This document shows positions 1 through 64,000 of a stretch of DNA of 64,000 nt, one piece after another (the stretch's first letter is position 1; every line of letters starts with the position of its first letter). The DNA is from Effrenium voratum (lineage: Eukaryota > Sar > Dinophyceae > Suessiales > Symbiodiniaceae). Location: contig CAUJNA010001724.1 of assembly GCA_963377175.1 (NCBI GenBank), positions 486,001 to 550,000 on the forward strand. The letters are read 5' to 3'. The position numbers and the translations under genes were made by a program. The notes beneath the pieces were generated by a model, which saw only the letters and a list, made by a program, of their open reading frames with translations, did no database searches and was not told where the DNA came from.

Positions 1-1049
1 CCCTTGGCAGGGATGATGTTTTCAGGTTGGAAATGTGAGGTTTGATCACGCTGCTAGTTTATGATTAATATGGGGGGACCCGTGAATTTTTTGAGACAAG
101 TGACAAGGGGACGAACTCTATGTTCCCATGTCGTTTGGGACCGCGTATTTTGACGGCTGTGACTATGGGGAGCGATAGAAACGATTCCACTCCCTCCAAA
201 CTTTTTTTTCAGGTTGGTCAGCTTCTGTAAGGCCGAGTGGATTCTACCCCGAACCCTCACCGTTAGATGAAGCTTAGTCCCAAAGCCTGTTCTCTACACG
301 GTTTTGGGTCGGCCCCTGTACTATACCAGGTGATTGTGATTCTTCTGGATTCCAGCGAAGTGGGTGTATCTTTTAAAGGGAGCCTTTGCCTGGGGTGCTT
401 GTCATTTAGAAAAAATATATTTTTTGCAAGCCGGCCAACTAAATCCAACCCTGCCCCCTCTCTGCAAATGGTGTCCGGGCGCTCGGAAGCGTGAGCGCAT
501 GGCTGACCAAATGTGACCAAAAACCCATACAATACTGGGGGAGACGGGTGACTGGGTGACACCCGGCATTTAACTTTTGGGTTGAAATCAAGTTGGGTTT
601 CCCACTAAACCCCCCAAAAAGTGAAGAACTTTTTACAGGGGGGTCGTTGCAACCAAGCATCCGACTCGAAAAACATAGGGAACCCTTCCCCCTCCCCCCT
701 CCCTCGGCGCAAAGCCGAAAATTGAGAGCCAGGCGGCTTCCTCTACGGGCTCATGCACAAGGCTGCGAGAGGGCGTGAGCGCCGCAAAGACGTAGGTGCC
801 CAATTTTTGGGAATACGTAGATTCATTCCCAAAACCCCAGGTCCCTAATCCCTTCCCCCTAAAAAATAAACGAACCCCATTCATAGGTGTCCTTTTTGGT
901 TGTTTTGGTCGAAAAATAGATGGGTTCCCCTGGTTTACCCGGTGGTTTACAGGGCCATCTATTTGCCCTCCAGAACTCAAGCTTGGGCACCCTCCCGGAA
1001 AACTTGGCACCTGAAACAACTATCGGGTCCTTGGGATGGTCTAAACTTC

Positions 1050-1141
1050 TACTCACTTGCCCAAAGCGAATCGGCCTTTGAAATCTTGGTTCCGAAAAGG
1101 TGATCACCTTTCATTTCTGGGTCCGAAGCGGGCAACTGAGC
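1050..1141 (+). repeat. MITE-like family C copy
   Basis: Starts TACTCACTTGCCCAAAGCGA and ends CGGGCAACTGAG. Both ends are present, so this is a near-complete copy. Confidence 0.65.
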
Positions 1142-1560
1142 AGTGGCATGCTACCATATGCCATTTCTTTGTGTCTAGGGCCTGGACTTTTCACATCAGA
1201 GCTCCAATTTTGGCCGTGCTTGGAGATGATATCTTGGTGGAGGCGTTTTTATCGTTTTTTCTTTAACTAACACATCAACTTTTGAACATGGAAACCGCTT
1301 CCTTTTGCCCCAATTTGCAACTTCTATGTGCTTTGAAGTGTCTCAACCAATGTTTTGCCAAAAAACATAAATACTATATTTTTCTCCCTGTGCAGTCCGT
1401 GTTCTCACACCTAGTTTGGATCTGCTTCAGTTTGGGGTTGCCGGCGTTTGTTGTTTTCTCCCTTAAACATCTTTGAACCAGGTTTTTGGGAGTTGTAGAA
1501 GAAGGTGTGCAGGTTTTGCTGCTTTGCTGTAGGGTGTGGCTGGCTCTCGGCCCCACGTTC

Positions 1561-1581
1561 CCGTAGCCATTTTGGCTCAAG
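1561..1581 (+). other. Dinoflagellate spliced-leader relic
   Basis: Exact match to the invariant 21 bases of the 22-nt leader; the degenerate first base is C here. One copy only, with no tandem partial leaders, which suggests one round of mRNA retroposition. Confidence 0.85.
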
Positions 1582-2726
1582 GGAGAGCTTGAGTCAGGCT
1601 GCAGCACACCATCTCTTGTGTCAAGATCAGGAGTCTGTTGCCCGAGAAGCCTGCACAGCAGCTTCAAGCCATGACCTCAAAAGGAGAGGGCTCTGGAGGC
1701 GGCCACGGTGAGAGCAAAAAGGCAGGCAGGAGCCTCATCGGATCTGTTTCGAGGAAACACATGAAGGTCCTCAACAACGCGATAGATAAGGCCGCAGTGG
1801 GAGCTGTCGGAGGAGTGTCCCCGGTTGACTCACCCACGAGCAACATAGACAAGAAGCTCGCAGACACGTCAGAGGTTGAAGTGGGTGCGTGTGTTCAACC
1901 AGAACGGGAGCGGAATTGCCGCCCTCATGGCGCTTCTCTTCTTCTACAACGGGGCGGAGAAGATGGCGGCCTTGTCGATCATCTTGTCTCTCAATCGGCT
2001 GCTGACGGATCAAAACTCGCTGGAGACAACCTTGGGCCTGAGGGCTAACGTCCTAACGATCGCAGAGAAGAGCCTCTTGGAATGCTATGCAGCTGCGTCG
2101 AGCCATATGAACAATACGCTTGCGAGAGCGGACGTCAATGAGGCGAGCATGTTCCTCAGCGAACCACCCACAGGACCGTGTATGTCGGTAGCCATAGCAA
2201 TGCTTTTGCTCATTGCAGCAAAGCAGCAACAGGGATCGACTGCTGTCTCGTACATGCGGAACCGGGCCAATGCGTTCATGAACACGGCTGGCATCGCTTG
2301 CCCGGAGCGCGTGTTGTTCACTCGACTGGCTTTAAACCTCGTAAGTTTCGCGCAGTTGACCCCTGTGGTGCTCGCCCTGAAATTCGCCCTTGCAACCCCG
2401 GGCATGGCGGAACTTCCAACGATATCTGGAGAGTTGACAAGGCTCGCTGCCGGGCTTCATGCTGTCGAGCAGTCGGGTGAGAAGCTCGAGCACGCTCCGC
2501 ATCAGGATCGTCCCTTCTCATCGGGAAGGCTGTGCCACACCTCGCACACATCGGACGACACATTGCGATCGCTGTGGAAGGGAGCCGATGGAACCAAGTG
2601 AAGTTGCCGGGAGGTACAATCCAGTCCGTGATTGACTCGGGGATAGCCGTGTTCGAGCGCACGAGAGACATCCCAAGAGCGGTCGAGGACATGGCCGGAC
2701 ACTGGGTCCTCAGAGGAGGATGAGAA
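1561..2726 (+). pseudogene. Processed retrogene with spliced-leader relic, product unknown
   Basis: The 21 bases at 1561-1581 (CCGTAGCC...GGCTCAAG) are the conserved part of the dinoflagellate spliced leader, trans-spliced onto nuclear mRNA 5' ends. The next bases are GGAG, with no GT donor, so this is not an SL RNA gene. It reads as the 5' end of a reverse-transcribed mRNA put back in the genome. Coding-like sequence follows: an ATG at about 1671 (protein begins MTSKGEGSGGG) in frame to about 1872, then the +1 frame to about 2500 (helical, with hydrophobic stretches near 1930-1990, 2185-2220 and 2325-2400), then back one frame to a stop at 2721-2723. Two frameshifts make it a pseudogene unless they are assembly errors. 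No poly-A tail is visible. I do not recognise the family. The leader and its lack of a donor are seen; the retrogene origin is inferred from the known recycling of trans-spliced cDNAs in dinoflagellates. Confidence 0.62.
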
Positions 2727-3241
2727 ACCGAAGAAGAAGAGGTCAAGCCAGTGAGAGTTTTTGTGGAAATTTGGCGTTGCAAGAGAGGCTTTTTAGGGCG
2801 CTTTTGCCAGACCTAAGCGACTGTCTACTCGTCAAGCTGGGATGAGAACAAGATCTACCTTTGGTTGCCCGGCAAACTTTGCAGCTTTTGCTGGCACGTG
2901 GCTTCTTCTTTTTTAGACAAAGGGCCAGAGAAGGCCGTCAACCTGCCCTTCCGAGCAACTCCGCAGCTTAGTGCGTTAGTGGCAACAACTTGTTGCCTTT
3001 TTCTGCTGCCGGCTTCTTACATTGGTCACTAATTGTGGCGCAGTCACTTGTGACTACTCGAAAGTCATCAAGAAAAGTTTAGGAAGAGCTTCAACACTGG
3101 AGCTAATTGAGCTGCCTATGCTTTCTCCAAGCAACATTTGCATTTGTTGGACTCTGTTTAGTGTGATCCCCCCCCCTTCTGGAAGAGTGGAACCAGTCGG
3201 CGGGACTCTCTTTAGGGAGATCCCGGGGGTCCGGGAGGGGC

Positions 3242-3469
3242 AGTACTTACTTTCGTATTGCCAATTCTACTTTATTGCCAAGGCTGGCTCTCAGATCCCC
3301 AGCACTTACTTTAGTATTGCAAATTCTACTTTCGTATTGCCAAGGCTGGCTCTCAGATCCCCAGTACTTACTTTAGCATTGCCAATTCTACTTTAGTATT
3401 GCCAAGGCTGACTCTCAGATTCCCAGTACTTACTTTAGTATTGCAAATTCTACTTTAGTATTGCCAAGG
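3242..3469 (+). repeat. Tandem repeat, about 62-bp unit, 3.7 copies
   Basis: Units start at 3242, 3301, 3363 and 3425 with AGTACTTACTTT or AGCACTTACTTT and end in CTCAGATCCCC. Unit lengths are 59, 62 and 62 bp plus a partial unit. Each unit contains two internal versions of TTAGTATTGCCAA, so the array itself grew from a shorter duplication. No coding potential. Confidence 0.85.
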
Positions 3470-3477
3470 GTCGTTTT

Positions 3478-3640
3478 TTCAGCAACCCCCGAAACCAGTT
3501 GGACACTAAAGAGGACCCCAAAACAGTCGCATTAAAGAGGATCTGGGCCTCTTGTGGGCACCCCCCTTTGTGCGACTGTTTGCCCGCACTTTTTTGCAAA
3601 GAAGCTATCTTAAATTGATGGTTTGGGAACAACTTGCAAA
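3478..3640 (+). repeat. Local direct duplication, copy 1
   Basis: Starts TTTTCAGCAACCCCCGAAAC and runs to about GGTTTGGGAACAAC. It is repeated with about 90% identity at 3738-3898, about 260 bp downstream. It follows directly on the 62-bp tandem array. Confidence 0.8.
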
Positions 3641-3737
3641 ATCGATTTCCTAGATGTCAGGCCTTTAGCCTTTGAGCTGGGGATAGCTTAGGATGCGTCC
3701 CCTTCTTTAAAAGTAAAAGGCTGAGGCTTTGGTTTTC

Positions 3738-3898
3738 AGTTTTCAGCAACCCCGAAACCACTGGACACTAAAGAGGACCCCAAAACAATCGCATTAAAGA
3801 GGATTTGGGCCTCTTGTGGGCACCCCCCCTTTGTGTGACTGTTTGCCCGCACTTTTTTGTAAAGAAGTTGTCTTAAATTTGATGGTTTGGGGACCACT
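3738..3898 (+). repeat. Local direct duplication, copy 2
   Basis: Second copy of the unit at 3478-3640. Small indels and substitutions (for example TTGTAAAG for TTGCAAAG) show the duplication is not recent. Confidence 0.8.
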
Positions 3899-5479
3899 TC
3901 AAGACCTGAGCCCGAGCAAATCCAGAAAGCGAAGAAAGAAGCTCTGCGTTTTTTTTGAATTTTTGGGGGGACACAAAAAAACTTGCCACAATAGAGAACC
4001 CGTAAAACAGTCACAGGACTCTGGATTAGGAAAAAGTTTTCTACAATAGCGAGCACTATTACTAAAGGAGGTCCAACATTAGTGGGCAGACAACAAGTCG
4101 TGGCTGTGGGGGGCATTGGTAAGTTGTTGCCGGTGATGGAGGCGTTACTTCGATGATGTTGGCGTTTAGGTTTTGTGTGGTTTTGGGTTGTGTTTATTTG
4201 TAGTAGGGGGCTGCAAGGAACAGTTTTTTTGGCAAGTCCACATCAGTTTTGGTTAAGTTTCGTTTGCGAGCCCTTTCAGCTAAAACAACAGAATTCCGCA
4301 GCCTGCAATCCTTCAAAGGCAGACATGTGGCGTGTGTTCTCCTCTTGGCAATCTCGTGAACTTGTTCCTTGCCCCATATTGGCACCCACGTGGGTGCCGC
4401 GGTTTTCAAAGGCCAATTTACCGAGGTTTCCGGACCAGGGATACACCTTAAAAAAATGCGGTGCATGTAGAATCCCTTTATCAAGGGTTCAACTCAAGCC
4501 ACCAATCCAAAAAGCGTCACCTGCCTGAAAATTACTATCCTTTGAGGAAGCTTGTTCATTCAGGTCAGACTTATGGCCTCAGGCTGATGTTGACAGCTGC
4601 GTGCAGCTGGCGCTCTACTGCCCATGCTCTCAGAAGTCTTTTGCTCGCAGACCTTCTGGGCTAAGGCAATCCTTAATCCTTGGGCGGGGCTGGTTCCTAA
4701 GGATTTCAAGAAGTTGAGCCAATCTGGAAGCAGATTCTGAAGAGGTTCCCTTGGTTTTCACCAATCGTTCATGCGGCCTTAGAAAGCAGCCCGTTGGTTC
4801 CCAAAGGATTTGGTCTCCGTGGTTGCTCGGGACGTGATTCGGATGTAAGCCTGACTTCCCAGAGTCCGTGTGGGAGGTTTCCTTCGGGGCGGTTGTTGGG
4901 CTGGCTGCGATTGCCAGAGGAATTCTCCGGCCTTGACATGGGTGTTGGTCATCCATGTATCCAGAGAGGCCGGCAATTAGTCATGAACCACTTGAGGAAA
5001 AAACGGTAGGGCACGAAATCAGTTCGGAATGGATTTTTGCAATCCGGGTTTCTTCAGGCCCTCGATTCCATAGAAATTGACTGGGCGACCTGCTTCTAGC
5101 TCAGGCAACAGGATTTGCCAAGTTACTAAGTTCTAGGATTTGATTTCCCCATTCTTTTCCGCCATGGTTCTTTTCCACCATGGTTCTTTTCCAAAACCCG
5201 GATCCGTTTCCCTGAGTTTTTTAAGGTTTCCTGAAAAGAAACACGGATCCTCGGGAAGAACCATGGTTCTGAAACAAAACCCCGCTGATTCCTTCTGGGT
5301 TTTTGATTTGTTTCTCAAAAGAAGGACAGAACGGAAATAGAAGCTTCCCCTAGACAAGTGGTTGGCTTATTGCATGCCCCGAAGGTGTGCCACTCTCTCA
5401 GGTGCCAGCGTGGCAGTGCAACGCACCGGTCCAGGTGCGACGCCTCGACTTTTCAGTCGGGTGCCAAACATATAGTTCT

Positions 5480-5584
5480 TACATTTGCTGAAGTGTTTTT
5501 TCCCCCGCCCTGCTGGTTTTAAAGGGAATCTTTCACTACTGGACGTATTTTCACATTTTCCCAGGGGGCGAAAACGCCAATGGC
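5480..5584 (+). repeat. MITE/introner-like family A copy
   Basis: ACATTTGCTGAAG at the left and GGCGAAAACGCCAATGG at the right. The only copy in the left 20 kb, far from any recognised exon. Confidence 0.7.
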
Positions 5585-8517
5585 AGTAGTTCTTCGATTG
5601 GACGGTCTTCGGCAGGGAAACCCCGGGAAACCCCCCACTGCCCCCAAAGGCCCACCGTTTTTTCATTCTGGAGGCCCAATTGATACAGAATGCTTACCTC
5701 TTAAAAACACAAAACGTTTCTCAACTTTTTGGGTAACATGGGCTATATGTCTGTAAAAGATTAAATTCCCCAGGGCTTGGAGTTTTAAGGGATAAGAAAA
5801 ATGGATGACCTTACTGCGGCTGGTTGAAATCGAAATCCATTTCGATGTCACTGCCGTTCAGAAACCCAACGGTTCCTGATTCAATTCCACCACGTGAACA
5901 CCAAGACACGTTGTGGTTTCAACCATGGTTTTTGAATTGGATTTCGTCCATCCACAGTATGATTGGGAAACCAAGGTTTCCCAGTGTCTCTAAAGGCCCA
6001 CCGCAAGTTATCCCTTGGGGGGGGGACACGTTGTGAGAACCCCTGGCAGCGGTGAATCATGCACAAAAAGCGTGAGGTTTGTTTAAACTCCCCCCTCCCC
6101 CGTGTTGGTGTGTGTGTGTGCAACCTATGTGCTTTGAACATATGGACCATATGGATATGTGTCAAAAATTGGGACCCTCCCAAAATGGTGACTCCGTTTG
6201 GGGTTTTCCCTTTGCGCTTCCTGAAATTCGCAGCCCAAAGGCACGCACCCCGAGAGGCTTTGGGCAACCATTTTAGAGAAACAGTTTAGACTTGTCTTGC
6301 TGGTGCGATCGGCAGGGAATGAGGGAATGACCCCCAAAAAAAGCACAACAACTGGTGGTTTCAACTTCAAGGGGACCAAAGCCAGAGTTCATTCAACCAT
6401 CATTCAACCACATTCACCACTGATCGCAGCAAGTTGGCTGCAGGCCAATCCACTCAAGCGAGTGAATTTGCCCGAGCCAATCTCCCGCCAGGCTTCTCCT
6501 TCAAGGACAAGCCCAGCCTCAAGTTGGCCTGAAGCCGCAGGCGCGCTCGAAACCATGCCGGTTTCTCACCACCAAAGGTGTTGATTTCAACAGAGACCAG
6601 CAATCCTTTTGGAGGGATCCTGAATTTTGAGACACGCTCAAACGGGCCTTGAATTCGTTCGATCGACACGGCCCATGTCTCCGATCTATGGAGTTCTACG
6701 AGTGAGGTGTGCCGTCGTTTCCGGTCTTTCTTCAGATGTTTGCGGCAGCGAGCCTTGGTTCGACATTCACCAGCTCCTTGTCGGAAGGAACGCTTTTGGA
6801 CGGGTCCCTCAAGGCAGCACAGAAGACCAAGGTCCAAAAAGGGGGCCCGGGGCCAACTTGAGGCTTCGGAAACAGGTTTGGACTGCATGAGTCGAGTTTG
6901 GCGTGCCTTCGAAATGTCGAACACTTGATCGCTTGGAAATGTAGGCCAGGGTCAGTGCATGGCAGGTGGTTTGACTTGCTTCAGCCTTTGGGGATGCTTG
7001 CGGATTTGTTCTCCACGAACTGTCCAAAATGATGGACGATGAGTGGCCGGAAAGGACAAACCAACATGCGGTTGCATCTGCTGCGATGTTCTGCGCTTGC
7101 TGTTCTGTGTGTCAACAATACTAAATGAAAAAAACAACTTGGCCCAAGTCAGTCTGACTGTTTGGGCCTCCACTCGCTTTACTCTCCAATGTCCAATGGG
7201 CTGCCACTCTGCCTTTGAAACCGTTGGGCAAACTGAACAGGCCATGCATTTCGATTGGGGGGCCGGGCATTTTGACTCGAATGAAGTTGTCCGGGAATTG
7301 AAACCTTCAAGCTTTAACATCGTATGGCTTTCTTTACTGCATCTCAACTCCTGCCGAGTGAATAACACCCCTTCCTGTTACCTTACGTAGCCGTCAAGAT
7401 TGAGATGAATCTAAAGGGTACATGCAAACCCACGTTCCCCGATCTATGTGTCTGGTCCTGGTGTGAGTGTCTTTGGTCCAGATATGGAACAGATTACCAA
7501 TGCAAAAACCAAGCGAACTCAACAGCAACGGCAAGGTGCAGATCAATGGCTCGGAATTTTCGGGGCAAACTGGAAAAGGAAGGCAACACATCAGGAAGAA
7601 ACACAGCGTCAACAGGAGGGATTGAGCCACAGTTTTTAGGTTTTGAAGCTTCAGGCTGCAGAATACGAAAGGGCAAAACGTGCCCCAGCAAGCGACCCCA
7701 AACAGTGGGTCAAAAACAAAATTTGAGACCGGAATCCAGCCAGAGACACCATCACAACACGGGAACTCCACGGGAATCTGGGCGCATAGCAAGAGCCAAT
7801 GCTGCAGGACGCACCGAAAGGCATCCGCAGGGTCGTGAAGGCTTCCATGGACCTGAGAATATGTTTTTCCCCACCCGACAGGAAGGGGTTGTTAGATTTT
7901 ATGTTGGAATCCGCGTTTGCGATGCTTCTACACCACGCCCCCACCCAGTATCCCGCCAGAGCAGCTCGCCAGTGGATCCCGCCGAGTATCCCGCCAGAGG
8001 TAACATGAAGGTAGCTGCAGCCCCCTGTCTTGCTGTGCAGAATGTCCTGAAATGACCGCAAAGGGTCTCTAGAAGGTCTTGCACATGCTCTTCAATCAGG
8101 GGTCTTCTGAAAGCTCCCGGCGAAAGAGGATCTCCCTTGGAAAAGAGGTTCCGCGCAAGACGTCTCTGAGAGAGCTTCTACTAAGGTTTCAAGTAGAAAG
8201 TCCTGGATCTCTTGGCAAGATCTGTGTGCAGGATCTCCGGGACAGTTCTCTACAAGTTCTTTCTTCAGGTTCTGCAGAGGGCATCCCCCACAAGATCCTC
8301 CTGGCATCAAATTGGGGGCTGTCTTGCTGATTTCCCCGTGTTGCAGGCAAACCCGGGGGACGGGGATAGTTTGAAGTAGTAGTTTTTGCAAATTATCTTC
8401 GCAAGCGTTTTTCCCAAGAGCTATGATCTATGCAAGCTCGCGTTGCGAGCTCCTCTTTGCGAGCTTTCGGAAAACATGCGGAGGTTGAGTGTTTTCCCGA
8501 GCCACAAACGAAGCAAC

Positions 8518-8522
8518 GATTG
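8518..8522 (+). repeat. Target-site duplication (5') of the copia element
   Basis: GATTG directly precedes the 5' LTR and recurs directly after the 3' LTR at 21247-21251. A 5-bp duplication is what a copia-type integrase makes. Confidence 0.9.
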
Positions 8523-8684
8523 TGTAGTTTGTAACGTGATGCATTTATCAACCATGTAAAACCCCAATGCATGAATGTCTCACTTGCGCAGTCTCATCAT
8601 TACGACTGCGTATGGCTCAAGGAAAAAGCGCGCTGAGTACAGGGTTCATTTGTGACCCTTCCCGGTTGTTTAACCTGTTCTATA
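8523..8684 (+). repeat. 5' LTR, 162 bp
   Basis: Runs from TGTAGTTTG to GTTCTATA, with imperfect terminal inversion TGTAG/CTATA. It is identical to 21085-21246 at every base. It contains TGGCTCAAG at 8613-8621, the last 9 bases of the spliced leader, which may be chance. Confidence 0.95.
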
Positions 8685-8697
8685 GGTTATCAGCCGC
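8685..8697 (+). promoter_or_regulatory. Candidate primer-binding site
   Basis: GGTTATCAGCCGC follows the LTR directly. It resembles the TGGTATCAG-type sites that copia elements use to pair with initiator methionine tRNA, with one inserted T. Position is right; the tRNA match is inferred. Confidence 0.4.
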
Positions 8698-8726
8698 AAG
8701 CGGCTCTTTGTACAGAGTTGTACGCC

Positions 8727-10439
8727 ATGGATGGCGACCCTGGACTACCCCATACCGAGGCGCGTCCCACACCTGATGAGCCCGCAGGCGATGAAGACGC
8801 CTCGCAATATGAACCGACTAGTCGAGCAAACTCCCAAGTGGCCAGGGAGCTCATCAGGAAGGGACAGGCACTGAGCAGTCAGGGCCCCGAATCACTTCGA
8901 TCTCGGAGTGACCGTGGGAGGACTGGGCGGTCTGGTGCTCGATCTCCTTCACCTGTTGGATCAGATCGGCATCGGCATGGTGACATCGTCATGTACGACC
9001 CCCAGACCGATCTCGCAAGGGGAAACCCTATGCCACAGTCCATGAATCAGTTCAACCAACATGTTGCAAACGTCCACCTCGATCCTTCGATGACGATCAA
9101 CCAGGACGTGACGAACTATCAGCAGATCAACGCTACCCAGAACAATGCCCAATTCAACCAGTTCGTGAATCAGGACACCGGTCCCATGGTCGCCCAGATG
9201 GCGGAGGCAAGGCATGGTGAGATTATTGCCGGACTTCAAAGCCAATCGGAGGCCATGAGACGCGAGATTCAAATGAATGCGGAGCAGCGTGTGAACACCA
9301 TGAAATCGGAAAGAGAAGCCGAGATGAAGTACCAAAACGCCATGAACACGATCAGCGAGCAGGAGAAGCAGATCAGGGAGCTAAGGGCTATGGTCGAGCA
9401 GATGATGCAAAATCAGCAGCAACCGCCTGCTCAACCTGCTCCAGCCCCTGCGCCTCCCGTTCAGCAGGCACCAGCTACCCCCTTGGCTATCCCGACCGTT
9501 CCTTTGGCTGCATCTCCACCCGGACTTTCGAATGCTTCCTCGCACAGTTGGACGAAGGTCGGGAGCGACCCCTACGGCAAAGACGGATCCGTTCCCGCCG
9601 GGGCCGTGGACGATGCTGCTACCGGAGACGGTTGGCCTTGCGATGACGGTGATGGTGGAAATGACAAGGACAAGAAAAAGAAGAAGAAGAAGAAAAAGAA
9701 GAAGGACCGTAGCCGACGCCGGCGACGAGATCCATCATCTTCTCCCTCGTCATCTTCGTCATCAACTTCTACTGCATCGGATGAATCCTTTCGACGAAAG
9801 CTACTGAAGCACTTAGGTAATTCGAGCGATCCGACAGCGGAACGCGTTCGTGTAAAGGAGGGTGACAGAATTCAGATTCCCCGATTCCCGAAGCCCGAAC
9901 AGTACCGTAATTGGAGGATCAAAGTTAGGGATGCTGTTGTTGCTACTTCCGACCAACCCGAAAAGGCATTTGAGTGGATTGAGGCAACTTGGATCCCAGG
10001 TCAAACTGTTGAAGTCCTTCGTGATTCAGGAATGTTTGTCCATCTTGATGCAAAGCTGGCATCGGCGTTGACGAATATTTTGGAGGGCGACCTCGCGCGG
10101 CAAGTCGACATTTTCAAAGAACAAGAAGCAAAGGAGAAACGCTACGCGAGGGGGCGCCAAATTCTTTTGATGATTCACAAGCACTTCAGCACGAACATCA
10201 AACATGGTGCAATTTACGACTTTGAGGACTTGCTCTCTGTCCAGCTCATCAACGAGGACCTCAAGAACTTCATGACAAGATGGGACACGGTCATCGCTGG
10301 AATGGGCAATGAGCAGAATGAGAAGACCCTTGAAGCGCTGTTCCACCGCCAGATTCGAAAGTTTCGCCTCTCAGTCATGATCTCAATGAGTATGAGCGGG
10401 CTGAGGAAGGGACGGAAAAGCACTCCTATAAATTCCTGA
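8727..10439 (+). CDS. gag: Gag (nucleocapsid polyprotein)
   Basis: About 570 aa from the ATG at 8727, which has purine-rich context GCCATGG and lies 43 bp after the LTR; an upstream GTG in the LTR is less likely. Order seen: charged disordered N-terminus; Q/N-rich stretch (about aa 100-150); coiled coil with heptads (about aa 158-232); proline/alanine-rich linker; a run of 12 lysines (about aa 315) and an arginine block, then a serine run, likely RNA-binding; and an alpha-helical capsid-like domain (about aa 375-570) with the FPKPEQYRNWRIKVRDAV motif of copia gag. The ORF ends 30-35 codons early: the conserved continuation (EYERAEEGTEKHSYKFL) is in the -1 frame from about 10376. Expected role: forms the particle that packages element RNA. 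Confidence 0.85.
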   Translation: MDGDPGLPHTEARPTPDEPAGDEDASQYEPTSRANSQVARELIRKGQALSSQGPESLRSRSDRGRTGRSGARSPSPVGSDRHRHGDIVMYDPQTDLARGNPMPQSMNQFNQHVANVHLDPSMTINQDVTNYQQINATQNNAQFNQFVNQDTGPMVAQMAEARHGEIIAGLQSQSEAMRREIQMNAEQRVNTMKSEREAEMKYQNAMNTISEQEKQIRELRAMVEQMMQNQQQPPAQPAPAPAPPVQQAPATPLAIPTVPLAASPPGLSNASSHSWTKVGSDPYGKDGSVPAGAVDDAATGDGWPCDDGDGGNDKDKKKKKKKKKKKDRSRRRRRDPSSSPSSSSSSTSTASDESFRRKLLKHLGNSSDPTAERVRVKEGDRIQIPRFPKPEQYRNWRIKVRDAVVATSDQPEKAFEWIEATWIPGQTVEVLRDSGMFVHLDAKLASALTNILEGDLARQVDIFKEQEAKEKRYARGRQILLMIHKHFSTNIKHGAIYDFEDLLSVQLINEDLKNFMTRWDTVIAGMGNEQNEKTLEALFHRQIRKFRLSVMISMSMSGLRKGRKSTPINS

Positions 10440-13400
10440 TTGACGCATCGAGGAATTATTTGGAGCGTAAGAGGCTTGTTCACATGCGGGATGCTATGTC
10501 AAGCAACACAACTGGACGTGGCAGGACTCCATCGAACAACCCTGCAGTTCCTGGAATCCCCAAGGGTGTATGTGTGAAATTTCAAACTGGCCAGTGCACC
10601 TATGGTTCAGACTGCCGATTCGAACATGTTAAGGCACCGAAAGGTAAGGGGAAAGGCAAGAAGGGCGGATCTAGACCCCAGACGCCAAGGAAGTATCGTT
10701 CGCAGAGTCCTCCTGGTTCGAAGCCCCAGGTGTGCAAGTTCTTCAAAGCGAACAGATGTGAGAGAGGGAAAGATTGCCCATGGCAGCACCCCGCAACTTC
10801 CAAGGCAGCTCCAGCCCCAAAGGCCGAGAAGACCACTAGTGGAGACACCCCCAAGACATCGCCGAGAGAGAAAAAGAAGAAGAAGAAGGGAAGCAGGCCT
10901 TCTTCTCAAGATTCGAAAGACTCGAAGGGTTCTCAGTCCCTCAAGTCTCCGCGATCGTCAAAAGGCAGCAATGCTGCGGTGTGCCTCCTCCAGGCGATGG
11001 TGTGCGCCGCGACCCTCGACTCGGTCGCCTCGCATCCTTGCCTGCCTAGTGTGACTCACGATGTTTTCCAGAGTATGCCATGTATCAAGAAGTGCGTGCA
11101 ATTCTCTGATTACCCATCTATTTCGAACTATGAGACTGACGGCGAGCTTTGGCCCTACACTGCCTCGTCGAGAAGGTTTGCACACGAGTTTCCTGTTGAT
11201 TATGTTCCGAAGTTCGATGAGAGAGCTGTCTCTGACGCAACTCTTATCGGCACCATGCATGAAGCTATGATGAAGGATTTGCTCAAAGGCACGAAGACTC
11301 CTTGCAAATTTCAATGCGACTCTGATTTCGGCTGTGATTCCTGCATCCCCGCAGGCCTAACGGCCGAGCCAGAGAAGCCCGAGACCTCCCCCAAAAAGGG
11401 GAAAGCTGCTGTTGCTCGTATGACAATGGATTCTTCTCACATTCCGTGGATCGCGGATACAGGAGCTTCCCAGGATTTGCTGTCGGGAACCGATGCGGAG
11501 GTGGGGTGTATTTACGAATCGTCTCAACCTCTGAAATTTTCCACAGCCAATGGGAATATTATCGGTACCAAGCAGGCCAGGGTCAAGATCCAACAGACCG
11601 ATAGTGTTGTTCGGCCATATGTTCTTGACAAGGCTCCATCCGTGTTATCCGTGGGTATGAGATGCCTCAGGGACGGATATGATTTCGTTTGGAGAGCCCA
11701 CAGCAGACCTTATTTCCGACTTCCGGATGGTACACGTATCAAGCTCGAGGTCAAAGACAATGTTCCATTCATTCCCCCAGCAACTCAGAATGCTGTTCCA
11801 GCTTTGTCACAGAGCATTCCAAAGGTTACATCATTACCATCAGCTCCCATCGAAATTGAGGATGAAGTTCTAGTCATTGACGAGGAACCAGAAGCTGTTG
11901 AAGAGGTGCTTGTGACCAATGAGGATGATGGGGATGAATTGGGGAACGATGATTTCTTGCTTGAGGACACCATTAGCCAACCGGAAGGTGAGGTCATTCA
12001 AGAGTGCCATGACATTCCCTCCGAAGATGCGCCTAAGGTCATCGCTTCCGATTTTGTGTCTAAGCCTATTTTGAAGGACGCCCCTCGCGAACGCGGTGAA
12101 GCAGCTTTGCGTGATGAGGCGACCTCACTCCAGCACTTGATGTGTCACACTCCCAAGAACCCCTTTTGCGAGACTTGTAACAGGGCGAAGATGTACAAAT
12201 ATCCATCAAAACAAAAGGGAGGTTCCACTCAAGTCGAGGCCAAGAAGTTTGGTGATCACCTTACGGCGGACCATCTTATCACATCAGATGATCGTGAAAT
12301 CGGCATTGATCAATCTAGAGTTGCACTTGTGGTTCGAGATGTTGCCACTGATTTCCGTTATGTTTACCCAGCAGCACGGAAAACCTCTCATCAATGTGTG
12401 ATGGCATTCAAGCACTTTGTCCGCACCGGGGAAACCGTGAACGTGTTTTACAGTGATCGGGCTCCTGAACTTGTGAAAGCGGCGGATCAATTGGAATGGA
12501 AGCATGTTCAAAGTACCAACTACATTTCCAAAACTAATGCTATTGCTGAGAGGAACGTCAGGGCGATTATCGAGGGCACGAGGACCAACCTGGAACAAGC
12601 TGGTTTGCATCATTCGTATTGGCCACATGCGGCCAAACACTATTGCATGGCGCATAACATCACGGACCACCCAGATTATCATTCACCATGGAAGGTACGT
12701 TTTGGAGAAGATTTTCCCGGACCATATTTGCCCTTTGGTTGTCAAGTCAACTTTTGGACTGGCCCGAGGAATCGACCCAACAAGCCTTTGAAGTTTGAAC
12801 CTACTTCCAGGGCTGGAATATTTCTGGGGTATCCCATCCATCCTGACTTTCTTTGGCGTCACGAATTTCTCGTTGTTCCTTTGCGAGGTTTGATGGAGAA
12901 GGACTATGACCAACCTATTGCTCCTTTGAGAGTAAATCAGATCAAATGTCCGGATGGTGAATTCTCTTTTCCAATGGTCGAACGGCACTTGTTGCACATG
13001 AATGGCGTAATGCCGGGGCTTGAATACGCTCCTGAAACGCCCGATCCAGCTGCATTGGATGCGCCGCTCTTGGAGGAGGATTTGCCGGCAGAGATGCCAG
13101 GCCAGGATGACATCGATGATCAGGAACTCGCTGAAAACCTCGGAAAGCTGATCAAAGATTCCCCCAAAAAGGGGCCCGCATCGGAAGAAATGGTCAAAGT
13201 CATTGATTTGAAGACCAGCAAGGACACCTTTGTTCCCAAAGATGGAGGTGCTCATTACGATGCGGGGGGTGTGAAAGCCCGAAGGTATTCAGGATCGAGC
13301 AAACCCGACAGTATTCCACCTTTTCTTTGGAAAACAATGTCAACCAAGCAAAGGAGACTTGCCATTATTAAGGATGAGCGAGAGAAGGCTCGCAAGGCTT

Positions 13401-15499
13401 TCCCCGATGAGCCCGTCTCCGAGGACCCGGAAGCTTCTTCTTCCAAAGCTAGGCCGGCGACCACTGCAGGATTGGAAGATGAATTTTCAAGCATTCCTCT
13501 TATGCCTGTTGCACCTTGCGTTGGGAACCGCTCTAAAGAGGAGACCGTTGAGGACGTGCTGGATGTTGTAGTTTTGCCTGCACTTTCTGCGAATCCCGAA
13601 ATTGGTCAACATCGTTGCAAAGTTCTCCAAGCTCACCTTCACCCCGTTATTCATGCTATGGTTGCTAGACCGGTGGGGCGGAAGGAGATTGAAAGCAATG
13701 CTGATGCTCAAAAGTCTATCGACGTGGAGTGGCACAACCTTGAGAGCAAGGGCGCGTGGGATTACAACACTGTGCGTGAGTGGTCGCAGGTGGTCAAAGA
13801 AGCTAAGGGGAGAAGTGAAAAGGTCCATGTTGGCAAAATCTTTGAAATCTGTGTTGAGAAAGGGAGTGAACTTCAAAAGGGAAACCCTCTTCGCAAGTTT
13901 AAGGGAAGGACTGTGTTTCAGGGGAACAACGTAAAAGACGAAAATGCTGAGCAAGCTTTATTCGCTGAACTTGGATCGGCCCCTTCCACCATGGAAGCTG
14001 CCAAAGCCATCGATGCTTATGGAGCTATGCCTGGTAACTGCACCCAACAATCCGATGGGCGACAGGCATATACGCAGGCATTATACAAGGGAATCAAGAC
14101 ATGGGTACGCCTCCCAAAGTATCGCTGGCCGAAAGGTTGGGCCTCAAAGTATAGCGATCCAGTGGTGCAGCTCATTCTTGCTCTTTACGGCCACCCGGAT
14201 TCGGGGGGTCTATGGGAGAAGCACTGTGAAGATATTCTCTTGTCCCTTGGATTCCGTCTTGTTTACCCTGGAGCCTGGCCTTCAGTTTTCTGGCATCCGA
14301 AACTTCGACTCCTGCTCGCAGTGTACGTCGACGACTTCAAGATGTCGGGACCGGTTCAGAATGTTGCAAAAGGTTGGGAACTCATTTCTTCCAAGATTGA
14401 CATGGACCCACCTTCGGCTGTTGGTAGGTACCTCGGATGTGAGCATGTTGTCACGGAGAAGGTTCAACTTTCGCCTGAACATCATCCTTTCGCTCATGTT
14501 TTCAATCATGACCTGGAGGATCCATCCGACAAGAATGCAGCCGCAGCTCGCCGAACTCAGGATTACTGGGAACACTATCCAGAACATGGCGTGGTTGTTT
14601 GTCAACACGAGCAGCCAAGGCGCAAATTTCGCCGCACGCCTAACGGTGTTGCCAAAGAAATTGGGTTGGGCGGGACGCGGTACACAGAGTGCAGTCCATG
14701 TTTTGATAAAGATGGTGCTGCTCAGCAGTATTGGCATTTCGATGAAGACGATGATCAGATTCAGACTGTTCCTTTTCTTTGGGTTGGGACCACGTATTTC
14801 TTTCATGAAAACGTTGGAAATGCCCGCCTAGCGGCTGCGGCCGTGAAGAAGCTCAGGGACAAGACGTCCGCCAAGAAAGCCAATCGAGCCAAAGGTTTTT
14901 CGTATATCGATGAACTGTTTCAGCACCAACCTTGCATGGACAAGCCCGTCACGATGGTTACCTATGACATGACCGGATTCCTTAAACAATGCCTTGACAG
15001 GTATGTTGAGCTTGCGGGGGGCAATGTTCAGTTCAAGAAGGTTTCCACTCCATTTCAGGATGACCGCATTGCAAGACCCACCAAAGACGATACGGAGAAG
15101 AAGGGTATTCTTCAACCCATCGCCTCCAAAATCCTCATGAAGGTCCTGTTTGCTGCGCGGATGGCCCGTTTTGATCTCTTGAGAGCGACCCAGGGACTGG
15201 CTTCTCGCGTTACCAAGTGGTCCGTCGACTGCGACCAGGCGCTCTTCCGGTTAATGTGCTATATCCATACCACAGTCGATCGGAAGATGCACGGTTTCGT
15301 TGGTGACCCCTCATCACGAACCCGACTATGGTTGTTTGCGGACTCGGATCATGCTGGCGAACATGACTCCCGCAGTACATCAGGGTGTTTTCTTGCATTG
15401 ATTGGCCCTAATACCTTCTATCCTCTGACTGCATTTTCCAAAAAGCAGACTTCCACTGCGATGTCGTCCACGGAAGGAAGCCGAGGTGATTGCAGCTAA
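10334..15499 (+). CDS. pol: Pol: CCCH fingers, protease, integrase, reverse transcriptase, RNase H (N-terminal part)
   Basis: Open from the stop at 10331 in the -1 frame relative to gag, with the gag C-terminus read in this frame. Two CCCH zinc fingers, C-x7-C-x5-C-x3-H, at 10571-10627 and 10733-10789 replace the usual CCHC knuckle. Retropepsin motif DTGA with the Asp codon at 11456. Integrase zinc-binding H-x3-H-x6-C-x2-C near 12133-12180, catalytic Asp at 12269, Asp at 12455, Glu at 12548 (30 residues between the last two, shorter than the common 35). Copia RT from about 13720, with YVDD at 14324-14335. RNase H begins with FADSDHAG at about 15338. The frame then breaks after MSSTE at about 15472, where GAAG is duplicated, and stops at 15497-15499. 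Functions: polyprotein cleavage, cDNA synthesis and integration. Confidence 0.9.
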   Translation, partial: SAVPPPDSKVSPLSHDLNEYERAEEGTEKHSYKFLIDASRNYLERKRLVHMRDAMSSNTTGRGRTPSNNPAVPGIPKGVCVKFQTGQCTYGSDCRFEHVKAPKGKGKGKKGGSRPQTPRKYRSQSPPGSKPQVCKFFKANRCERGKDCPWQHPATSKAAPAPKAEKTTSGDTPKTSPREKKKKKKGSRPSSQDSKDSKGSQSLKSPRSSKGSNAAVCLLQAMVCAATLDSVASHPCLPSVTHDVFQSMPCIKKCVQFSDYPSISNYETDGELWPYTASSRRFAHEFPVDYVPKFDERAVSDATLIGTMHEAMMKDLLKGTKTPCKFQCDSDFGCDSCIPAGLTAEPEKPETSPKKGKAAVARMTMDSSHIPWIADTGASQDLLSGTDAEVGCIYESSQPLKFSTANGNIIGTKQARVKIQQTDSVVRPYVLDKAPSVLSVGMRCLRDGYDFVWRAHSRPYFRLPDGTRIKLEVKDNVPFIPPATQNAVPALSQSIPKVTSLPSAPIEIEDEVLVIDEEPEAVEEVLVTNEDDGDELGNDDFLLEDTISQPEGEVIQECHDIPSEDAPKVIASDFVSKPILKDAPRERGEAALRDEATSLQHLMCHTPKNPFCETCNRAKMYKYPSKQKGGSTQVEAKKFGDHLTADHLITSDDREIGIDQSRVALVVRDVATDFRYVYPAARKTSHQCVMAFKHFVRTGETVNVFYSDRAPELVKAADQLEWKHVQSTNYISKTNAIAERNVRAIIEGTRTNLEQAGLHHSYWPHAAKHYCMAHNITDHPDYHSPWKVRFGEDFPGPYLPFGCQVNFWTGPRNRPNKPLKFEPTSRAGIFLGYPIHPDFLWRHEFLVVPLRGLMEKDYDQPIAPLRVNQIKCPDGEFSFPMVERHLLHMNGVMPGLEYAPETPDPAALDAPLLEEDLPAEMPGQDDIDDQELAENLGKLIKDSPKKGPASEEMVKVIDLKTSKDTFVPKDGGAHYDAGGVKARRYSGSSKPDSIPPFLWKTMSTKQRRLAIIKDEREKARKAFPDEPVSEDPEASSSKARPATTAGLEDEFSSIPLMPVAPCVGNRSKEETVEDVLDVVVLPALSANPEIGQHRCKVLQAHLHPVIHAMVARPVGRKEIESNADAQKSIDVEWHNLESKGAWDYNTVREWSQVVKEAKGRSEKVHVGKIFEICVEKGSELQKGNPLRKFKGRTVFQGNNVKDENAEQALFAELGSAPSTMEAAKAIDAYGAMPGNCTQQSDGRQAYTQALYKGIKTWVRLPKYRWPKGWASKYSDPVVQLILALYGHPDSGGLWEKHCEDILLSLGFRLVYPGAWPSVFWHPKLRLLLAVYVDDFKMSGPVQNVAKGWELISSKIDMDPPSAVGRYLGCEHVVTEKVQLSPEHHPFAHVFNHDLEDPSDKNAAAARRTQDYWEHYPEHGVVVCQHEQPRRKFRRTPNGVAKEIGLGGTRYTECSPCFDKDGAAQQYWHFDEDDDQIQTVPFLWVGTTYFFHENVGNARLAAAAVKKLRDKTSAKKANRAKGFSYIDELFQHQPCMDKPVTMVTYDMTGFLKQCLDRYVELAGGNVQFKKVSTPFQDDRIARPTKDDTEKKGILQPIASKILMKVLFAARMARFDLLRATQGLASRVTKWSVDCDQALFRLMCYIHTTVDRKMHGFVGDPSSRTRLWLFADSDHAGEHDSRSTSGCFLALIGPNTFYPLTAFSKKQTSTAMSSTEGSRGDCS

Positions 15500-15797
15500 T
15501 GTGGCATTGCGTGCTGTTGGACTTCCGTCTTCCTGCCTCTGGGAGATCATACAGTCGGCGGGGGGTGGTACAGAAAACCCAACATGCACTCTCACCCCAT
15601 CAAGAACTTCCGATTATTGGATCAACGACACGGTCAATGGATATATAGTCAGAGTCCACAATAAAAGAAGAACCCAGTTGTTTGTTCCATCGAACGACGA
15701 CTGCCCGGTTAGAACCGAGGCCTTGTCCAGCACCAGATACACGGTTCAACTCTTCAGCGATGGCAACATCAATCTCAAACCGACTCCGCATGGATAG
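15473..15797 (+). pseudogene. Pol, out-of-frame segment of RNase H and its insertion
   Basis: Continues the RNase H reading (AEVIAANVALRAVGLPSS) in the +1 frame after the 4-bp GAAG duplication at about 15472. It then carries an insertion of about 80 residues with HNKRRTQLF and a CPV motif, which I recall as typical of dinoflagellate copia elements. At about 15778 the homologous reading returns to the original pol frame (TDSAWIGKTYFF), a -1 step. The two changes roughly cancel, so only this segment is out of frame. Confidence 0.6.
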
Positions 15798-18787
15798 GCA
15801 AGACGTATTTCTTCATGCGGGGGGCCGGCGAGGCCGATCTCGAAATCGAGGCCAAAGAGATCAGGGACAACCTTACCGACTTTGAGTATGTTGGGGACGA
15901 ACGTGTTGGTAGCGAGGGTGTGACTCTTATCAACAATGGTTCTTTCGAAGGCATTTTTCTCGAGGACAACCAGGCCACTATCCGTATTCTTGAAAGTGGT
16001 AGATCTCCGGCCTTTCGCCATACCGACAAGACCCAACGTGTTAATCTTGCTTGGTTAGCGGAGCAATTCAGGCGGAAACACTACAAGCTTACACACGTGT
16101 CCACCGAACTTCAGGCAGCAGATATTCTGACGAAGCCTTTCACAAATGCTGAGAAGTGGCAGGGAGGGCTCAAACTCATGAATATTGCTAGCAAAATGGA
16201 TGTCCCAGGTATGCCGGCTGCTGTGTCGCCACGCCTGGAGAAATCCGAGGCCAGGAATACGGGGGGTTCCCCTAATCGTATTCTGGTTGAAGTTTGCTGT
16301 TCACACGATTCCAAGCTTGGTGATACTTCGCGCCGACCCGCTTTTGGCTGCCACGTGATTCGGATTACCCAGGACGATGATATTCTTTCCCATGCTACTC
16401 GTAAGCGTGTCGTTGACGAGGTGAAGCATATCCGCTCTATCGGCAACAAGGGTTCTATTCCTGTTTTACTATGGGCAAGTATCCCTTGTACTGGCGGAAC
16501 TGCTTGGTCTCATGTTAACATGAATCATGACACGGCGAAAGAGAAGGTGAAGCGACATCGATCCATTTACAAAAGAATTTGGTCTGCCTTCATGGACCTC
16601 GTGAACTCAATGGAATTTGCCAAACCGTTGATTGCTATTGAATGGCCCAGGAGTTGCACTTACTGGGACGATAAGGCCGTTGACAAGTTCGTTATTCGAA
16701 ACAACATGACTCCTGTTAAGTTTGATGGTTGTGCTGTTGGTGTCAAAACTACCGATGGGGTTCCTATGAAGAAACCATGGACTGTTAAGACCAACATGCA
16801 TTGCCTCCACAATTACCTTGATGGAAGAGTATGTTCTTGCACTGTCCAACATGCTGAGGGAAGGGGACAAAATCTCAAGAATACAGAATCCTACACATAC
16901 ATCATGACTGACTTGGTTCACAAGGCTTTTGCTTATGCAGTGTCGGTTCGAGAGAAGGTTGCTGAAACACGTATACTTGTCGCGACCATGGCTGAAGCAC
17001 TGCCCGTGGAGAAGGCCTTGAAGACGGTACGCTCGGCGTTCTCCGAGAGGCACTACAAAGATGTACCGCTTGCTCGAGTTGACTACGGCTCGGACTACAT
17101 CCTGCACGATGGGAAGGTGAAGGCCGAGGTCATCCCCGACGAGCTGCGCGTCGCCAACCGAGAGGCTTGGTCAGACATGTTCCGTGATGCGGCAACTCAA
17201 TCATTCATCGTCAAGGACGTGAACTCCGGTGTCGACCTTGCCAAGATGAGTGAACGTACCGATGCGCTGGCTCTCGCCAAGAACGCCATGTCATCGTTGA
17301 CAGGTACTGCGGGAATTCTCAAAGAGGCTCCGGCTGAGGCTTTCGACATCCTCTTCTGCCCGGGGAAACCCGCGGTCAACTATCTGTTTTTCGGCGACTC
17401 CTTCAATGCGTTGGTCAAAGATGGAGCAAAGACAGATGTTGGCACCATCCTCAAGGAGAATAAGCGGACGCTCTTTGGGCACAAGCACGAGGTCTGGTCC
17501 GAAATGACATGGGGCAAAGGACTAGCAGAATCTCTTGACGCTGCTGAGCGGGCAATGCTAAAGCTCGCCGAAAGGCCTGAGCCCCGGCCGTACGTCATCG
17601 TGATCTCGTGGTCCGGGAATGACGTTGTCGGTCGTAACGGTTACATCGACAACCCCGCCGCCCTAGCGGGCTGGGCCACTGATTCCGAGGCAAAGCGGAA
17701 GGCTGCGATGGACATCATCGAAAGGAATGCCCGAGCGGTGATGACTGTCCGTGATCGGCTACGCCATATTGCTTTTCGGGAAGACGTCGTCCAGGTCGTC
17801 CTCATCGTGCCGAGGGACTATGAGACGTATGGACTGAGTGAATCTTACAAGACTCAGATGGACGGGCATGCTCGTTTGTTGCATGGTTCCGCGGGAATCA
17901 CCGTCCTCGACCCCCAGACTCTCATATCCAACACGTCTCGAGCTGACCGCATCCACACCGATGACACCGAGCGGAACAGGAAGCACTACATCAATTATTA
18001 TGTGGCCGCCGCCAAGCTCGGGTACTGCATTGGCCAAATCAACCGCTTCGAAATGGCGATGAATTGGTACCGCCTCGAAAGGGAATACATGAACATTGAC
18101 ACATCTATCCCGATCGTTGGCGCTACACCCCAGGAAACTGGCGGTCCGGCAATTGCAAAGAACCCTGAGGACCCTTTCGACAATGAGGTCCGTGAGAGGG
18201 AGTTGGAGGCGATCAACGAAATCGCCGCGCAAGAGCCGAAGCGCGAGATTTTCCTGGAGACTGAAAAGGAGGCAAACCCCCTCTACCCCCTTGACACCGT
18301 CAAGGAGGAAGCAAAGATCTTACAGATGATGCAACCCGACATTCACGCGGCGACCGTCAGCGGCCTCAACGATGTGATTGATTGGTCTTCTTCTTCGGAT
18401 GAGGAGGACCTGATCAGCTTCGACCTGCCCCCTGGCTCTCAGCCTAAGGTCAGCCGGCCGAAAGGCCAGGCCGTTGAGGTTGCCGCAGTGGATCCGAATG
18501 ACATTGGTGAGGACGGCCAAATCAAGCTCATCCTCACTTCCAAGCGGAAAAGTCATAACAAAATGACTGCAGCTCTCAGTGCTGCGACACCAAAGGTGAA
18601 ATCAAAGGCAATGCCAATGCAGAGATCCGTGGCCCGGAGATCACCCCCAAGGCGAAGGCAGTTTCCAAAGCTGCTGGAAAGGTCGGGGAGACCCGTGGCC
18701 AGGCTGCTGAACCCAAGAGGGAGTGGATCAAGTGCTCAGGAATCAAGATTCCCCAGATCCAGAACTATGGCAGAAGGACGTTCTTGA
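15713..18787 (+). CDS. Pol C-terminus: RNase H end, methyltransferase-like and SGNH-hydrolase-like domains
   Basis: Same frame as pol; the first ATG is at 15815. Order: RNase H C-terminus with LEDNQATI and ADILTKPF (about 15958-16140), where ordinary copia pol ends. Next a Rossmann-like domain (about 16270-16930): ILVEVCCSHDSKLG, then SIPCTGG, then IEWPRSCTYW, recalling a cytosine methyltransferase with a PC motif; Symbiodinium copia elements are known to carry DNMT-like domains. Then an SGNH/GDSL-like fold: FGDSFN with Ser at 17399, SGND with Asn at 17618, and DRIH with Asp at 17945 and His at 17954 (residues 529, 602, 711 and 714 from 15815), the block I, III and V residues at normal spacing. 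The tail is acidic, then basic and low-complexity; the last 60 codons are probably out of frame. Substrates are unknown. Confidence 0.75.
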   Translation, partial: NRGLVQHQIHGSTLQRWQHQSQTDSAWIGKTYFFMRGAGEADLEIEAKEIRDNLTDFEYVGDERVGSEGVTLINNGSFEGIFLEDNQATIRILESGRSPAFRHTDKTQRVNLAWLAEQFRRKHYKLTHVSTELQAADILTKPFTNAEKWQGGLKLMNIASKMDVPGMPAAVSPRLEKSEARNTGGSPNRILVEVCCSHDSKLGDTSRRPAFGCHVIRITQDDDILSHATRKRVVDEVKHIRSIGNKGSIPVLLWASIPCTGGTAWSHVNMNHDTAKEKVKRHRSIYKRIWSAFMDLVNSMEFAKPLIAIEWPRSCTYWDDKAVDKFVIRNNMTPVKFDGCAVGVKTTDGVPMKKPWTVKTNMHCLHNYLDGRVCSCTVQHAEGRGQNLKNTESYTYIMTDLVHKAFAYAVSVREKVAETRILVATMAEALPVEKALKTVRSAFSERHYKDVPLARVDYGSDYILHDGKVKAEVIPDELRVANREAWSDMFRDAATQSFIVKDVNSGVDLAKMSERTDALALAKNAMSSLTGTAGILKEAPAEAFDILFCPGKPAVNYLFFGDSFNALVKDGAKTDVGTILKENKRTLFGHKHEVWSEMTWGKGLAESLDAAERAMLKLAERPEPRPYVIVISWSGNDVVGRNGYIDNPAALAGWATDSEAKRKAAMDIIERNARAVMTVRDRLRHIAFREDVVQVVLIVPRDYETYGLSESYKTQMDGHARLLHGSAGITVLDPQTLISNTSRADRIHTDDTERNRKHYINYYVAAAKLGYCIGQINRFEMAMNWYRLEREYMNIDTSIPIVGATPQETGGPAIAKNPEDPFDNEVRERELEAINEIAAQEPKREIFLETEKEANPLYPLDTVKEEAKILQMMQPDIHAATVSGLNDVIDWSSSSDEEDLISFDLPPGSQPKVSRPKGQAVEVAAVDPNDIGEDGQIKLILTSKRKSHNKMTAALSAATPKVKSKAMPMQRSVARRSPPRRRQFPKLLERSGRPVARLLNPRGSGSSAQESRFPRSRTMAEGRS

Positions 18788-20802
18788 GCAAGAAGGTGTC
18801 GTATTTGGTTCGCGGACATGCCCACGAACATGCGACGCGATCCATCCCTGAGATCAATCTCAAGGACAACTCCTTCGACTACGCAGCCGTCGCCAAATGG
18901 ATCCAACGACGATATGACTGGAACTGCACCCAATACACTCTTCTTCAGGCCACGTCCACATCGAATCGGTTCGAGGTCTATGTCGAGTACGCGCCGGCCG
19001 GGCAGCAATGGAACGGGCTCAGTTTCATGCCGCTACGCATTCGCGCGTTCACCGGCCACAACGATTGGGTGACCGAGGCCAGCGGCTTTGACAATATTCC
19101 TGGAGATCCCATTGCAATGGATGCCAATTACACCATTGAGCACGCAAAGAAGGGTGTGCGACCGGGCTTCTGCAAAGACTTCTCGGACGCACGCCGAAAG
19201 GCGCTGCCCAAAATCGCCTACCACACGTGCAACATGCAGAATTTCTTTGACATCATCTACATGGGCATCTTTCCGGGCGGAATGGGAGACCGGCAAACCT
19301 CGCGTGGTCACGCCTACCTAACGGTAGTGCCTCCTTGGGACAGGCATGGCCGGAAGGCGGGTGGTGCGCGTGCTGACCGACCCATCAACATCGCCGTCGA
19401 TGTGGAAGCCCTGGTGACGGAGGATTGGATCACGAACAAGGTCCTCATTTACGCCTACGACGCTGAATGTGCAAAGTTTATCTGGTCTAACCGGATGTAT
19501 GTCAGCGTCAGACGGAATTACCAGGACAGCATCAAGAAGTATCGGGAAGAGACCCAGAAGGGCGTTGTCGGGACCCCAGTGCTGGAATCGTTCATGGCGA
19601 AGGCAGAGAAGGAGTGTAAGCTCTATTACAAACAGTGGGCCCCGACGGCGTGCCGCGACATGACGCGGCCCCACCGCATTGGCAATGTGACGAAGGTCAG
19701 GGGCATTTACGATGAGAACCTCCCGAAGGAAGAGCAGGTCGCGCTTGAATTCGAGACCGCCCGCTATGGCCTCTACAGAAACTGGGCCCGAGCTGTGACG
19801 CAGCAGCCCGGGGAAACCCGAGGCCGGAGTGGTTTGTGGCAGGACTTGGATCCCAACAAGCAGAAGTCGACCAACTGGCGCTTCGCGGAGGTCATGCACA
19901 TCCCCGACGTTGAGTGCCCGCGCTGCAAAATCCTCATCCCGGTCGGCACCATCAACTGCTTCCAGTGTGACCGTCTCATGGAGCGCATGCCCGATATCAA
20001 GAAAATAGCCAGGGTCGTCCGATTGCAGGAGATGGCCAACAGCTTGGGCGTGCCGCTTTCCATGGACCAGGTTGAGACTCAGATCTTGACGCAGAGGAAG
20101 GATGCGCGAGGGGATCGAAGCGCAAGAGGGGGCCTCGGGATCATGAAGGACATTGCCAAGAAAGCAGTTCTTCGCAACAAGGAGTACGCCACGTTGTACG
20201 AGAGGCTGATCAATGACCCCTTCTATGCCTACACTGCCGCGCGGGGAGACCTGACGCCGTCCGCCCTCGAGTTTATCGAGAAGGTGGCACGATGCATTAT
20301 TCCGAGTTTCGGGAGAACCAAGGAAATGATCCAAGGAAGCGTTGCTGTGCCGAAATATCACGCACGGCTAACGCTGGTGCCGCCAACGGAGGACGTGCAG
20401 GAGGTCGATCCGAAGGACGTGTATGTGGTGCATGGTGGCAGATTTCTGGAACCAGAACAATTTGCTGCATTGTATGGAAGCCTTGACAAGAGCAACCGCT
20501 ACCCCGTGATGGGCTGGACCCAGGATTTCTCGTCTGTGGGAGACCCCGAAATGGTATTGGTTGAGTTGCTTTGCTTCGTCGAAGAGGAGATCCCCGGCAT
20601 CGAGATCCCTGGACGAGCCACCCCGCTCCCTGCAGTTGTCGGTGTGACGCGCAAGCCCATTCCGCAGCTCCGGGAGACCGGTGGCCAATGGCAAGATCGT
20701 TGGAGCCAGTCGTACTGGGGAAGCTGGGGCCAATCCTGGGACTCATGGTGGTCTGATGATCAGCGCCCGTGGAAGAGCTCCCGCAATTGGGATTGGCGAT
20801 GA
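18559..20802 (+). CDS. Tpt1/KptA-like RNA 2'-phosphotransferase with zinc ribbon
   Basis: Open frame overlapping the previous ORF by 229 bp in the -1 frame, with no ATG before the domain, so it was probably read as part of the polyprotein. Tpt1/KptA hallmarks in order, numbered from the TTG at 18784: SYLVRGHA (Arg10, the LRH position), NRFEVY (61-66, the KRFE-like motif), IRAFTGHN (86-93, the RAxxGH loop), AYHTCNMQNFFDIIYMGI (145-162, the HGT/GL segment), SRGHAYL (173-179, the RxHVHLS position) and INIAVDVEALV (201-211). The family moves an RNA 2'-phosphate to NAD+. A C-x2-C-x10-C-x2-C zinc ribbon lies near 19915-19968. The C-terminus (20690-20800) is rich in W, S, Q and R. The enzyme family is recognised; activity here is inferred. 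Confidence 0.75.
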   Translation, partial: QNDCSSQCCDTKGEIKGNANAEIRGPEITPKAKAVSKAAGKVGETRGQAAEPKREWIKCSGIKIPQIQNYGRRTFLSKKVSYLVRGHAHEHATRSIPEINLKDNSFDYAAVAKWIQRRYDWNCTQYTLLQATSTSNRFEVYVEYAPAGQQWNGLSFMPLRIRAFTGHNDWVTEASGFDNIPGDPIAMDANYTIEHAKKGVRPGFCKDFSDARRKALPKIAYHTCNMQNFFDIIYMGIFPGGMGDRQTSRGHAYLTVVPPWDRHGRKAGGARADRPINIAVDVEALVTEDWITNKVLIYAYDAECAKFIWSNRMYVSVRRNYQDSIKKYREETQKGVVGTPVLESFMAKAEKECKLYYKQWAPTACRDMTRPHRIGNVTKVRGIYDENLPKEEQVALEFETARYGLYRNWARAVTQQPGETRGRSGLWQDLDPNKQKSTNWRFAEVMHIPDVECPRCKILIPVGTINCFQCDRLMERMPDIKKIARVVRLQEMANSLGVPLSMDQVETQILTQRKDARGDRSARGGLGIMKDIAKKAVLRNKEYATLYERLINDPFYAYTAARGDLTPSALEFIEKVARCIIPSFGRTKEMIQGSVAVPKYHARLTLVPPTEDVQEVDPKDVYVVHGGRFLEPEQFAALYGSLDKSNRYPVMGWTQDFSSVGDPEMVLVELLCFVEEEIPGIEIPGRATPLPAVVGVTRKPIPQLRETGGQWQDRWSQSYWGSWGQSWDSWWSDDQRPWKSSRNWDWR

Positions 20803-21084
20803 ATGAGCGATCTCTTCAACAATATTTTCAATCTTCGGCTGACATCCATTTACATTTCAAATTCAATATTCATTATACTTCTCAATCCATGTTGGCCGAG
20901 GATCAATGTACAGTGCATGAGCACGCCTCGCGAGAGCGACGGTCAGTGGAGGCGGAAGACCTTAACTGCCGGTTGCTCGAATCCAAGTGCTTGTGTACTG
21001 CAAAAGGACTTCATGCCGATCGGGTTTCTTTGGTTGTTTTATCCCTTTCATTTGTCCTCCTGTTTCACATTCGGGCACGGGGGG
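20803..21084 (+). other. 3' untranslated region and polypurine tract of the copia element
   Basis: Non-coding gap between the last ORF and the 3' LTR. It ends with ACGGGGGG at 21077-21084, a candidate polypurine primer for plus-strand DNA. Confidence 0.55.
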
Positions 21085-21246
21085 TGTAGTTTGTAACGTG
21101 ATGCATTTATCAACCATGTAAAACCCCAATGCATGAATGTCTCACTTGCGCAGTCTCATCATTACGACTGCGTATGGCTCAAGGAAAAAGCGCGCTGAGT
21201 ACAGGGTTCATTTGTGACCCTTCCCGGTTGTTTAACCTGTTCTATA
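21085..21246 (+). repeat. 3' LTR, 162 bp
   Basis: Identical to the 5' LTR over all 162 bases. Followed by GATTG at 21247-21251. Confidence 0.95.
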
Positions 21247-21251
21247 GATTG
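21247..21251 (+). repeat. Target-site duplication (3') of the copia element
   Basis: GATTG, matching 8518-8522. The empty site would read CAAC-GATTG-CTTG. Confidence 0.9.
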
Positions 21252-23469
21252 CTTGTCTCCACAAAGATGCATATTCCCCACAGACTAATTACCCCTTCTC
21301 CCAAGCAAAAGGGGGACACGACTCATAGTCGTCTCCCGACAAGCTACCCACCCAAACGCGAAACAGCTTGACTGCCAGGGGCCATTGGCGCCGGACGCTG
21401 GGCATGGCCGAAAAGAAGCCGTGCCCAGCAAAAGTGCGAGAAGGGGAGCACCTAAAATTGCATTGCACTTAGAAAGTGGTGAGTAAGCCTGGTTCTAACC
21501 TACTTACCATGGTTATAAGTTATAAGTCTCCTGTGAGTGGCTCATAACCAGGCGCACTACCCACTTCCTAAGAACACTGCCCTTTGCAGCAGGACAGACA
21601 TGCCCCGTTGGCTTCTCTTCAGCCAGCCAATAGACTGAGCACCCCCCAAAAATCAAACCAAATGCAAACACATGTGTATGCATTGGGGTCAGAAAGCTTC
21701 TTTCATACAAAGCCGACTGACGTGTGATACTGCTTCGGATCTCAGACAGCAATCAATGCGGATGCCACGGGTACTGTAGCCTAACATCCCACCAGGTGTG
21801 AGAAGTCCACGCGAGCAAATCGCATACGATCGCGTGCGACACGCCAGAGTTGCTCATGCGCGTGCAAGGAAGCTGCGCATGCGCCCAAGTGTTGCTATGT
21901 AGGGGTGTGTTGTGTGCTTTTGCTCCTGGATGGGTTGTTCTAGGCCCCCCCCCTGGAAACAGCCTCCATGTCCAGCAGCCTTTGGCGCAAGCAGAGGGGA
22001 GTTGACTGCGTGTCTCAAGCCCGCTGCCCTGTAAAGAGCTGGTTCAAAACCGACCGTTAAAACAAGACTCAGCTTGGCTCACACGTGGACTGGCTGAAAA
22101 CTGTCTTTTGAGACCGGTGACCCAGGTCGAGTTGTTTTGGAAAATTATGTTCGTGCAATATGTATTTGTTTGCGGCTCGGCACCCTGGTTGGGTTGGTGC
22201 GAAAGGGAAACCAAACGACTCAATTTGAGGCTCACGGCCTGCTTTACGCCCGCGGAGCTTGGAACAAAGCCAGCAGTGTTGGCTCCCAGCCATGCATGGC
22301 CGAAGGCGGGATCCTTCGCAACGTGCGCGTTCGTATGGGGGGAGCCCTTGACGCGTTGGCCTTTATAAGGGCTCTTTGTTTGGATGTTAGGGTACATGAA
22401 TGTAATATTATGAGTAGTTGGCAGGAGAAAGTTTCACTTGCCTTTTGTTTGCCGGCCTTTTTGGTTGGAGTACGTGTTTTGCGCGGATGATAGCTCAGTT
22501 TGGGGTTGCGGGGTCGGCTAGCCCGAAAGCAAAGGCCTGAGAAGCGCTGCTCGAAACTCTCCGAGGGAGTCAGCAACACAAAGGGGTTTCTCCAAGAGAA
22601 TTTCCATAAGCCCCTTGAGTGTGATTCGCATAGATCAAACAGAATCGGACCACTCCTTCGAAGCGCGAGCCAGGGCAAGGCGAGCAAGAGGCCTTGGCAA
22701 GGGAGGGACGACGATTCACCAGGGTTTCTTAAAGGATGGGAGATTGTGCAAAATCCAGCTGTTTACCAGCTGTTTCAGAGAGGCTTCTGCCTGTACCGCG
22801 TGATCTTTAGATGTGTCCTTTAAGGGACCCGGTTTGCACCCGCCGCACCAAACTTGGAATTTTGCGAGGTTTTTTGCATGAGGCTTGGCAACAATGAGCC
22901 CTGTCGCACGGAATACTTGGCCGAGTTGAATTCTTGCCCTAAGCGTCGGAGGGAGGCGCAGGATCCCCGCAATGAAGTAAAGGGCCTGCAGAAGGACTGG
23001 GGGGCTGGGGGGGGGGAAGCTTTCTCATTCCATGTTTGTTAGAGGGAGAGTAGCGTTTCAGAAGCCTGCTCAGAAGCATACTCAGCCATGCCCAACTTCT
23101 CCAGAGCACACTTTATTTCAATCTATGCATCTATCTCATCCCACTTCAGCTTTCATTGGTTTTGCCCATTGGCAGAGACGCTTGCCTGAAATAGCTTTGC
23201 TACCTTCTGGAGCAACGCAAAGGCTGCTGTGAAAGAGGCTGATGCTGCGCACCAACACTTGCCGCGAACAAGAGAACGCTCAAACGCGAACTTCCTTTTC
23301 AGTCCGCGCATCTACCCTGTGGTTCTGATGTTTGAGCAATCTCGCCTTGGCCAGCAAGGCTGGGTAACAAGTCTCCTTGCACCATGAGCCCATGTGGCCG
23401 AATATGCTTGTCGAACGCAAAGGCCAGCTTCGGCGGGGCAATCTCCTCCGCAGCGGCGGGGTCCTGTAG

Positions 23470-24255
23470 TCAAAGTTTCAACGCGAACATCCAGAACACA
23501 TGCAGCAAGTCGACAGCATGCCCCCGCGCTCTCCGAAAAGCAGACCTGTGCAGGTCGACGCGCGCTTTGACGGATAGTGATGGCACCAACGCCACTGGCT
23601 CAGAGGTTGACACCCAGAAGTCTCTTGCGTGTGAATGATGAGCCCATCGGACAAGCAGACGCACAACATGCCTGCCTTTGCTCAGCACCTCCTTCTTTGC
23701 GGGTGTCACAGGCATCAAGCCCGCGGCGTGGAGATCGGCATGGGTGATCACGTTGTCGCGTTGTTGCCTGCAGGGGCTTGAGCTTTGCCCCCGCCCATTT
23801 CTCGCATGTTCCTGGTCAGAAACCCCAGCTTCGCGGCAAGGCTCCTCTGCTTCCCAAACTAAGACCAGGGGCTGCCCCGGAGTGACCAACTTGCGCTGTA
23901 AAACTTCCAGGTCCTTATGCAGAGGACAAGGGCAAGGACCCTCCATCTTAAACCTAAATCGCAGACAAGGCTTTGGCGAGAGCCGAGCTTCCGCAAGTTT
24001 TTCAAGGCGGCTCTCCTTTTTCTCTGCAGCTGCAGAAAGGCCGGCGTGTGCACACAGGTGTGTCGCAAGACGTGCTGGAGATGGGGGAGAGTAGGTTTCT
24101 GATCCCCGCGCAAATCGCCCGCCGATTCTTTGCCTTGCCATCCAGCACGGCCCTCGGCGCATTTTGGCCACAGCAGATCCTCTCATGAACGCTGCCCGCA
24201 AGACAGGCAAGTAGTGCTTCAGAGTGACTTGGGTGGGCAGCAGGAAATCCACCAA
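23470..24255 (-). CDS. Hypothetical ORF, unrecognised
   Basis: A 261-codon open frame, the longest in 21.3-26.5 kb. The translation is rich in Arg, Ala, His and Cys with no motif I recognise. An overlapping minus-strand frame (24002-24367) also gives protein-like sequence, so this may be a frameshifted remnant of a mobile element rather than a gene. Confidence 0.25.
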   Translation of the reverse strand: MVDFLLPTQVTLKHYLPVLRAAFMRGSAVAKMRRGPCWMARQRIGGRFARGSETYSPPSPARLATHLCAHAGLSAAAEKKESRLEKLAEARLSPKPCLRFRFKMEGPCPCPLHKDLEVLQRKLVTPGQPLVLVWEAEEPCREAGVSDQEHARNGRGQSSSPCRQQRDNVITHADLHAAGLMPVTPAKKEVLSKGRHVVRLLVRWAHHSHARDFWVSTSEPVALVPSLSVKARVDLHRSAFRRARGHAVDLLHVFWMFALKL

Positions 24256-25030
24256 GGGTAGATCTATTTGAGCTTCCTCTGCCCGTGTTTACAGGCGCCA
24301 CGTAAATCACGCGAGAGTTGCGAGCTGGTTGCTGCTTGTGCGCTGAGCAATCGAATGCTGCAGGCAAAGGTTGATGACCGCATGAAGCGTTTCAATTGCA
24401 GCAGCTCTCACTCAAGGATGTGCTTCCCTCCGCTTGCGCTGGACTGCAAAAAACTTCACTAAAGCCCTTGTCTCTTGCTCATGCTTGCCTTGATTTGCGG
24501 CGGACAGGTCATGGCACGAAGCTGCTCGGGTGTCTGCTTTGTGCACAGGGTGTTCAGCTGCCCTTAGAGAGGCGGGGCTCGCAGCTTAAATGTCGTTTTC
24601 ACCCGGGACCTGTGTGAGCAAAAAATTAGCTTGAACCATTGCGCGCTGATCAGCCGCAGTGGACCAGTGAAGACTTGCAAGTGCAAATTTGGCCGCTGGG
24701 CCGCTGGGCCGCTGGTCAGCGAAGTTCGCTGGTCCGCTGGTCCGCTGCTGGGCGCGCTCTTATTCCTCTGTTTGTTGAACTGGTCACCCTTTTGGTTCTT
24801 TGTTGTTCCAAGGGGCTGGGGTCGGGTTTTAACTGTCTCTTTCTTCTTGGTGGGTTTGGGTGTGTGTTTAAGAAGGCCACTGGGGTTCCACTCACTGTAG
24901 AAAAGCCTGGTCGGCTGGCCAGCTCCCGGACTTTGGAGAGGGCTCCTACTGGGAGGCGCGCGTGGGGAAGGGCATAGCTGGGCAAGAGGCAGGTTGGGGA
25001 CCAAGAAGGGGAAGGTCTGACACCCTAAAA

Positions 25031-25167
25031 AGAATGAGAAAGAGAGAGGAAGAGAAAGAGGCCAAACAGCTGAAAGAATGCAGATAAGGAAGGAGAGAGA
25101 AGGAAGGAGGGAGGGAGGGAGGGAGGGAGGGAGGAGAACGAGAGAGAGGGAGAGAGAGAAAGAGTTT
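25031..25167 (+). repeat. Polypurine tract with GGGA repeats
   Basis: Almost pure A/G over about 135 bases, with seven tandem GGGA units near 25103-25133. A mirror-repeat purine tract can form triplex DNA. No gene is seen here. Confidence 0.7.
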
Positions 25168-26261
25168 CGGTTGGGCGCATTGTTTGGGTTTTGCTGACAA
25201 CTTCAGAAGCTGAAAACTGCAATTCCCCCACAACCCACTACTTGGGGGGGCGGGGGGAAAACTGGTGCCAGTTGTGTTGTGCCATCTTGGCAGGCTGATT
25301 TTTGTCCTGAATGGCCAAGACAAATTGCAGAAATGGATTGGCATCCAGTGAATTCGACACAGGGCGCGATGGAGGTCTTGAAGAGATCAGCTTGCATGGC
25401 TGCAGCGCACTGGAAAATCTAGTTCAATAAAGACATGGCAGCAAGGCCTACTGGAAAGTCACAGCGACCATTCTGGACGGCCCCCTTAGCCTCAATGCAG
25501 CCAGCTGGGAACAGTCTGTGACGAAACTGCGCAACAGCCGCAACTGCACATCCAAGAACGCTTCGGCCACGTTGTCGCTCGTCCAGCTCATGCGGGTCAT
25601 TCTTATTTGATTGGGCTTTTGTGCTGACAGGAGCACTATGTGAAAGCAGCTGCGGAGGGAGAGGACGCGATGTGACTGAGTGTCAACATGCTTTGCTAAC
25701 CTTTTAAGCAGATCAAGTTGATCCGCACCAACCGCCGGGACTTTCCTTTTGTCGCAAGCAGTTGAACTAAACTACCAAATCGCCCTGTCCCCAGCACAGG
25801 TCTGTGCAAGAGTCAGTCGCCAGGATGTCTATGATTGGTTGGTGGGGCGGAGCCCTCAGAAACGCTGCCTGAGACCCAAGCCGCTTCCGTTTTGCCTCTT
25901 CTTCGTTTTTGGGACGACGTCTCAATACCTCAGCAATCTTTGGACTTCGACAGTGACTATGCCCCACTAGCCGCCAGCAGATTGCAGCCTGGCCGCCGGC
26001 CGCTTTTCAAGGATGGACAAGGATGGACAAACCAGCTCAAATCTACTGGGCAAAATCTACCGGCCTTTCTTCGCGTTCAACTCTAAGCCATGATGGTGGT
26101 GCAACCGAAGCGTGCAAGTCCCAGCACTGTCCCGTTCCGAAATATTCCCAGGCCCATGAAGAGCTGTTGCGAAGTGCGGCACGGAACCCAAAAAATGGGC
26201 GGGCTCCTTTTGGTTCCCTTTAAGGCAGCCCCAAGGCCTGCCCAGCCTAAAGGCATTCCAA

Positions 26262-26370
26262 CTTCCATGTGCTTAAGAATACGCGTTATTTTCTCTTTTT
26301 GGTTTTAAAGGGGGAATCTATCACTACTGGCAATGTTTGCTCAGTTTTTCCAGAGGACGACAAAACTTGG
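26262..26370 (+). repeat. MITE/introner-like family A copy
   Basis: Starts CTTCCATGTGCTTAAGAAT, has the core GGGAATCTATCACTACTGG and ends CGACAAAACTTGG. It lies 140 bp upstream of the HAD start codon, in the probable 5' flank or UTR. Confidence 0.7.
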
Positions 26371-26509
26371 TGGCTCCGAGCCATCCCCTTAGCTTTTTAG
26401 TTTTTTTAGTGTGTAGTGCGGTTTTCCATTCAACCCACTAAAAGGCAGCCCAGAAAAGAATTAGATCTCAAGGTAAAGGACGCATGAGTTGGCTTGCTTG
26501 CGCCGATCG

Positions 26510-29500
26510 ATGTCTGTTGACACTGTGGATGTGGCCACGTGGCAAGAGCTGGCGGAGCGTCCCTTGGAGTGAAGTTGTCTCAAGGATACGCGCGTCGATG
26601 TCTGCACAGTAAAAGTTGTATACACTCACTCACTCACTCACTCACTCACTCACTCACTCACTCACTCACTCACTCACTCACTCACTCACTCACTCACTCA
26701 CTCACTCACTCACTCACTCACTCACTCACTCACTCACTCACTCACTCACTCACTCACTCACTCACTCACTCACTCACTCACTCACTCACTCACTCACTCA
26801 CTCACTCACTCACTCACTCACTCACTCACTCACTCACTCACTCACTCACTCACTCACTCACTCACTCACTCACTCACTCACTCACTCACTCACTCACTCA
26901 CTCACTCACTCACTCACTCACTCACTCACTCACTCACTCACTCACTCACTCACTCACTCACTCACTCACTCACTCACTCACTCACTCACTCACTCACTCA
27001 CTCACTCACTCACTGAGTTCCTGGACTTGAGTCACTCTTTGGGTTTGGACCATTTTAGTGGTCAATACAAAGTTTGGACTTTTTTGTGCCATCCACCTAG
27101 GAAATAGGTCTAATATGTATATGCCTACATATGTATATATATATACATATATATATATATATGTACATAGTATATGTAAAAAAATGCATGCGCAGCTCGC
27201 CCAGAAGTCCGTACCTCGTTTGATCCGAGCTCCTGCATCCATCCCGTGCAGATTCATATCAATAGATAGTATTTGCATAGTTTATGGCGAGCTCTGGGGG
27301 GGTTAAACGAGCGGATGCCATGGTAAAGACCCTCCACTTCCTTTCCTTGCAGGTTTTGGAATTAATGTTAACCCCAGCCAAAAAATAACTGTCTAAAAAT
27401 ATAGGGATGTCCCTGGTGTTGGTGGGGATTTATCACTTTTGGAGGGAACACCCCCAAAGTTATAAACAGGGGTTTATTATTCCGGGGTCAACATGATTGT
27501 AAAATGTGCAGATATATGGTATGAGGCATCAGCTGAATCCTTGATCTGCTCATGGCTGTATCACCAGGCCATGGACTCATCAGGGCATGAAAATGCAATC
27601 AGCCTTTGCCAAGCTTCCTGACCAGCCTGGTTGTTTTGGATTTGGCTCCTGTGGGCCCTGCTTACAAATCTGAGCTACCCGCATAAAGGGGCGATCGGGC
27701 ACTTGGTAAGTGGCTAGTAAGCCTGGTTATGACCCACCAGAGCCACAGTTGTTGAGTCTCCGTTCAGTGGGTTCTTTCCACCCGGCTTGCGCTTAGCTGA
27801 CTTACCCTGCCCCATCTCCTGACTTCCCCTGCGCTTTAAGTAGTTCAAACAGTTGCCTGATCTGACCTTTCGGTTTTCCCAAATTTTGGTCCCCATTTTT
27901 AGTGGAGGTGCCAAAAGGTGATCACCTTTTATTTCTGGGTCCTTGGGGCAAATGAGTATAGAAAATGGTATGAACCCTCAGCTCATGAGCCCTTCCACTT
28001 CCCTGACGTACCCATGGATCGCGTCGATATCCAGGCTATGACGGCTTCATCTTCGACCTCTTCGGGGTCCTCCACGACGGCTGTGGCGCCCTGCCGGGAG
28101 CGCCGGAGCTGATCGCCCGGCTGCGGAAGCGCCTAAACCGAACTCCAGTTGAGATGGGTGGAGTACTGGGAGAAACCACCTACCAACTGCACGACTTGGT
28201 CCAGAGGTGACATAGTTGATTATGTGTTCCCCCCCAAAAAAAAACATCAAAAAGAGGCTGTAGCTCATTTAAAACACAGTTCACCTGGCAAATGCAACAC
28301 TCCGGCTAGGTGGCCGCACGGCCAAAAGCATCCACCGGGCCTGGGTTGATGTTGGACCTTGAGCAAAACTGGTTGTTTTCCCTGTGACAGCCTGCAAAAA
28401 AAGGGGGTACCTGCAGAAGAAAGTGGCATTACTGTTTCATGGCTCCACATTGCCAGAATGGTCGATATACTTACAAGAAAAAGATGAATACCTTTCCTTG
28501 TGTCAGCCGGCCTGCTGTGCTCAGGATGAACAAGAAGCTGGTGATTCTGAGCCACTGGGATGCTCTTCGGAGCGAGCCGCGTTGCCCCAAAAGCTGGGTT
28601 TGCCCAAACGTTCGGGCCCTGAACGCACGTGTCTCCAAGAGGGTGAAACTTACAAAGCATATGATCCTTGTTTCTCTCCCAGGGGTACCTTCAATCTTCA
28701 CAAACAAAAAGAAACAAATAACAAAAACATCAGCAAACAAGGGGCTACCTTGGCAAAAACGGGCGACTCCCACTTCAGACGCAAAATGGCCCCGATGTTC
28801 GGGCGGAGCCACGCTTCGCTGACGGCGAGGCTCCGGGCTCCCAGGCTTCCGGCTCCCGAGCCCCACGGCTCCCGAGCCCCAAAGGTTAGCTTCAGGGCCG
28901 GGCACAGTCTTGAAGCATCGTGAGAAACACGAAGTGAAGAACACGAAGCTTGTCGGGTTTCTGGTTGTTTCTCAACATAAACCGGGGGAGGGATTCTGGG
29001 GTTGGTCTTTTTTTTACGAGCTCCGCTCGACCAATGGTTGGTTCTTGATGTTTGCAAGCCTGCTTGTGGTAAGTGGGCACCAGACAGAAGATGAGAATTG
29101 TCTGGTTATTTCTGCGATTCAACGATTGTTGGCTGGAAGCAAGACACAGGCAAGGGAACAGCTGGAAAGAGGATGTCCTGCAGATGTGTTGGCATCTTCC
29201 GTGATTGCTTCATGTTTTTTCCAGCTACATGCTTGGCTCGCGCTCAACTTTTGTTTGGCTTCAAGTGGCCGCGTGCATTTTGGGCAACTCTCTGAGGCAA
29301 CTCTTCCAAGCGCGCGGAGTGGGCGCTCAAGGAGACCGGGTCAGGCCAGGTCAAGCCAGAAGCTGAGCCACAAGAGCCCAGATGAAACACCCCCGATGGA
29401 TTTTCATGGGGCTTCCCATTTCTCACTATTTCCTGGCTTTTAAGCATCTTTTTGGGGGAAGACCGAATTTTAGTGGTCTTTTTTTTGGCCAATCGCTCAG

Positions 29501-32500
29501 ATATAAAAACAAATCCGTGTCACTTTGGGAGGAAAGACCCCCGAAGTTACAAGATCGACCCCTTGGCGTGGCTTCATGGCTTCCTGAAATCGGATTCGAG
29601 TGGAGTCCTAGTCGCTTTTAATTCCAGGTTCCGTTTGCCGATGCTGTGGAAGGACACACATGCTGCACCACCTAAGAAAACCCGGAATGGTGTTTCCCTG
29701 TAAATACCAACAAATTCATGGGTTTTCCAGGGTTTTAAAGTTGTTCAGGACATCCACAGTAGGGGGACCAAAAATTACCGCTGGGCCCTCGCCCCAATTG
29801 TTGGGTTTAGGCTTCGGACGGAGCAACTTGGTGAATGCCGTTGGATCGCGATGTCTACCCTGACTTCTGTCGGAAAGATCAGCAGCTAGGAACGGTGATG
29901 GGAGCAATGTGCGACCTGAGTTCCTGGACTTTAGTCACTTTTGGGGGAAGGCGATTTTAGTGGCACACAGAAAGTTCCGACTTGGTTTGATTGATTGACT
30001 CAGTTCGGAAGTGAGGTTTGGGGCATTTCGTTGGGGCCAATCCACGCAGTTTGGCCGGACAAGTTGAGACACACCTAGTCGGCGACCAAAGGCGAAGACA
30101 TTGAGTCCTCCTTCCGTAGCAGGGAGTGTCCAAGGGTTTTCCTACCCTGAAATCATCTGAAATCACGCCCCTTTAGGGAATCACCCTAGCCTATGTCCAG
30201 ATCAAATCTTGGGATTATTGGGGTTTCTTTGGGGATTCTTCTGGGGGCAATTTCTCGAGGGTGTAATCAAACCTGTTTTTTGTTGGATTCTTCTGGGGGC
30301 AAATTTCCCTAGGGTGTCATCCCAGGGCGTAAATAGGAACATCTTTAGCATAGGTGTCCTTTTCGGTGGTTTTGCTCGAAAAAAACAAATCCCATGGGTT
30401 CCGATTCCTGGTGTTTGTCTGGTGGTTTTTCCTCTACCAGGGAAACCCATCAAGGACCCAACCTAAAAGGGCACCCATTTTGGTTGGTAGGTGAATTCAC
30501 CACCCATTTTAGAACCTGTTTTAGTGGTTGGGATTTGGGATTGGGGTAAACCCACCTGGGATTTTCGCACCGTTTTGCTCCGAGAGCGCGGAGACGTTGG
30601 GCGGGCGTTGGGCGTTCGGAGCTCAGGAGCTGCCGAAGCTGGGCTTGGACCCGGAGGCCTTCGTGGGTGCCATCACCTCCGGGGAGGAGGCGCCCCTGCG
30701 TGGGTAGGGACCTTCCCCAGAATTCGGTTCCCCCTTTTTGATATATATATATATGGCTTTTTGGGGGGTTCCTCTTTTTTTATATGTTTTTTTGGGCTTT
30801 TTGCGGGGTTCCCTTTGTTTTCCACTAGCCAGGCAAGAAGTATTTTCGCATGTTTTCAGGGGGCTCAAGCAAATGGAAGTGAGGCTCTTGATTTACGTGG
30901 GTGAGTTGAGAGCCTTTATAATTAATTCGCCTTTGTGCGAATGCGTGCAAATATACATATATATATATATATATAGGTATATGGTGCAGCGTTCCACCCC
31001 CCCCCCCCCAAGGTCACAGGTGATACAGTACCGAATCTGTATATATATATGTATACATACATGTAATTCGTATATCTATATACATATTATACATATATAT
31101 ATATATATGTGTATATACTTATACATATTTGCATCTATGTGTCTTAAGCCCACGGCGTGGCATGACCGGAACACCCCGGCGTGGAGCGGCACCGCCCGGT
31201 TGAATCCTGGTGGCGCCTTAGTTCCTTTGCCCGCAGATCGTTCATCCAATTGAAATGAGATTCAATTTGGGAGAGGTTTGGGAGACATTTGGGAGAGGTT
31301 TGGGACCATGTCATCAACTCCACAGCAATACTGTAATTAAATGATTAGATATTGATTTCATGATCAGATTCCATTCCATTGATTGGAAATCCACAGAAAG
31401 ATCAGAGATTGATTCCACAGCATGATGAACAGATTGACAGAGAACATGGCACAAGCCCTTTGCCCACAGCAGAGTGGTGCCATGTACGTTCATCCTGGTG
31501 CAACCTGCCTCCGCAATTCACCTGCGCTTGGCCGCCAATCGCCGGCCCAAAAGGGTTCACTTTTTTGTGTCCGGAGGATAGTCGATCGGTGCTTCAAGGG
31601 TTGTAGGGACCTCACACGACCTCACCCCAAATGGTGGTTTATGTGGGGGATCTCCCCCCGACCTGATTTCAGGTTGGTAAAATACTATAATTCACTCAGA
31701 TGGTGTTGGGTTGATGGTGTACCGAGCCTTGATTCGTTCTCAAGGATATGACGCACGGCCGTTGGCCGGTTGTGGCATCGCAGGCTTGGCGCGCGCTGCG
31801 GGAGGAGTGGCAGGGCAAGGGCTGCGTTTGGCTGGCGAAGCTGGACGGCAGCGGCGTGTCGGACTATTTGGAGGCCGACGGAGGGTTTTCCCGCCTTCCG
31901 GGAAAAGCCCCGCAAGATGAAGCGCCTGTTAGCTGGGTAAAAGAGAAGCCAAACGAAGCAAACCAGTTTCAAATGGGTCGCTTGGAGAAACTTCCGCATG
32001 CGTTTTGGAAGGTGTCTTGGAATGCTCTTTATTACCTCAAAGAATGGCGATCGTTTCATTGGCTCCACCTGAGCCATGATGAGAACAATGGAGGGGGGAG
32101 GGTCGCTTTATGTCGCTTTCTATTTTCCAGGTTCTACTGTCTGGGATCAGCATTCCGCCGGTCAGCCAGCGTGACGACCTAGACGCTAGAGCTGTGAAAC
32201 GCCGCTCAAGTCGCTGTGATGGTTGTCCAGCAAAATGTCTAGAGTTGTTTTTTGCTTGCCCGGTTTTGTCGTGTTTTGTCCAAATCCTTGCTGCTGGAAG
32301 GTTGCCACTTGGATTTCAAATGGTCTTTGGATCAAGTGCCAGGGCTCCGGCGTTCACTTGGCGGAGCTGGAGACGGCCGACTTCCTGCTGAACTCGGGCA
32401 CCAGCACCATCAGGACGCGTGACCGGGTTTCCGCCCCCTTTTTGTCCACTTTCTCTGGGGAAGGGTTCCCCTTTAAACTCAGACAAGCAAAAACAAGGAT

Positions 32501-35500
32501 GCCTTCTTCTTTTCTTTTTCTCGCATGGAAATCCACTGGGCATCTGAGTTGTTTGCTTTTGGTTGCCTGTGTGGGAAACCAAGCGAAAGACCACAGGGAG
32601 ACCGGCGATTCCCTCACTCTGCTCACGTCGCCTTTGGTCAGGAACTAGCAACCTTGGTCCTCCAGGAAAATCAAACATGTGTGTTGCTTTTACCTGGACG
32701 CTTTGAGGAAACGCTCTGTCAACAAGTCGCCACGTAGGTTGTACCCGGTACTTATCCAAGCTAAATTCGGGACGATGATACTGTGGATGGACGATCTCCT
32801 GCACCCCCTAAGAAACCTTGGAATGATTTGATTCCCCTGCAAATACCAAGAAACAATGCTTTCCATTGGCTCCAAAGTGGCGCAAAATGGATTTTGCAAC
32901 CATCCACAGTAGCAACATTGATTTGCTTAAGAATATCTTGTTTATTTCCCCTGTTGGTTTTTAGAGCGAATCTATCACTACTGGAAATGTCTTCCATTTT
33001 TTCCAGGGGGCGAAAAAGCAAATGGAAGGCACACGCCCGCCTGGTCGCAGGACGTCTTCCGCGACGCGTCACGTGGACACCGAGCAGTCCGGTGACCTGG
33101 AGCCCTTCCGCGCGCTCTTCGCGCGAGCCATCGAGCGGAAGCTGCCGATGCTCTGCGCCAATCCCGACGCATGGCGACCAAAAGACGGGCGGACGGGTGC
33201 ACGCCGGGGGGAAAACTTGGGCATGTGGCAGTGGTTGTTAAAACCAATGGGATCCCATTTTGGTGTAGGTGAATTCACCACCCATGTTAGTCGGGATTTT
33301 AGTGGGGATTGGGATGTTCACTTGGGGTACGGGGGTCTTGACCCATGGCAATGTGAGAATCCCCAAGACTTAGTCTTCCATTTGCTGAAATGAATATGTT
33401 GTTTTTTCTTCCCCCCCTGTTTGTTTTGAAGGGAATCTATCACTATAGTTTGTTTTTCTTCTAGAGGGCTTAAGCAAATGGCAGTAGTTCCTGAGTTCCG
33501 GAACTCGGACTTGAGTCACTTTTTGGGTTTGGAGAGTTTTAGTGGCAAACAAAAAGTGTGGTTACTGTTTTTTGCCAATCCACTCAGGAAGTAAGATAAT
33601 GCTGGGTATTCCTTTTGATTTCCCCTTACCGCCCCAAAAATCAATCAGACCCCAAATGTTGGATTGAGGTCGTGAAACAGGTTTTGGGTGGACATCGTGT
33701 CATCGTGAACCGATGGTTCGACCGACGGTTACTTCAAGATGCGGTTGTTTCCTTCAGCGCGCCTAAGCACTTTTCTTGAGAGCAAACTTTGCCGCGGGAG
33801 AGCAGTGTGTGTGTGTGTGTGTGCGTTCCCTCAAGCCGCACGGGTTCGCAGACTGGTTGGGTGTCAGGCAAGCCACATTTTCTGACCTTTGTGTTTGGGT
33901 GCGAAGCATCATGAGGTGCACTATGTCACTGACACGCCCGGACGTCTCAAGAGTCGTAGGTCTCAAACGTGTGAGAGGTGTGGCAAACAAAGGCGAATTC
34001 AACAGTCGCCTTGCGGACCCATTGGCTCCATTCTTGTTTAAGTCTCCAACTGGATGCTGACCCTCGCTCGGACATGAGAAAGACCTCAGACCAGATGTGA
34101 AGAGTGTAGTTGGAGAGATGCTCCATTACTTTGGTGCTTTGTGTGATTTAGGAGTTGGATCCTTTGCGTCCTACTTTCATGCGTTTTCCCTGGCCTAGGC
34201 ACATTTGCTGAGTCGAGCTTTGCTGGTTCTCAGGCAAAGTTCACTGGCCAGAGTTGAGACGAGCCGCGGGGAGGAAGAGAGTGCTAGGCCTTCCGGTGCC
34301 TTTCCAAGACTTGGCTACAAAATATTTGCACCGGGGAGGAGTCATTTGACCCGATTCTGGGAGAACCGCCGCGCACAATTCGGCGCCCTGTGGCCACGTT
34401 TTGTGGCCCGTGGTTTGCGTGGAAGCTTGGTGGAAGCCTGGCGAACCACCAAGACCTAGTGAGGCTGCCTGTCGGACCCCAACATATACTCAGTTGCCCA
34501 AAGCGAATCAACCTGATCTGACCTTTTGGTTTTCCCAAATTTTGGTCCATCTTTAGTGGAGGTGCCAAAAGGTTAACCTTTTATGTCCAACTCCTTTGGG
34601 CAAGTGAGTATAGAGTAACAAGCATTCAACAAGCGTGCCAACAAGCATGCCCAGCACTTGACACCATCGGCCTCGCGGTTGAACTGCTTCGCCCGATTTG
34701 AAAACGGTACCTGTGTGAAGCAAGGCTTCACATGTCGACGAAGCGCTTCTGCAACCAGCATCACGGCGCGTCACGATGAAGAGAGGATCATGTGACATCG
34801 CACGCGGAAGCGCTTGGGTGCCGCATAGGGCAATGACTTAAATGAGTTGCCCCGTCTCCGGAGCCCGCTCTAAATGAATCCAGGGCCCCCAGAGAATTGA
34901 ACGAAGTATGAAACTGGGTCTGAACATGTTTTGAGCATGTTTTTGGAAAGTCAGGCATTTGCGCCTTATTGGTCCTCCTTTTACTTTCATTAAACCAGGA
35001 ACCGCCCCTGGTTTTACGTCGTATTTCGTTTGGCCCCCTCCATTGCGGATTCGAAGCTCAGTTTAGTTTTGAGGCCAAACGAACCTCACCACCAAGCCAC
35101 AGGACCATTGGAAGTGCGCTAGTTGTCCTCTCCATTCTTGACTGCTATTGGGTTGGATCTTTGACTTTAACGTTTTGGGAAAATCAAGGAGCTTTCCACT
35201 AAACCCCCAAAATTTACAGCAACCAAGCATTTTCCTTTGCAGGAAGAAGGTTGGGGACGCAGGCATCAGTTTTTGACCGGGGCTTTGTGCTTTGCGCCCA
35301 GGACTTCCGGTCCCCGGCCAAGCCGGGCGCGGAAGAGACCTATCAGCCGGGGCACACCGCGCGCTTCTACGAGGAGCTGTGAAGTGTTCCATTGGTTGGA
35401 CGTGGCACACGGCCGTGGGTCACAACCAATGGGATTGCACCACCCGTTTTAGTCGGGATTTTAGTGGGGATTGGGATGTTCACTGGGGGTACGATTTGGA

Positions 35501-38500
35501 ATATGACCCATGGCCACATGGCAACCAACAGCCGGGGGGAGACATGGGCGGGAATCAAGACATAACCCCTTTCCCACGAAAAGGCTCCAAGCAGATGTCC
35601 GGACATAAACTTCTGAGGCCGCTTCGGCCTCGACCCTCTGTGTCTGGCAATAAAAAGGGAACACATGATGCTACGACGGACTACTTGCTGGATGTTCCGA
35701 TCCCCTCAAACCAACTTACACCAATGGACATGGAACCTGACAGGGGGGTTCCTTTTTAAGGGACCGGGTCCCGGGCGCTGACCCCTCAAACATTGCGCTT
35801 GTGTGAACCTGCTGCGTGTTTGACTTACTGGATTCTCAGTAGGAAATGACCCACAGGGTTTCGGGTAAAGTTGAAACCACAAGTTGGATGGTTTTTCTCG
35901 GGGCATTCCATTTCTCATTCCCTGCCTATCGAACAGCAAGTTCACTGCAGTTTTGTCTTGGCGCATCGTTGTCACGGCTTGGCCAGCCTCGCTGGCGATG
36001 CTTTGGACGGGGCATAGCAAGCCAACCTACCTTCAGAACAACTGCCTTGAAGGCGGGCAAGTTCAGGGTTTTTTGAACTTTTATCCTTTGCGTTTCTCTC
36101 CGCTTGCATTTAAGCGCGAGAGGGCATTCAATCAAAGGCTGATTGTACAAGTGCATGTCTGAACCCGTGGTCATGTTCCTTAATTAAGCCATAACTTACG
36201 GTAAACTGAGCCATAAGCTAGGGGTTCATGCCAGGGGTTCATATATATATATAATGTAAACGTTTTCATTCAGCCTTTCATTCAAGTTATCGTCGAATTG
36301 ACCTTCGAGCGTCCAAAACATCGGGCTTTCCAAAAGCCTCGTTGGAATGCAACGTCATTCAAGCCCGCTTGAAACACAATATGGCAGTGCCTTCTTTTGA
36401 GGGTTCCCCTTGTTTGGTTGAAAAGGCGCAAAACACGCGCATGCCTTTTGTTTCCCCTCAGGTTTGTTGCCAGGCAGTTTCGAGATGCCTGGAAACGATC
36501 TGGGGACGTTTGACACCATGGAACTTCGGGTTTCGTAGGGATGACCTCGCAGACCGGGGTGTCTAACCTTATAATGCAGGTTTCTGTTGGTTGATTTCAG
36601 GTTGGTGAATCAGAAAAAAACACCGAGAGAACAGCATGAATGACCTCCACGGATAGCTTCAATGACATGAGCACGGACAACATTACTAGCATGTTTGTTT
36701 TGATGGTCATCTATCGGCTTGTTGGTGTATCGTCGGTCATTCCCATCAACCCGGCCGTGTCGCGTCGCTGAAGTGGCCAGAGGAGCTCGGGGGTCATGTG
36801 GACTACTATGGCAAGCCTGGCAGCAAGCACTTTGAGGCTGCCCTAAGGCTGGTCACGTGTCGCAGAGGGTCGTTGCCCTCCCCCAATTGACATGGAACCT
36901 GACAGGGACCCGGTCCCTGTAAAAGGAACATGGACATCCATGTCAGATTCCATGTGAAAAAGGTGGGAGGGTAAATTTGTTTGGGGGAACCCGGGGTTTA
37001 GGCTGCCCTGGGTTGACGTGTTTGCCAAAAACGATCCCAGACGTTGAGCTGAGAGGGGTGTGGGAAGGTCTGATTTATACTTGCGCGGCTGAGCTTTAGC
37101 TGGGAGTTTCTCCAAACGAGATTCACATTGTCCGATTTCGGAAGCCACTCGATAAACGATAAACCCAGTTTGGGAAGCTCACTCGCCCAAATCCGACCTT
37201 TTGACCTTTTGGTTGTCCCATCTTGATCCATTTTTGGCGAATGTCAAAAAAGGTAAACCTTGTATTTCCAAGTCCGAACATTCAGGCCATTGAGTGGGGA
37301 TTTTCCTGAAAGCAGTTTGAATTTTAAGTTGAGGGATTCGCCCACCTTGAGAACGTAATTCCCATCTTGGTCCATTTGATTTTCCCATCTTGGTCCATGT
37401 TTGGCAAAGGTCCCAAGAATCTGAGGGGCTTTTGTGGGAAATGGCCAGGCAAAACGGAGCCCTTGAACTGAGCGGCTTGGGCGGCTCGGCTTGCTCGCAG
37501 GCTCCTGGCGATGGAAAGGCACTGCGTGTGCCACGTGGGGGACTCCATGTAGCTTGGCAAGAGCCAGCCGGTTCCCTAGGCGTTTTTTTGTTTTTTGTGT
37601 GGCTGGTTTAGTCGGTTTAGTGGTGGGATTTGTCCACTACTAAAAGTTCACTGGCTTCTAGCCAGGGTTTGGTGTTTGGGTTTCACCTACTAGAAGTTGA
37701 AGTTTTTGTTTTTGTTTGTTGGTCCCATCTGGGCTGGGGCTGGTATTGTAAAGGGAACCTAGTGGGTGGTGTCATTTGATTGACCTAAATGGGTTCAACG
37801 GATTCGCCGCGGCTTCGGATCCCACTTTTCGATCCGATCCGAAGAACGGGCTCGGAAACTTCCATCTGCTTCAGAATGCTTGTTTCCCCCTGTTGGTTTT
37901 AAACGGAATCGATTTCACTACTGGACATATTTTCTCGTATTTTTTCCAGGGGGCGAAAACGCAAATGGCCGGAAACGGAAGCGGAACCGCCGAGGTACCA
38001 CGACGTCCTGGGCGCCGAAGCCGCCCAGATCAACGTGGCCTTCGTGGCCGGCGGCATCGAGCACAAGGAGACGGACGGGGGGTGCACACGACGCCGGCCT
38101 CGGGGGTCGCAGCCCACGTGTGCACACGACAAGGGAAAACTCACCATGGGGTCCACGTTCCAGCACCAGGTAGCTGAGTCAAGCAGATGGAAATCGGGCT
38201 GCGCAAGGTCCTGGAGCACCTTAAGGACTTAGATGAAATCCTAGCACTCGACTTGCTGGTGCGATACGTAGAAATGAGAAATGGAATAAACCCAGGCTTT
38301 GGTGCCCTTAAAGTTGAAACCACCAGTTGGATGGTCTAGGGTCATTCCCTCATTTTCTTGGTTGAGCACCAGAACGAACTGCGGCCGTGGTACGGAGCTG
38401 GGACCCCCGGACCCGGTTTCCAAATTCCTCAGAGCCTTCCGGAGCTTGCAGAAGGGAGCAGAATTTCCTTTACAGCCACGTTTGTCACGGGGTTTTTCAT

Positions 38501-38520
38501 CGGCCCGGCTGTGAGAATTG

Positions 38521-38571
<51 letters not shown>

Positions 38572-39137
38572 TTTTGAAAATGCTAAAGCGAAGAGGGGGA
38601 AGCCCAGGGTGTCCAACGTGGAACCTGCCGTTATGTGCCGGTGATCTCAAATCACAGGAGATGGACGCTGGTCTAAGTTGCACGTCCCCAAAATCTTTTC
38701 TCACCCCTTGTTTGGGGGAGGGTTCCCCTAATAATTTAAACAAACAAGAAAACAGTCGGTACCCTTTTTCTAAGCTCTTTACTGGAGGATCCAGCCACAA
38801 AAAAAAGTCTAAAAAAGCTGGAGCCTGGCCCCTAACCCACCCCAAGCCTAGTGGGTCCCCCGCGGTCACCCCCATTTTCCCTGCAACTATCACACTTCTT
38901 GCCGGGTGTCCAAGTTTGGCCCAGTGATAATTTTTCTTTTGGACCCCCAAAATGGTGGGTGTCCATTTGGTTTTCCTTTAAGCCAGCCCCAACAAGGGTA
39001 GCCTCGCAAAAAGACAATTGTCGCAGGAGCTGCGCATTCGGCCCGGCGAGGCCCCGCCCGCCGTGAGGTTCCAGGAGCTCTTGGCGCGGTATGGGGCGAA
39101 GCCCAGCCACGTGCTGCGCCTGGCGCAGTGGAGCTGA
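26510..39137 (+). CDS. Class IIA HAD-superfamily hydrolase-like protein, 13 exons
   Basis: Exons: 26510-26558, 28035-28128, 28525-28550, 29297-29331, 30627-30689, 31784-31876, 32343-32416, 33051-33165, 35302-35373, 36783-36847, 37501-37548, 37995-38067, 39027-39137. They total 918 bp, exactly 306 codons, from ATG (26510) to TGA (39135). The product resembles TIGR01459-type class IIA HAD proteins. Motif I is YDGFIFDLFGVLHDG (Asp24 is the nucleophile position; residue +2 is Phe, not Asp). Motif II is LVILSNSS; then AITSGEE and LPMLCANPD; motif III is DYYGKPG; motif IV is HVGDSMYHDVLGA; then GGIEHKEL, and a C-terminus PSHVLRLAQWS. All introns end in AG before G. Donors are GT (2), GC (5) and GA (5); the GA calls at the sixth and eighth introns could slide a few bases. 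The shortest exon is 26 bp. Substrate unknown; the missing +2 Asp makes classical phosphatase activity uncertain. The joins are my inference from frame, motif and AG rule. Confidence 0.85.
26623..27014 (+). repeat. (CACT)98 microsatellite
   Basis: An uninterrupted 392-bp tetranucleotide array inside intron 1 of the HAD gene. It is open in plus-strand frames as (Thr-His-Ser-Leu)n, which is an artefact. Its 3' end runs straight into a family B element beginning GAGTTCCTGGACTTGAG. Confidence 0.97.
27011..27110 (+). repeat. MITE-like family B copy
   Basis: CTGAGTTCCTGGACTTGAG at the left and CCACCTAGGAAATAG at the right. Its left edge fuses with the CACT array. Confidence 0.55.
27115..27178 (+). 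repeat. TA-rich low-complexity tract
   Basis: Mostly alternating TA with interspersed ACATATG. Similar islands occur at 30952-30978, 31039-31125, 58508-58566 and 59820-59945. Confidence 0.8.
27862..27965 (+). repeat. MITE-like family C copy
   Basis: Contains ACCTTTCGGTTTTCCCAAA, the CCAAAAGGTGATCACC palindrome and the right end GGGGCAAATGAGTATA. It ends about 70 bp upstream of HAD exon 2. Confidence 0.6.
29643..29761 (+). repeat. MITE-like family G copy
   Basis: GCTGTGGAAGG at the left and CATCCACAGTA at the right. It shares CACCTAAGAAA and CCCTGTAAATACCAA with the copy at 32779-32911. Confidence 0.6.
29918..30017 (+). repeat. MITE-like family B copy
   Basis: Begins TGAGTTCCTGGACTTTAGTC and ends CTCAGTTCGGAAGTGAG. 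It lies in HAD intron 4. Confidence 0.6.
32779..32911 (+). repeat. MITE-like family G, reference copy
   Basis: 133 bp with perfect 12-bp terminal inverted repeats TACTGTGGATGG and CCATCCACAGTA. Other copies: 29643-29761 and about 45262-45388. It lies in HAD intron 7, adjacent to a family A copy. Confidence 0.8.
32919..33027 (+). repeat. MITE/introner-like family A copy
   Basis: Left end GATTTGCTTAAGAAT; right end CGAAAAAGCAAATGGAAG. It ends 23 bp before HAD exon 8, so exon-proximal placement recurs. Confidence 0.75.
33230..33357 (+). repeat. MITE-like family F copy
   Basis: The left arm is degraded (GTGGTTGTTAAAACCAATGG); the right arm TCTTGACCCATGGCAATGTG is intact. Confidence 0.65.
33374..33483 (+). 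repeat. MITE/introner-like family A copy
   Basis: CTTCCATTTGCTGAAATG at the left and GGCTTAAGCAAATGGCAG at the right. A family B copy follows within a few bases, so the two are nested or clustered. Confidence 0.75.
33487..33594 (+). repeat. MITE-like family B, reference copy
   Basis: About 108 bp, with inverted ends TTCCTGAGTT and ACTCAGGAA around TTTTAGTGGCAAAC. Other copies: 27011-27110, 29918-30017, 54127-54242 and 56190-56286; fragments near 39190 and 47455. Confidence 0.7.
34485..34613 (+). repeat. MITE-like family C, reference copy
   Basis: A 129-bp element with terminal inverted repeats TATACTCAGTTGCCCAAAG and CTTTGGGCAAGTGAGTATA, and the internal motif ACCTTTTGGTTTTCCCAAA. Other copies: 1050-1141, 27862-27965, about 37171-37280, 39298-39372 and 41799-41999. 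No ORF, so it would need a transposase in trans. Confidence 0.75.
35405..35522 (+). repeat. MITE-like family F copy
   Basis: GGCACACGGCCGTGGGTCAC to ATATGACCCATGGCCACATG, about 30 bp downstream of HAD exon 9. Confidence 0.7.
36891..36954 (+). repeat. Short inverted-repeat element, family J
   Basis: CATGGAACCTGACAGGGACC at the left, TGTCAGATTCCATG at the right, and GGGACCCGGTCCC in the centre; about 64 bp and strongly foldback. Related copies at 55418-55498, and fragments at 35730-35770 and 61329-61350. Confidence 0.7.
37860..37968 (+). repeat. MITE/introner-like family A, reference copy
   Basis: About 109 bp, with ends TTCCATCTGCTTCAG and CGAAAACGCAAATGGCC and the core TTGGTTTTAAAGGGAATCTA (here AAACGG) followed by TCACTACTGGACATATTT. 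A pyrimidine run then CCAGGGGG looks like a 3' splice site. This is the most abundant family: 5480-5584, 26262-26370, 32919-33027, 33374-33483, 39676-39770, 54657-54759, 56569-56698, 58158-58262 (reverse), 59537-59644, 60570-60688 and 62246-62341, plus fragments near 39390 and 57510. This copy ends 26 bp before HAD exon 12. Confidence 0.8.
38522..38570 (+). repeat. (TTA)16 microsatellite
   Basis: An uninterrupted trinucleotide array in HAD intron 12. It produces an artefactual run of tyrosine or leucine codons. Confidence 0.95.
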
Positions 39138-39768
39138 GAGAAACGGCCGCTGCTGGTCGCTCCCGTTGCCCTCCTCTCCCTCAGTCACTCCCTGAGTTGG
39201 ACTTGGGACTTTTTGAAGGAAAGACTACTTTGGACTTTGAACTTTTCTTTTTCTTTTTTTGGACTTTCTGGTCTTTTAGTTGGTCTTAGTGGTAAACTCG
39301 CTTGCGCAAAGCGATTCGAGCCCCAAAAGGTGATGATTCTTTATTTGGGGGTCCCTAAGGGGCAACTGAGAATGAGTCGGTTCTTCATTTTCCCATATCA
39401 CTACTGGACGTATTTGCACATTTTTTCAGGGGGCGAAGAAGCTGTGTGAAGTTTCGGGACACCCGCAGAAGAGGACCTTCGCATGCTTCCCTCTCTCATC
39501 GGGCCATAGCCTGGTTGGAAGAGGTTGCGCAGTATCCAATCCGCGCTGGAAGTACAAAAAAGGCATGCACTTGCCTTGGTGGCTCTCAGCCATTCCCTTA
39601 GCTGTTTAGGTTTTTAGTTGGTTTCGTGGTTGTCTTCATTTCGCCTGCTAAAAGTTGAACTTCTAGCAGGGGATCTTAAGAAATTTAAATGTATTTTCCC
39701 CCGTTGGGTTTACAGGGGTTCTATCATTGCTGCACATGTCTTTATATTTTTGTTCAGGGCACTCAACT

Positions 39769-39879
39769 GGGTCCCCCCAGTAGTGCCCTTTTACTTATTT
39801 TGGTTAAAAGGTTCCCCTACTAAAAGAGACTCCAGAAGAAGGGGCACCCTTATTCTAACCTCTCTACTGGAGGACCTAG
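39769..39879 (+). repeat. MITE-like family D copy
   Basis: GGGTCCCCCCAGTAGTGCCC to CTCTACTGGAGGACCTAG. Both ends intact except the first two bases. Confidence 0.75.
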
Positions 39880-39947
39880 TCAAACAAATGCAGGGAAGGC
39901 ATGCCTGGGCTCGGCCAAGACGCCCATGAGAGCGCACAAACCTTCTC

Positions 39948-40060
39948 AGGGCTCCTTAAAAGATACATTTTGCAACCAATTGAAACATGTTTTTTCCACC
40001 AAACAACAGGGAAACCACCATTTGCAAGGCAATGTTCAGGTGTATAATGTAAGGATCCCT
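39948..40060 (+). repeat. MITE-like family E, reference copy
   Basis: 113 bp from AGGGCTCCTTAAAAGATAC to AATGTAAGGATCCCT; the ends are inverted with one mismatch. Internal AACATGTTTTTTCCACCAAA and CACCATTTGCAAGGCAATG. Other copies at 42694-42807 and 45511-45637. Confidence 0.8.
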
Positions 40061-40822
40061 GTTTCTGTTGGCAGATTAATATGAAGGGCTGAGTAAATAA
40101 TACGCTACCACTATGGTCATGACACAATGTGGTATCCAAGTACTTCACAACCCCATTCTAATCATTTAGGCTCTAGTTTCTTTGGGAGTCCTACTAAGTG
40201 CCAAGTTAACCTTTTACAGTCATTGCAAAGCGTGGTATTTAAGTACTTCACAACCCCATTCTAATCATTTCGGCCCGAATTTCTTTTGGGGGTCCTAAGT
40301 GCCAAGTCAACCTTTCCCAGTCATGGCAAAATGTGGTGTTTCAGTACCCCACACCCCAATCCAATGATTCCGCCCTGTTTCTGTGGGGGGGGGGGGGGGC
40401 CTGGCTTCATGGGGGTTGTAAGTGCCAAGTCCGGCCAGCTTTCGGCCCAAAGGCTCGGCGCCTCGTTGCTGAGGTGGACGCAGCTGCAGTGGATTTTGGA
40501 GACCCTTCGGTGGAGAGACGTTTGCAGGGATCTGAGAGGACCAAAAGTAACAACTCGGAGCCCAGGATCTTGTTTCAGGTTGTTTGGCAGTTCTAGTCAC
40601 CATGCGTAAAAAAACAAAAGATGCAGCTAGGGACCCGAGTGGAAGACTGTCGGTGCCCCTGTCTTGCCGCAACTTCCAATTTCAGCGTGTTTTTTCTTTT
40701 AAAAGAAAAAGAGATTAACGGGTGAAAGCCACCCGCCCAAAAATTATCCTAAATCCGAACACCCACTAGCTCGCAGACCCCTGGGGCCCCTTCAAGGAGC
40801 TTCAAGGTGGGGTGGTTACATG

Positions 40823-41034
40823 CTAGGTCCCCCAGCTAGGTGCCCTTTTACCGTTTCTTTTTCAGAAGGGGTGCTCCCTGCGATGTAGCAGTGTTTTGTA
40901 GCATTTTTGAAGTTAAAATCACATCCCCACCAACACCCGGTCTCCAAAAGTTTTTTGGGGGAGTTCCCCTACTAAAATAGACTACAGAAGAAAGTTGGTA
41001 CCCTTATTCTAACCTCTCTACTGGAGGACCTAGG
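40823..41034 (+). repeat. MITE-like family D copy with internal insertion
   Basis: Same ends as the family (CTAGGTCCCCCAG and CTACTGGAGGACCTAG), but 212 bp long because about 100 bp is inserted after the left arm. Confidence 0.7.
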
Positions 41035-41680
41035 TGGATACATGCTTAAAACGATCTCAAATCAGCAGTTGCAGAGAGCACAGGTAGGTCACACCGAGTT
41101 TTTGAGGGTGAGGTTTACAAAGTAGGTTGGGACCATTGTTTTTCTATGCATTGTTTCCCCCATTTGAAAGCAAATGGATATTTTCTGGCAAATACCGTGC
41201 CCATGAGACTTCGAATGAAGTCCTTTAAACACAGATCAGCGTGCCACCAGCTGCTCTCTTCCCTGGGCGGGGGGATTGGCCTAGGCGGAAATTTCATCAA
41301 ATGATCTCCGGAGAGTATGGGGAACGTACGGCTAGCACGTCTAGTGTGACGTGTGCGTTTGGGTGACAAGTATGAGTATGAGTACGCGTACTAGCCCCTC
41401 CAGGGTTGTTCCCTAACAGCTTCTTGGAGAATCTGATGAACCAATCTAGCTGTCTGATTGTCAGGCTTCCCGTTGTGTCCATCAGTTCTGGTTTCTGTCT
41501 CAAGCCCGGGAACAACCCAGCCCTCCAAAAAGATTGCATGTGTATCTGCCTTGGCTGTTTTGTTTTCCCCTCTCGGGAAGCCAGAAGGAAAAACGTGTCC
41601 CCCATTTTGACACCGGAAAGTTGCACTATTGGGGAATCCCTAAAAGGGGTTCGGCTCCCTGAATGCCAGATAAACCCAAA

Positions 41681-41797
41681 CTAGGTCCCCCAGTGCCCTG
41701 TCTCACCCCTTTTTTGGGGGAGGGTTCCTCTACTAAAATCGACAAAGCAAAAGGGTGGGTAGCCTTATATGTTCAATCCTCTCTACTGCAGGACCTA
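41681..41797 (+). repeat. MITE-like family D copy
   Basis: CTAGGTCCCCCAGTGCCC to CTCTACTGCAGGACCTA; one mismatch in the right arm. Confidence 0.75.
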
Positions 41798-42155
41798 CTT
41801 ACTTGCCCAAAGCAAATCGACCTTTTGACCTTTTAGTTTTCCGGGTTTGGTCTAGTTTTAGTCATTCCAAAAGGTTAACCACTTTTAAATACAGTTCCCC
41901 TAGTTTGACCTTTTGACCTTTTAGTTTTAGTTCTTTTCAGGTCCGAACTGGGCTACTGGAGGACCCTTTTATGTTCAGGTCCTTTGGGCAGCTGAGCAAG
42001 GGTTAACCGGCCAAAATTTGATGTCCGGATCCTGGCAGCTGATATGGACGAAGGGGCACTCCGGGTGAAAGCCAAGTCCCTGCGGCTTACAAAGGCCTAG
42101 CTGAACATCAACTGGAGCTTCTGAACTAGGGATCAACTCGATCAACTCGAGCTAG

Positions 42156-45100
42156 GAGCCCTTGATGGGCCGCGATCCCCGCTGCGCGGTGCTGCACCTG
42201 GGCAACGGCAACTCGCCTCTGCCTGAGGAGCCAAGCGTTCACAAGCGTTCGTCATGGGTCAAACTGGGTACCCCAAAAAATGGAGGAGCAAAAAGCGCGC
42301 CTTGAAAAGGGCATGTCTTTCGTTGTAAGGTCAACTGGGTACCCAACAAAATGGAGGAGCCAAAAGCGCGCCCTTGGACAGCATGTCTTTCGTTATGTGT
42401 CAAAAGTGAGGGAGTCTGGGAGGGGTGTGGACCTGTGGACCCCCCAAGATTGGAGGTTTGGTTTTCCTCATGGGGCTACCGCCCTCAACAAAGCAGACAA
42501 GCACAGTTGGCATCTGCTATAAAATGGTTGCTCCAAAAATGCGCACATGACCATACATATCCATACCAGCTTTCAAGCAAAGTCTTTTCACCGTGACAAA
42601 TTTGAGGACAGCCCAATTCGGATGCGTATCAAAAGAGGTGACTCAAGTTGACTAAAGTGCTGTTGTCCTTTAGGTGAACATGGCGCCCTCAACAGGGCTC
42701 CTTAAAAGATACATGTTGCAACCATTTGAAACATGGTTTTTGAACACCAAATAAGGGGACACCACCATTTACAAGGCAATGTTCAGGTGTATAATGTAAG
42801 GATCCCTGCTCAAAATGCCACATTCGGCATGTTGCAAATGCCTGTGGTGGAGAGTGATGTATGAAGGGGTGTGCTCTCAATAATAAAGGGAACCTCATAC
42901 ATGTTCCCATGGAAAGAATGTTTGGAAGGAGGGCCCTGACGTTTTCTCGGGGATGGGTCGAGAAACGCCTGGATTGAACTTGTAGGCGCACGATCGCTCG
43001 GGCGTTTCCTTGCTATGGTGTAAGTTGGGGCAAATATGTGCGTCTTCGCAAAGCAGGGCAGATACCTCAGGTAGCAAATTAAGGCAGAAGGGTTGCAGAG
43101 CACGAACACTCATGGGGGCTGGGGGGGAGGGAGGGGGGGGGGAGGGAGCCCAAATAAGCCCTAAATAAGGCCTTAAGGGCTTATTTGGGCTCCCTCCCCC
43201 TCCCCCTCCCTCCCCCCCAGCCCCCATGAAACACCTTGTCCCTCCCAATACTAGCGGCAACCAAACCAAGATCAAGCCACTGGCGAAAGCCATCCCGGGG
43301 GAGATGCGTAGGCCTTCAATGTGGTGACTTCAGCAAGTGCAGACCAAGGAGGCGTAGAGGAAAGCAACCATGACTGGAGAAGGGAGCAGCTGAGGACGAG
43401 AAATGAATCAAGGCAAGAATCGACCAAGGATAAGATGAACGCAACAGAAATGGAAAAATAATTGGAACAAAAGAAAGAAAAGAGCAAGGAAAGATGCAGA
43501 AGAATGCGGGAGAAGGAGGAGTGACAAGAACCAATGCGTGGCAGCAGCAGGCGTGTTTAGACACTTCAGCGCAAATAGTTTAGGGGGAGAGGGCAGGTAG
43601 GCGAGGTGAAATGTTCAACGCGGCCAGAAACCACAGAAATGTGAGGAAGAAAGCAACAAGCATTCTCTAAGCAACAGGGGGGGGGGTGTCTTTTTTTTTT
43701 TGACATTTTTGGACCCTGGGGGTGGCTTGAACGGGGAAGCCAAAGGAAAGTCCTTCAATTTCGCCGGTTTCGCTATGCATTGAACGTAGCTGACATCGTC
43801 AATGTTTGTCCCTTTCACTCGGCCAAAGTCGTAACGCTGGCAGGTTGGATCAGTTTGGCAAACCCGAGGGACGGCGCCTCATAAAATTGAATCTATGCAG
43901 TCTTGGCCATTTACTTGATCAGAGTTCGCTTAGAGAGTGTGTGAGTCTGTGAGGTGCGCTTTTCTCTTTGGTTCAAAGGGACGCCACATGCAAAACCTCC
44001 AGTTTGGGGGCCTCCCCGTTTTCACGCATTCCCATGTAGAGCGTTTGCCGGCTGAGTTTGTTGCCACTGCAGGAGATGTTTGACGCTGGCTACAAGGACC
44101 AGACCGCCGTTGATATATCCGAGGCACTCCGAACGTAAATCGAAGGCTGAATTGAACGAGCCCAAGGTGAAGCGTAGTCAAAGAGGCGTTGCTTGAGGTT
44201 TGTCTTGGGCAGATGTTGAACAGCTGCAGGCGGGTTTTGCCACATGCTGCCCCCACAGATTGCTCGGGTGCATGCTTTGATGTTTGTTTAGACTTGCCAT
44301 TTTGACGTTCCTGGTTGCTCCAAAGGATACATTACCAAAAGAAGACACGCCCTTTTGCCAGACCCTGTTCTGATACGTCACTGCAATGAGAAGGCCAACC
44401 AGGAGTCAGGAGTACGCAACCCTCATCCAGCAGAACGAAACCCGAGCCACAATCAGACGGGGAGAAGGCAAAACCTGCCAGAAATCGATCGGACAGGCAC
44501 CGCCATCAATAGGCGTGGATATCCACCCGCTTGATTTTCTGGGTACATACCCAAGATTCTAAGATGTTGATCATGGCCCATTGGGCTTCCGTTCAAATAC
44601 TAATCTCATATCTATATCTATATCTGTATGTACATATGCAAGGGAACACTTTCCAATTGAGGCTGCTTCCTCCTCTCCAAAAGCGCTGCGTGTCATCGCC
44701 CACAGGCAGCAACTTTGCACATGGCAGCGCGTAATCGCTCGGGACCCCAGCATCACATTGACATAAGCAAACTGCTTCCTGGCATCCGCATGGCTGAGCA
44801 TTCGCTTTAACGCGCGTTTCGAGAGAGACATCGTAAAGAATGGGAACGGTGTGTTTAATAGTGACAGGGCGGTCACGCCTCTGCTACTTCGTCTGAAAGC
44901 GGACAGCGTTTGTACGGATGCCTATGGGTTTTAGTTGGCATTTTCCTGCTGCGATACATGACTTTAGCCCACCATCTACCGGCTCCGCAATCCCTGAGGA
45001 AATAGACTACAGTAAAAAGTTGGTACCCTTATTTTCTCCTCTCTACTGGAGGACCTAGGCATTCGCTTCAAAGGTCCCTTTGCGCCCGCTCCGCTTTTTT

Positions 45101-47410
45101 TCTGAGGACAACGGGCATCCATCCGATGGATTACTGCAGACTGCCGGAACTTGATTCAGATTCCGAGCGACCACTACCCCTTGGTGGTGGCCCCTTGCCT
45201 CGCAATTGGTTTTCGAGTGCCGCACTCGATGCAAAGGTCTCACTGTGGACTTGCGAAATCCTCAATTCGGACCACCCAGAAAAAAAGCCCCGGGGTGATG
45301 TGCTTTCCCAGTAAATGCCAAAAAACGTTCTGGTTTGGGTGTTGGTTTCAAAGTGGTGCGAACGGACTTTGCAACCAGCCGCAGTATCATGCATCTTTTC
45401 CTGTGCCTCTGCGCCAGGGTTGTGGGATCGATCAAGGGGTTTATCCCCACTTCTGTGATAGGGAATCTCCCCCTTTATGTGGGGAGTTAGTCTTTGGGAA
45501 GCCCTTTTTCAGGGCTCCTTAAAAGATACATTTTGCCATTTGAAACATGTTCAATTTGAAACATGTTTTGTTCCACCAAAATCAAGGGAAGCCACCATTT
45601 ACAAGGCAAAGTTCAGGTGTATAATGTAAGGATCCCTGTTTTTGGTGTATTACAGAAGTGGTCATTTCCCACAGCTCTGCTCTGCACCGTTCCGAGGACA
45701 AGAGCACATTGGACGCATTCTTTTGCCAGAGGCCGAGCTACTGGTCAGGCTTCACAAAAATGGGCCCGTTTCAAGGCGGAACAACAAAGCGCATCTTGAT
45801 AACCTGTCATGTGGCCAGGGCAATGTTCAGGCGTGCCCAATACCGGGAAAAAAAACACAAAACACAACAGCGGCCCCTAAATTATACCACTTCACTTTGG
45901 AAACAAGCAACGTGTGGATGATGTCCAGTGCAAGAAGCCCTTTGCCCTAGCTGATGAGTTTCCCCAAACCCCTAAGCACTTCAAGGGGCAGTTACCATGG
46001 TTTCCAAAGTGGGTTATAGCCAGGCTTACTAGCCACTTACTAAGTGCCCTGCCCCTTAAAGTACCCACCCCCTGAAAAATGAAATTGGGGGAAGGGGGTG
46101 TTAATTCTGGACATCCATTTCTGGTTGCATTTTCCCTTTTATTGGGAAGATGATAGATAAATGGAATTGGGGGCCCACCCCCCTCCCCCCTACGGCAGGG
46201 GGGATGTTGGAGGTTCTCTCACATTTTAGGCGCTGGTCGTAGCCAAGGCAACGACCAGCACGCGCTTGCGATCATGGAGTTCCTTAAGGAGGCGAGTGCC
46301 GCGCGGCTTCTGAGGGAAGGAGTCCGCTGCTTGTGTTTCCGTCAAGTTTCTTTCCCTTCCTAGGTCCCCCAGTAGTGCCCTTTCTCACCCTTGTTGGGAG
46401 GGTTCCCCTGTTAAAATAGACGACAGAAAAAATGGGTACCCTTATTCTAACCTCTCTACTGGAGGACCTAGTTTGGATGTCTTCTCTTATCTTCTGGACA
46501 CCCCCAAAATCAAGCTGGCGACAGGGCAGCCGAGAGGAGTTGCCAGAGAGGACGTTGAGAGAGAGGGGCCGGGTGTGCTTCGAGTTAATCTCGGCCGTGT
46601 CCTGTCGGATCAATGGAAAGTTGCTTGCGTCGAAAGCAATATGGCTGTGGGTCAAAACCAACGGTACCATTTTGGGGTAGGTGCACCACCAATTTTAAGT
46701 CTATTTTAGTGGGGATTGGGATGTTCACTGGGGGTACGGGCTTTTGACCCATGGCCATATTTATTCATGAGCATCTTTGTTGAAGGGGCCCTTGTCAAGG
46801 AGCGATGGAGCAGAGGGGGTAATTGGGACCTTCACTTGGGACTATCATTTACGCATTTGGCCCGCAGTGGTCCAAGGTCAAGGTGAATGTTTGGTTGGTC
46901 ATTTTTCGCGCAACTGATCCCGTGGCACGAACCCACTTAGGCCGCTGTTGGAAACATCCACTTTAGGCGTTCCCATTGCTCCCCCCTTCTGGAGACAAAC
47001 ACGTTGCTTTTTGATTCAAAGGTTTGCCAGCCTGCTTAAGGATCGCGGGTCATGTATGGAGGGGTTCTCCCATGAAGGGAACCTCCCCCAGTTGCAGCGC
47101 CATCCATTTTCCGATGTTGTTCAGTGTGGGCTCCAAAACGAACAAAGAAGGCAAGCCCCAAGCCCCAAACATAAGATCCCTCTCTCCTACATGGCTCACC
47201 TGAGCAATTGGGCACCTGGTACGAGTTCCATTTGTTAGTACAGGAACGAAGGTATGAAAGTGGCGGTGGCTGCCCCCTCACCCCACGTTGAATCGGTTTG
47301 GGGGCCGCGGGGGAGGGTGAAAAGTTGCCGATCGCTGACCGCAGGCCTATCGCGTCACTGCAACGGGGGGCACCTTTGTCTCAGTGGGCCACCCAGATAC
47401 CCAGGTTGAG
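42156..47410 (+). CDS. METTL13-like class I methyltransferase, internal exons
   Basis: Six in-frame exons: 42156-42227, 44073-44134, 44230-44290, 45697-45724, 46230-46291 and 47345-47410. They join to a class I SAM methyltransferase core of the METTL13/EEF1A-methyltransferase type. Motif I is VLHLGNGNSPLPEE; then MFDAGYKDQTAVDIS (acidic residue that binds the SAM ribose); then CFDVCLDKSTLDAFFC (the DKGTLDA motif of the family); then HALAIMEFLKEAYRV and TGGTFVSVGHPDT. Donors are GA, GT, GA, GC, GC and GA; acceptors are AG before G. The third exon is the least certain: an alternative acceptor at 44210 would pair with an earlier donor. I found neither the N-terminal exon(s) before 42156 nor the C-terminal exon(s) after 47410, so the gene is partial as annotated. 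The family normally methylates protein, notably eEF1A; the substrate here is inferred. Confidence 0.7.
42694..42807 (+). repeat. MITE-like family E copy
   Basis: AGGGCTCCTTAAAAGATAC to TAAGGATCCCT, about 90% like the copy at 39948. Confidence 0.8.
43111..43228 (+). repeat. Large G-rich/C-rich palindrome
   Basis: Arms 43111-43164 and 43173-43228 are inverse complements over about 54 bases with a few mismatches; loop about 8 nt. Left arm CATGGGGGCTGGGGGGGAGG..., right arm ending CCCCCAGCCCCCATG. It lies in an intron of the METTL13-like gene. The long G runs could form quadruplexes, the whole a cruciform. Confidence 0.9.
45511..45637 (+). repeat. MITE-like family E copy
   Basis: Same ends as the other two; slightly longer through an internal duplication of TTTGAAACATGTT. 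It lies 59 bp upstream of an exon of the METTL13-like gene. Confidence 0.8.
46360..46471 (+). repeat. MITE-like family D, reference copy
   Basis: 112 bp with terminal inverted repeats CTAGGTCCCCCAGTAG and CTACTGGAGGACCTAG, internal TTCCCCTGTTAAAATAGACG and GGTACCCTTATTCTAACC. The terminal CTAG may include a target duplication. Other copies: 38686-38794, 39769-39879, 40823-41034, 41681-41797, 45000-45059 (partial), 47500-47611, 53672-53741 (partial) and 57805-57920. Confidence 0.85.
46639..46761 (+). repeat. MITE-like family F, reference copy
   Basis: About 122 bp with inverted ends AATATGGCTGTGGGTCAAAA and TTTTGACCCATGGCCATATT, core TTTTAGTGGGGATTGGGATG then TTCACTGGGGGTACGG. Other copies: 30466-30545 (partial), 33230-33357, 35405-35522, 54521-54630 and 54952-55029 (internal deletion). 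Confidence 0.85.
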
Positions 47411-47499
47411 GAGTCTCGCTGATCACTCGTCGGGGAGATCCCTTCCAAAATTTGCGCGTTTTGGACTTGAGTCCTTTTTTGGGTGTGGACCATATTAGT

Positions 47500-47611
47500 C
47501 TACCCCAGTAGTGCCCTTTCTCGCCCTTTTTTGGGGGAGAGTTCCCCTACTTAAGTAGACTGCAGAAAGAAGTTGGTACCCTCATTTTAACCTCTCTACT
47601 GGAGGACCTAG
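47500..47611 (+). repeat. MITE-like family D copy
   Basis: TACCCCAGTAGTGCCC to CTCTACTGGAGGACCTAG. It ends about 8 bp from the left terminal repeat of the Penelope-like element. Confidence 0.75.
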
Positions 47612-47619
47612 CGGTAAAC

Positions 47620-47810
47620 AACAATTGCTGCTGATGCCTTTTTTTTGACGTCAGAGCCCACGCGTGTGTGGCGCCACGGGCGCCTGGAGCGCCGGCCTAA
47701 ACCCTGACACTCAAGCCGAGCGGTGCAGAACCTGAAGGCAACAGGCACTGAGGGCGGCGCCACCTGAGACAAAACAGGGGGGCAAAGGGAAGATCCAAAA
47801 CCAAAAACCA
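47620..47810 (-). repeat. Terminal direct repeat of the Penelope-like element, short version
   Basis: ACAATTGCTGCTGATGC at one end, GGGGGGCAAAGGGAAGATCC near the other. It matches 52144-52462 with about 90% identity but lacks two internal stretches totalling about 130 bp. Confidence 0.8.
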
Positions 47811-48294
47811 AAAAAACACATCCCAAAAAAACGCCCCAAAACAAGAATCGCAGCAGGGTAACCAACCAGCTGCGCGCAAGCCCATAAGCAACATAAACAA
47901 AAAGGGGGGGTTGCATCAGTGGAGCGATACATCATAGCAGTGGTGGCAGCCCTAATGCCAAAGTGCAGAAAACCGTCAGACTGCCAGCCAGGAGCCAGAA
48001 ACTCTCTCCCCCAGCAAACATTGGAAAACACCGAGGCACTCACTAGGCTCAGGTGTGCTTGCAAGCTGCTGCCAGCCCAAGCATCGATAGTGCCAGTAAG
48101 TTTGTGCTCCCGCGCCCACAAGATCCACCAAGCATCTGCCCATCGTGCCCATCTGCACACTATCTTTGGAAGGATAGTCTCGCACGCACATGCTGCTGGG
48201 AAAACCCACGACAAAACCAACCCCAGCGCCAGCCCAAGTGCTGTCCAGGCCAGAGCCCTGCAAGCTCAGAAAGCTCCCGGCACCGCCTCTCGCA

Positions 48295-49103
48295 TCACTG
48301 CAGTCTTTTGGCTACAGCAGCAGTCTTTCGGGCGGGGATGCTGTCCTCTGCAAGCTTAGTAGCAAGGAACTCCTCGAGGAGGGCCAGCGTCTTTTGCTGC
48401 AACTGTTCCTCGGCATCCTGCCAGGCGTGGACAGAGCGCATGTCCAAGAGCTGGACTGGCTCGCCCCGGTGGACGAATGTGATCTGCATGCCCTGGCACT
48501 GGTTCGCTGAAGTGGTCTTGGCAGGCGTGGAAGGGCCCATTGCAGCTTGCTCCGGAGTTTGCGGATCTCGCTCACAAGCTTGTCCTCAGTGCTCTGCGCA
48601 TGTTCCTGCTTCTGCTTTCTTTGCTTCCGGGATTGCTTCCTGGCGCCGGAGGACGAAGTGGAAGAAGACGGAAAAGAAGAGGTGGAGGACCGCCTCTTCT
48701 TTTTCTTTGCCTTCTTCCTCTTGTCGGTGTAGTAGCGCGACTTTGCGCCAGGATCTTCCTTTTGCTGGTGGCGGGACCTGCCCCGTCTCCGTCTGTCTTT
48801 GTCATGGGAGTGGCCACGGCTTTTTCCTTGCTTGTCATCACCCATGGCAATCTCAAGCCGGACCGCTTGCGGGGCTTGGTTGTGGCCGCCGCCGTGGAAA
48901 TCGTTTGCCGATCGATGGGGAGCAGTGTAATCGCGGTAGCCTCTGCCTCCTCCATGTCGACCGGCTACAACGAAGTTGAAGAAGCAGCACGCAAGGAATA
49001 TTTGCCACAAGGCCGCCATGAGAAACACAAGTAAAGCAAAGGCTGAAGGCTGAAAGATCTTGGGCACAGAAAACCTGCGCAGGCACACGGCGACTTGCTT
49101 CAC
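48295..49103 (-). pseudogene. Basic coiled-coil ORF of the Penelope-like element
   Basis: The frame at 48312-49103 has a Met at MGDDKQGK near 48845, then a long Lys/Arg/Ser-rich stretch (KRKKAKKKKRRS) and the start of a coiled coil (STEDKLVSEIRKLRSKLQ). The reading continues in the other minus frame at 48295-48540 (EEQLQQKTLALLEEF). Basic plus coiled coil suggests an ORF1-type nucleic-acid-binding protein. Sitting after the RT, it may belong to a tandem copy, which is common in these elements. Confidence 0.45.
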
Positions 49104-50479
49104 ATGTCAAGGCCGCAGCAAGAGTGGAACGCAGGCACCAAGATCTTTGCTTGAAAGGCAGGGGCGCGTCTTGCTGCCTGGTACACGGTCTTTCGCAAAT
49201 GCTTCTTTTTCGAGCCACCCCGCAGGAAATCGCAGAAAAAACGGATCATGGCAACGGCTGTGTCTTCTGCTGTTAGCTGCATGTCGCGCCACCGAGTTAG
49301 ACGGCCCAAGGGGACACACAATGCGTATCGTTTGTTTGCCGTCCATCGGGGGCGCGGCAAGAAGGTCTTGTGACGGGGGCCCCGATGCAAGCTGGGAGAG
49401 GAGATTTCAATGCCCAACCAGGCCAGTTCCCTTGCAGCTGACAGCAATTGGACCTGAAAAGGGACTGAGTACACAGCTGGGATACCTGCTTGTAGGCATG
49501 TTGCACACAAGGCACGGCTGATCCAAAGCACATCATCTACATATCTCCCTCGGGCTATCATGCGCGGTCTGGCCAGTGGTATCCTGCCTGTGCACGTCTG
49601 GTGACATCAACGGAGAAATTGTGTTCTTGCCACCCCAGAACGCAAGAGGCGGTTATCTTAGAAAGCAAGCCCCCAATTGGCAGTCGTGTGAAGGACCACA
49701 CACGGTCCCCTGTCCTTGCGTGTTTCGTGCTGCACGCAGCTGGAAAAAGCCAGAGCAAATCCCAGAGATGGAAAACACGGCAATTTTTGAGCGAACGATA
49801 AACACATCCTCCAAAGAAGGCATGTTTACCGCTTGCGACTGTGATTGCTGTCTCACCATCTTGTTGCGCAAGCCGAATTGCATTGTGAAGGGCTTCGCAA
49901 GCTGTTCGAGCTGACACCGCTTCAAGAAATTGCCCTGCGTCTGCTGCAATGCCCTGAAAAGGAAGGCATTGGTCACAGTTCTCTTGCTTCCTTCAGGGAC
50001 CAGATTTCGTTTGAACACAAGGTGCTTTTTACGAGAAAAGCCAACGCGCGCCCAGCACGTCGCCAGGCCCTTCGGCATGGCCACTTGCAATAGGACACTA
50101 TGCGGCGCATGCACGGATGCCTGCTTTGGTTGCACACGCGGCGTCCTGCTTGAAAGCACTTTGCCTTTATACTCGCATAGCAGTAAGGCAAGAGCCAATT
50201 CTGCCGCCTAACGCCAAATTGCCTGTGCAACGACACGGGGCTGAACACTGTGAGCAAAGCAACTCGCCATGAGTTGGCATCAGCTGTGGTCCAGGTTGCA
50301 GAAGCTGAAGCGAACCATGCCATCATTAAGAAGTATGTGGCAAGTGGAACTTTCCACTTAAACTGCTTTTGCTTGTCGTCCAGGCAAATGATCTGGTTCT
50401 TCTTTATGGCAAACGGAGCAGTGGCCTTGTCATAGCCACGCCTGGCAAGTCTGCAGCGAAGAGGAAATTGCACTTGCAA
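49100..50479 (-). pseudogene. Reverse transcriptase of the Penelope-like element
   Basis: Three overlapping minus-strand frames carry RT motifs in the right order: LPYCYASIKAKC and CMRRIVSYCKWP (fingers, about 50190-50080), LPIGGLLSKITASCVLG (about 49690-49640), then RYVDDVLWISRALC with YVDD at 49532-49543, followed by a thumb-like region ending at 49100. At least two frameshifts separate them, so it is inactive. RT identity is from motif order, not alignment. Confidence 0.65.
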
Positions 50480-50979
50480 CCGGCTTGCAGCTGCTTGACA
50501 GACGCCACGCCCAAGCCTTCACGCACTGCTTGGCTGCGCGGACGTTTTCTTGACGCGATGGTCGAAGAGGGATTTGCCAATTGTGCTCAATCCGCTTTGC
50601 TGCGAGCAGCCAGAAATGGCAGCAGCTAAAGAGTTGTCATCACAATTTTGCAAGAGCGACCACTGAAAATCCTGGGCTCTGGCTGCGCAGTTTTGGAGGT
50701 CTGCAAAAGTGCTCTGTTTTCCAATGACAAGTTTTGTGCTGTGGCTGGCATATTGCTGCAAGGAGGCGTCCCAGTCTGAACACTGGCGCACTGCAAACCG
50801 GATAGCAGACCGAACTGCTGGCACAAAGGTTCTGTCCGGGGCTTTCACTCATATGCCCGTTGTCGGAGGGAGCCCCCTGAGACGAAGCAATTTGTCGATC
50901 TTTTCTTGCACAAGCATGCGGCGCCTGTGGCGAAGCCACGTGCGCCTTTTTTCCAAAGGCGAATTGCTGCGCACGAGCA

Positions 50980-52071
50980 CTAGCAAAAAACGCTGCTGGG
51001 GTGCTGAGGTAAAGCAGCGCCAATCGCCAATGTGAAGGGCTGTATATGTTGAACGGGCCACACTTGTTTGCCCGAGCCACCCGCAACTGAAGGGTGAAGC
51101 TGTATGCAGCCTTGAAGTTCAGCTGCTGGGCTTGGATGACATCGCTGTTCATGCAGGCGGCGATTGAAGGCAAGTGCCCCGTCCACTTGCTGAGCGCGCT
51201 TGTCAAACTGGCTTGCAGCAAATGCACCTTCAAAAGTGCCTTCGCGGACATGCACCCTCTGCAAGACCTTGGCGGCCGTTGCCGGGTTGTTGTTGAACCT
51301 CAGCTTGGTGTTTCCAGTGGTATTGGCAGGGGGGTTGTGGCAACGTATTTCCAATTGCTCTGCTGCATTCATCATGCTGGAAGGCCCTGCGCGGCAGATA
51401 AGGAAGCCTTGCGCGTGCCGGGCCGCCCTTCGAAAAAGGCTGTACTTTTTTAAGGAGGAGCCTTTCAAGCTGGGCCGCGCGACGTGCAACATGTGTTCCC
51501 ACCAGCGCTGCGCTGGACCTGGTGTGTGTAAACAGGAGCGTCTTTGCAGGGAGGCCACTCCAACATATCTGGTTGGGCCAAACCACTGGTAAAGTACGGA
51601 CGTGTTTTCCAACTCAGAACCATACACATGCGTAGATATGTCAGAGGCCGGGGCTGCAAGGAGTTGCATGTGCACTAATTCGTTCACTGCAAGGACCTTC
51701 TTGTCATGTCTTATCTGTGTGAAGGATTGTGGCCAGAAATCACTTCTCTGCTCCGAAGTCAAGAGTCGGCCAACTTGGTGGGACTGTTGCGTCCTTGCCA
51801 AGAGCCTATCAGCCACCATGAGCAAAGCTGCAGTTCCGACCTGCGCGCCAAGCTGTTTGACAGGAATGTCCAAGTCTGCGCGCAGATGGTCAGCAAGCCA
51901 AATTGCCTGCAGAAGTGCTCGGAGGGAGCATTGCACAGAAGGCCAGTGGCTGTGGTCCATGAATCCGCCATCCCAGAGCCAGAGCGCAAGTATCATTCGT
52001 TGGCTCGGGTCAGGGATTTGTGGACAAAATTGTCCATCCCGTTGACGGAAAAACGGGCACTGGGGCGTCAA
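50980..52071 (-). pseudogene. GIY-YIG endonuclease-like ORF of the Penelope-like element
   Basis: A 363-codon minus-strand frame. Residues 160-163 LYQW stand for GIY, 169-171 YVG for YIG, then QRWWEH (Arg189), and AEQLEIRCHNPPAN with Glu238 and Asn250 as the catalytic Glu and conserved Asn. The spacing fits the GIY-YIG fold, which nicks target DNA in Penelope-like elements. It is encoded upstream of the RT, so an N-terminal nuclease arrangement. The tail of about 90 residues is probably out of frame; the overlapping frame 50640-51251 looks more protein-like there. Confidence 0.6.
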
Positions 52072-52143
52072 GCCTCAGAGTCAAGCAGCACCGCTACCAA
52101 GTTAATGGCAATGCCTGGTGGCTTGGCCGGAAACGCTCCCGTA

Positions 52144-52462
52144 GCAACAATTGCTGCTGATGCTTCTTTTTGAAGTCAGAGCCCACGCGTGTGCGGCGCC
52201 ACGGGCTCCTTGAGCGCCGGCCTAAACCCTGACAGGTGAGATTCAAAAAACCTCTGCATCTGCTCAAGCCGAGAAATGCGGATCCAGCACAGGTTTGAAA
52301 CCGAGGAACGAAAGGGTACCACACGGTCCCCGAAACAAGAACAACACCGAGAAAAAACGGCAGGGCGAGCGGTGCAGAACCTGAAGGCAACAGGCACTGA
52401 GGGCGGCGCCACCTGAGACAAAACAGGGGGGCAAAGGGAAGCTCCAAAACCAAAAGCCAGAA
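52144..52462 (-). repeat. Terminal direct repeat of the Penelope-like element, long version
   Basis: Contains about 130 bp (roughly 52243-52370) absent from the copy at 47620-47810. This is the 5' repeat relative to the coding strand. Confidence 0.8.
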
Positions 52463-54520
52463 ACCTTTTTTTTGTCGACATGAGGAAAATGTTTGGAACT
52501 TCAATTCCAGATTCGGGGAAGACTCAAGCGGAGCTGGAGCCTCCAGCATCTCTCATCTCTCACGTGTCGCGTGCAAAGCGAAGCTTTGTCCAGGAATCCC
52601 GGGAGACCTCGGCATGCCTTGAGGATGCGTCGGGAGGGAAGCCAACACAAAACAACACACGCAAGCAAAGCAACCAAGCAACCAAGCCCATCATTACGCG
52701 GGTTCACCTTTTTGAGACATCACTGACATCACATCATGACAGAGTCATTTGGAATGAGTGCTTTGCTTTCTCGAGAGTTGAGTATCTACGAGACGACCTT
52801 AGTGGCCTTAGTAGCTACGAGACGGTCTGGCTCCTACCTTTGGTTGGTTTGGGTTGGTCGTGAGGTGTCAGGGCAGCCCCCGTTGGGGTGGAAAAAAGCA
52901 ATGAACCTAGGCAAAATTCCTTCGCTGCAAGGATGGAAAAAGCGGAAGCAAGAAAAGCAAAAACACTAAGATTTACTTAGGTTATTTTGCAGCCTGCCAT
53001 TTTGCTTTCGAGCTGAACACCACAAGATCATCAGTCAAACAACTCACGCAACACGCAGAGACACTGCGACAGCCTGTGGCCACGAATGCTGGCACTCAGC
53101 GAAAGCAGCACGTTGGCTGTTGCGATCATAAGAGCATGCCTCAAACCAAGGGGGGGAGGTAGTGCAACAAGGGTCCTTGGAGAGATCTGAGTGAGCCGCC
53201 TATGGCGTTCTATGCTTTGGCCGCACAGGAGGGGGAGAGAGAAAAAGAAACAAAACGAGATCCTTACAAACATTAGGCCCCCCCCCGACCTGAAATGTCC
53301 CCAGAACCGTTCTAAGCACCGCTTAGAAGGTGTTTTACGAACCTTCCTTGGAGGTGGGGTTCCCATAGGGTTCAGTAGCTGGGGTTGTTTCCATTAGTCT
53401 ACCACTTGGGGTTGGGTGGCCGCGAAAATCGTAAAAGCATCGGCGCTTTTGGTGTTTTCTCGCTTGCTTCCTTCTGCCAGATGGTGGGGGGTTGCAGTGA
53501 CCCCCTGAGGATTGCGGATTAAACCGGGTCCCCCATTTTGAACAACCTTTCTTCACTAGTGTCAGGTTTTTTAGTTTTGGGGTTCTCTTCATTTTTCGTG
53601 GGGGCTGCTAAAAACAAAGTTCTTTGCTACCACGCCAAGGGTTGCAAAGTTTTTTGCCAGAGAAACCTTGAGCTAGGCACCCTACTAGACTACAGACAAA
53701 AAAATGGTACCCTTATTCTAACCTCTCTACTGGAGGACCGAGTGAGAAAGAGGGAGCTGGAAAGAGTCGCTGAGGTCTCCATGCATCGGCCCAAGGCGGT
53801 TTTGCCTTGGCTCCGTCACCGGCTCTTTCGCTGGACACCCTCAGCCATACCTTTCCACGCCGGGGAAGCGCAGACGGGGGGGGGTTGGGTTGCAGCGGGG
53901 GTTTGCCTTTGTTTTGTTTTGTTCAGCGTTAGTCCCACTTGTTCAGTGCTGCCCCTATGGGGTTCGCTAAAAATGGCTGACACAGAGATCCAGAGTTCTC
54001 TTGTTCAATTATTGCCTCTCGACTGCCCCAAAAGCCCTTGGCTGGTGTCATGCAAGGTTCACGCCTTGTGCGTGAACAAACACGAGTACCTTACAGAGGC
54101 ACTTGCAGACCATCCACTCACTGCCCGAGTTTTCTGGACTTCTCAACTTTTTTGGTTTGGACTACTTTAGTGGTAGAATGTGGTAAATGAGCAAGTTTGG
54201 ACTCTTTCCAGGACTTGTTTAGGGCAATCCACTCCGGACGTGAGTCCACGCAAGCCTCTTTGTTGGGAACACGGGGTCGGGGCCATCACCAGACAGCTGC
54301 CACAGCGGCCCTGCAAGACATCATTTCCCTCCTTTTCCCTTATGTAAAGGGTTCCTATGTCCGTCTTTGGGCGGATCCCTTTTGTTTGGTACTCAAAGGA
54401 AAGCAAAATGGATGGCTATGATGTGTACTACACATCATAGGGAACTCCAGAAACGCTGGTTTTTTGGTACAAATCCTCTGGAGGATGTCCTCCAACGGGC
54501 CACCAATTAAATTTCATACC

Positions 54521-54630
54521 CAAATGGCTGTGGGTCAACACCAACTAGGTGCACCACCCATTTTAGTCTATTTTAGTGGTTGGATTGGGATGTTCACTGG
54601 GGGTACTGGCTTTTGACCCACGGCCAAATG
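54521..54630 (+). repeat. MITE-like family F copy
   Basis: CAAATGGCTGTGGGTCAACA to TTTTGACCCACGGCCAAATG, with matching compensatory changes in both arms. Confidence 0.8.
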
Positions 54631-54656
54631 ATCCGCTCCAAAGAGGCTTCCCTTTT

Positions 54657-54759
54657 CTTCCATTTGCTTAAGTTTTGTTTCTTTTCCCCTGTTGGTTTAA
54701 AGGGAATCGATCTCGCTACTGGAAATATTGTTATTTTTCCAGGGGGCTTAAGCAACTGG
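54657..54759 (+). repeat. MITE/introner-like family A copy
   Basis: The clearest inverted ends of the family: CCATTTGCTTAAG and CTTAAGCAACTGG. Directly preceded by a family F copy. Confidence 0.8.
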
Positions 54760-55417
54760 CAGTTTTTTCTACGGGGCAACTGGGAAGTCGGACATTCCGT
54801 CGAACAGCAAATCGCGGTTGTGCGATGATGAGGTCTCCGCTTGCGAGATGATGGCTGTTCAGCGCGTCGTTTTTTTGGGGGGTCACGAGGCAGAATGTCA
54901 GGATGCTGGGCACCTTCAGCACGGAAAAAGAGCATTGTTGCTGGTGAATCATGTGGCTGTGGGTCAAAACCAATGGCACCATTTTGGGGTAGGTGCACTG
55001 GCAGTACGGGATTTTGACCCATGGCCATGTGTGGAACGCCGTGTTTTCTGTCCAGATGGTGAACTATCCAAACAATCACCTGCTAGCATGCCAACGACTG
55101 CTTTTTGGACAGCACTTAGGGAGTTGGACATGTTTGTTTTTGTTTTTGTTTTTGGTGGGGGGGGACGTAACGAAGAAGGATGTTAAGGTGGTAGGCGATA
55201 GCGATGGAATGGCAGATTAGCTATTTTCTGGAAGGTCAATCGTTTTCAAGATATATCATACAATCAAAATAAGATAAAGACAAAGAGACACATTAGAAAT
55301 GGATGGCTTTAAAAATCGAAAGGGGGTGCTGGCGGTGGAAGACCAACCATCCGAAATCACAATTATTGAACTCTTCCCACATCAAGAGGCTAAATGATTA
55401 CCCTCCCACCCGTTTCA

Positions 55418-55498
55418 TATGGAACCTGACGTTCGGGACCCGGTCCCTTTAAAAGGAAGATGGTCCAAACCTGGACCGATCGAACGGCAGGTTCCATG
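55418..55498 (+). repeat. Short inverted-repeat element, family J copy
   Basis: TATGGAACCTGACG to CGGCAGGTTCCAT, about 81 bp, with GGGACCCGGTCCC inside. Confidence 0.7.
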
Positions 55499-56189
55499 TT
55501 AGTGTTGACCCCATATGAATCCACCCCACATTATCAATAGGGCGTGTCCCTGGGTTTCGTGGGGAATCAGACGACTTCTGGAGGGGCCCCCACCCCCCAA
55601 TAATCAACTGGGGTTGACAAAAAATGGGTTCAGCACAAATTACCCCAGCTGCAGGAGGATGATTCGCGCCAGGGGCGGCCGAGGCAGGCAACATTTTTGT
55701 TTTTGGCTCCCAGTCATCCGGTTCTTTAGGTTTGTAGACTTTTGGTTTAGTGGCCGGGTGTCCATTTAACTACGAGACTACGAGTTAAAGCGAAACGAAT
55801 TTCCGCATCAGCGGCTACCAGGAGTCCTGAGCGCGCTCTGCTTCAGCCGTCTCTCATATTTGAGCAAAGATTGGCCGGCGCGGGTGTTTTTTTGGATCCC
55901 AGAGAAGCGAACGGGGCAAAAGCGTGGGATTTGGACCTCCAAAATGGGTGTGTGTGTGTGGGTTTCTTCTTTCATGGTGTTTTTTTTGTGTTTCCGCCGA
56001 TTTTTTTGGGGGCTCCGCAATTTGGAGACAGACCCGCATAGGAATGCTTTGCCCGGAGGGGCTTCCACGTAACCAAACCTCACGGGGGGCCCAGCACGTG
56101 AATCTGAGTCCAGCCAGGTGCCACATCTACATTTGCCGCTCAGCCGCATTGGGAAGAGGACTTTCCAGGTTTGGAACTTACTCCCGGCG

Positions 56190-56286
56190 TTCATGAGCTT
56201 GAGTCATTTTGGGGGGGGGGGTTGGACCATTTTAGTGGCACTCACAAAGTTTAAGCTTTGTTTGGTTCATCCACTCAGCAAGTGAG
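56190..56286 (+). repeat. MITE-like family B copy
   Basis: Starts ATGAGCTTGAGTCATTTTGG and ends CCACTCAGCAAGTGAG, with an internal run of about ten G. Confidence 0.6.
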
Positions 56287-56694
56287 CATTTGGGTGCCCA
56301 GATTCCATGGAAGGAAGGGTCAAACGTTGCTCATTTGATTTGGCTTTCAAGTCCGTCAGCCCCAAAATGGTATGATTTAAGCCTGAAACGGCTGCGTTGT
56401 GTTGTTTTGTTTTTGTTTGCCCCGTTGAGGCGGCAACAAGCGCTGCAAGGCCGATGAGTCTTTGGAAGCCGGGCGCTGAACTTGTCAGAAGGTGAGCCTT
56501 TTTTTTCGTTCTGAGTCCTGGAAAGTGAGGTAGCCTTCAGCGTTAGTTGTAGAAAATGGCGCCAACAACTTCCATCTGCTCAACATGCTTTCTATTCTGG
56601 TTTTGAAGGGAATGAACCACTGCTGGAAATATTGTTTGGTGGTTGTCTTTATGCAACAAAAACACGCAGATGTTTTCTAGGGGGCTGAAGCAAA

Positions 56695-56813
56695 TGGAGG
56701 AGACTGCTGAGAAAGGGCTATGGGGCATGGCCAATGGGTTCAGCGCCAAGGCGCACTGGCCCCGGATCTTTCAGCAGGCACGGAGGGCCTCGGGCGCCTT
56801 TGGCTGGGGCTGA
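56695..56813 (+). other. Exon-like fragment, unknown gene
   Basis: High-GC stretch giving ETAEKGLWGMANGFSAKAHW and on to a TGA at 56811-56813. It follows directly on a family A copy. The composition matches the HAD and METTL exons, not the surrounding introns. It could be a last exon; no family recognised. Confidence 0.3.
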
Positions 56814-56932
56814 GGGGCTGACATCTTGGACTCCTCGTTTTTGTCGAAGCATGTCGAAGCTTTTCTGCGCAGAACGAGGTGTTGTTTTGTGTTTCTAGGG
56901 ATGGTTCTCTCTTAGGTTTGGGTCCCTGGGTG

Positions 56933-57006
56933 GGTTGGTTGGTTGGTTGGCTGGCTGGTTGTTTGGTTGGTTGGTTGGTTGGTTGGTTGGTTGGTTGGTT
57001 GGTTGG
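56933..57006 (+). repeat. (GGTT)n microsatellite, interrupted
   Basis: About 74 bp of GGTT units with a GGCTGGCT and a GTTT interruption. Confidence 0.9.
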
Positions 57007-57804
57007 AACCCCGGCACTGATTCGGTGGCGGTAGTCTAGTCTGTCTTGGATCTTTCCAGGTGGGGGCTCCCAACAAAGGGATCTTTCAACATATATGGTA
57101 GATTTTACATATCTATGTACACATAGAGTACGCAAACGTGTATATCCCCTTTGTGAGGCCCTTTGTGGGTGCGTGGGAGGCACTGGGCTTCTTCACGTCA
57201 CCAGGTGACACTACACCCAGACTCGGACCTTTCTAGCGACTTGGCTTCAGGGTCACCCTTAACGGACCGGATTCTTCGGCTCCGGTTTTGACCATGAGCG
57301 TTTCACATGTGTCTAGTTGATCCCCCAGTTTTTTCAACCATCGTTCCTTCCAAAAACCGGCCGTTTCCCCTGGGTTTTCAGAGGTTTTCTAGAAAGAAGG
57401 ATCCCTTAGAGTTTCCCTAATGGTCACCCCATGTTCATGGGATCTTTTCACCAACCCCCAGGAACAAAGGTCGTTTTTCTTTGCGGGCTTGGTTGCTTTG
57501 ATTCCATTTTTGCAGAAGTTGTGTTTCTTTGTTCCCCCTTGTTGGTTTTAAAGAGAATCCATGCAGGTACCACAAAAATTGGCGGTTTGGATTGGTGGGA
57601 ACTGGGGATTGGAACCCCTGGTTCTTGTAGAGGGTAGATGGGAAGCCATCCCTGAACCACCAAAATCCAAACCACCAACTAGATGGAAGCCTAGATGTGA
57701 AGGAATTCAGGGCTATGCGCGGCAAAGAGGAGTGACAGATGCAGGGCATTTTGGTGCCCCTGGCGGTCTAGTATTGTCAGCTGCTTGGCTGGTGGTTGGT
57801 GATA

Positions 57805-57920
57805 CTAGGTTCCCCACTTGTGCCCTTTTACCCTTTTTGGGGGGGAGTGTTCCCCTACTAAAATAGACTACAGAAAAAGGGCAATTACCCTTATTCTTCC
57901 CTCTCTACTGGAGGACCTAG
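57805..57920 (+). repeat. MITE-like family D copy
   Basis: CTAGGTTCCCCACTTGTGCC to CTCTACTGGAGGACCTAG. Confidence 0.75.
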
Positions 57921-58157
57921 GTATGAATCTACCTGCTCGCGCCTTGATTTCTGCGTTGTTCTTGGACACGGGCGTTTGCCCTTGTACCGTGTTGCGCTGA
58001 CCACGCCTCTGCGAAAACCAGGGGATCCGCTAAAAGATCTAGGGGTACCTTCCCATTCTTGCCAGGCATCCTTCTTTCTAAAAAACCACCCAAGACCCTG
58101 GGGAAACGGATCCGGTTTTTGAAAAGAACGATGGTTGAAAAGATTGGAAGGGGAATC

Positions 58158-58262
58158 AACCTCCATTTGCTTAAAATGCTCCTGGCTAGAAAATGAGAAG
58201 ATATGTCCAGTGAAATCGACCCCCTCAAAAACCAACAGGGAAATACAACTATTTGCTGAAAG
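58158..58262 (-). repeat. MITE/introner-like family A copy, reverse orientation
   Basis: The core appears as its complement (AACCAACAGGGAAA), flanked by CCTCCATTTGCTTAAAATG and ATTTGCTGAAAG. Shows the family inserts in both orientations. Confidence 0.65.
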
Positions 58263-59536
58263 AGCTAGTTTTGGGGATCCCTGTTCGGAGACGGGGCGCG
58301 CGGTGCATCACATCAGGTTCCGACGAGAGCGATTCTGAGGAGGCTGGAGAGCAGTCCAGCGGAATACGGGCGGCGGGCGGTGAAGGTGGGAGTTAGCATC
58401 AAACACAAAGATTCCGTTCCAGAAAGCTTGCCAACTGGAAAAATGCCGTTAAAATATCCACTGAAAGCTGGTCTTCGAGGCATTAAGCAGCGCCCTTCTT
58501 CATGTCACATGTATATAGTATGTATATATATATGTGTGTGAGAGAATATGTATATATATATACACGTATCTTTGGTTTCAGGTTCAATTGTTTGTCTGCG
58601 CCAACGGTCTGATCGAAAGCCATTTTGACTCCAGCGCCCAGCAAACCTCTGGAAGGCCGATAAATAACGGGCTACACCAATAGTAAAAGTCTTCAAGAAC
58701 GATAGGGTTGTGTGCACGGGGCTGCTGGAGAGAGTAAACATGGTTTTGTGCACGGGGCTGCTCTTACGCAAGGAAACAAGCTGCTGCCAAAGTGTACTTC
58801 CTATACTACGCTTGTACTGAGAAGTTGCAGCTTTCGAGCCGGAGTTGGGGTTGCTAGCAGTAGGGGCCCTTTGTGAGATTTGCAAAGTTTGACGTATTCG
58901 TCACATTGCAGTAAGACGTTGCCTTTTGCTGGCCGGTTTTCTGGCTGAGGGAACGGCAAGCTCTCCCCAAGAAGGCGTCCACCCCAAGCCACTACCCCAA
59001 AGGACCACAGGGACACGCATCGGCTTTTTCAGTGGCTGTATATCTCATGCATTGACCCTTAGGGGCAGTTGTTTGTGGGGAGCGGAAGCCGTCAACTTTT
59101 CCGAATGGACGTGCAGTCTCCTGACGCCAGGATTGATTGGAGAACGCGCGGAAAAAGCGACAGCTCTCCCTGGGCATAGATCTCCTTGCTTGAAACAACC
59201 ATGGGCTGCTGAGCCGAGGGCCGATCTTTTTTCACCAGGTGCAGTTTAGAGTCGGTCAGAACTTTGAGCTGCAGTCTTGTTGTGACAAAGTGGCAGGCGT
59301 GTTGTCCAGTCGGGCAGTGATTGGCGGACCAGTGATGGCCGTTCAATGGGCAGTTCAATCATGTGCGAGTGAAGTAGGTGTTGTGCTCGAACGGCAAAAG
59401 TGATGAGACATTAGGACCCCCCTTCCCCCCCTTCAGAAAAAGCTAAGCACCCCCAGTGCATCCCAGTGATACCTATATAGTAGGTAACCCTTCGACCCAT
59501 TTTCCTTATGGTTTTTAAAGGCTGGTCCGGGGATCT

Positions 59537-59644
59537 TCCATTTGGTTAAGAAAATGTTTTTCCCCCCCCTCTTGGTTTTAAAGGGAATCTATCACTACTG
59601 GAAATACGCTTTTTTTCCCAGGGGACTTGAGCTGGAGGAAATGG
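59537..59644 (+). repeat. MITE/introner-like family A copy
   Basis: Left end CTTCCATTTGGTTAAGAA, intact core GGGAATCTATCACTACTGG, right end ACTTGAGCTGGAGGAAATGG. Confidence 0.75.
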
Positions 59645-60569
59645 AATCACTGGGATCCCCAAAGGCCTCTCCTCGCAAAGTTTGGCCTGGCCTTCCACTG
59701 CCACGCTGGCTCAAAACATGACAGGAGCGCAGAAGAGTCCGGTTCTTCATGGTCCCGACTTGGAATTCACAGCATCATTCCGAGCAAATGGCATGCGGAT
59801 GCAGATACATCGCGTGCTATGGTATGTACATATATAGAATATATGTACATTTACATATGCATTTAGACATATCTATATGTACAAGCATATTTGTATGCAT
59901 GTATTTGCACACGAATAATTACGAATATACATCAGCATTTGCATGCATGCATTTGGAGGTGCGCCAGAGGGGGGGGGCGATTTTTTCGCCTGGCCGCTCT
60001 TTACATCGCCGCGGCGCCGCTCATTGCGCGCGTCGATGTGGACCGATGCGAAGTTCCTTCCGTTCCTTTGGGCTTCGCCTTGAGGCGCCGGGTCCGATCC
60101 AAACCCTGGGATTACAACCCGACTGCCCAAAGGCGCCCAAAGGCGCCCTGGGTTCACACAGGGACCCACAGAATCAGCCATGCACAGTAGGTTCGCTCAC
60201 TTCTATGGGCCAAAATAAGTCCCCAAGCTTGTCATTCAGAACTCTTTCGAACATTTGAATTGCCAAGGGTGTCAAACTGACCCTGTTTATGGTAGTCAAT
60301 CTCCCAGATGTAGCCACAAGGGCTTCGATCCAGTGGATTCCTGTCACACCATAAAAGACACTGCAAACCAACATGGAACCCGAAAACAAGCTCCACTCCC
60401 AAAAGGGACTTGGGTGTGACTGGGCCCGAAATGGCTTCGAGATCCTCATGAACCCTCACGCTTGGTCATGTATTGGGGGACCTGCCCCCCTTAGAGGCTC
60501 CCACATCTTTCCCGGGAACCTGGGGGGAAAAGGGAGGAAAACACCGCAAGGGCGAGGTCCACGTTTGTC

Positions 60570-60688
60570 TCACTTCCATGTGCCTAAGAATATGTGCTTT
60601 ATTTTATTTTCCCTTGTTGGTTTTAAAAGGAATCTATCACTACTGGGCATATGTTCTTATTTTTTGCAGGGGTCCCTCGCCAAATGGA
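60570..60688 (+). repeat. MITE/introner-like family A copy
   Basis: Left end CACTTCCATGTGCCTAAG; right end CGCCAAATGGAAG. It lies about 20 bp upstream of an exon-like stretch at 60709. Confidence 0.75.
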
Positions 60689-60708
60689 AGCGGGTGCTAA
60701 GTTGCCTG

Positions 60709-60780
60709 GCCCCTTGCAGGCGGGTGAAGCCGTTGCGGACGCTTGGCTTCACGAGGGGCCTCTAACGGGGGAGCTGTGGA
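60709..60780 (+). other. Exon-like fragment, unknown gene
   Basis: TTGCAG precedes GCGGGTGAAGCC, then reads AGEAVADAWLHEGPLTGELW. GC-rich, in contrast to its flanks. No family recognised. Confidence 0.25.
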
Positions 60781-61439
60781 GAGTGGCGTTTTTTGGGTCT
60801 GCTGTGCAAATTCTTTGCTGTTGCTTGCAGGTGTTTAGGTTCAGAGGTGCATTTTGCTTGGGTGTTAGGACTTTAACTTTTTGCCAACTAATGGGCGTTC
60901 CATTAAACTTCTAAAAGTTAAACTTAAAGCAGGGGAGCAGACAGCAACTGATATTATTTGCTGTTGTTTGCAGGTGTTTACGTCTTTAGGTTCTTTGGCT
61001 CTCTTTGTGTTTAGTGGGGGCTGCAAAAAAGCGGAGTTTGTTGCTACCACACCAAGGGTTGTAAAGAATTCTTCACATGCAAAAAGACAGAGTGTGACAC
61101 TCGTCGAGCATCCCATTCGCCCGCCAACTTTTTGAATGTGTGTGAGATGGTGAGGCCGGCAGGTAGTCAAGTCCAAACTGCGTGCTTGCTCCATCTTCGG
61201 CCTTGAGGATGTTTCATTTGCATAGGCGACATGGAGTATTAGAAATTGACAGGCGTTGCTTAACCTCCATGGAACAGGACTGATGCTTTGAATTCTTCGT
61301 CCCACTGTCGCTGGGCTGGATAACCACATGGAACCTGCGGTCCCTGTTAACGCGTGTCGGCAACCTGAATGACCCTGCCAATATGAGCCCATGCCCACAT
61401 CGAGAAGTCTCTCAGAAATTTTGCGCATCCTCTTCAGGA

Positions 61440-61728
61440 GAACTGTGGCATGGGCCTGGGGCGTGCGGCCGGCAAACGTTGCGCCGCCGCCGGCCATTCT
61501 CGAAGAAGTCGCAGAAGATGCTTGGCTGATGTGCTGGGGACCCTCCCGTGTGGAGCACATTGGGCACGCGCCTTGGGCGCGGTGGCTCTTATCAACAGCG
61601 CTGCTGCGAGCACAACAAGTGCTGCTGACGCCAACGCCACGACAACTGCTGACGCCAACACGACGGGGGGTTTAGTGCCTCGGCAACTGGACGGGCTAAA
61701 GCGGGCATTGCAGGTTTCAAGAGGTTGA
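61440..61728 (+). other. Exon-like GC-rich segment, unknown gene
   Basis: Two plus-strand frames look protein-like: one reads PPPAILEEVAEDAWLMCWGP, the other ends GGLVPRQLDGLKRALQ before a TGA at 61726-61728. The first shares VAEDAWL with VADAWL at 60709, so the two may be related. Frame choice is unclear. Confidence 0.25.
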
Positions 61729-63394
61729 TGTGTTCGTGCTTCACCCATCCCGCTCCAGGTGCCCTTGGTTTTTAAATCTTCATCCGTTTTGTTTGAAGAG
61801 GTCGCCCTTGAAGGTCGAGTACAAAAAGCAAAGTGCCAGTGTTAGTGTTCCTCTTGGTATCCATTGAACACCATCTTAAAAGGGACCATTTGGAGACAGT
61901 CACACCTGGTTGTTCTATCCCACATTTCTCAAAAATGGCTTTAGGATTTTCGCCTGGAACTAAGATGATACTGATACTTTAATTTGAATTTGGGGGCTGA
62001 AGAAATCTGCCCATTTTATAGCGAGCTCACCGATTCGGGGGTATAACGAGATCACCATGACAAAGATCCTTTACTTGGGGATCCATTTCTTAATTCAGCT
62101 TTTGGAATTATCGTGCAACGTTTTGCAGCATCCATGTTCCTTCTTTGTCTTTACAGGGCATGAGCTCCTTGATCCGCTTTGGCTGAGGTCTCTCCTGAGG
62201 AGGCGAGGCTGCATCCGAAGATTTGCCTGGGCTTGTTCTCAAGGCTTCCATTTGCTGAAGCGAAAATGCTTTATTTTCTTTGTCTTTTTGAAGAGAACCT
62301 ATCCCTACTAGATAGATTTTTCAGGGGACTTAAGCAAGGAGAAGAAGCAGACCCCCAACTAGTTGTTTGCCTCGATGCCAACCCCAAAACGGTCTGCCAA
62401 ACCTCGACTTAGTCACCATTTGGGGTGTTCTTTGAAGAAAGGCCCTCCTCAAAATAGGTGGCTTCCTAATACCTCAAAATAGGTGGCTTCCTCTCTTAGC
62501 TTCCCCTGCTTTTAGTTTCCCCACAATACGACAAAACAGAGTTCCAAGCCGAAAAAACGGACAGAGACCCCCAAGGGATGGCATCATTTTTGGAAGCTCC
62601 CGCTGGCCTCCGCGTGCTGGCCAGGAGCCCCTCAACGTGGAAACGTTGGTGATGTGCGTGCTGGTGCTGATGCTTGGCGAAAAAAACAACAAAAAACACG
62701 GGTATGGGTACTTTGCGGATGCGTTTGGCCAGGCTGAATTGTGTTTGTGAAAGAGACACGGGTATGTGTCAAAATGAAACCACCAGGAATTGGACCGCAG
62801 GTTTTAGTCGTTTCCATGTAAATTTACCACGGCAAGCCATGTTGGGGTCACCCTATTTTTGACCCACAGCCCACGAGTAAAGAGAGAGACCATAGGAAAC
62901 CCGTGGGAAACCCATGGGAAACCCATACGAAACCTCCAAGGAGACCTTCGGAAACCTGGTGGAAAGTTTATAATGATACACCTCATATATGGCTCGGGTG
63001 GGGTTGGGCCCCTCGAATCCATGTGAGTTTGAGGTTTTTCCCCAGGGGCCAAGGGCCAGGCGTTCAGTGTGGGTCTGGGGCCCGCCCGTGTTATTTTTCC
63101 GCTGGTTTGGCTGGGCCCTGATCTTCGGATAATTCTCCTTCTTATGGGTGAGGAAATGGAGCAAGGGGCATCTTGAATCGCATTTGAATCGCCACCCCAT
63201 CTTGAATCGCATTTCCCCCAATCTTCGGTCAGGATGCCCCCACCCCCACGCCGACCACACAGCCCCTCACCCTCCCAAATGGGTGTGGGTCAAAAACAGG
63301 CACCAAAAGAGGACTCATGGTAAAATGGAGAAGTTGACTAAAACCCCTTTGGTCCGATTCCTGTTGGTTTCATTTTGACGCATACCCAAATGTT

Positions 63395-63530
63395 CGGTTG
63401 AGGATGGTCGTGGCCTGTGCCTCGGTGGTGATCTGCGCGGCTCTGCGCCGCGGGCTCGAAAAGATCTGGGAGGCGCGGCTCGACGGGTTCCGCGAGTCAT
63501 GGCTCCCGCGCGGACGAGCGCGGGGAGTCT
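63395..63530 (+). other. Exon-like GC-rich segment, unknown gene
   Basis: Reads VACASVVICAALRRGLEKIW then EARLDGFRESWLPRG in one frame. A hydrophobic start followed by an amphipathic helix. No flanking exon found. Confidence 0.25.
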
Positions 63531-64000
63531 ATGGAACGGGTGTGTCGCGTTTCCAGAAGCACGAGTGACACGTTTCGCCTGTGCTGTGGAGTCGGTTTCA
63601 AAAGCCGGCTTCCGACTTTTTGGCTATTTGGTTGGATCTTTGGATCTTTTTTTGGGGTTGAAGTAGTTCGGATTTTCTGAATTGGACCCAAAAAAAGTTA
63701 AAACAAAATGCAGAGGGGTCAACAGCCCGGTCCATTTTCAACATAGTGTAGAGGGGTCAACAGCCCGGTCCATTTTCAACATGGTGTGCATTGGGCGGAT
63801 CTCGACTGGAATTCAATTGAAAAGCAAGCCATGCTTCCATCATGCCCACTTTGGGGAAGAATGAACCAAACGGAATCTGGGAAAATGAACTCGCCACTAC
63901 CACCTTGAGGCCTTGAGGTAGGATGTTATTCCATTGCAGTTCGGCTGACTGGATGGCATCACACCCCTGGTCTGCTGAAAGCGCGCAAAAGGATTTGATA

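Follow-up and report, generated by a model that had tools for sequence, protein, structure and literature searches.

A copia-type retrotransposon lineage of Effrenium voratum with three enzyme-like domains downstream of RNase H

The window analysed here is a stretch of 64,000 nucleotides from the dinoflagellate Effrenium voratum (contig CAUJNA010001724.1, positions 486,001 to 550,000) and contains, at positions 8523-21246 on the + strand, a Ty1/copia-type LTR element. The bounds of about 12.7 kb given in a preliminary description of this DNA proved exact. The two direct LTRs of 162 bp (8523-8684 and 21085-21246, both +) are identical, and the pentanucleotide GATTG is found immediately outside each of them (8518-8522 and 21247-21251) as a target-site duplication. 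A candidate primer-binding site starting GGTTATCAGCC (8685-8704, +) follows the 5' LTR, its 20 bases being alike in all 16 copies compared, bar one base; a run of six G directly before the 3' LTR (21079-21084, +) is a candidate polypurine tract. Outside the element, positions 1561-1581 of the window match the dinoflagellate spliced leader perfectly, over 21 bases, which makes a dinoflagellate host very likely on sequence grounds too. Rfam and tRNA scans of the 64-kb window returned nothing.

The first part of the element, read on the + strand, has the layout expected of its class. A frame beginning at the first ATG (8727-10439) is gag-like by position and matched no gag family. It is followed by two CCCH zinc fingers (10571-10789; Pfam PF18345, E 5.3e-7, in two stretches, the best at residues 38-56), the second of which was recognized by eye, and by an aspartic protease motif, DTGA (11447-11479), with a weak Pfam gag-asp_proteas match (E 0.024). 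An integrase-like core at 12146-12562, with a CxxC followed by D, D and E (12248-12562), lies upstream of the reverse transcriptase core (14126-14446, YVDD at 14324) and of an RNase H region that ends in ADILTKPF (15344-16141); the integrase-like and RNase H motifs were identified by eye. The reverse transcriptase is of the RVT_2 type, as judged from a Pfam match in the window copy (E 1.5e-4) whose 21.9 bits fall below the curated cut-off of 31.6, together with a match above it in the relative P0013 (40.2 bits).

Beyond RNase H the coding region extends for another ~1550 residues (16142-20799). In order, this block comprises a predicted C5-methyltransferase-like domain (16274-16939, +; SIPCT at 16478, EWP at 16640), an SGNH-hydrolase-like domain (17357-18025, +; GDSF at 17393, GND at 17615, DRIH at 17945), a Tpt1/KptA homologue (18781-19509, +), a zinc-ribbon motif CxxC-x10-CxxC read from the sequence and present in the relative P0009 as well (19915-19968, +) and a Trp-rich C-terminal tail (20710-20799, +). 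The window copy is damaged. Its frame changes near 10.36 kb in the gag-like region, between ~15.49 and 15.8 kb in the RNase H region, and near 18.6 kb. Its Tpt1 core is 16 residues short after 19404, a stretch that P0001, P0002, P0003, P0005 and P0009 have in full, and its Tpt1 match measures 2016 nt against 2067 nt in most full-length matches of the genome search. With its frame broken, it is itself unlikely to be the source of a functional block.

A single genome was searched for relatives (1,155,904,702 bases, ~1.16 Gb, in 3,699 contigs), and copy numbers given here are lower bounds because the searches scored the best candidates only (66 of 763, 40 of 233, 150 of 3272, 59 of 1175, 150 of 4524 and 142 of 481). 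The LTR search, with its best 40 of 233 candidates scored, allowed 15 further elements to be paired, unpaired LTR matches being set aside. An exact 5-bp duplication flanks 12 of the 16 paired copies, the window copy included (the exceptions are C3180, C2889, C3058 and C1860), and the LTRs are identical within the pair in ten. The methyltransferase-like, SGNH, Tpt1 and C-terminal pieces are all present in each of the 15 other paired copies, the lowest coverage of any piece being 221 of 258 residues. The block is therefore enclosed by LTRs in many separate insertions; judged by the LTRs, some of these are recent, and most are damaged. Only C3180 and C2889 carry all four pieces in a single frame without internal stop, and C3180 is interrupted between pieces, into open frames of 961 and 1249 residues. 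Uninterrupted copies of the window family do exist: at least three of the 73 matches listed lie in open frames of 4083 residues, and a sister copy, C2524, which is 68% identical over the Tpt1 frame, has an open frame of 4089. Scans of viral contigs found no relative, and a third protein search yielded nothing further.

The block is also shared by a second, diverged family, known here from its coding frames. When the best 150 of 3,272 candidates from a genome search with the methyltransferase domain were scored, 45 were only 45% identical to the window family. One member, L069, combines RNase H, the methyltransferase-like, SGNH and Tpt1 domains, the zinc ribbon and a similar Trp-rich tail in one frame, and another, L070, agrees with this layout. 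A search with the Tpt1 half of this family listed at least 61 matches, and nine of these have frames 4204-4208 residues long (~4207). Identity between the two families amounts to 62% in pol (over a 622-column part), 45.5% in the methyltransferase, 27.9% in SGNH and 31.5% in Tpt1. Since both the domains and their order agree between the two families, the block would most simply predate their split. The proposal that all three domains belong to the element is thus borne out by this family and by the 15 other paired copies. The preliminary description had also called for a search for copies lacking the 16.2-20.8 kb region, and in this genome no paired copy without the block was found. Ordinary copia elements coexist with both families: among the best 150 RVT_2 matches (of 4,524 candidates), 21 lie in frames of 1960 residues, and the one such element that was read stops just after RNase H.

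Substitution patterns indicate that selection appears to have maintained the sequence of the block, all ratios being far below 1. Compared with the sister copy C2524, dN/dS is 0.063 for the methyltransferase, 0.137 for SGNH, 0.16 for the tail and 0.111 overall; in Tpt1 synonymous sites are saturated (pS 0.81, with pN 0.167). In the window family, pN/pS pooled over pairs of copies is 0.12 for the methyltransferase, 0.059 for SGNH, 0.071 for Tpt1 and 0.133 for the tail; the corresponding values of the second family are 0.085, 0.088, 0.040 and 0.106. These values are descriptive because the pairs share ancestry, and so are not independent, and because broken copies were dropped. Copies with a stop in the match or with coverage below 90% were excluded, which left 16, 18, 16 and 13 of 20 copies in the window family and 7, 8, 8 and 8 of 8 in the second.

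Folds or homologies were recovered for all three domains that the preliminary description had proposed, at unequal strength: Tpt1 firmly, SGNH moderately and the methyltransferase as a prediction. For the last of these, comparison of the predicted structure returned the cytosine-C5 methyltransferase class. The motifs SIPCT and EWP, which correspond to the catalytic Pro-Cys and Glu motifs of these enzymes, are invariant over six sequences; by eye, motif I is unlike their FxGxG. In a profile comparison the domain showed no sequence link to Dcm, scoring 12.8 where shuffles reached 20.0. Pfam scans returned no methyltransferase match in the window frame, nor, up to E 5, in the relatives or the second family. 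We file the domain as a C5-methyltransferase-like fold only, from the predicted structure and the Cys and Glu motifs. Cap modification by the element, which had also been envisaged, finds no support, because the fold is of the cytosine-C5 class.

The SGNH-hydrolase-like identity is moderately supported. Blocks GDS, WGxGL, GND and DxxH occur in both families (P0010 has GGS for GDS), and the presumed catalytic S, N and H are retained across the two families at 28% identity. The names of the GDSL/SGNH blocks are given in PMC5408684. In a Foldseek search, EstL5 ranked first (E 0.010, probability 0.97) and the SGNH esterase CrmE10 was also matched (E 0.28). The SGNH profile scored 30.0 against TesA over 79 columns, with a shuffle maximum of 20.6. 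Pfam gave no match to the domain in the window frame, the relatives or the second family. The rows of the alignment VIA-align cover mainly model residues 16-249 and barely include the SGNH part.

The Tpt1-like domain can be identified firmly, by sequence comparison, as a homologue of Tpt1/KptA. In the second family it matches Pfam PF01885 (PTS_2-RNA) with 34.3 bits, above the cut-off of 26 (E 3.1e-8). Two of seven relatives from the window family and its sister match below that cut-off (P0005, 19.3 bits; P0003, 13.9 bits); P0001, P0002, P0006, P0007, P0009 and the window's own frame do not match PF01885, and no NCBIfam Tpt1 match was found in P0003, P0005, P0009 or the window frame. Profile comparison with KptA (hhalign) gave an alignment that outscored shuffles, its own reversal and ten further polyprotein pieces, which rules out a resemblance by chance or composition. 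Taken singly, window-family proteins scored 14.0-43.6, the window's own copy reaching 32.7; the value of 14.0 belongs to P0002, in which the domain is incomplete, and does not exceed that of shuffles. A KptA HMMER profile reached E 0.0023 at best against single window-family proteins. Structure prediction yielded no usable model (pLDDT 32.7). Sequence searches against solved structures returned one chance match for one of two window frames and none for the other, one chance match each for the alignments A3 and A1, and weak matches only for the second-family Tpt1 half, including a tRNA 2'-phosphotransferase at E 0.75.

Both lobes of Tpt1/KptA align along the retroelement domain, which differs from the known enzyme in its active site and in carrying inserts of tens of residues. 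The catalytic tetrad of CthTpt1 consists of Arg18, His19, Arg68 and Arg121; in the second step of the reaction, mutation of the equivalent His has a threefold effect and mutation of the first Arg a 710-fold effect (PMC6333775). We placed these positions by hand on the printed alignments and read five rows. The tetrad reads Arg-Gly-Arg-Arg in both families, with Gly for His. The first Arg is present in four of the five rows (Gln in the C3467 copy, Arg in the C546 copy of the second family), and the last two Arg as well as the NAD-side His and Arg are present in all five; the NAD motif HGT reads HTC, or HMC in P0005. As the NAD-side residues and most of the tetrad are retained, NAD-linked chemistry is plausible. 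We file the domain as a Tpt1-like homologue rather than as a 2'-phosphotransferase because the tetrad His is replaced by Gly.

Taken together, these observations show a multi-copy copia lineage, in which the block would travel in the particle as a repair or maturation kit for RNA ends, serving the element's own replication; we place the probability of this reading at about one half. In this scheme the element's protease would process the polyprotein, and the accessory pieces would be taken into the particle. The Tpt1-like piece could then use NAD+ on phosphate-bearing RNA. In the simplest form it would clear the genomic RNA or the tRNA primer of 2'-phosphates that remain after cleavage or ligation, allowing the reverse transcriptase to copy or extend the cleared RNA. 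For the C5-methyltransferase fold the target might be nucleic acid of the element, to be bound or methylated; the SGNH domain might act as a deacylase, at membranes or on partner proteins. Its more general component, that the lineage brings RNA-handling tools of its own as the preliminary description had supposed, is likely because all 16 LTR-bounded copies have the block and its sequence has apparently been kept by selection. The full form is only tentative: a lineage that itself supplies NAD+-dependent repair of RNA and a means of marking nucleic acid, in which a frame of ~4,100 residues joins to gag-pol a Tpt1-type chemistry for RNA ends, a cryptic C5-methyltransferase and an acyl hydrolase, and which could copy RNA cut by the host. 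Such a lineage would offer a natural test of RNA-end damage as a limit on retrotransposition.

Other readings of the same residues deserve consideration. The Tpt1-like domain could be an ADP-ribosyltransferase acting in counter-defence or protection, on RNA ends or host proteins, while the methyltransferase-like fold marks element DNA against silencing. Retention of the NAD-side His and Arg with loss of the RNA-side His would fit this idea, as would the viral ADP-ribosyltransferases engaged in host conflicts (PMC9503650) and the C5-methyltransferases of other Symbiodinium retrotransposons (PMC5890265). We nevertheless regard it as unlikely: the equivalents of Arg18 and Arg68 are kept in four and in all five of the rows read, respectively, and strong purifying selection is more in keeping with a constant substrate than with an arms race. 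No more probable is that the domains serve chiefly for structure or binding and catalyse weakly or not at all, the winged-helix half of Tpt1 binding RNA and the SGNH domain binding membranes. The altered tetrad and the departure in methyltransferase motif I point that way; some SGNH proteins are non-catalytic, and the SGNH domain encoded by a LINE binds liposomes (PMC3905857). Against simple binding modules stand the S, N and H maintained between two such distant families and the unvarying Pro-Cys and Glu of the methyltransferase.

A narrower role as a primer aid, in which the Tpt1-like domain clears the phosphorylated 3' end of a half-tRNA produced by a cut in the anticodon arm, seems improbable. 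The bases after the 5' LTR begin GGTTAT, as in Drosophila copia, which we count in its favour. Priming by half-tRNAs is described for copia-type hemiviruses (PMC1181622). However, a tRNA-arm pattern derived from the candidate primer site matched nothing in the genome, so that pairing with a tRNA was not found by this search, and Tpt1 ordinarily acts on an internal 2'-phosphate at a splice junction (PMC6333775). Finally, capture of host-gene fragments by the window copy alone is ruled out by the presence of the block in every other paired copy and in the second family, and nothing in favour of it was found.

The preferred reading, that of an RNA-end repair or maturation kit, has to be set against the elements already known. 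The LTR and integrase anatomy of the lineage is that shared by copia elements, which are held to be compact. An ordinary Ty1/copia element of the same genome, with its 1960 residues, has likewise an RVT_2-type reverse transcriptase followed by RNase H; it ends just after the latter, whereas the window lineage runs ~1550 residues further, the frame being about doubled (4083 or 4207 residues). Literature searches by title and the start of the abstract, with most subscription journals outside their coverage, found no copia element with this set of domains, and the words copia and esterase are absent from the available text of a paper devoted to accessory domains in the polyproteins of retrotransposons (PMC6338049).

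Each domain has a counterpart in other elements. SymbioLINE-Dnmt, SymbioDIRS-Dnmt3 and KnitGypsy-Dnmt3 are dinoflagellate or charophyte retrotransposons with a C5-methyltransferase; they belong to the LINE, DIRS and Gypsy types, whereas the window lineage is copia, and Symbiodinium Copia is stated there to lack any DNMT domain (PMC5890265). A Pfam survey would likely miss the methyltransferase-like domain described here, because it gives no Pfam methyltransferase match up to E 5; our assignment would place such a Pfam-invisible fold in copia. SGNH hydrolases are encoded by other retroelements, namely by the Vesta LTR elements of rotifers, which carry a GDSL esterase (PMC5408684), and by CR1-type LINEs, which also carry an esterase (PMC3905857); the roles proposed for retroelement esterases include membrane targeting and particle assembly. 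In the available parts of these papers, the esterases occupy a separate third frame or ORF1 rather than a copia polyprotein and come with no Tpt1, a word absent from the available text of PMC5408684. The available text of PMC9503650, which contains no word beginning retrotranspos or retroelement, describes KptA in RNA-virus polyproteins, such as that of Beihai picorna-like virus. As in the window lineage, KptA is there part of the polyprotein of an RNA-templated element; Beihai picorna-like virus and its kin are RNA viruses, whereas the lineage described here would place a KptA homologue in a retrotransposon.

Both LTRs of the copia-type element carry the sequence TGGCTCAAG at LTR positions 91-99 (window 8613-8621 and 21175-21183), identical to the final, 3'-most 9 bases of the dinoflagellate spliced leader. 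In a post hoc test, this 9-base match was reached by 0.07% of 20,000 LTR shuffles; if the element's RNA is trans-spliced, the motif might show where R begins. Near the window start, at 1561-1581, 21 of 21 bases match the same leader and are followed by an ATG approximately 90 bases downstream. This second match is likely a relict heading a retrocopied host gene.

In the methyltransferase-like domain (16274-16939), the residues C128, C153, C187 and H193, numbered by alignment column, are, like the catalytic Cys, invariant in all six aligned sequences; they constitute a possible zinc site. Among related NCBI proteins, P0012 carries such a domain downstream of RNase H, whereas in P0013 a related domain, at 28% identity, is located upstream of the RT. 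The module may thus be mobile between positions. A third protein, P0001, displays an early-pol stretch fused to the Tpt1 region and probably represents an internally deleted element derived from a more diverged copy. Within the same genome, the LTR-bounded copy C3180 has its 5' flank, as compared over 10 bases plus the first LTR bases, in common with copy C1860 and its 3' flank with copy C691; such sharing could reflect inter-copy recombination, segmental duplication or misassembly.

Downstream of gag, the element encodes CCCH zinc fingers (10571-10789), whereas in retroelements generally this place is frequently occupied by CCHC knuckles.
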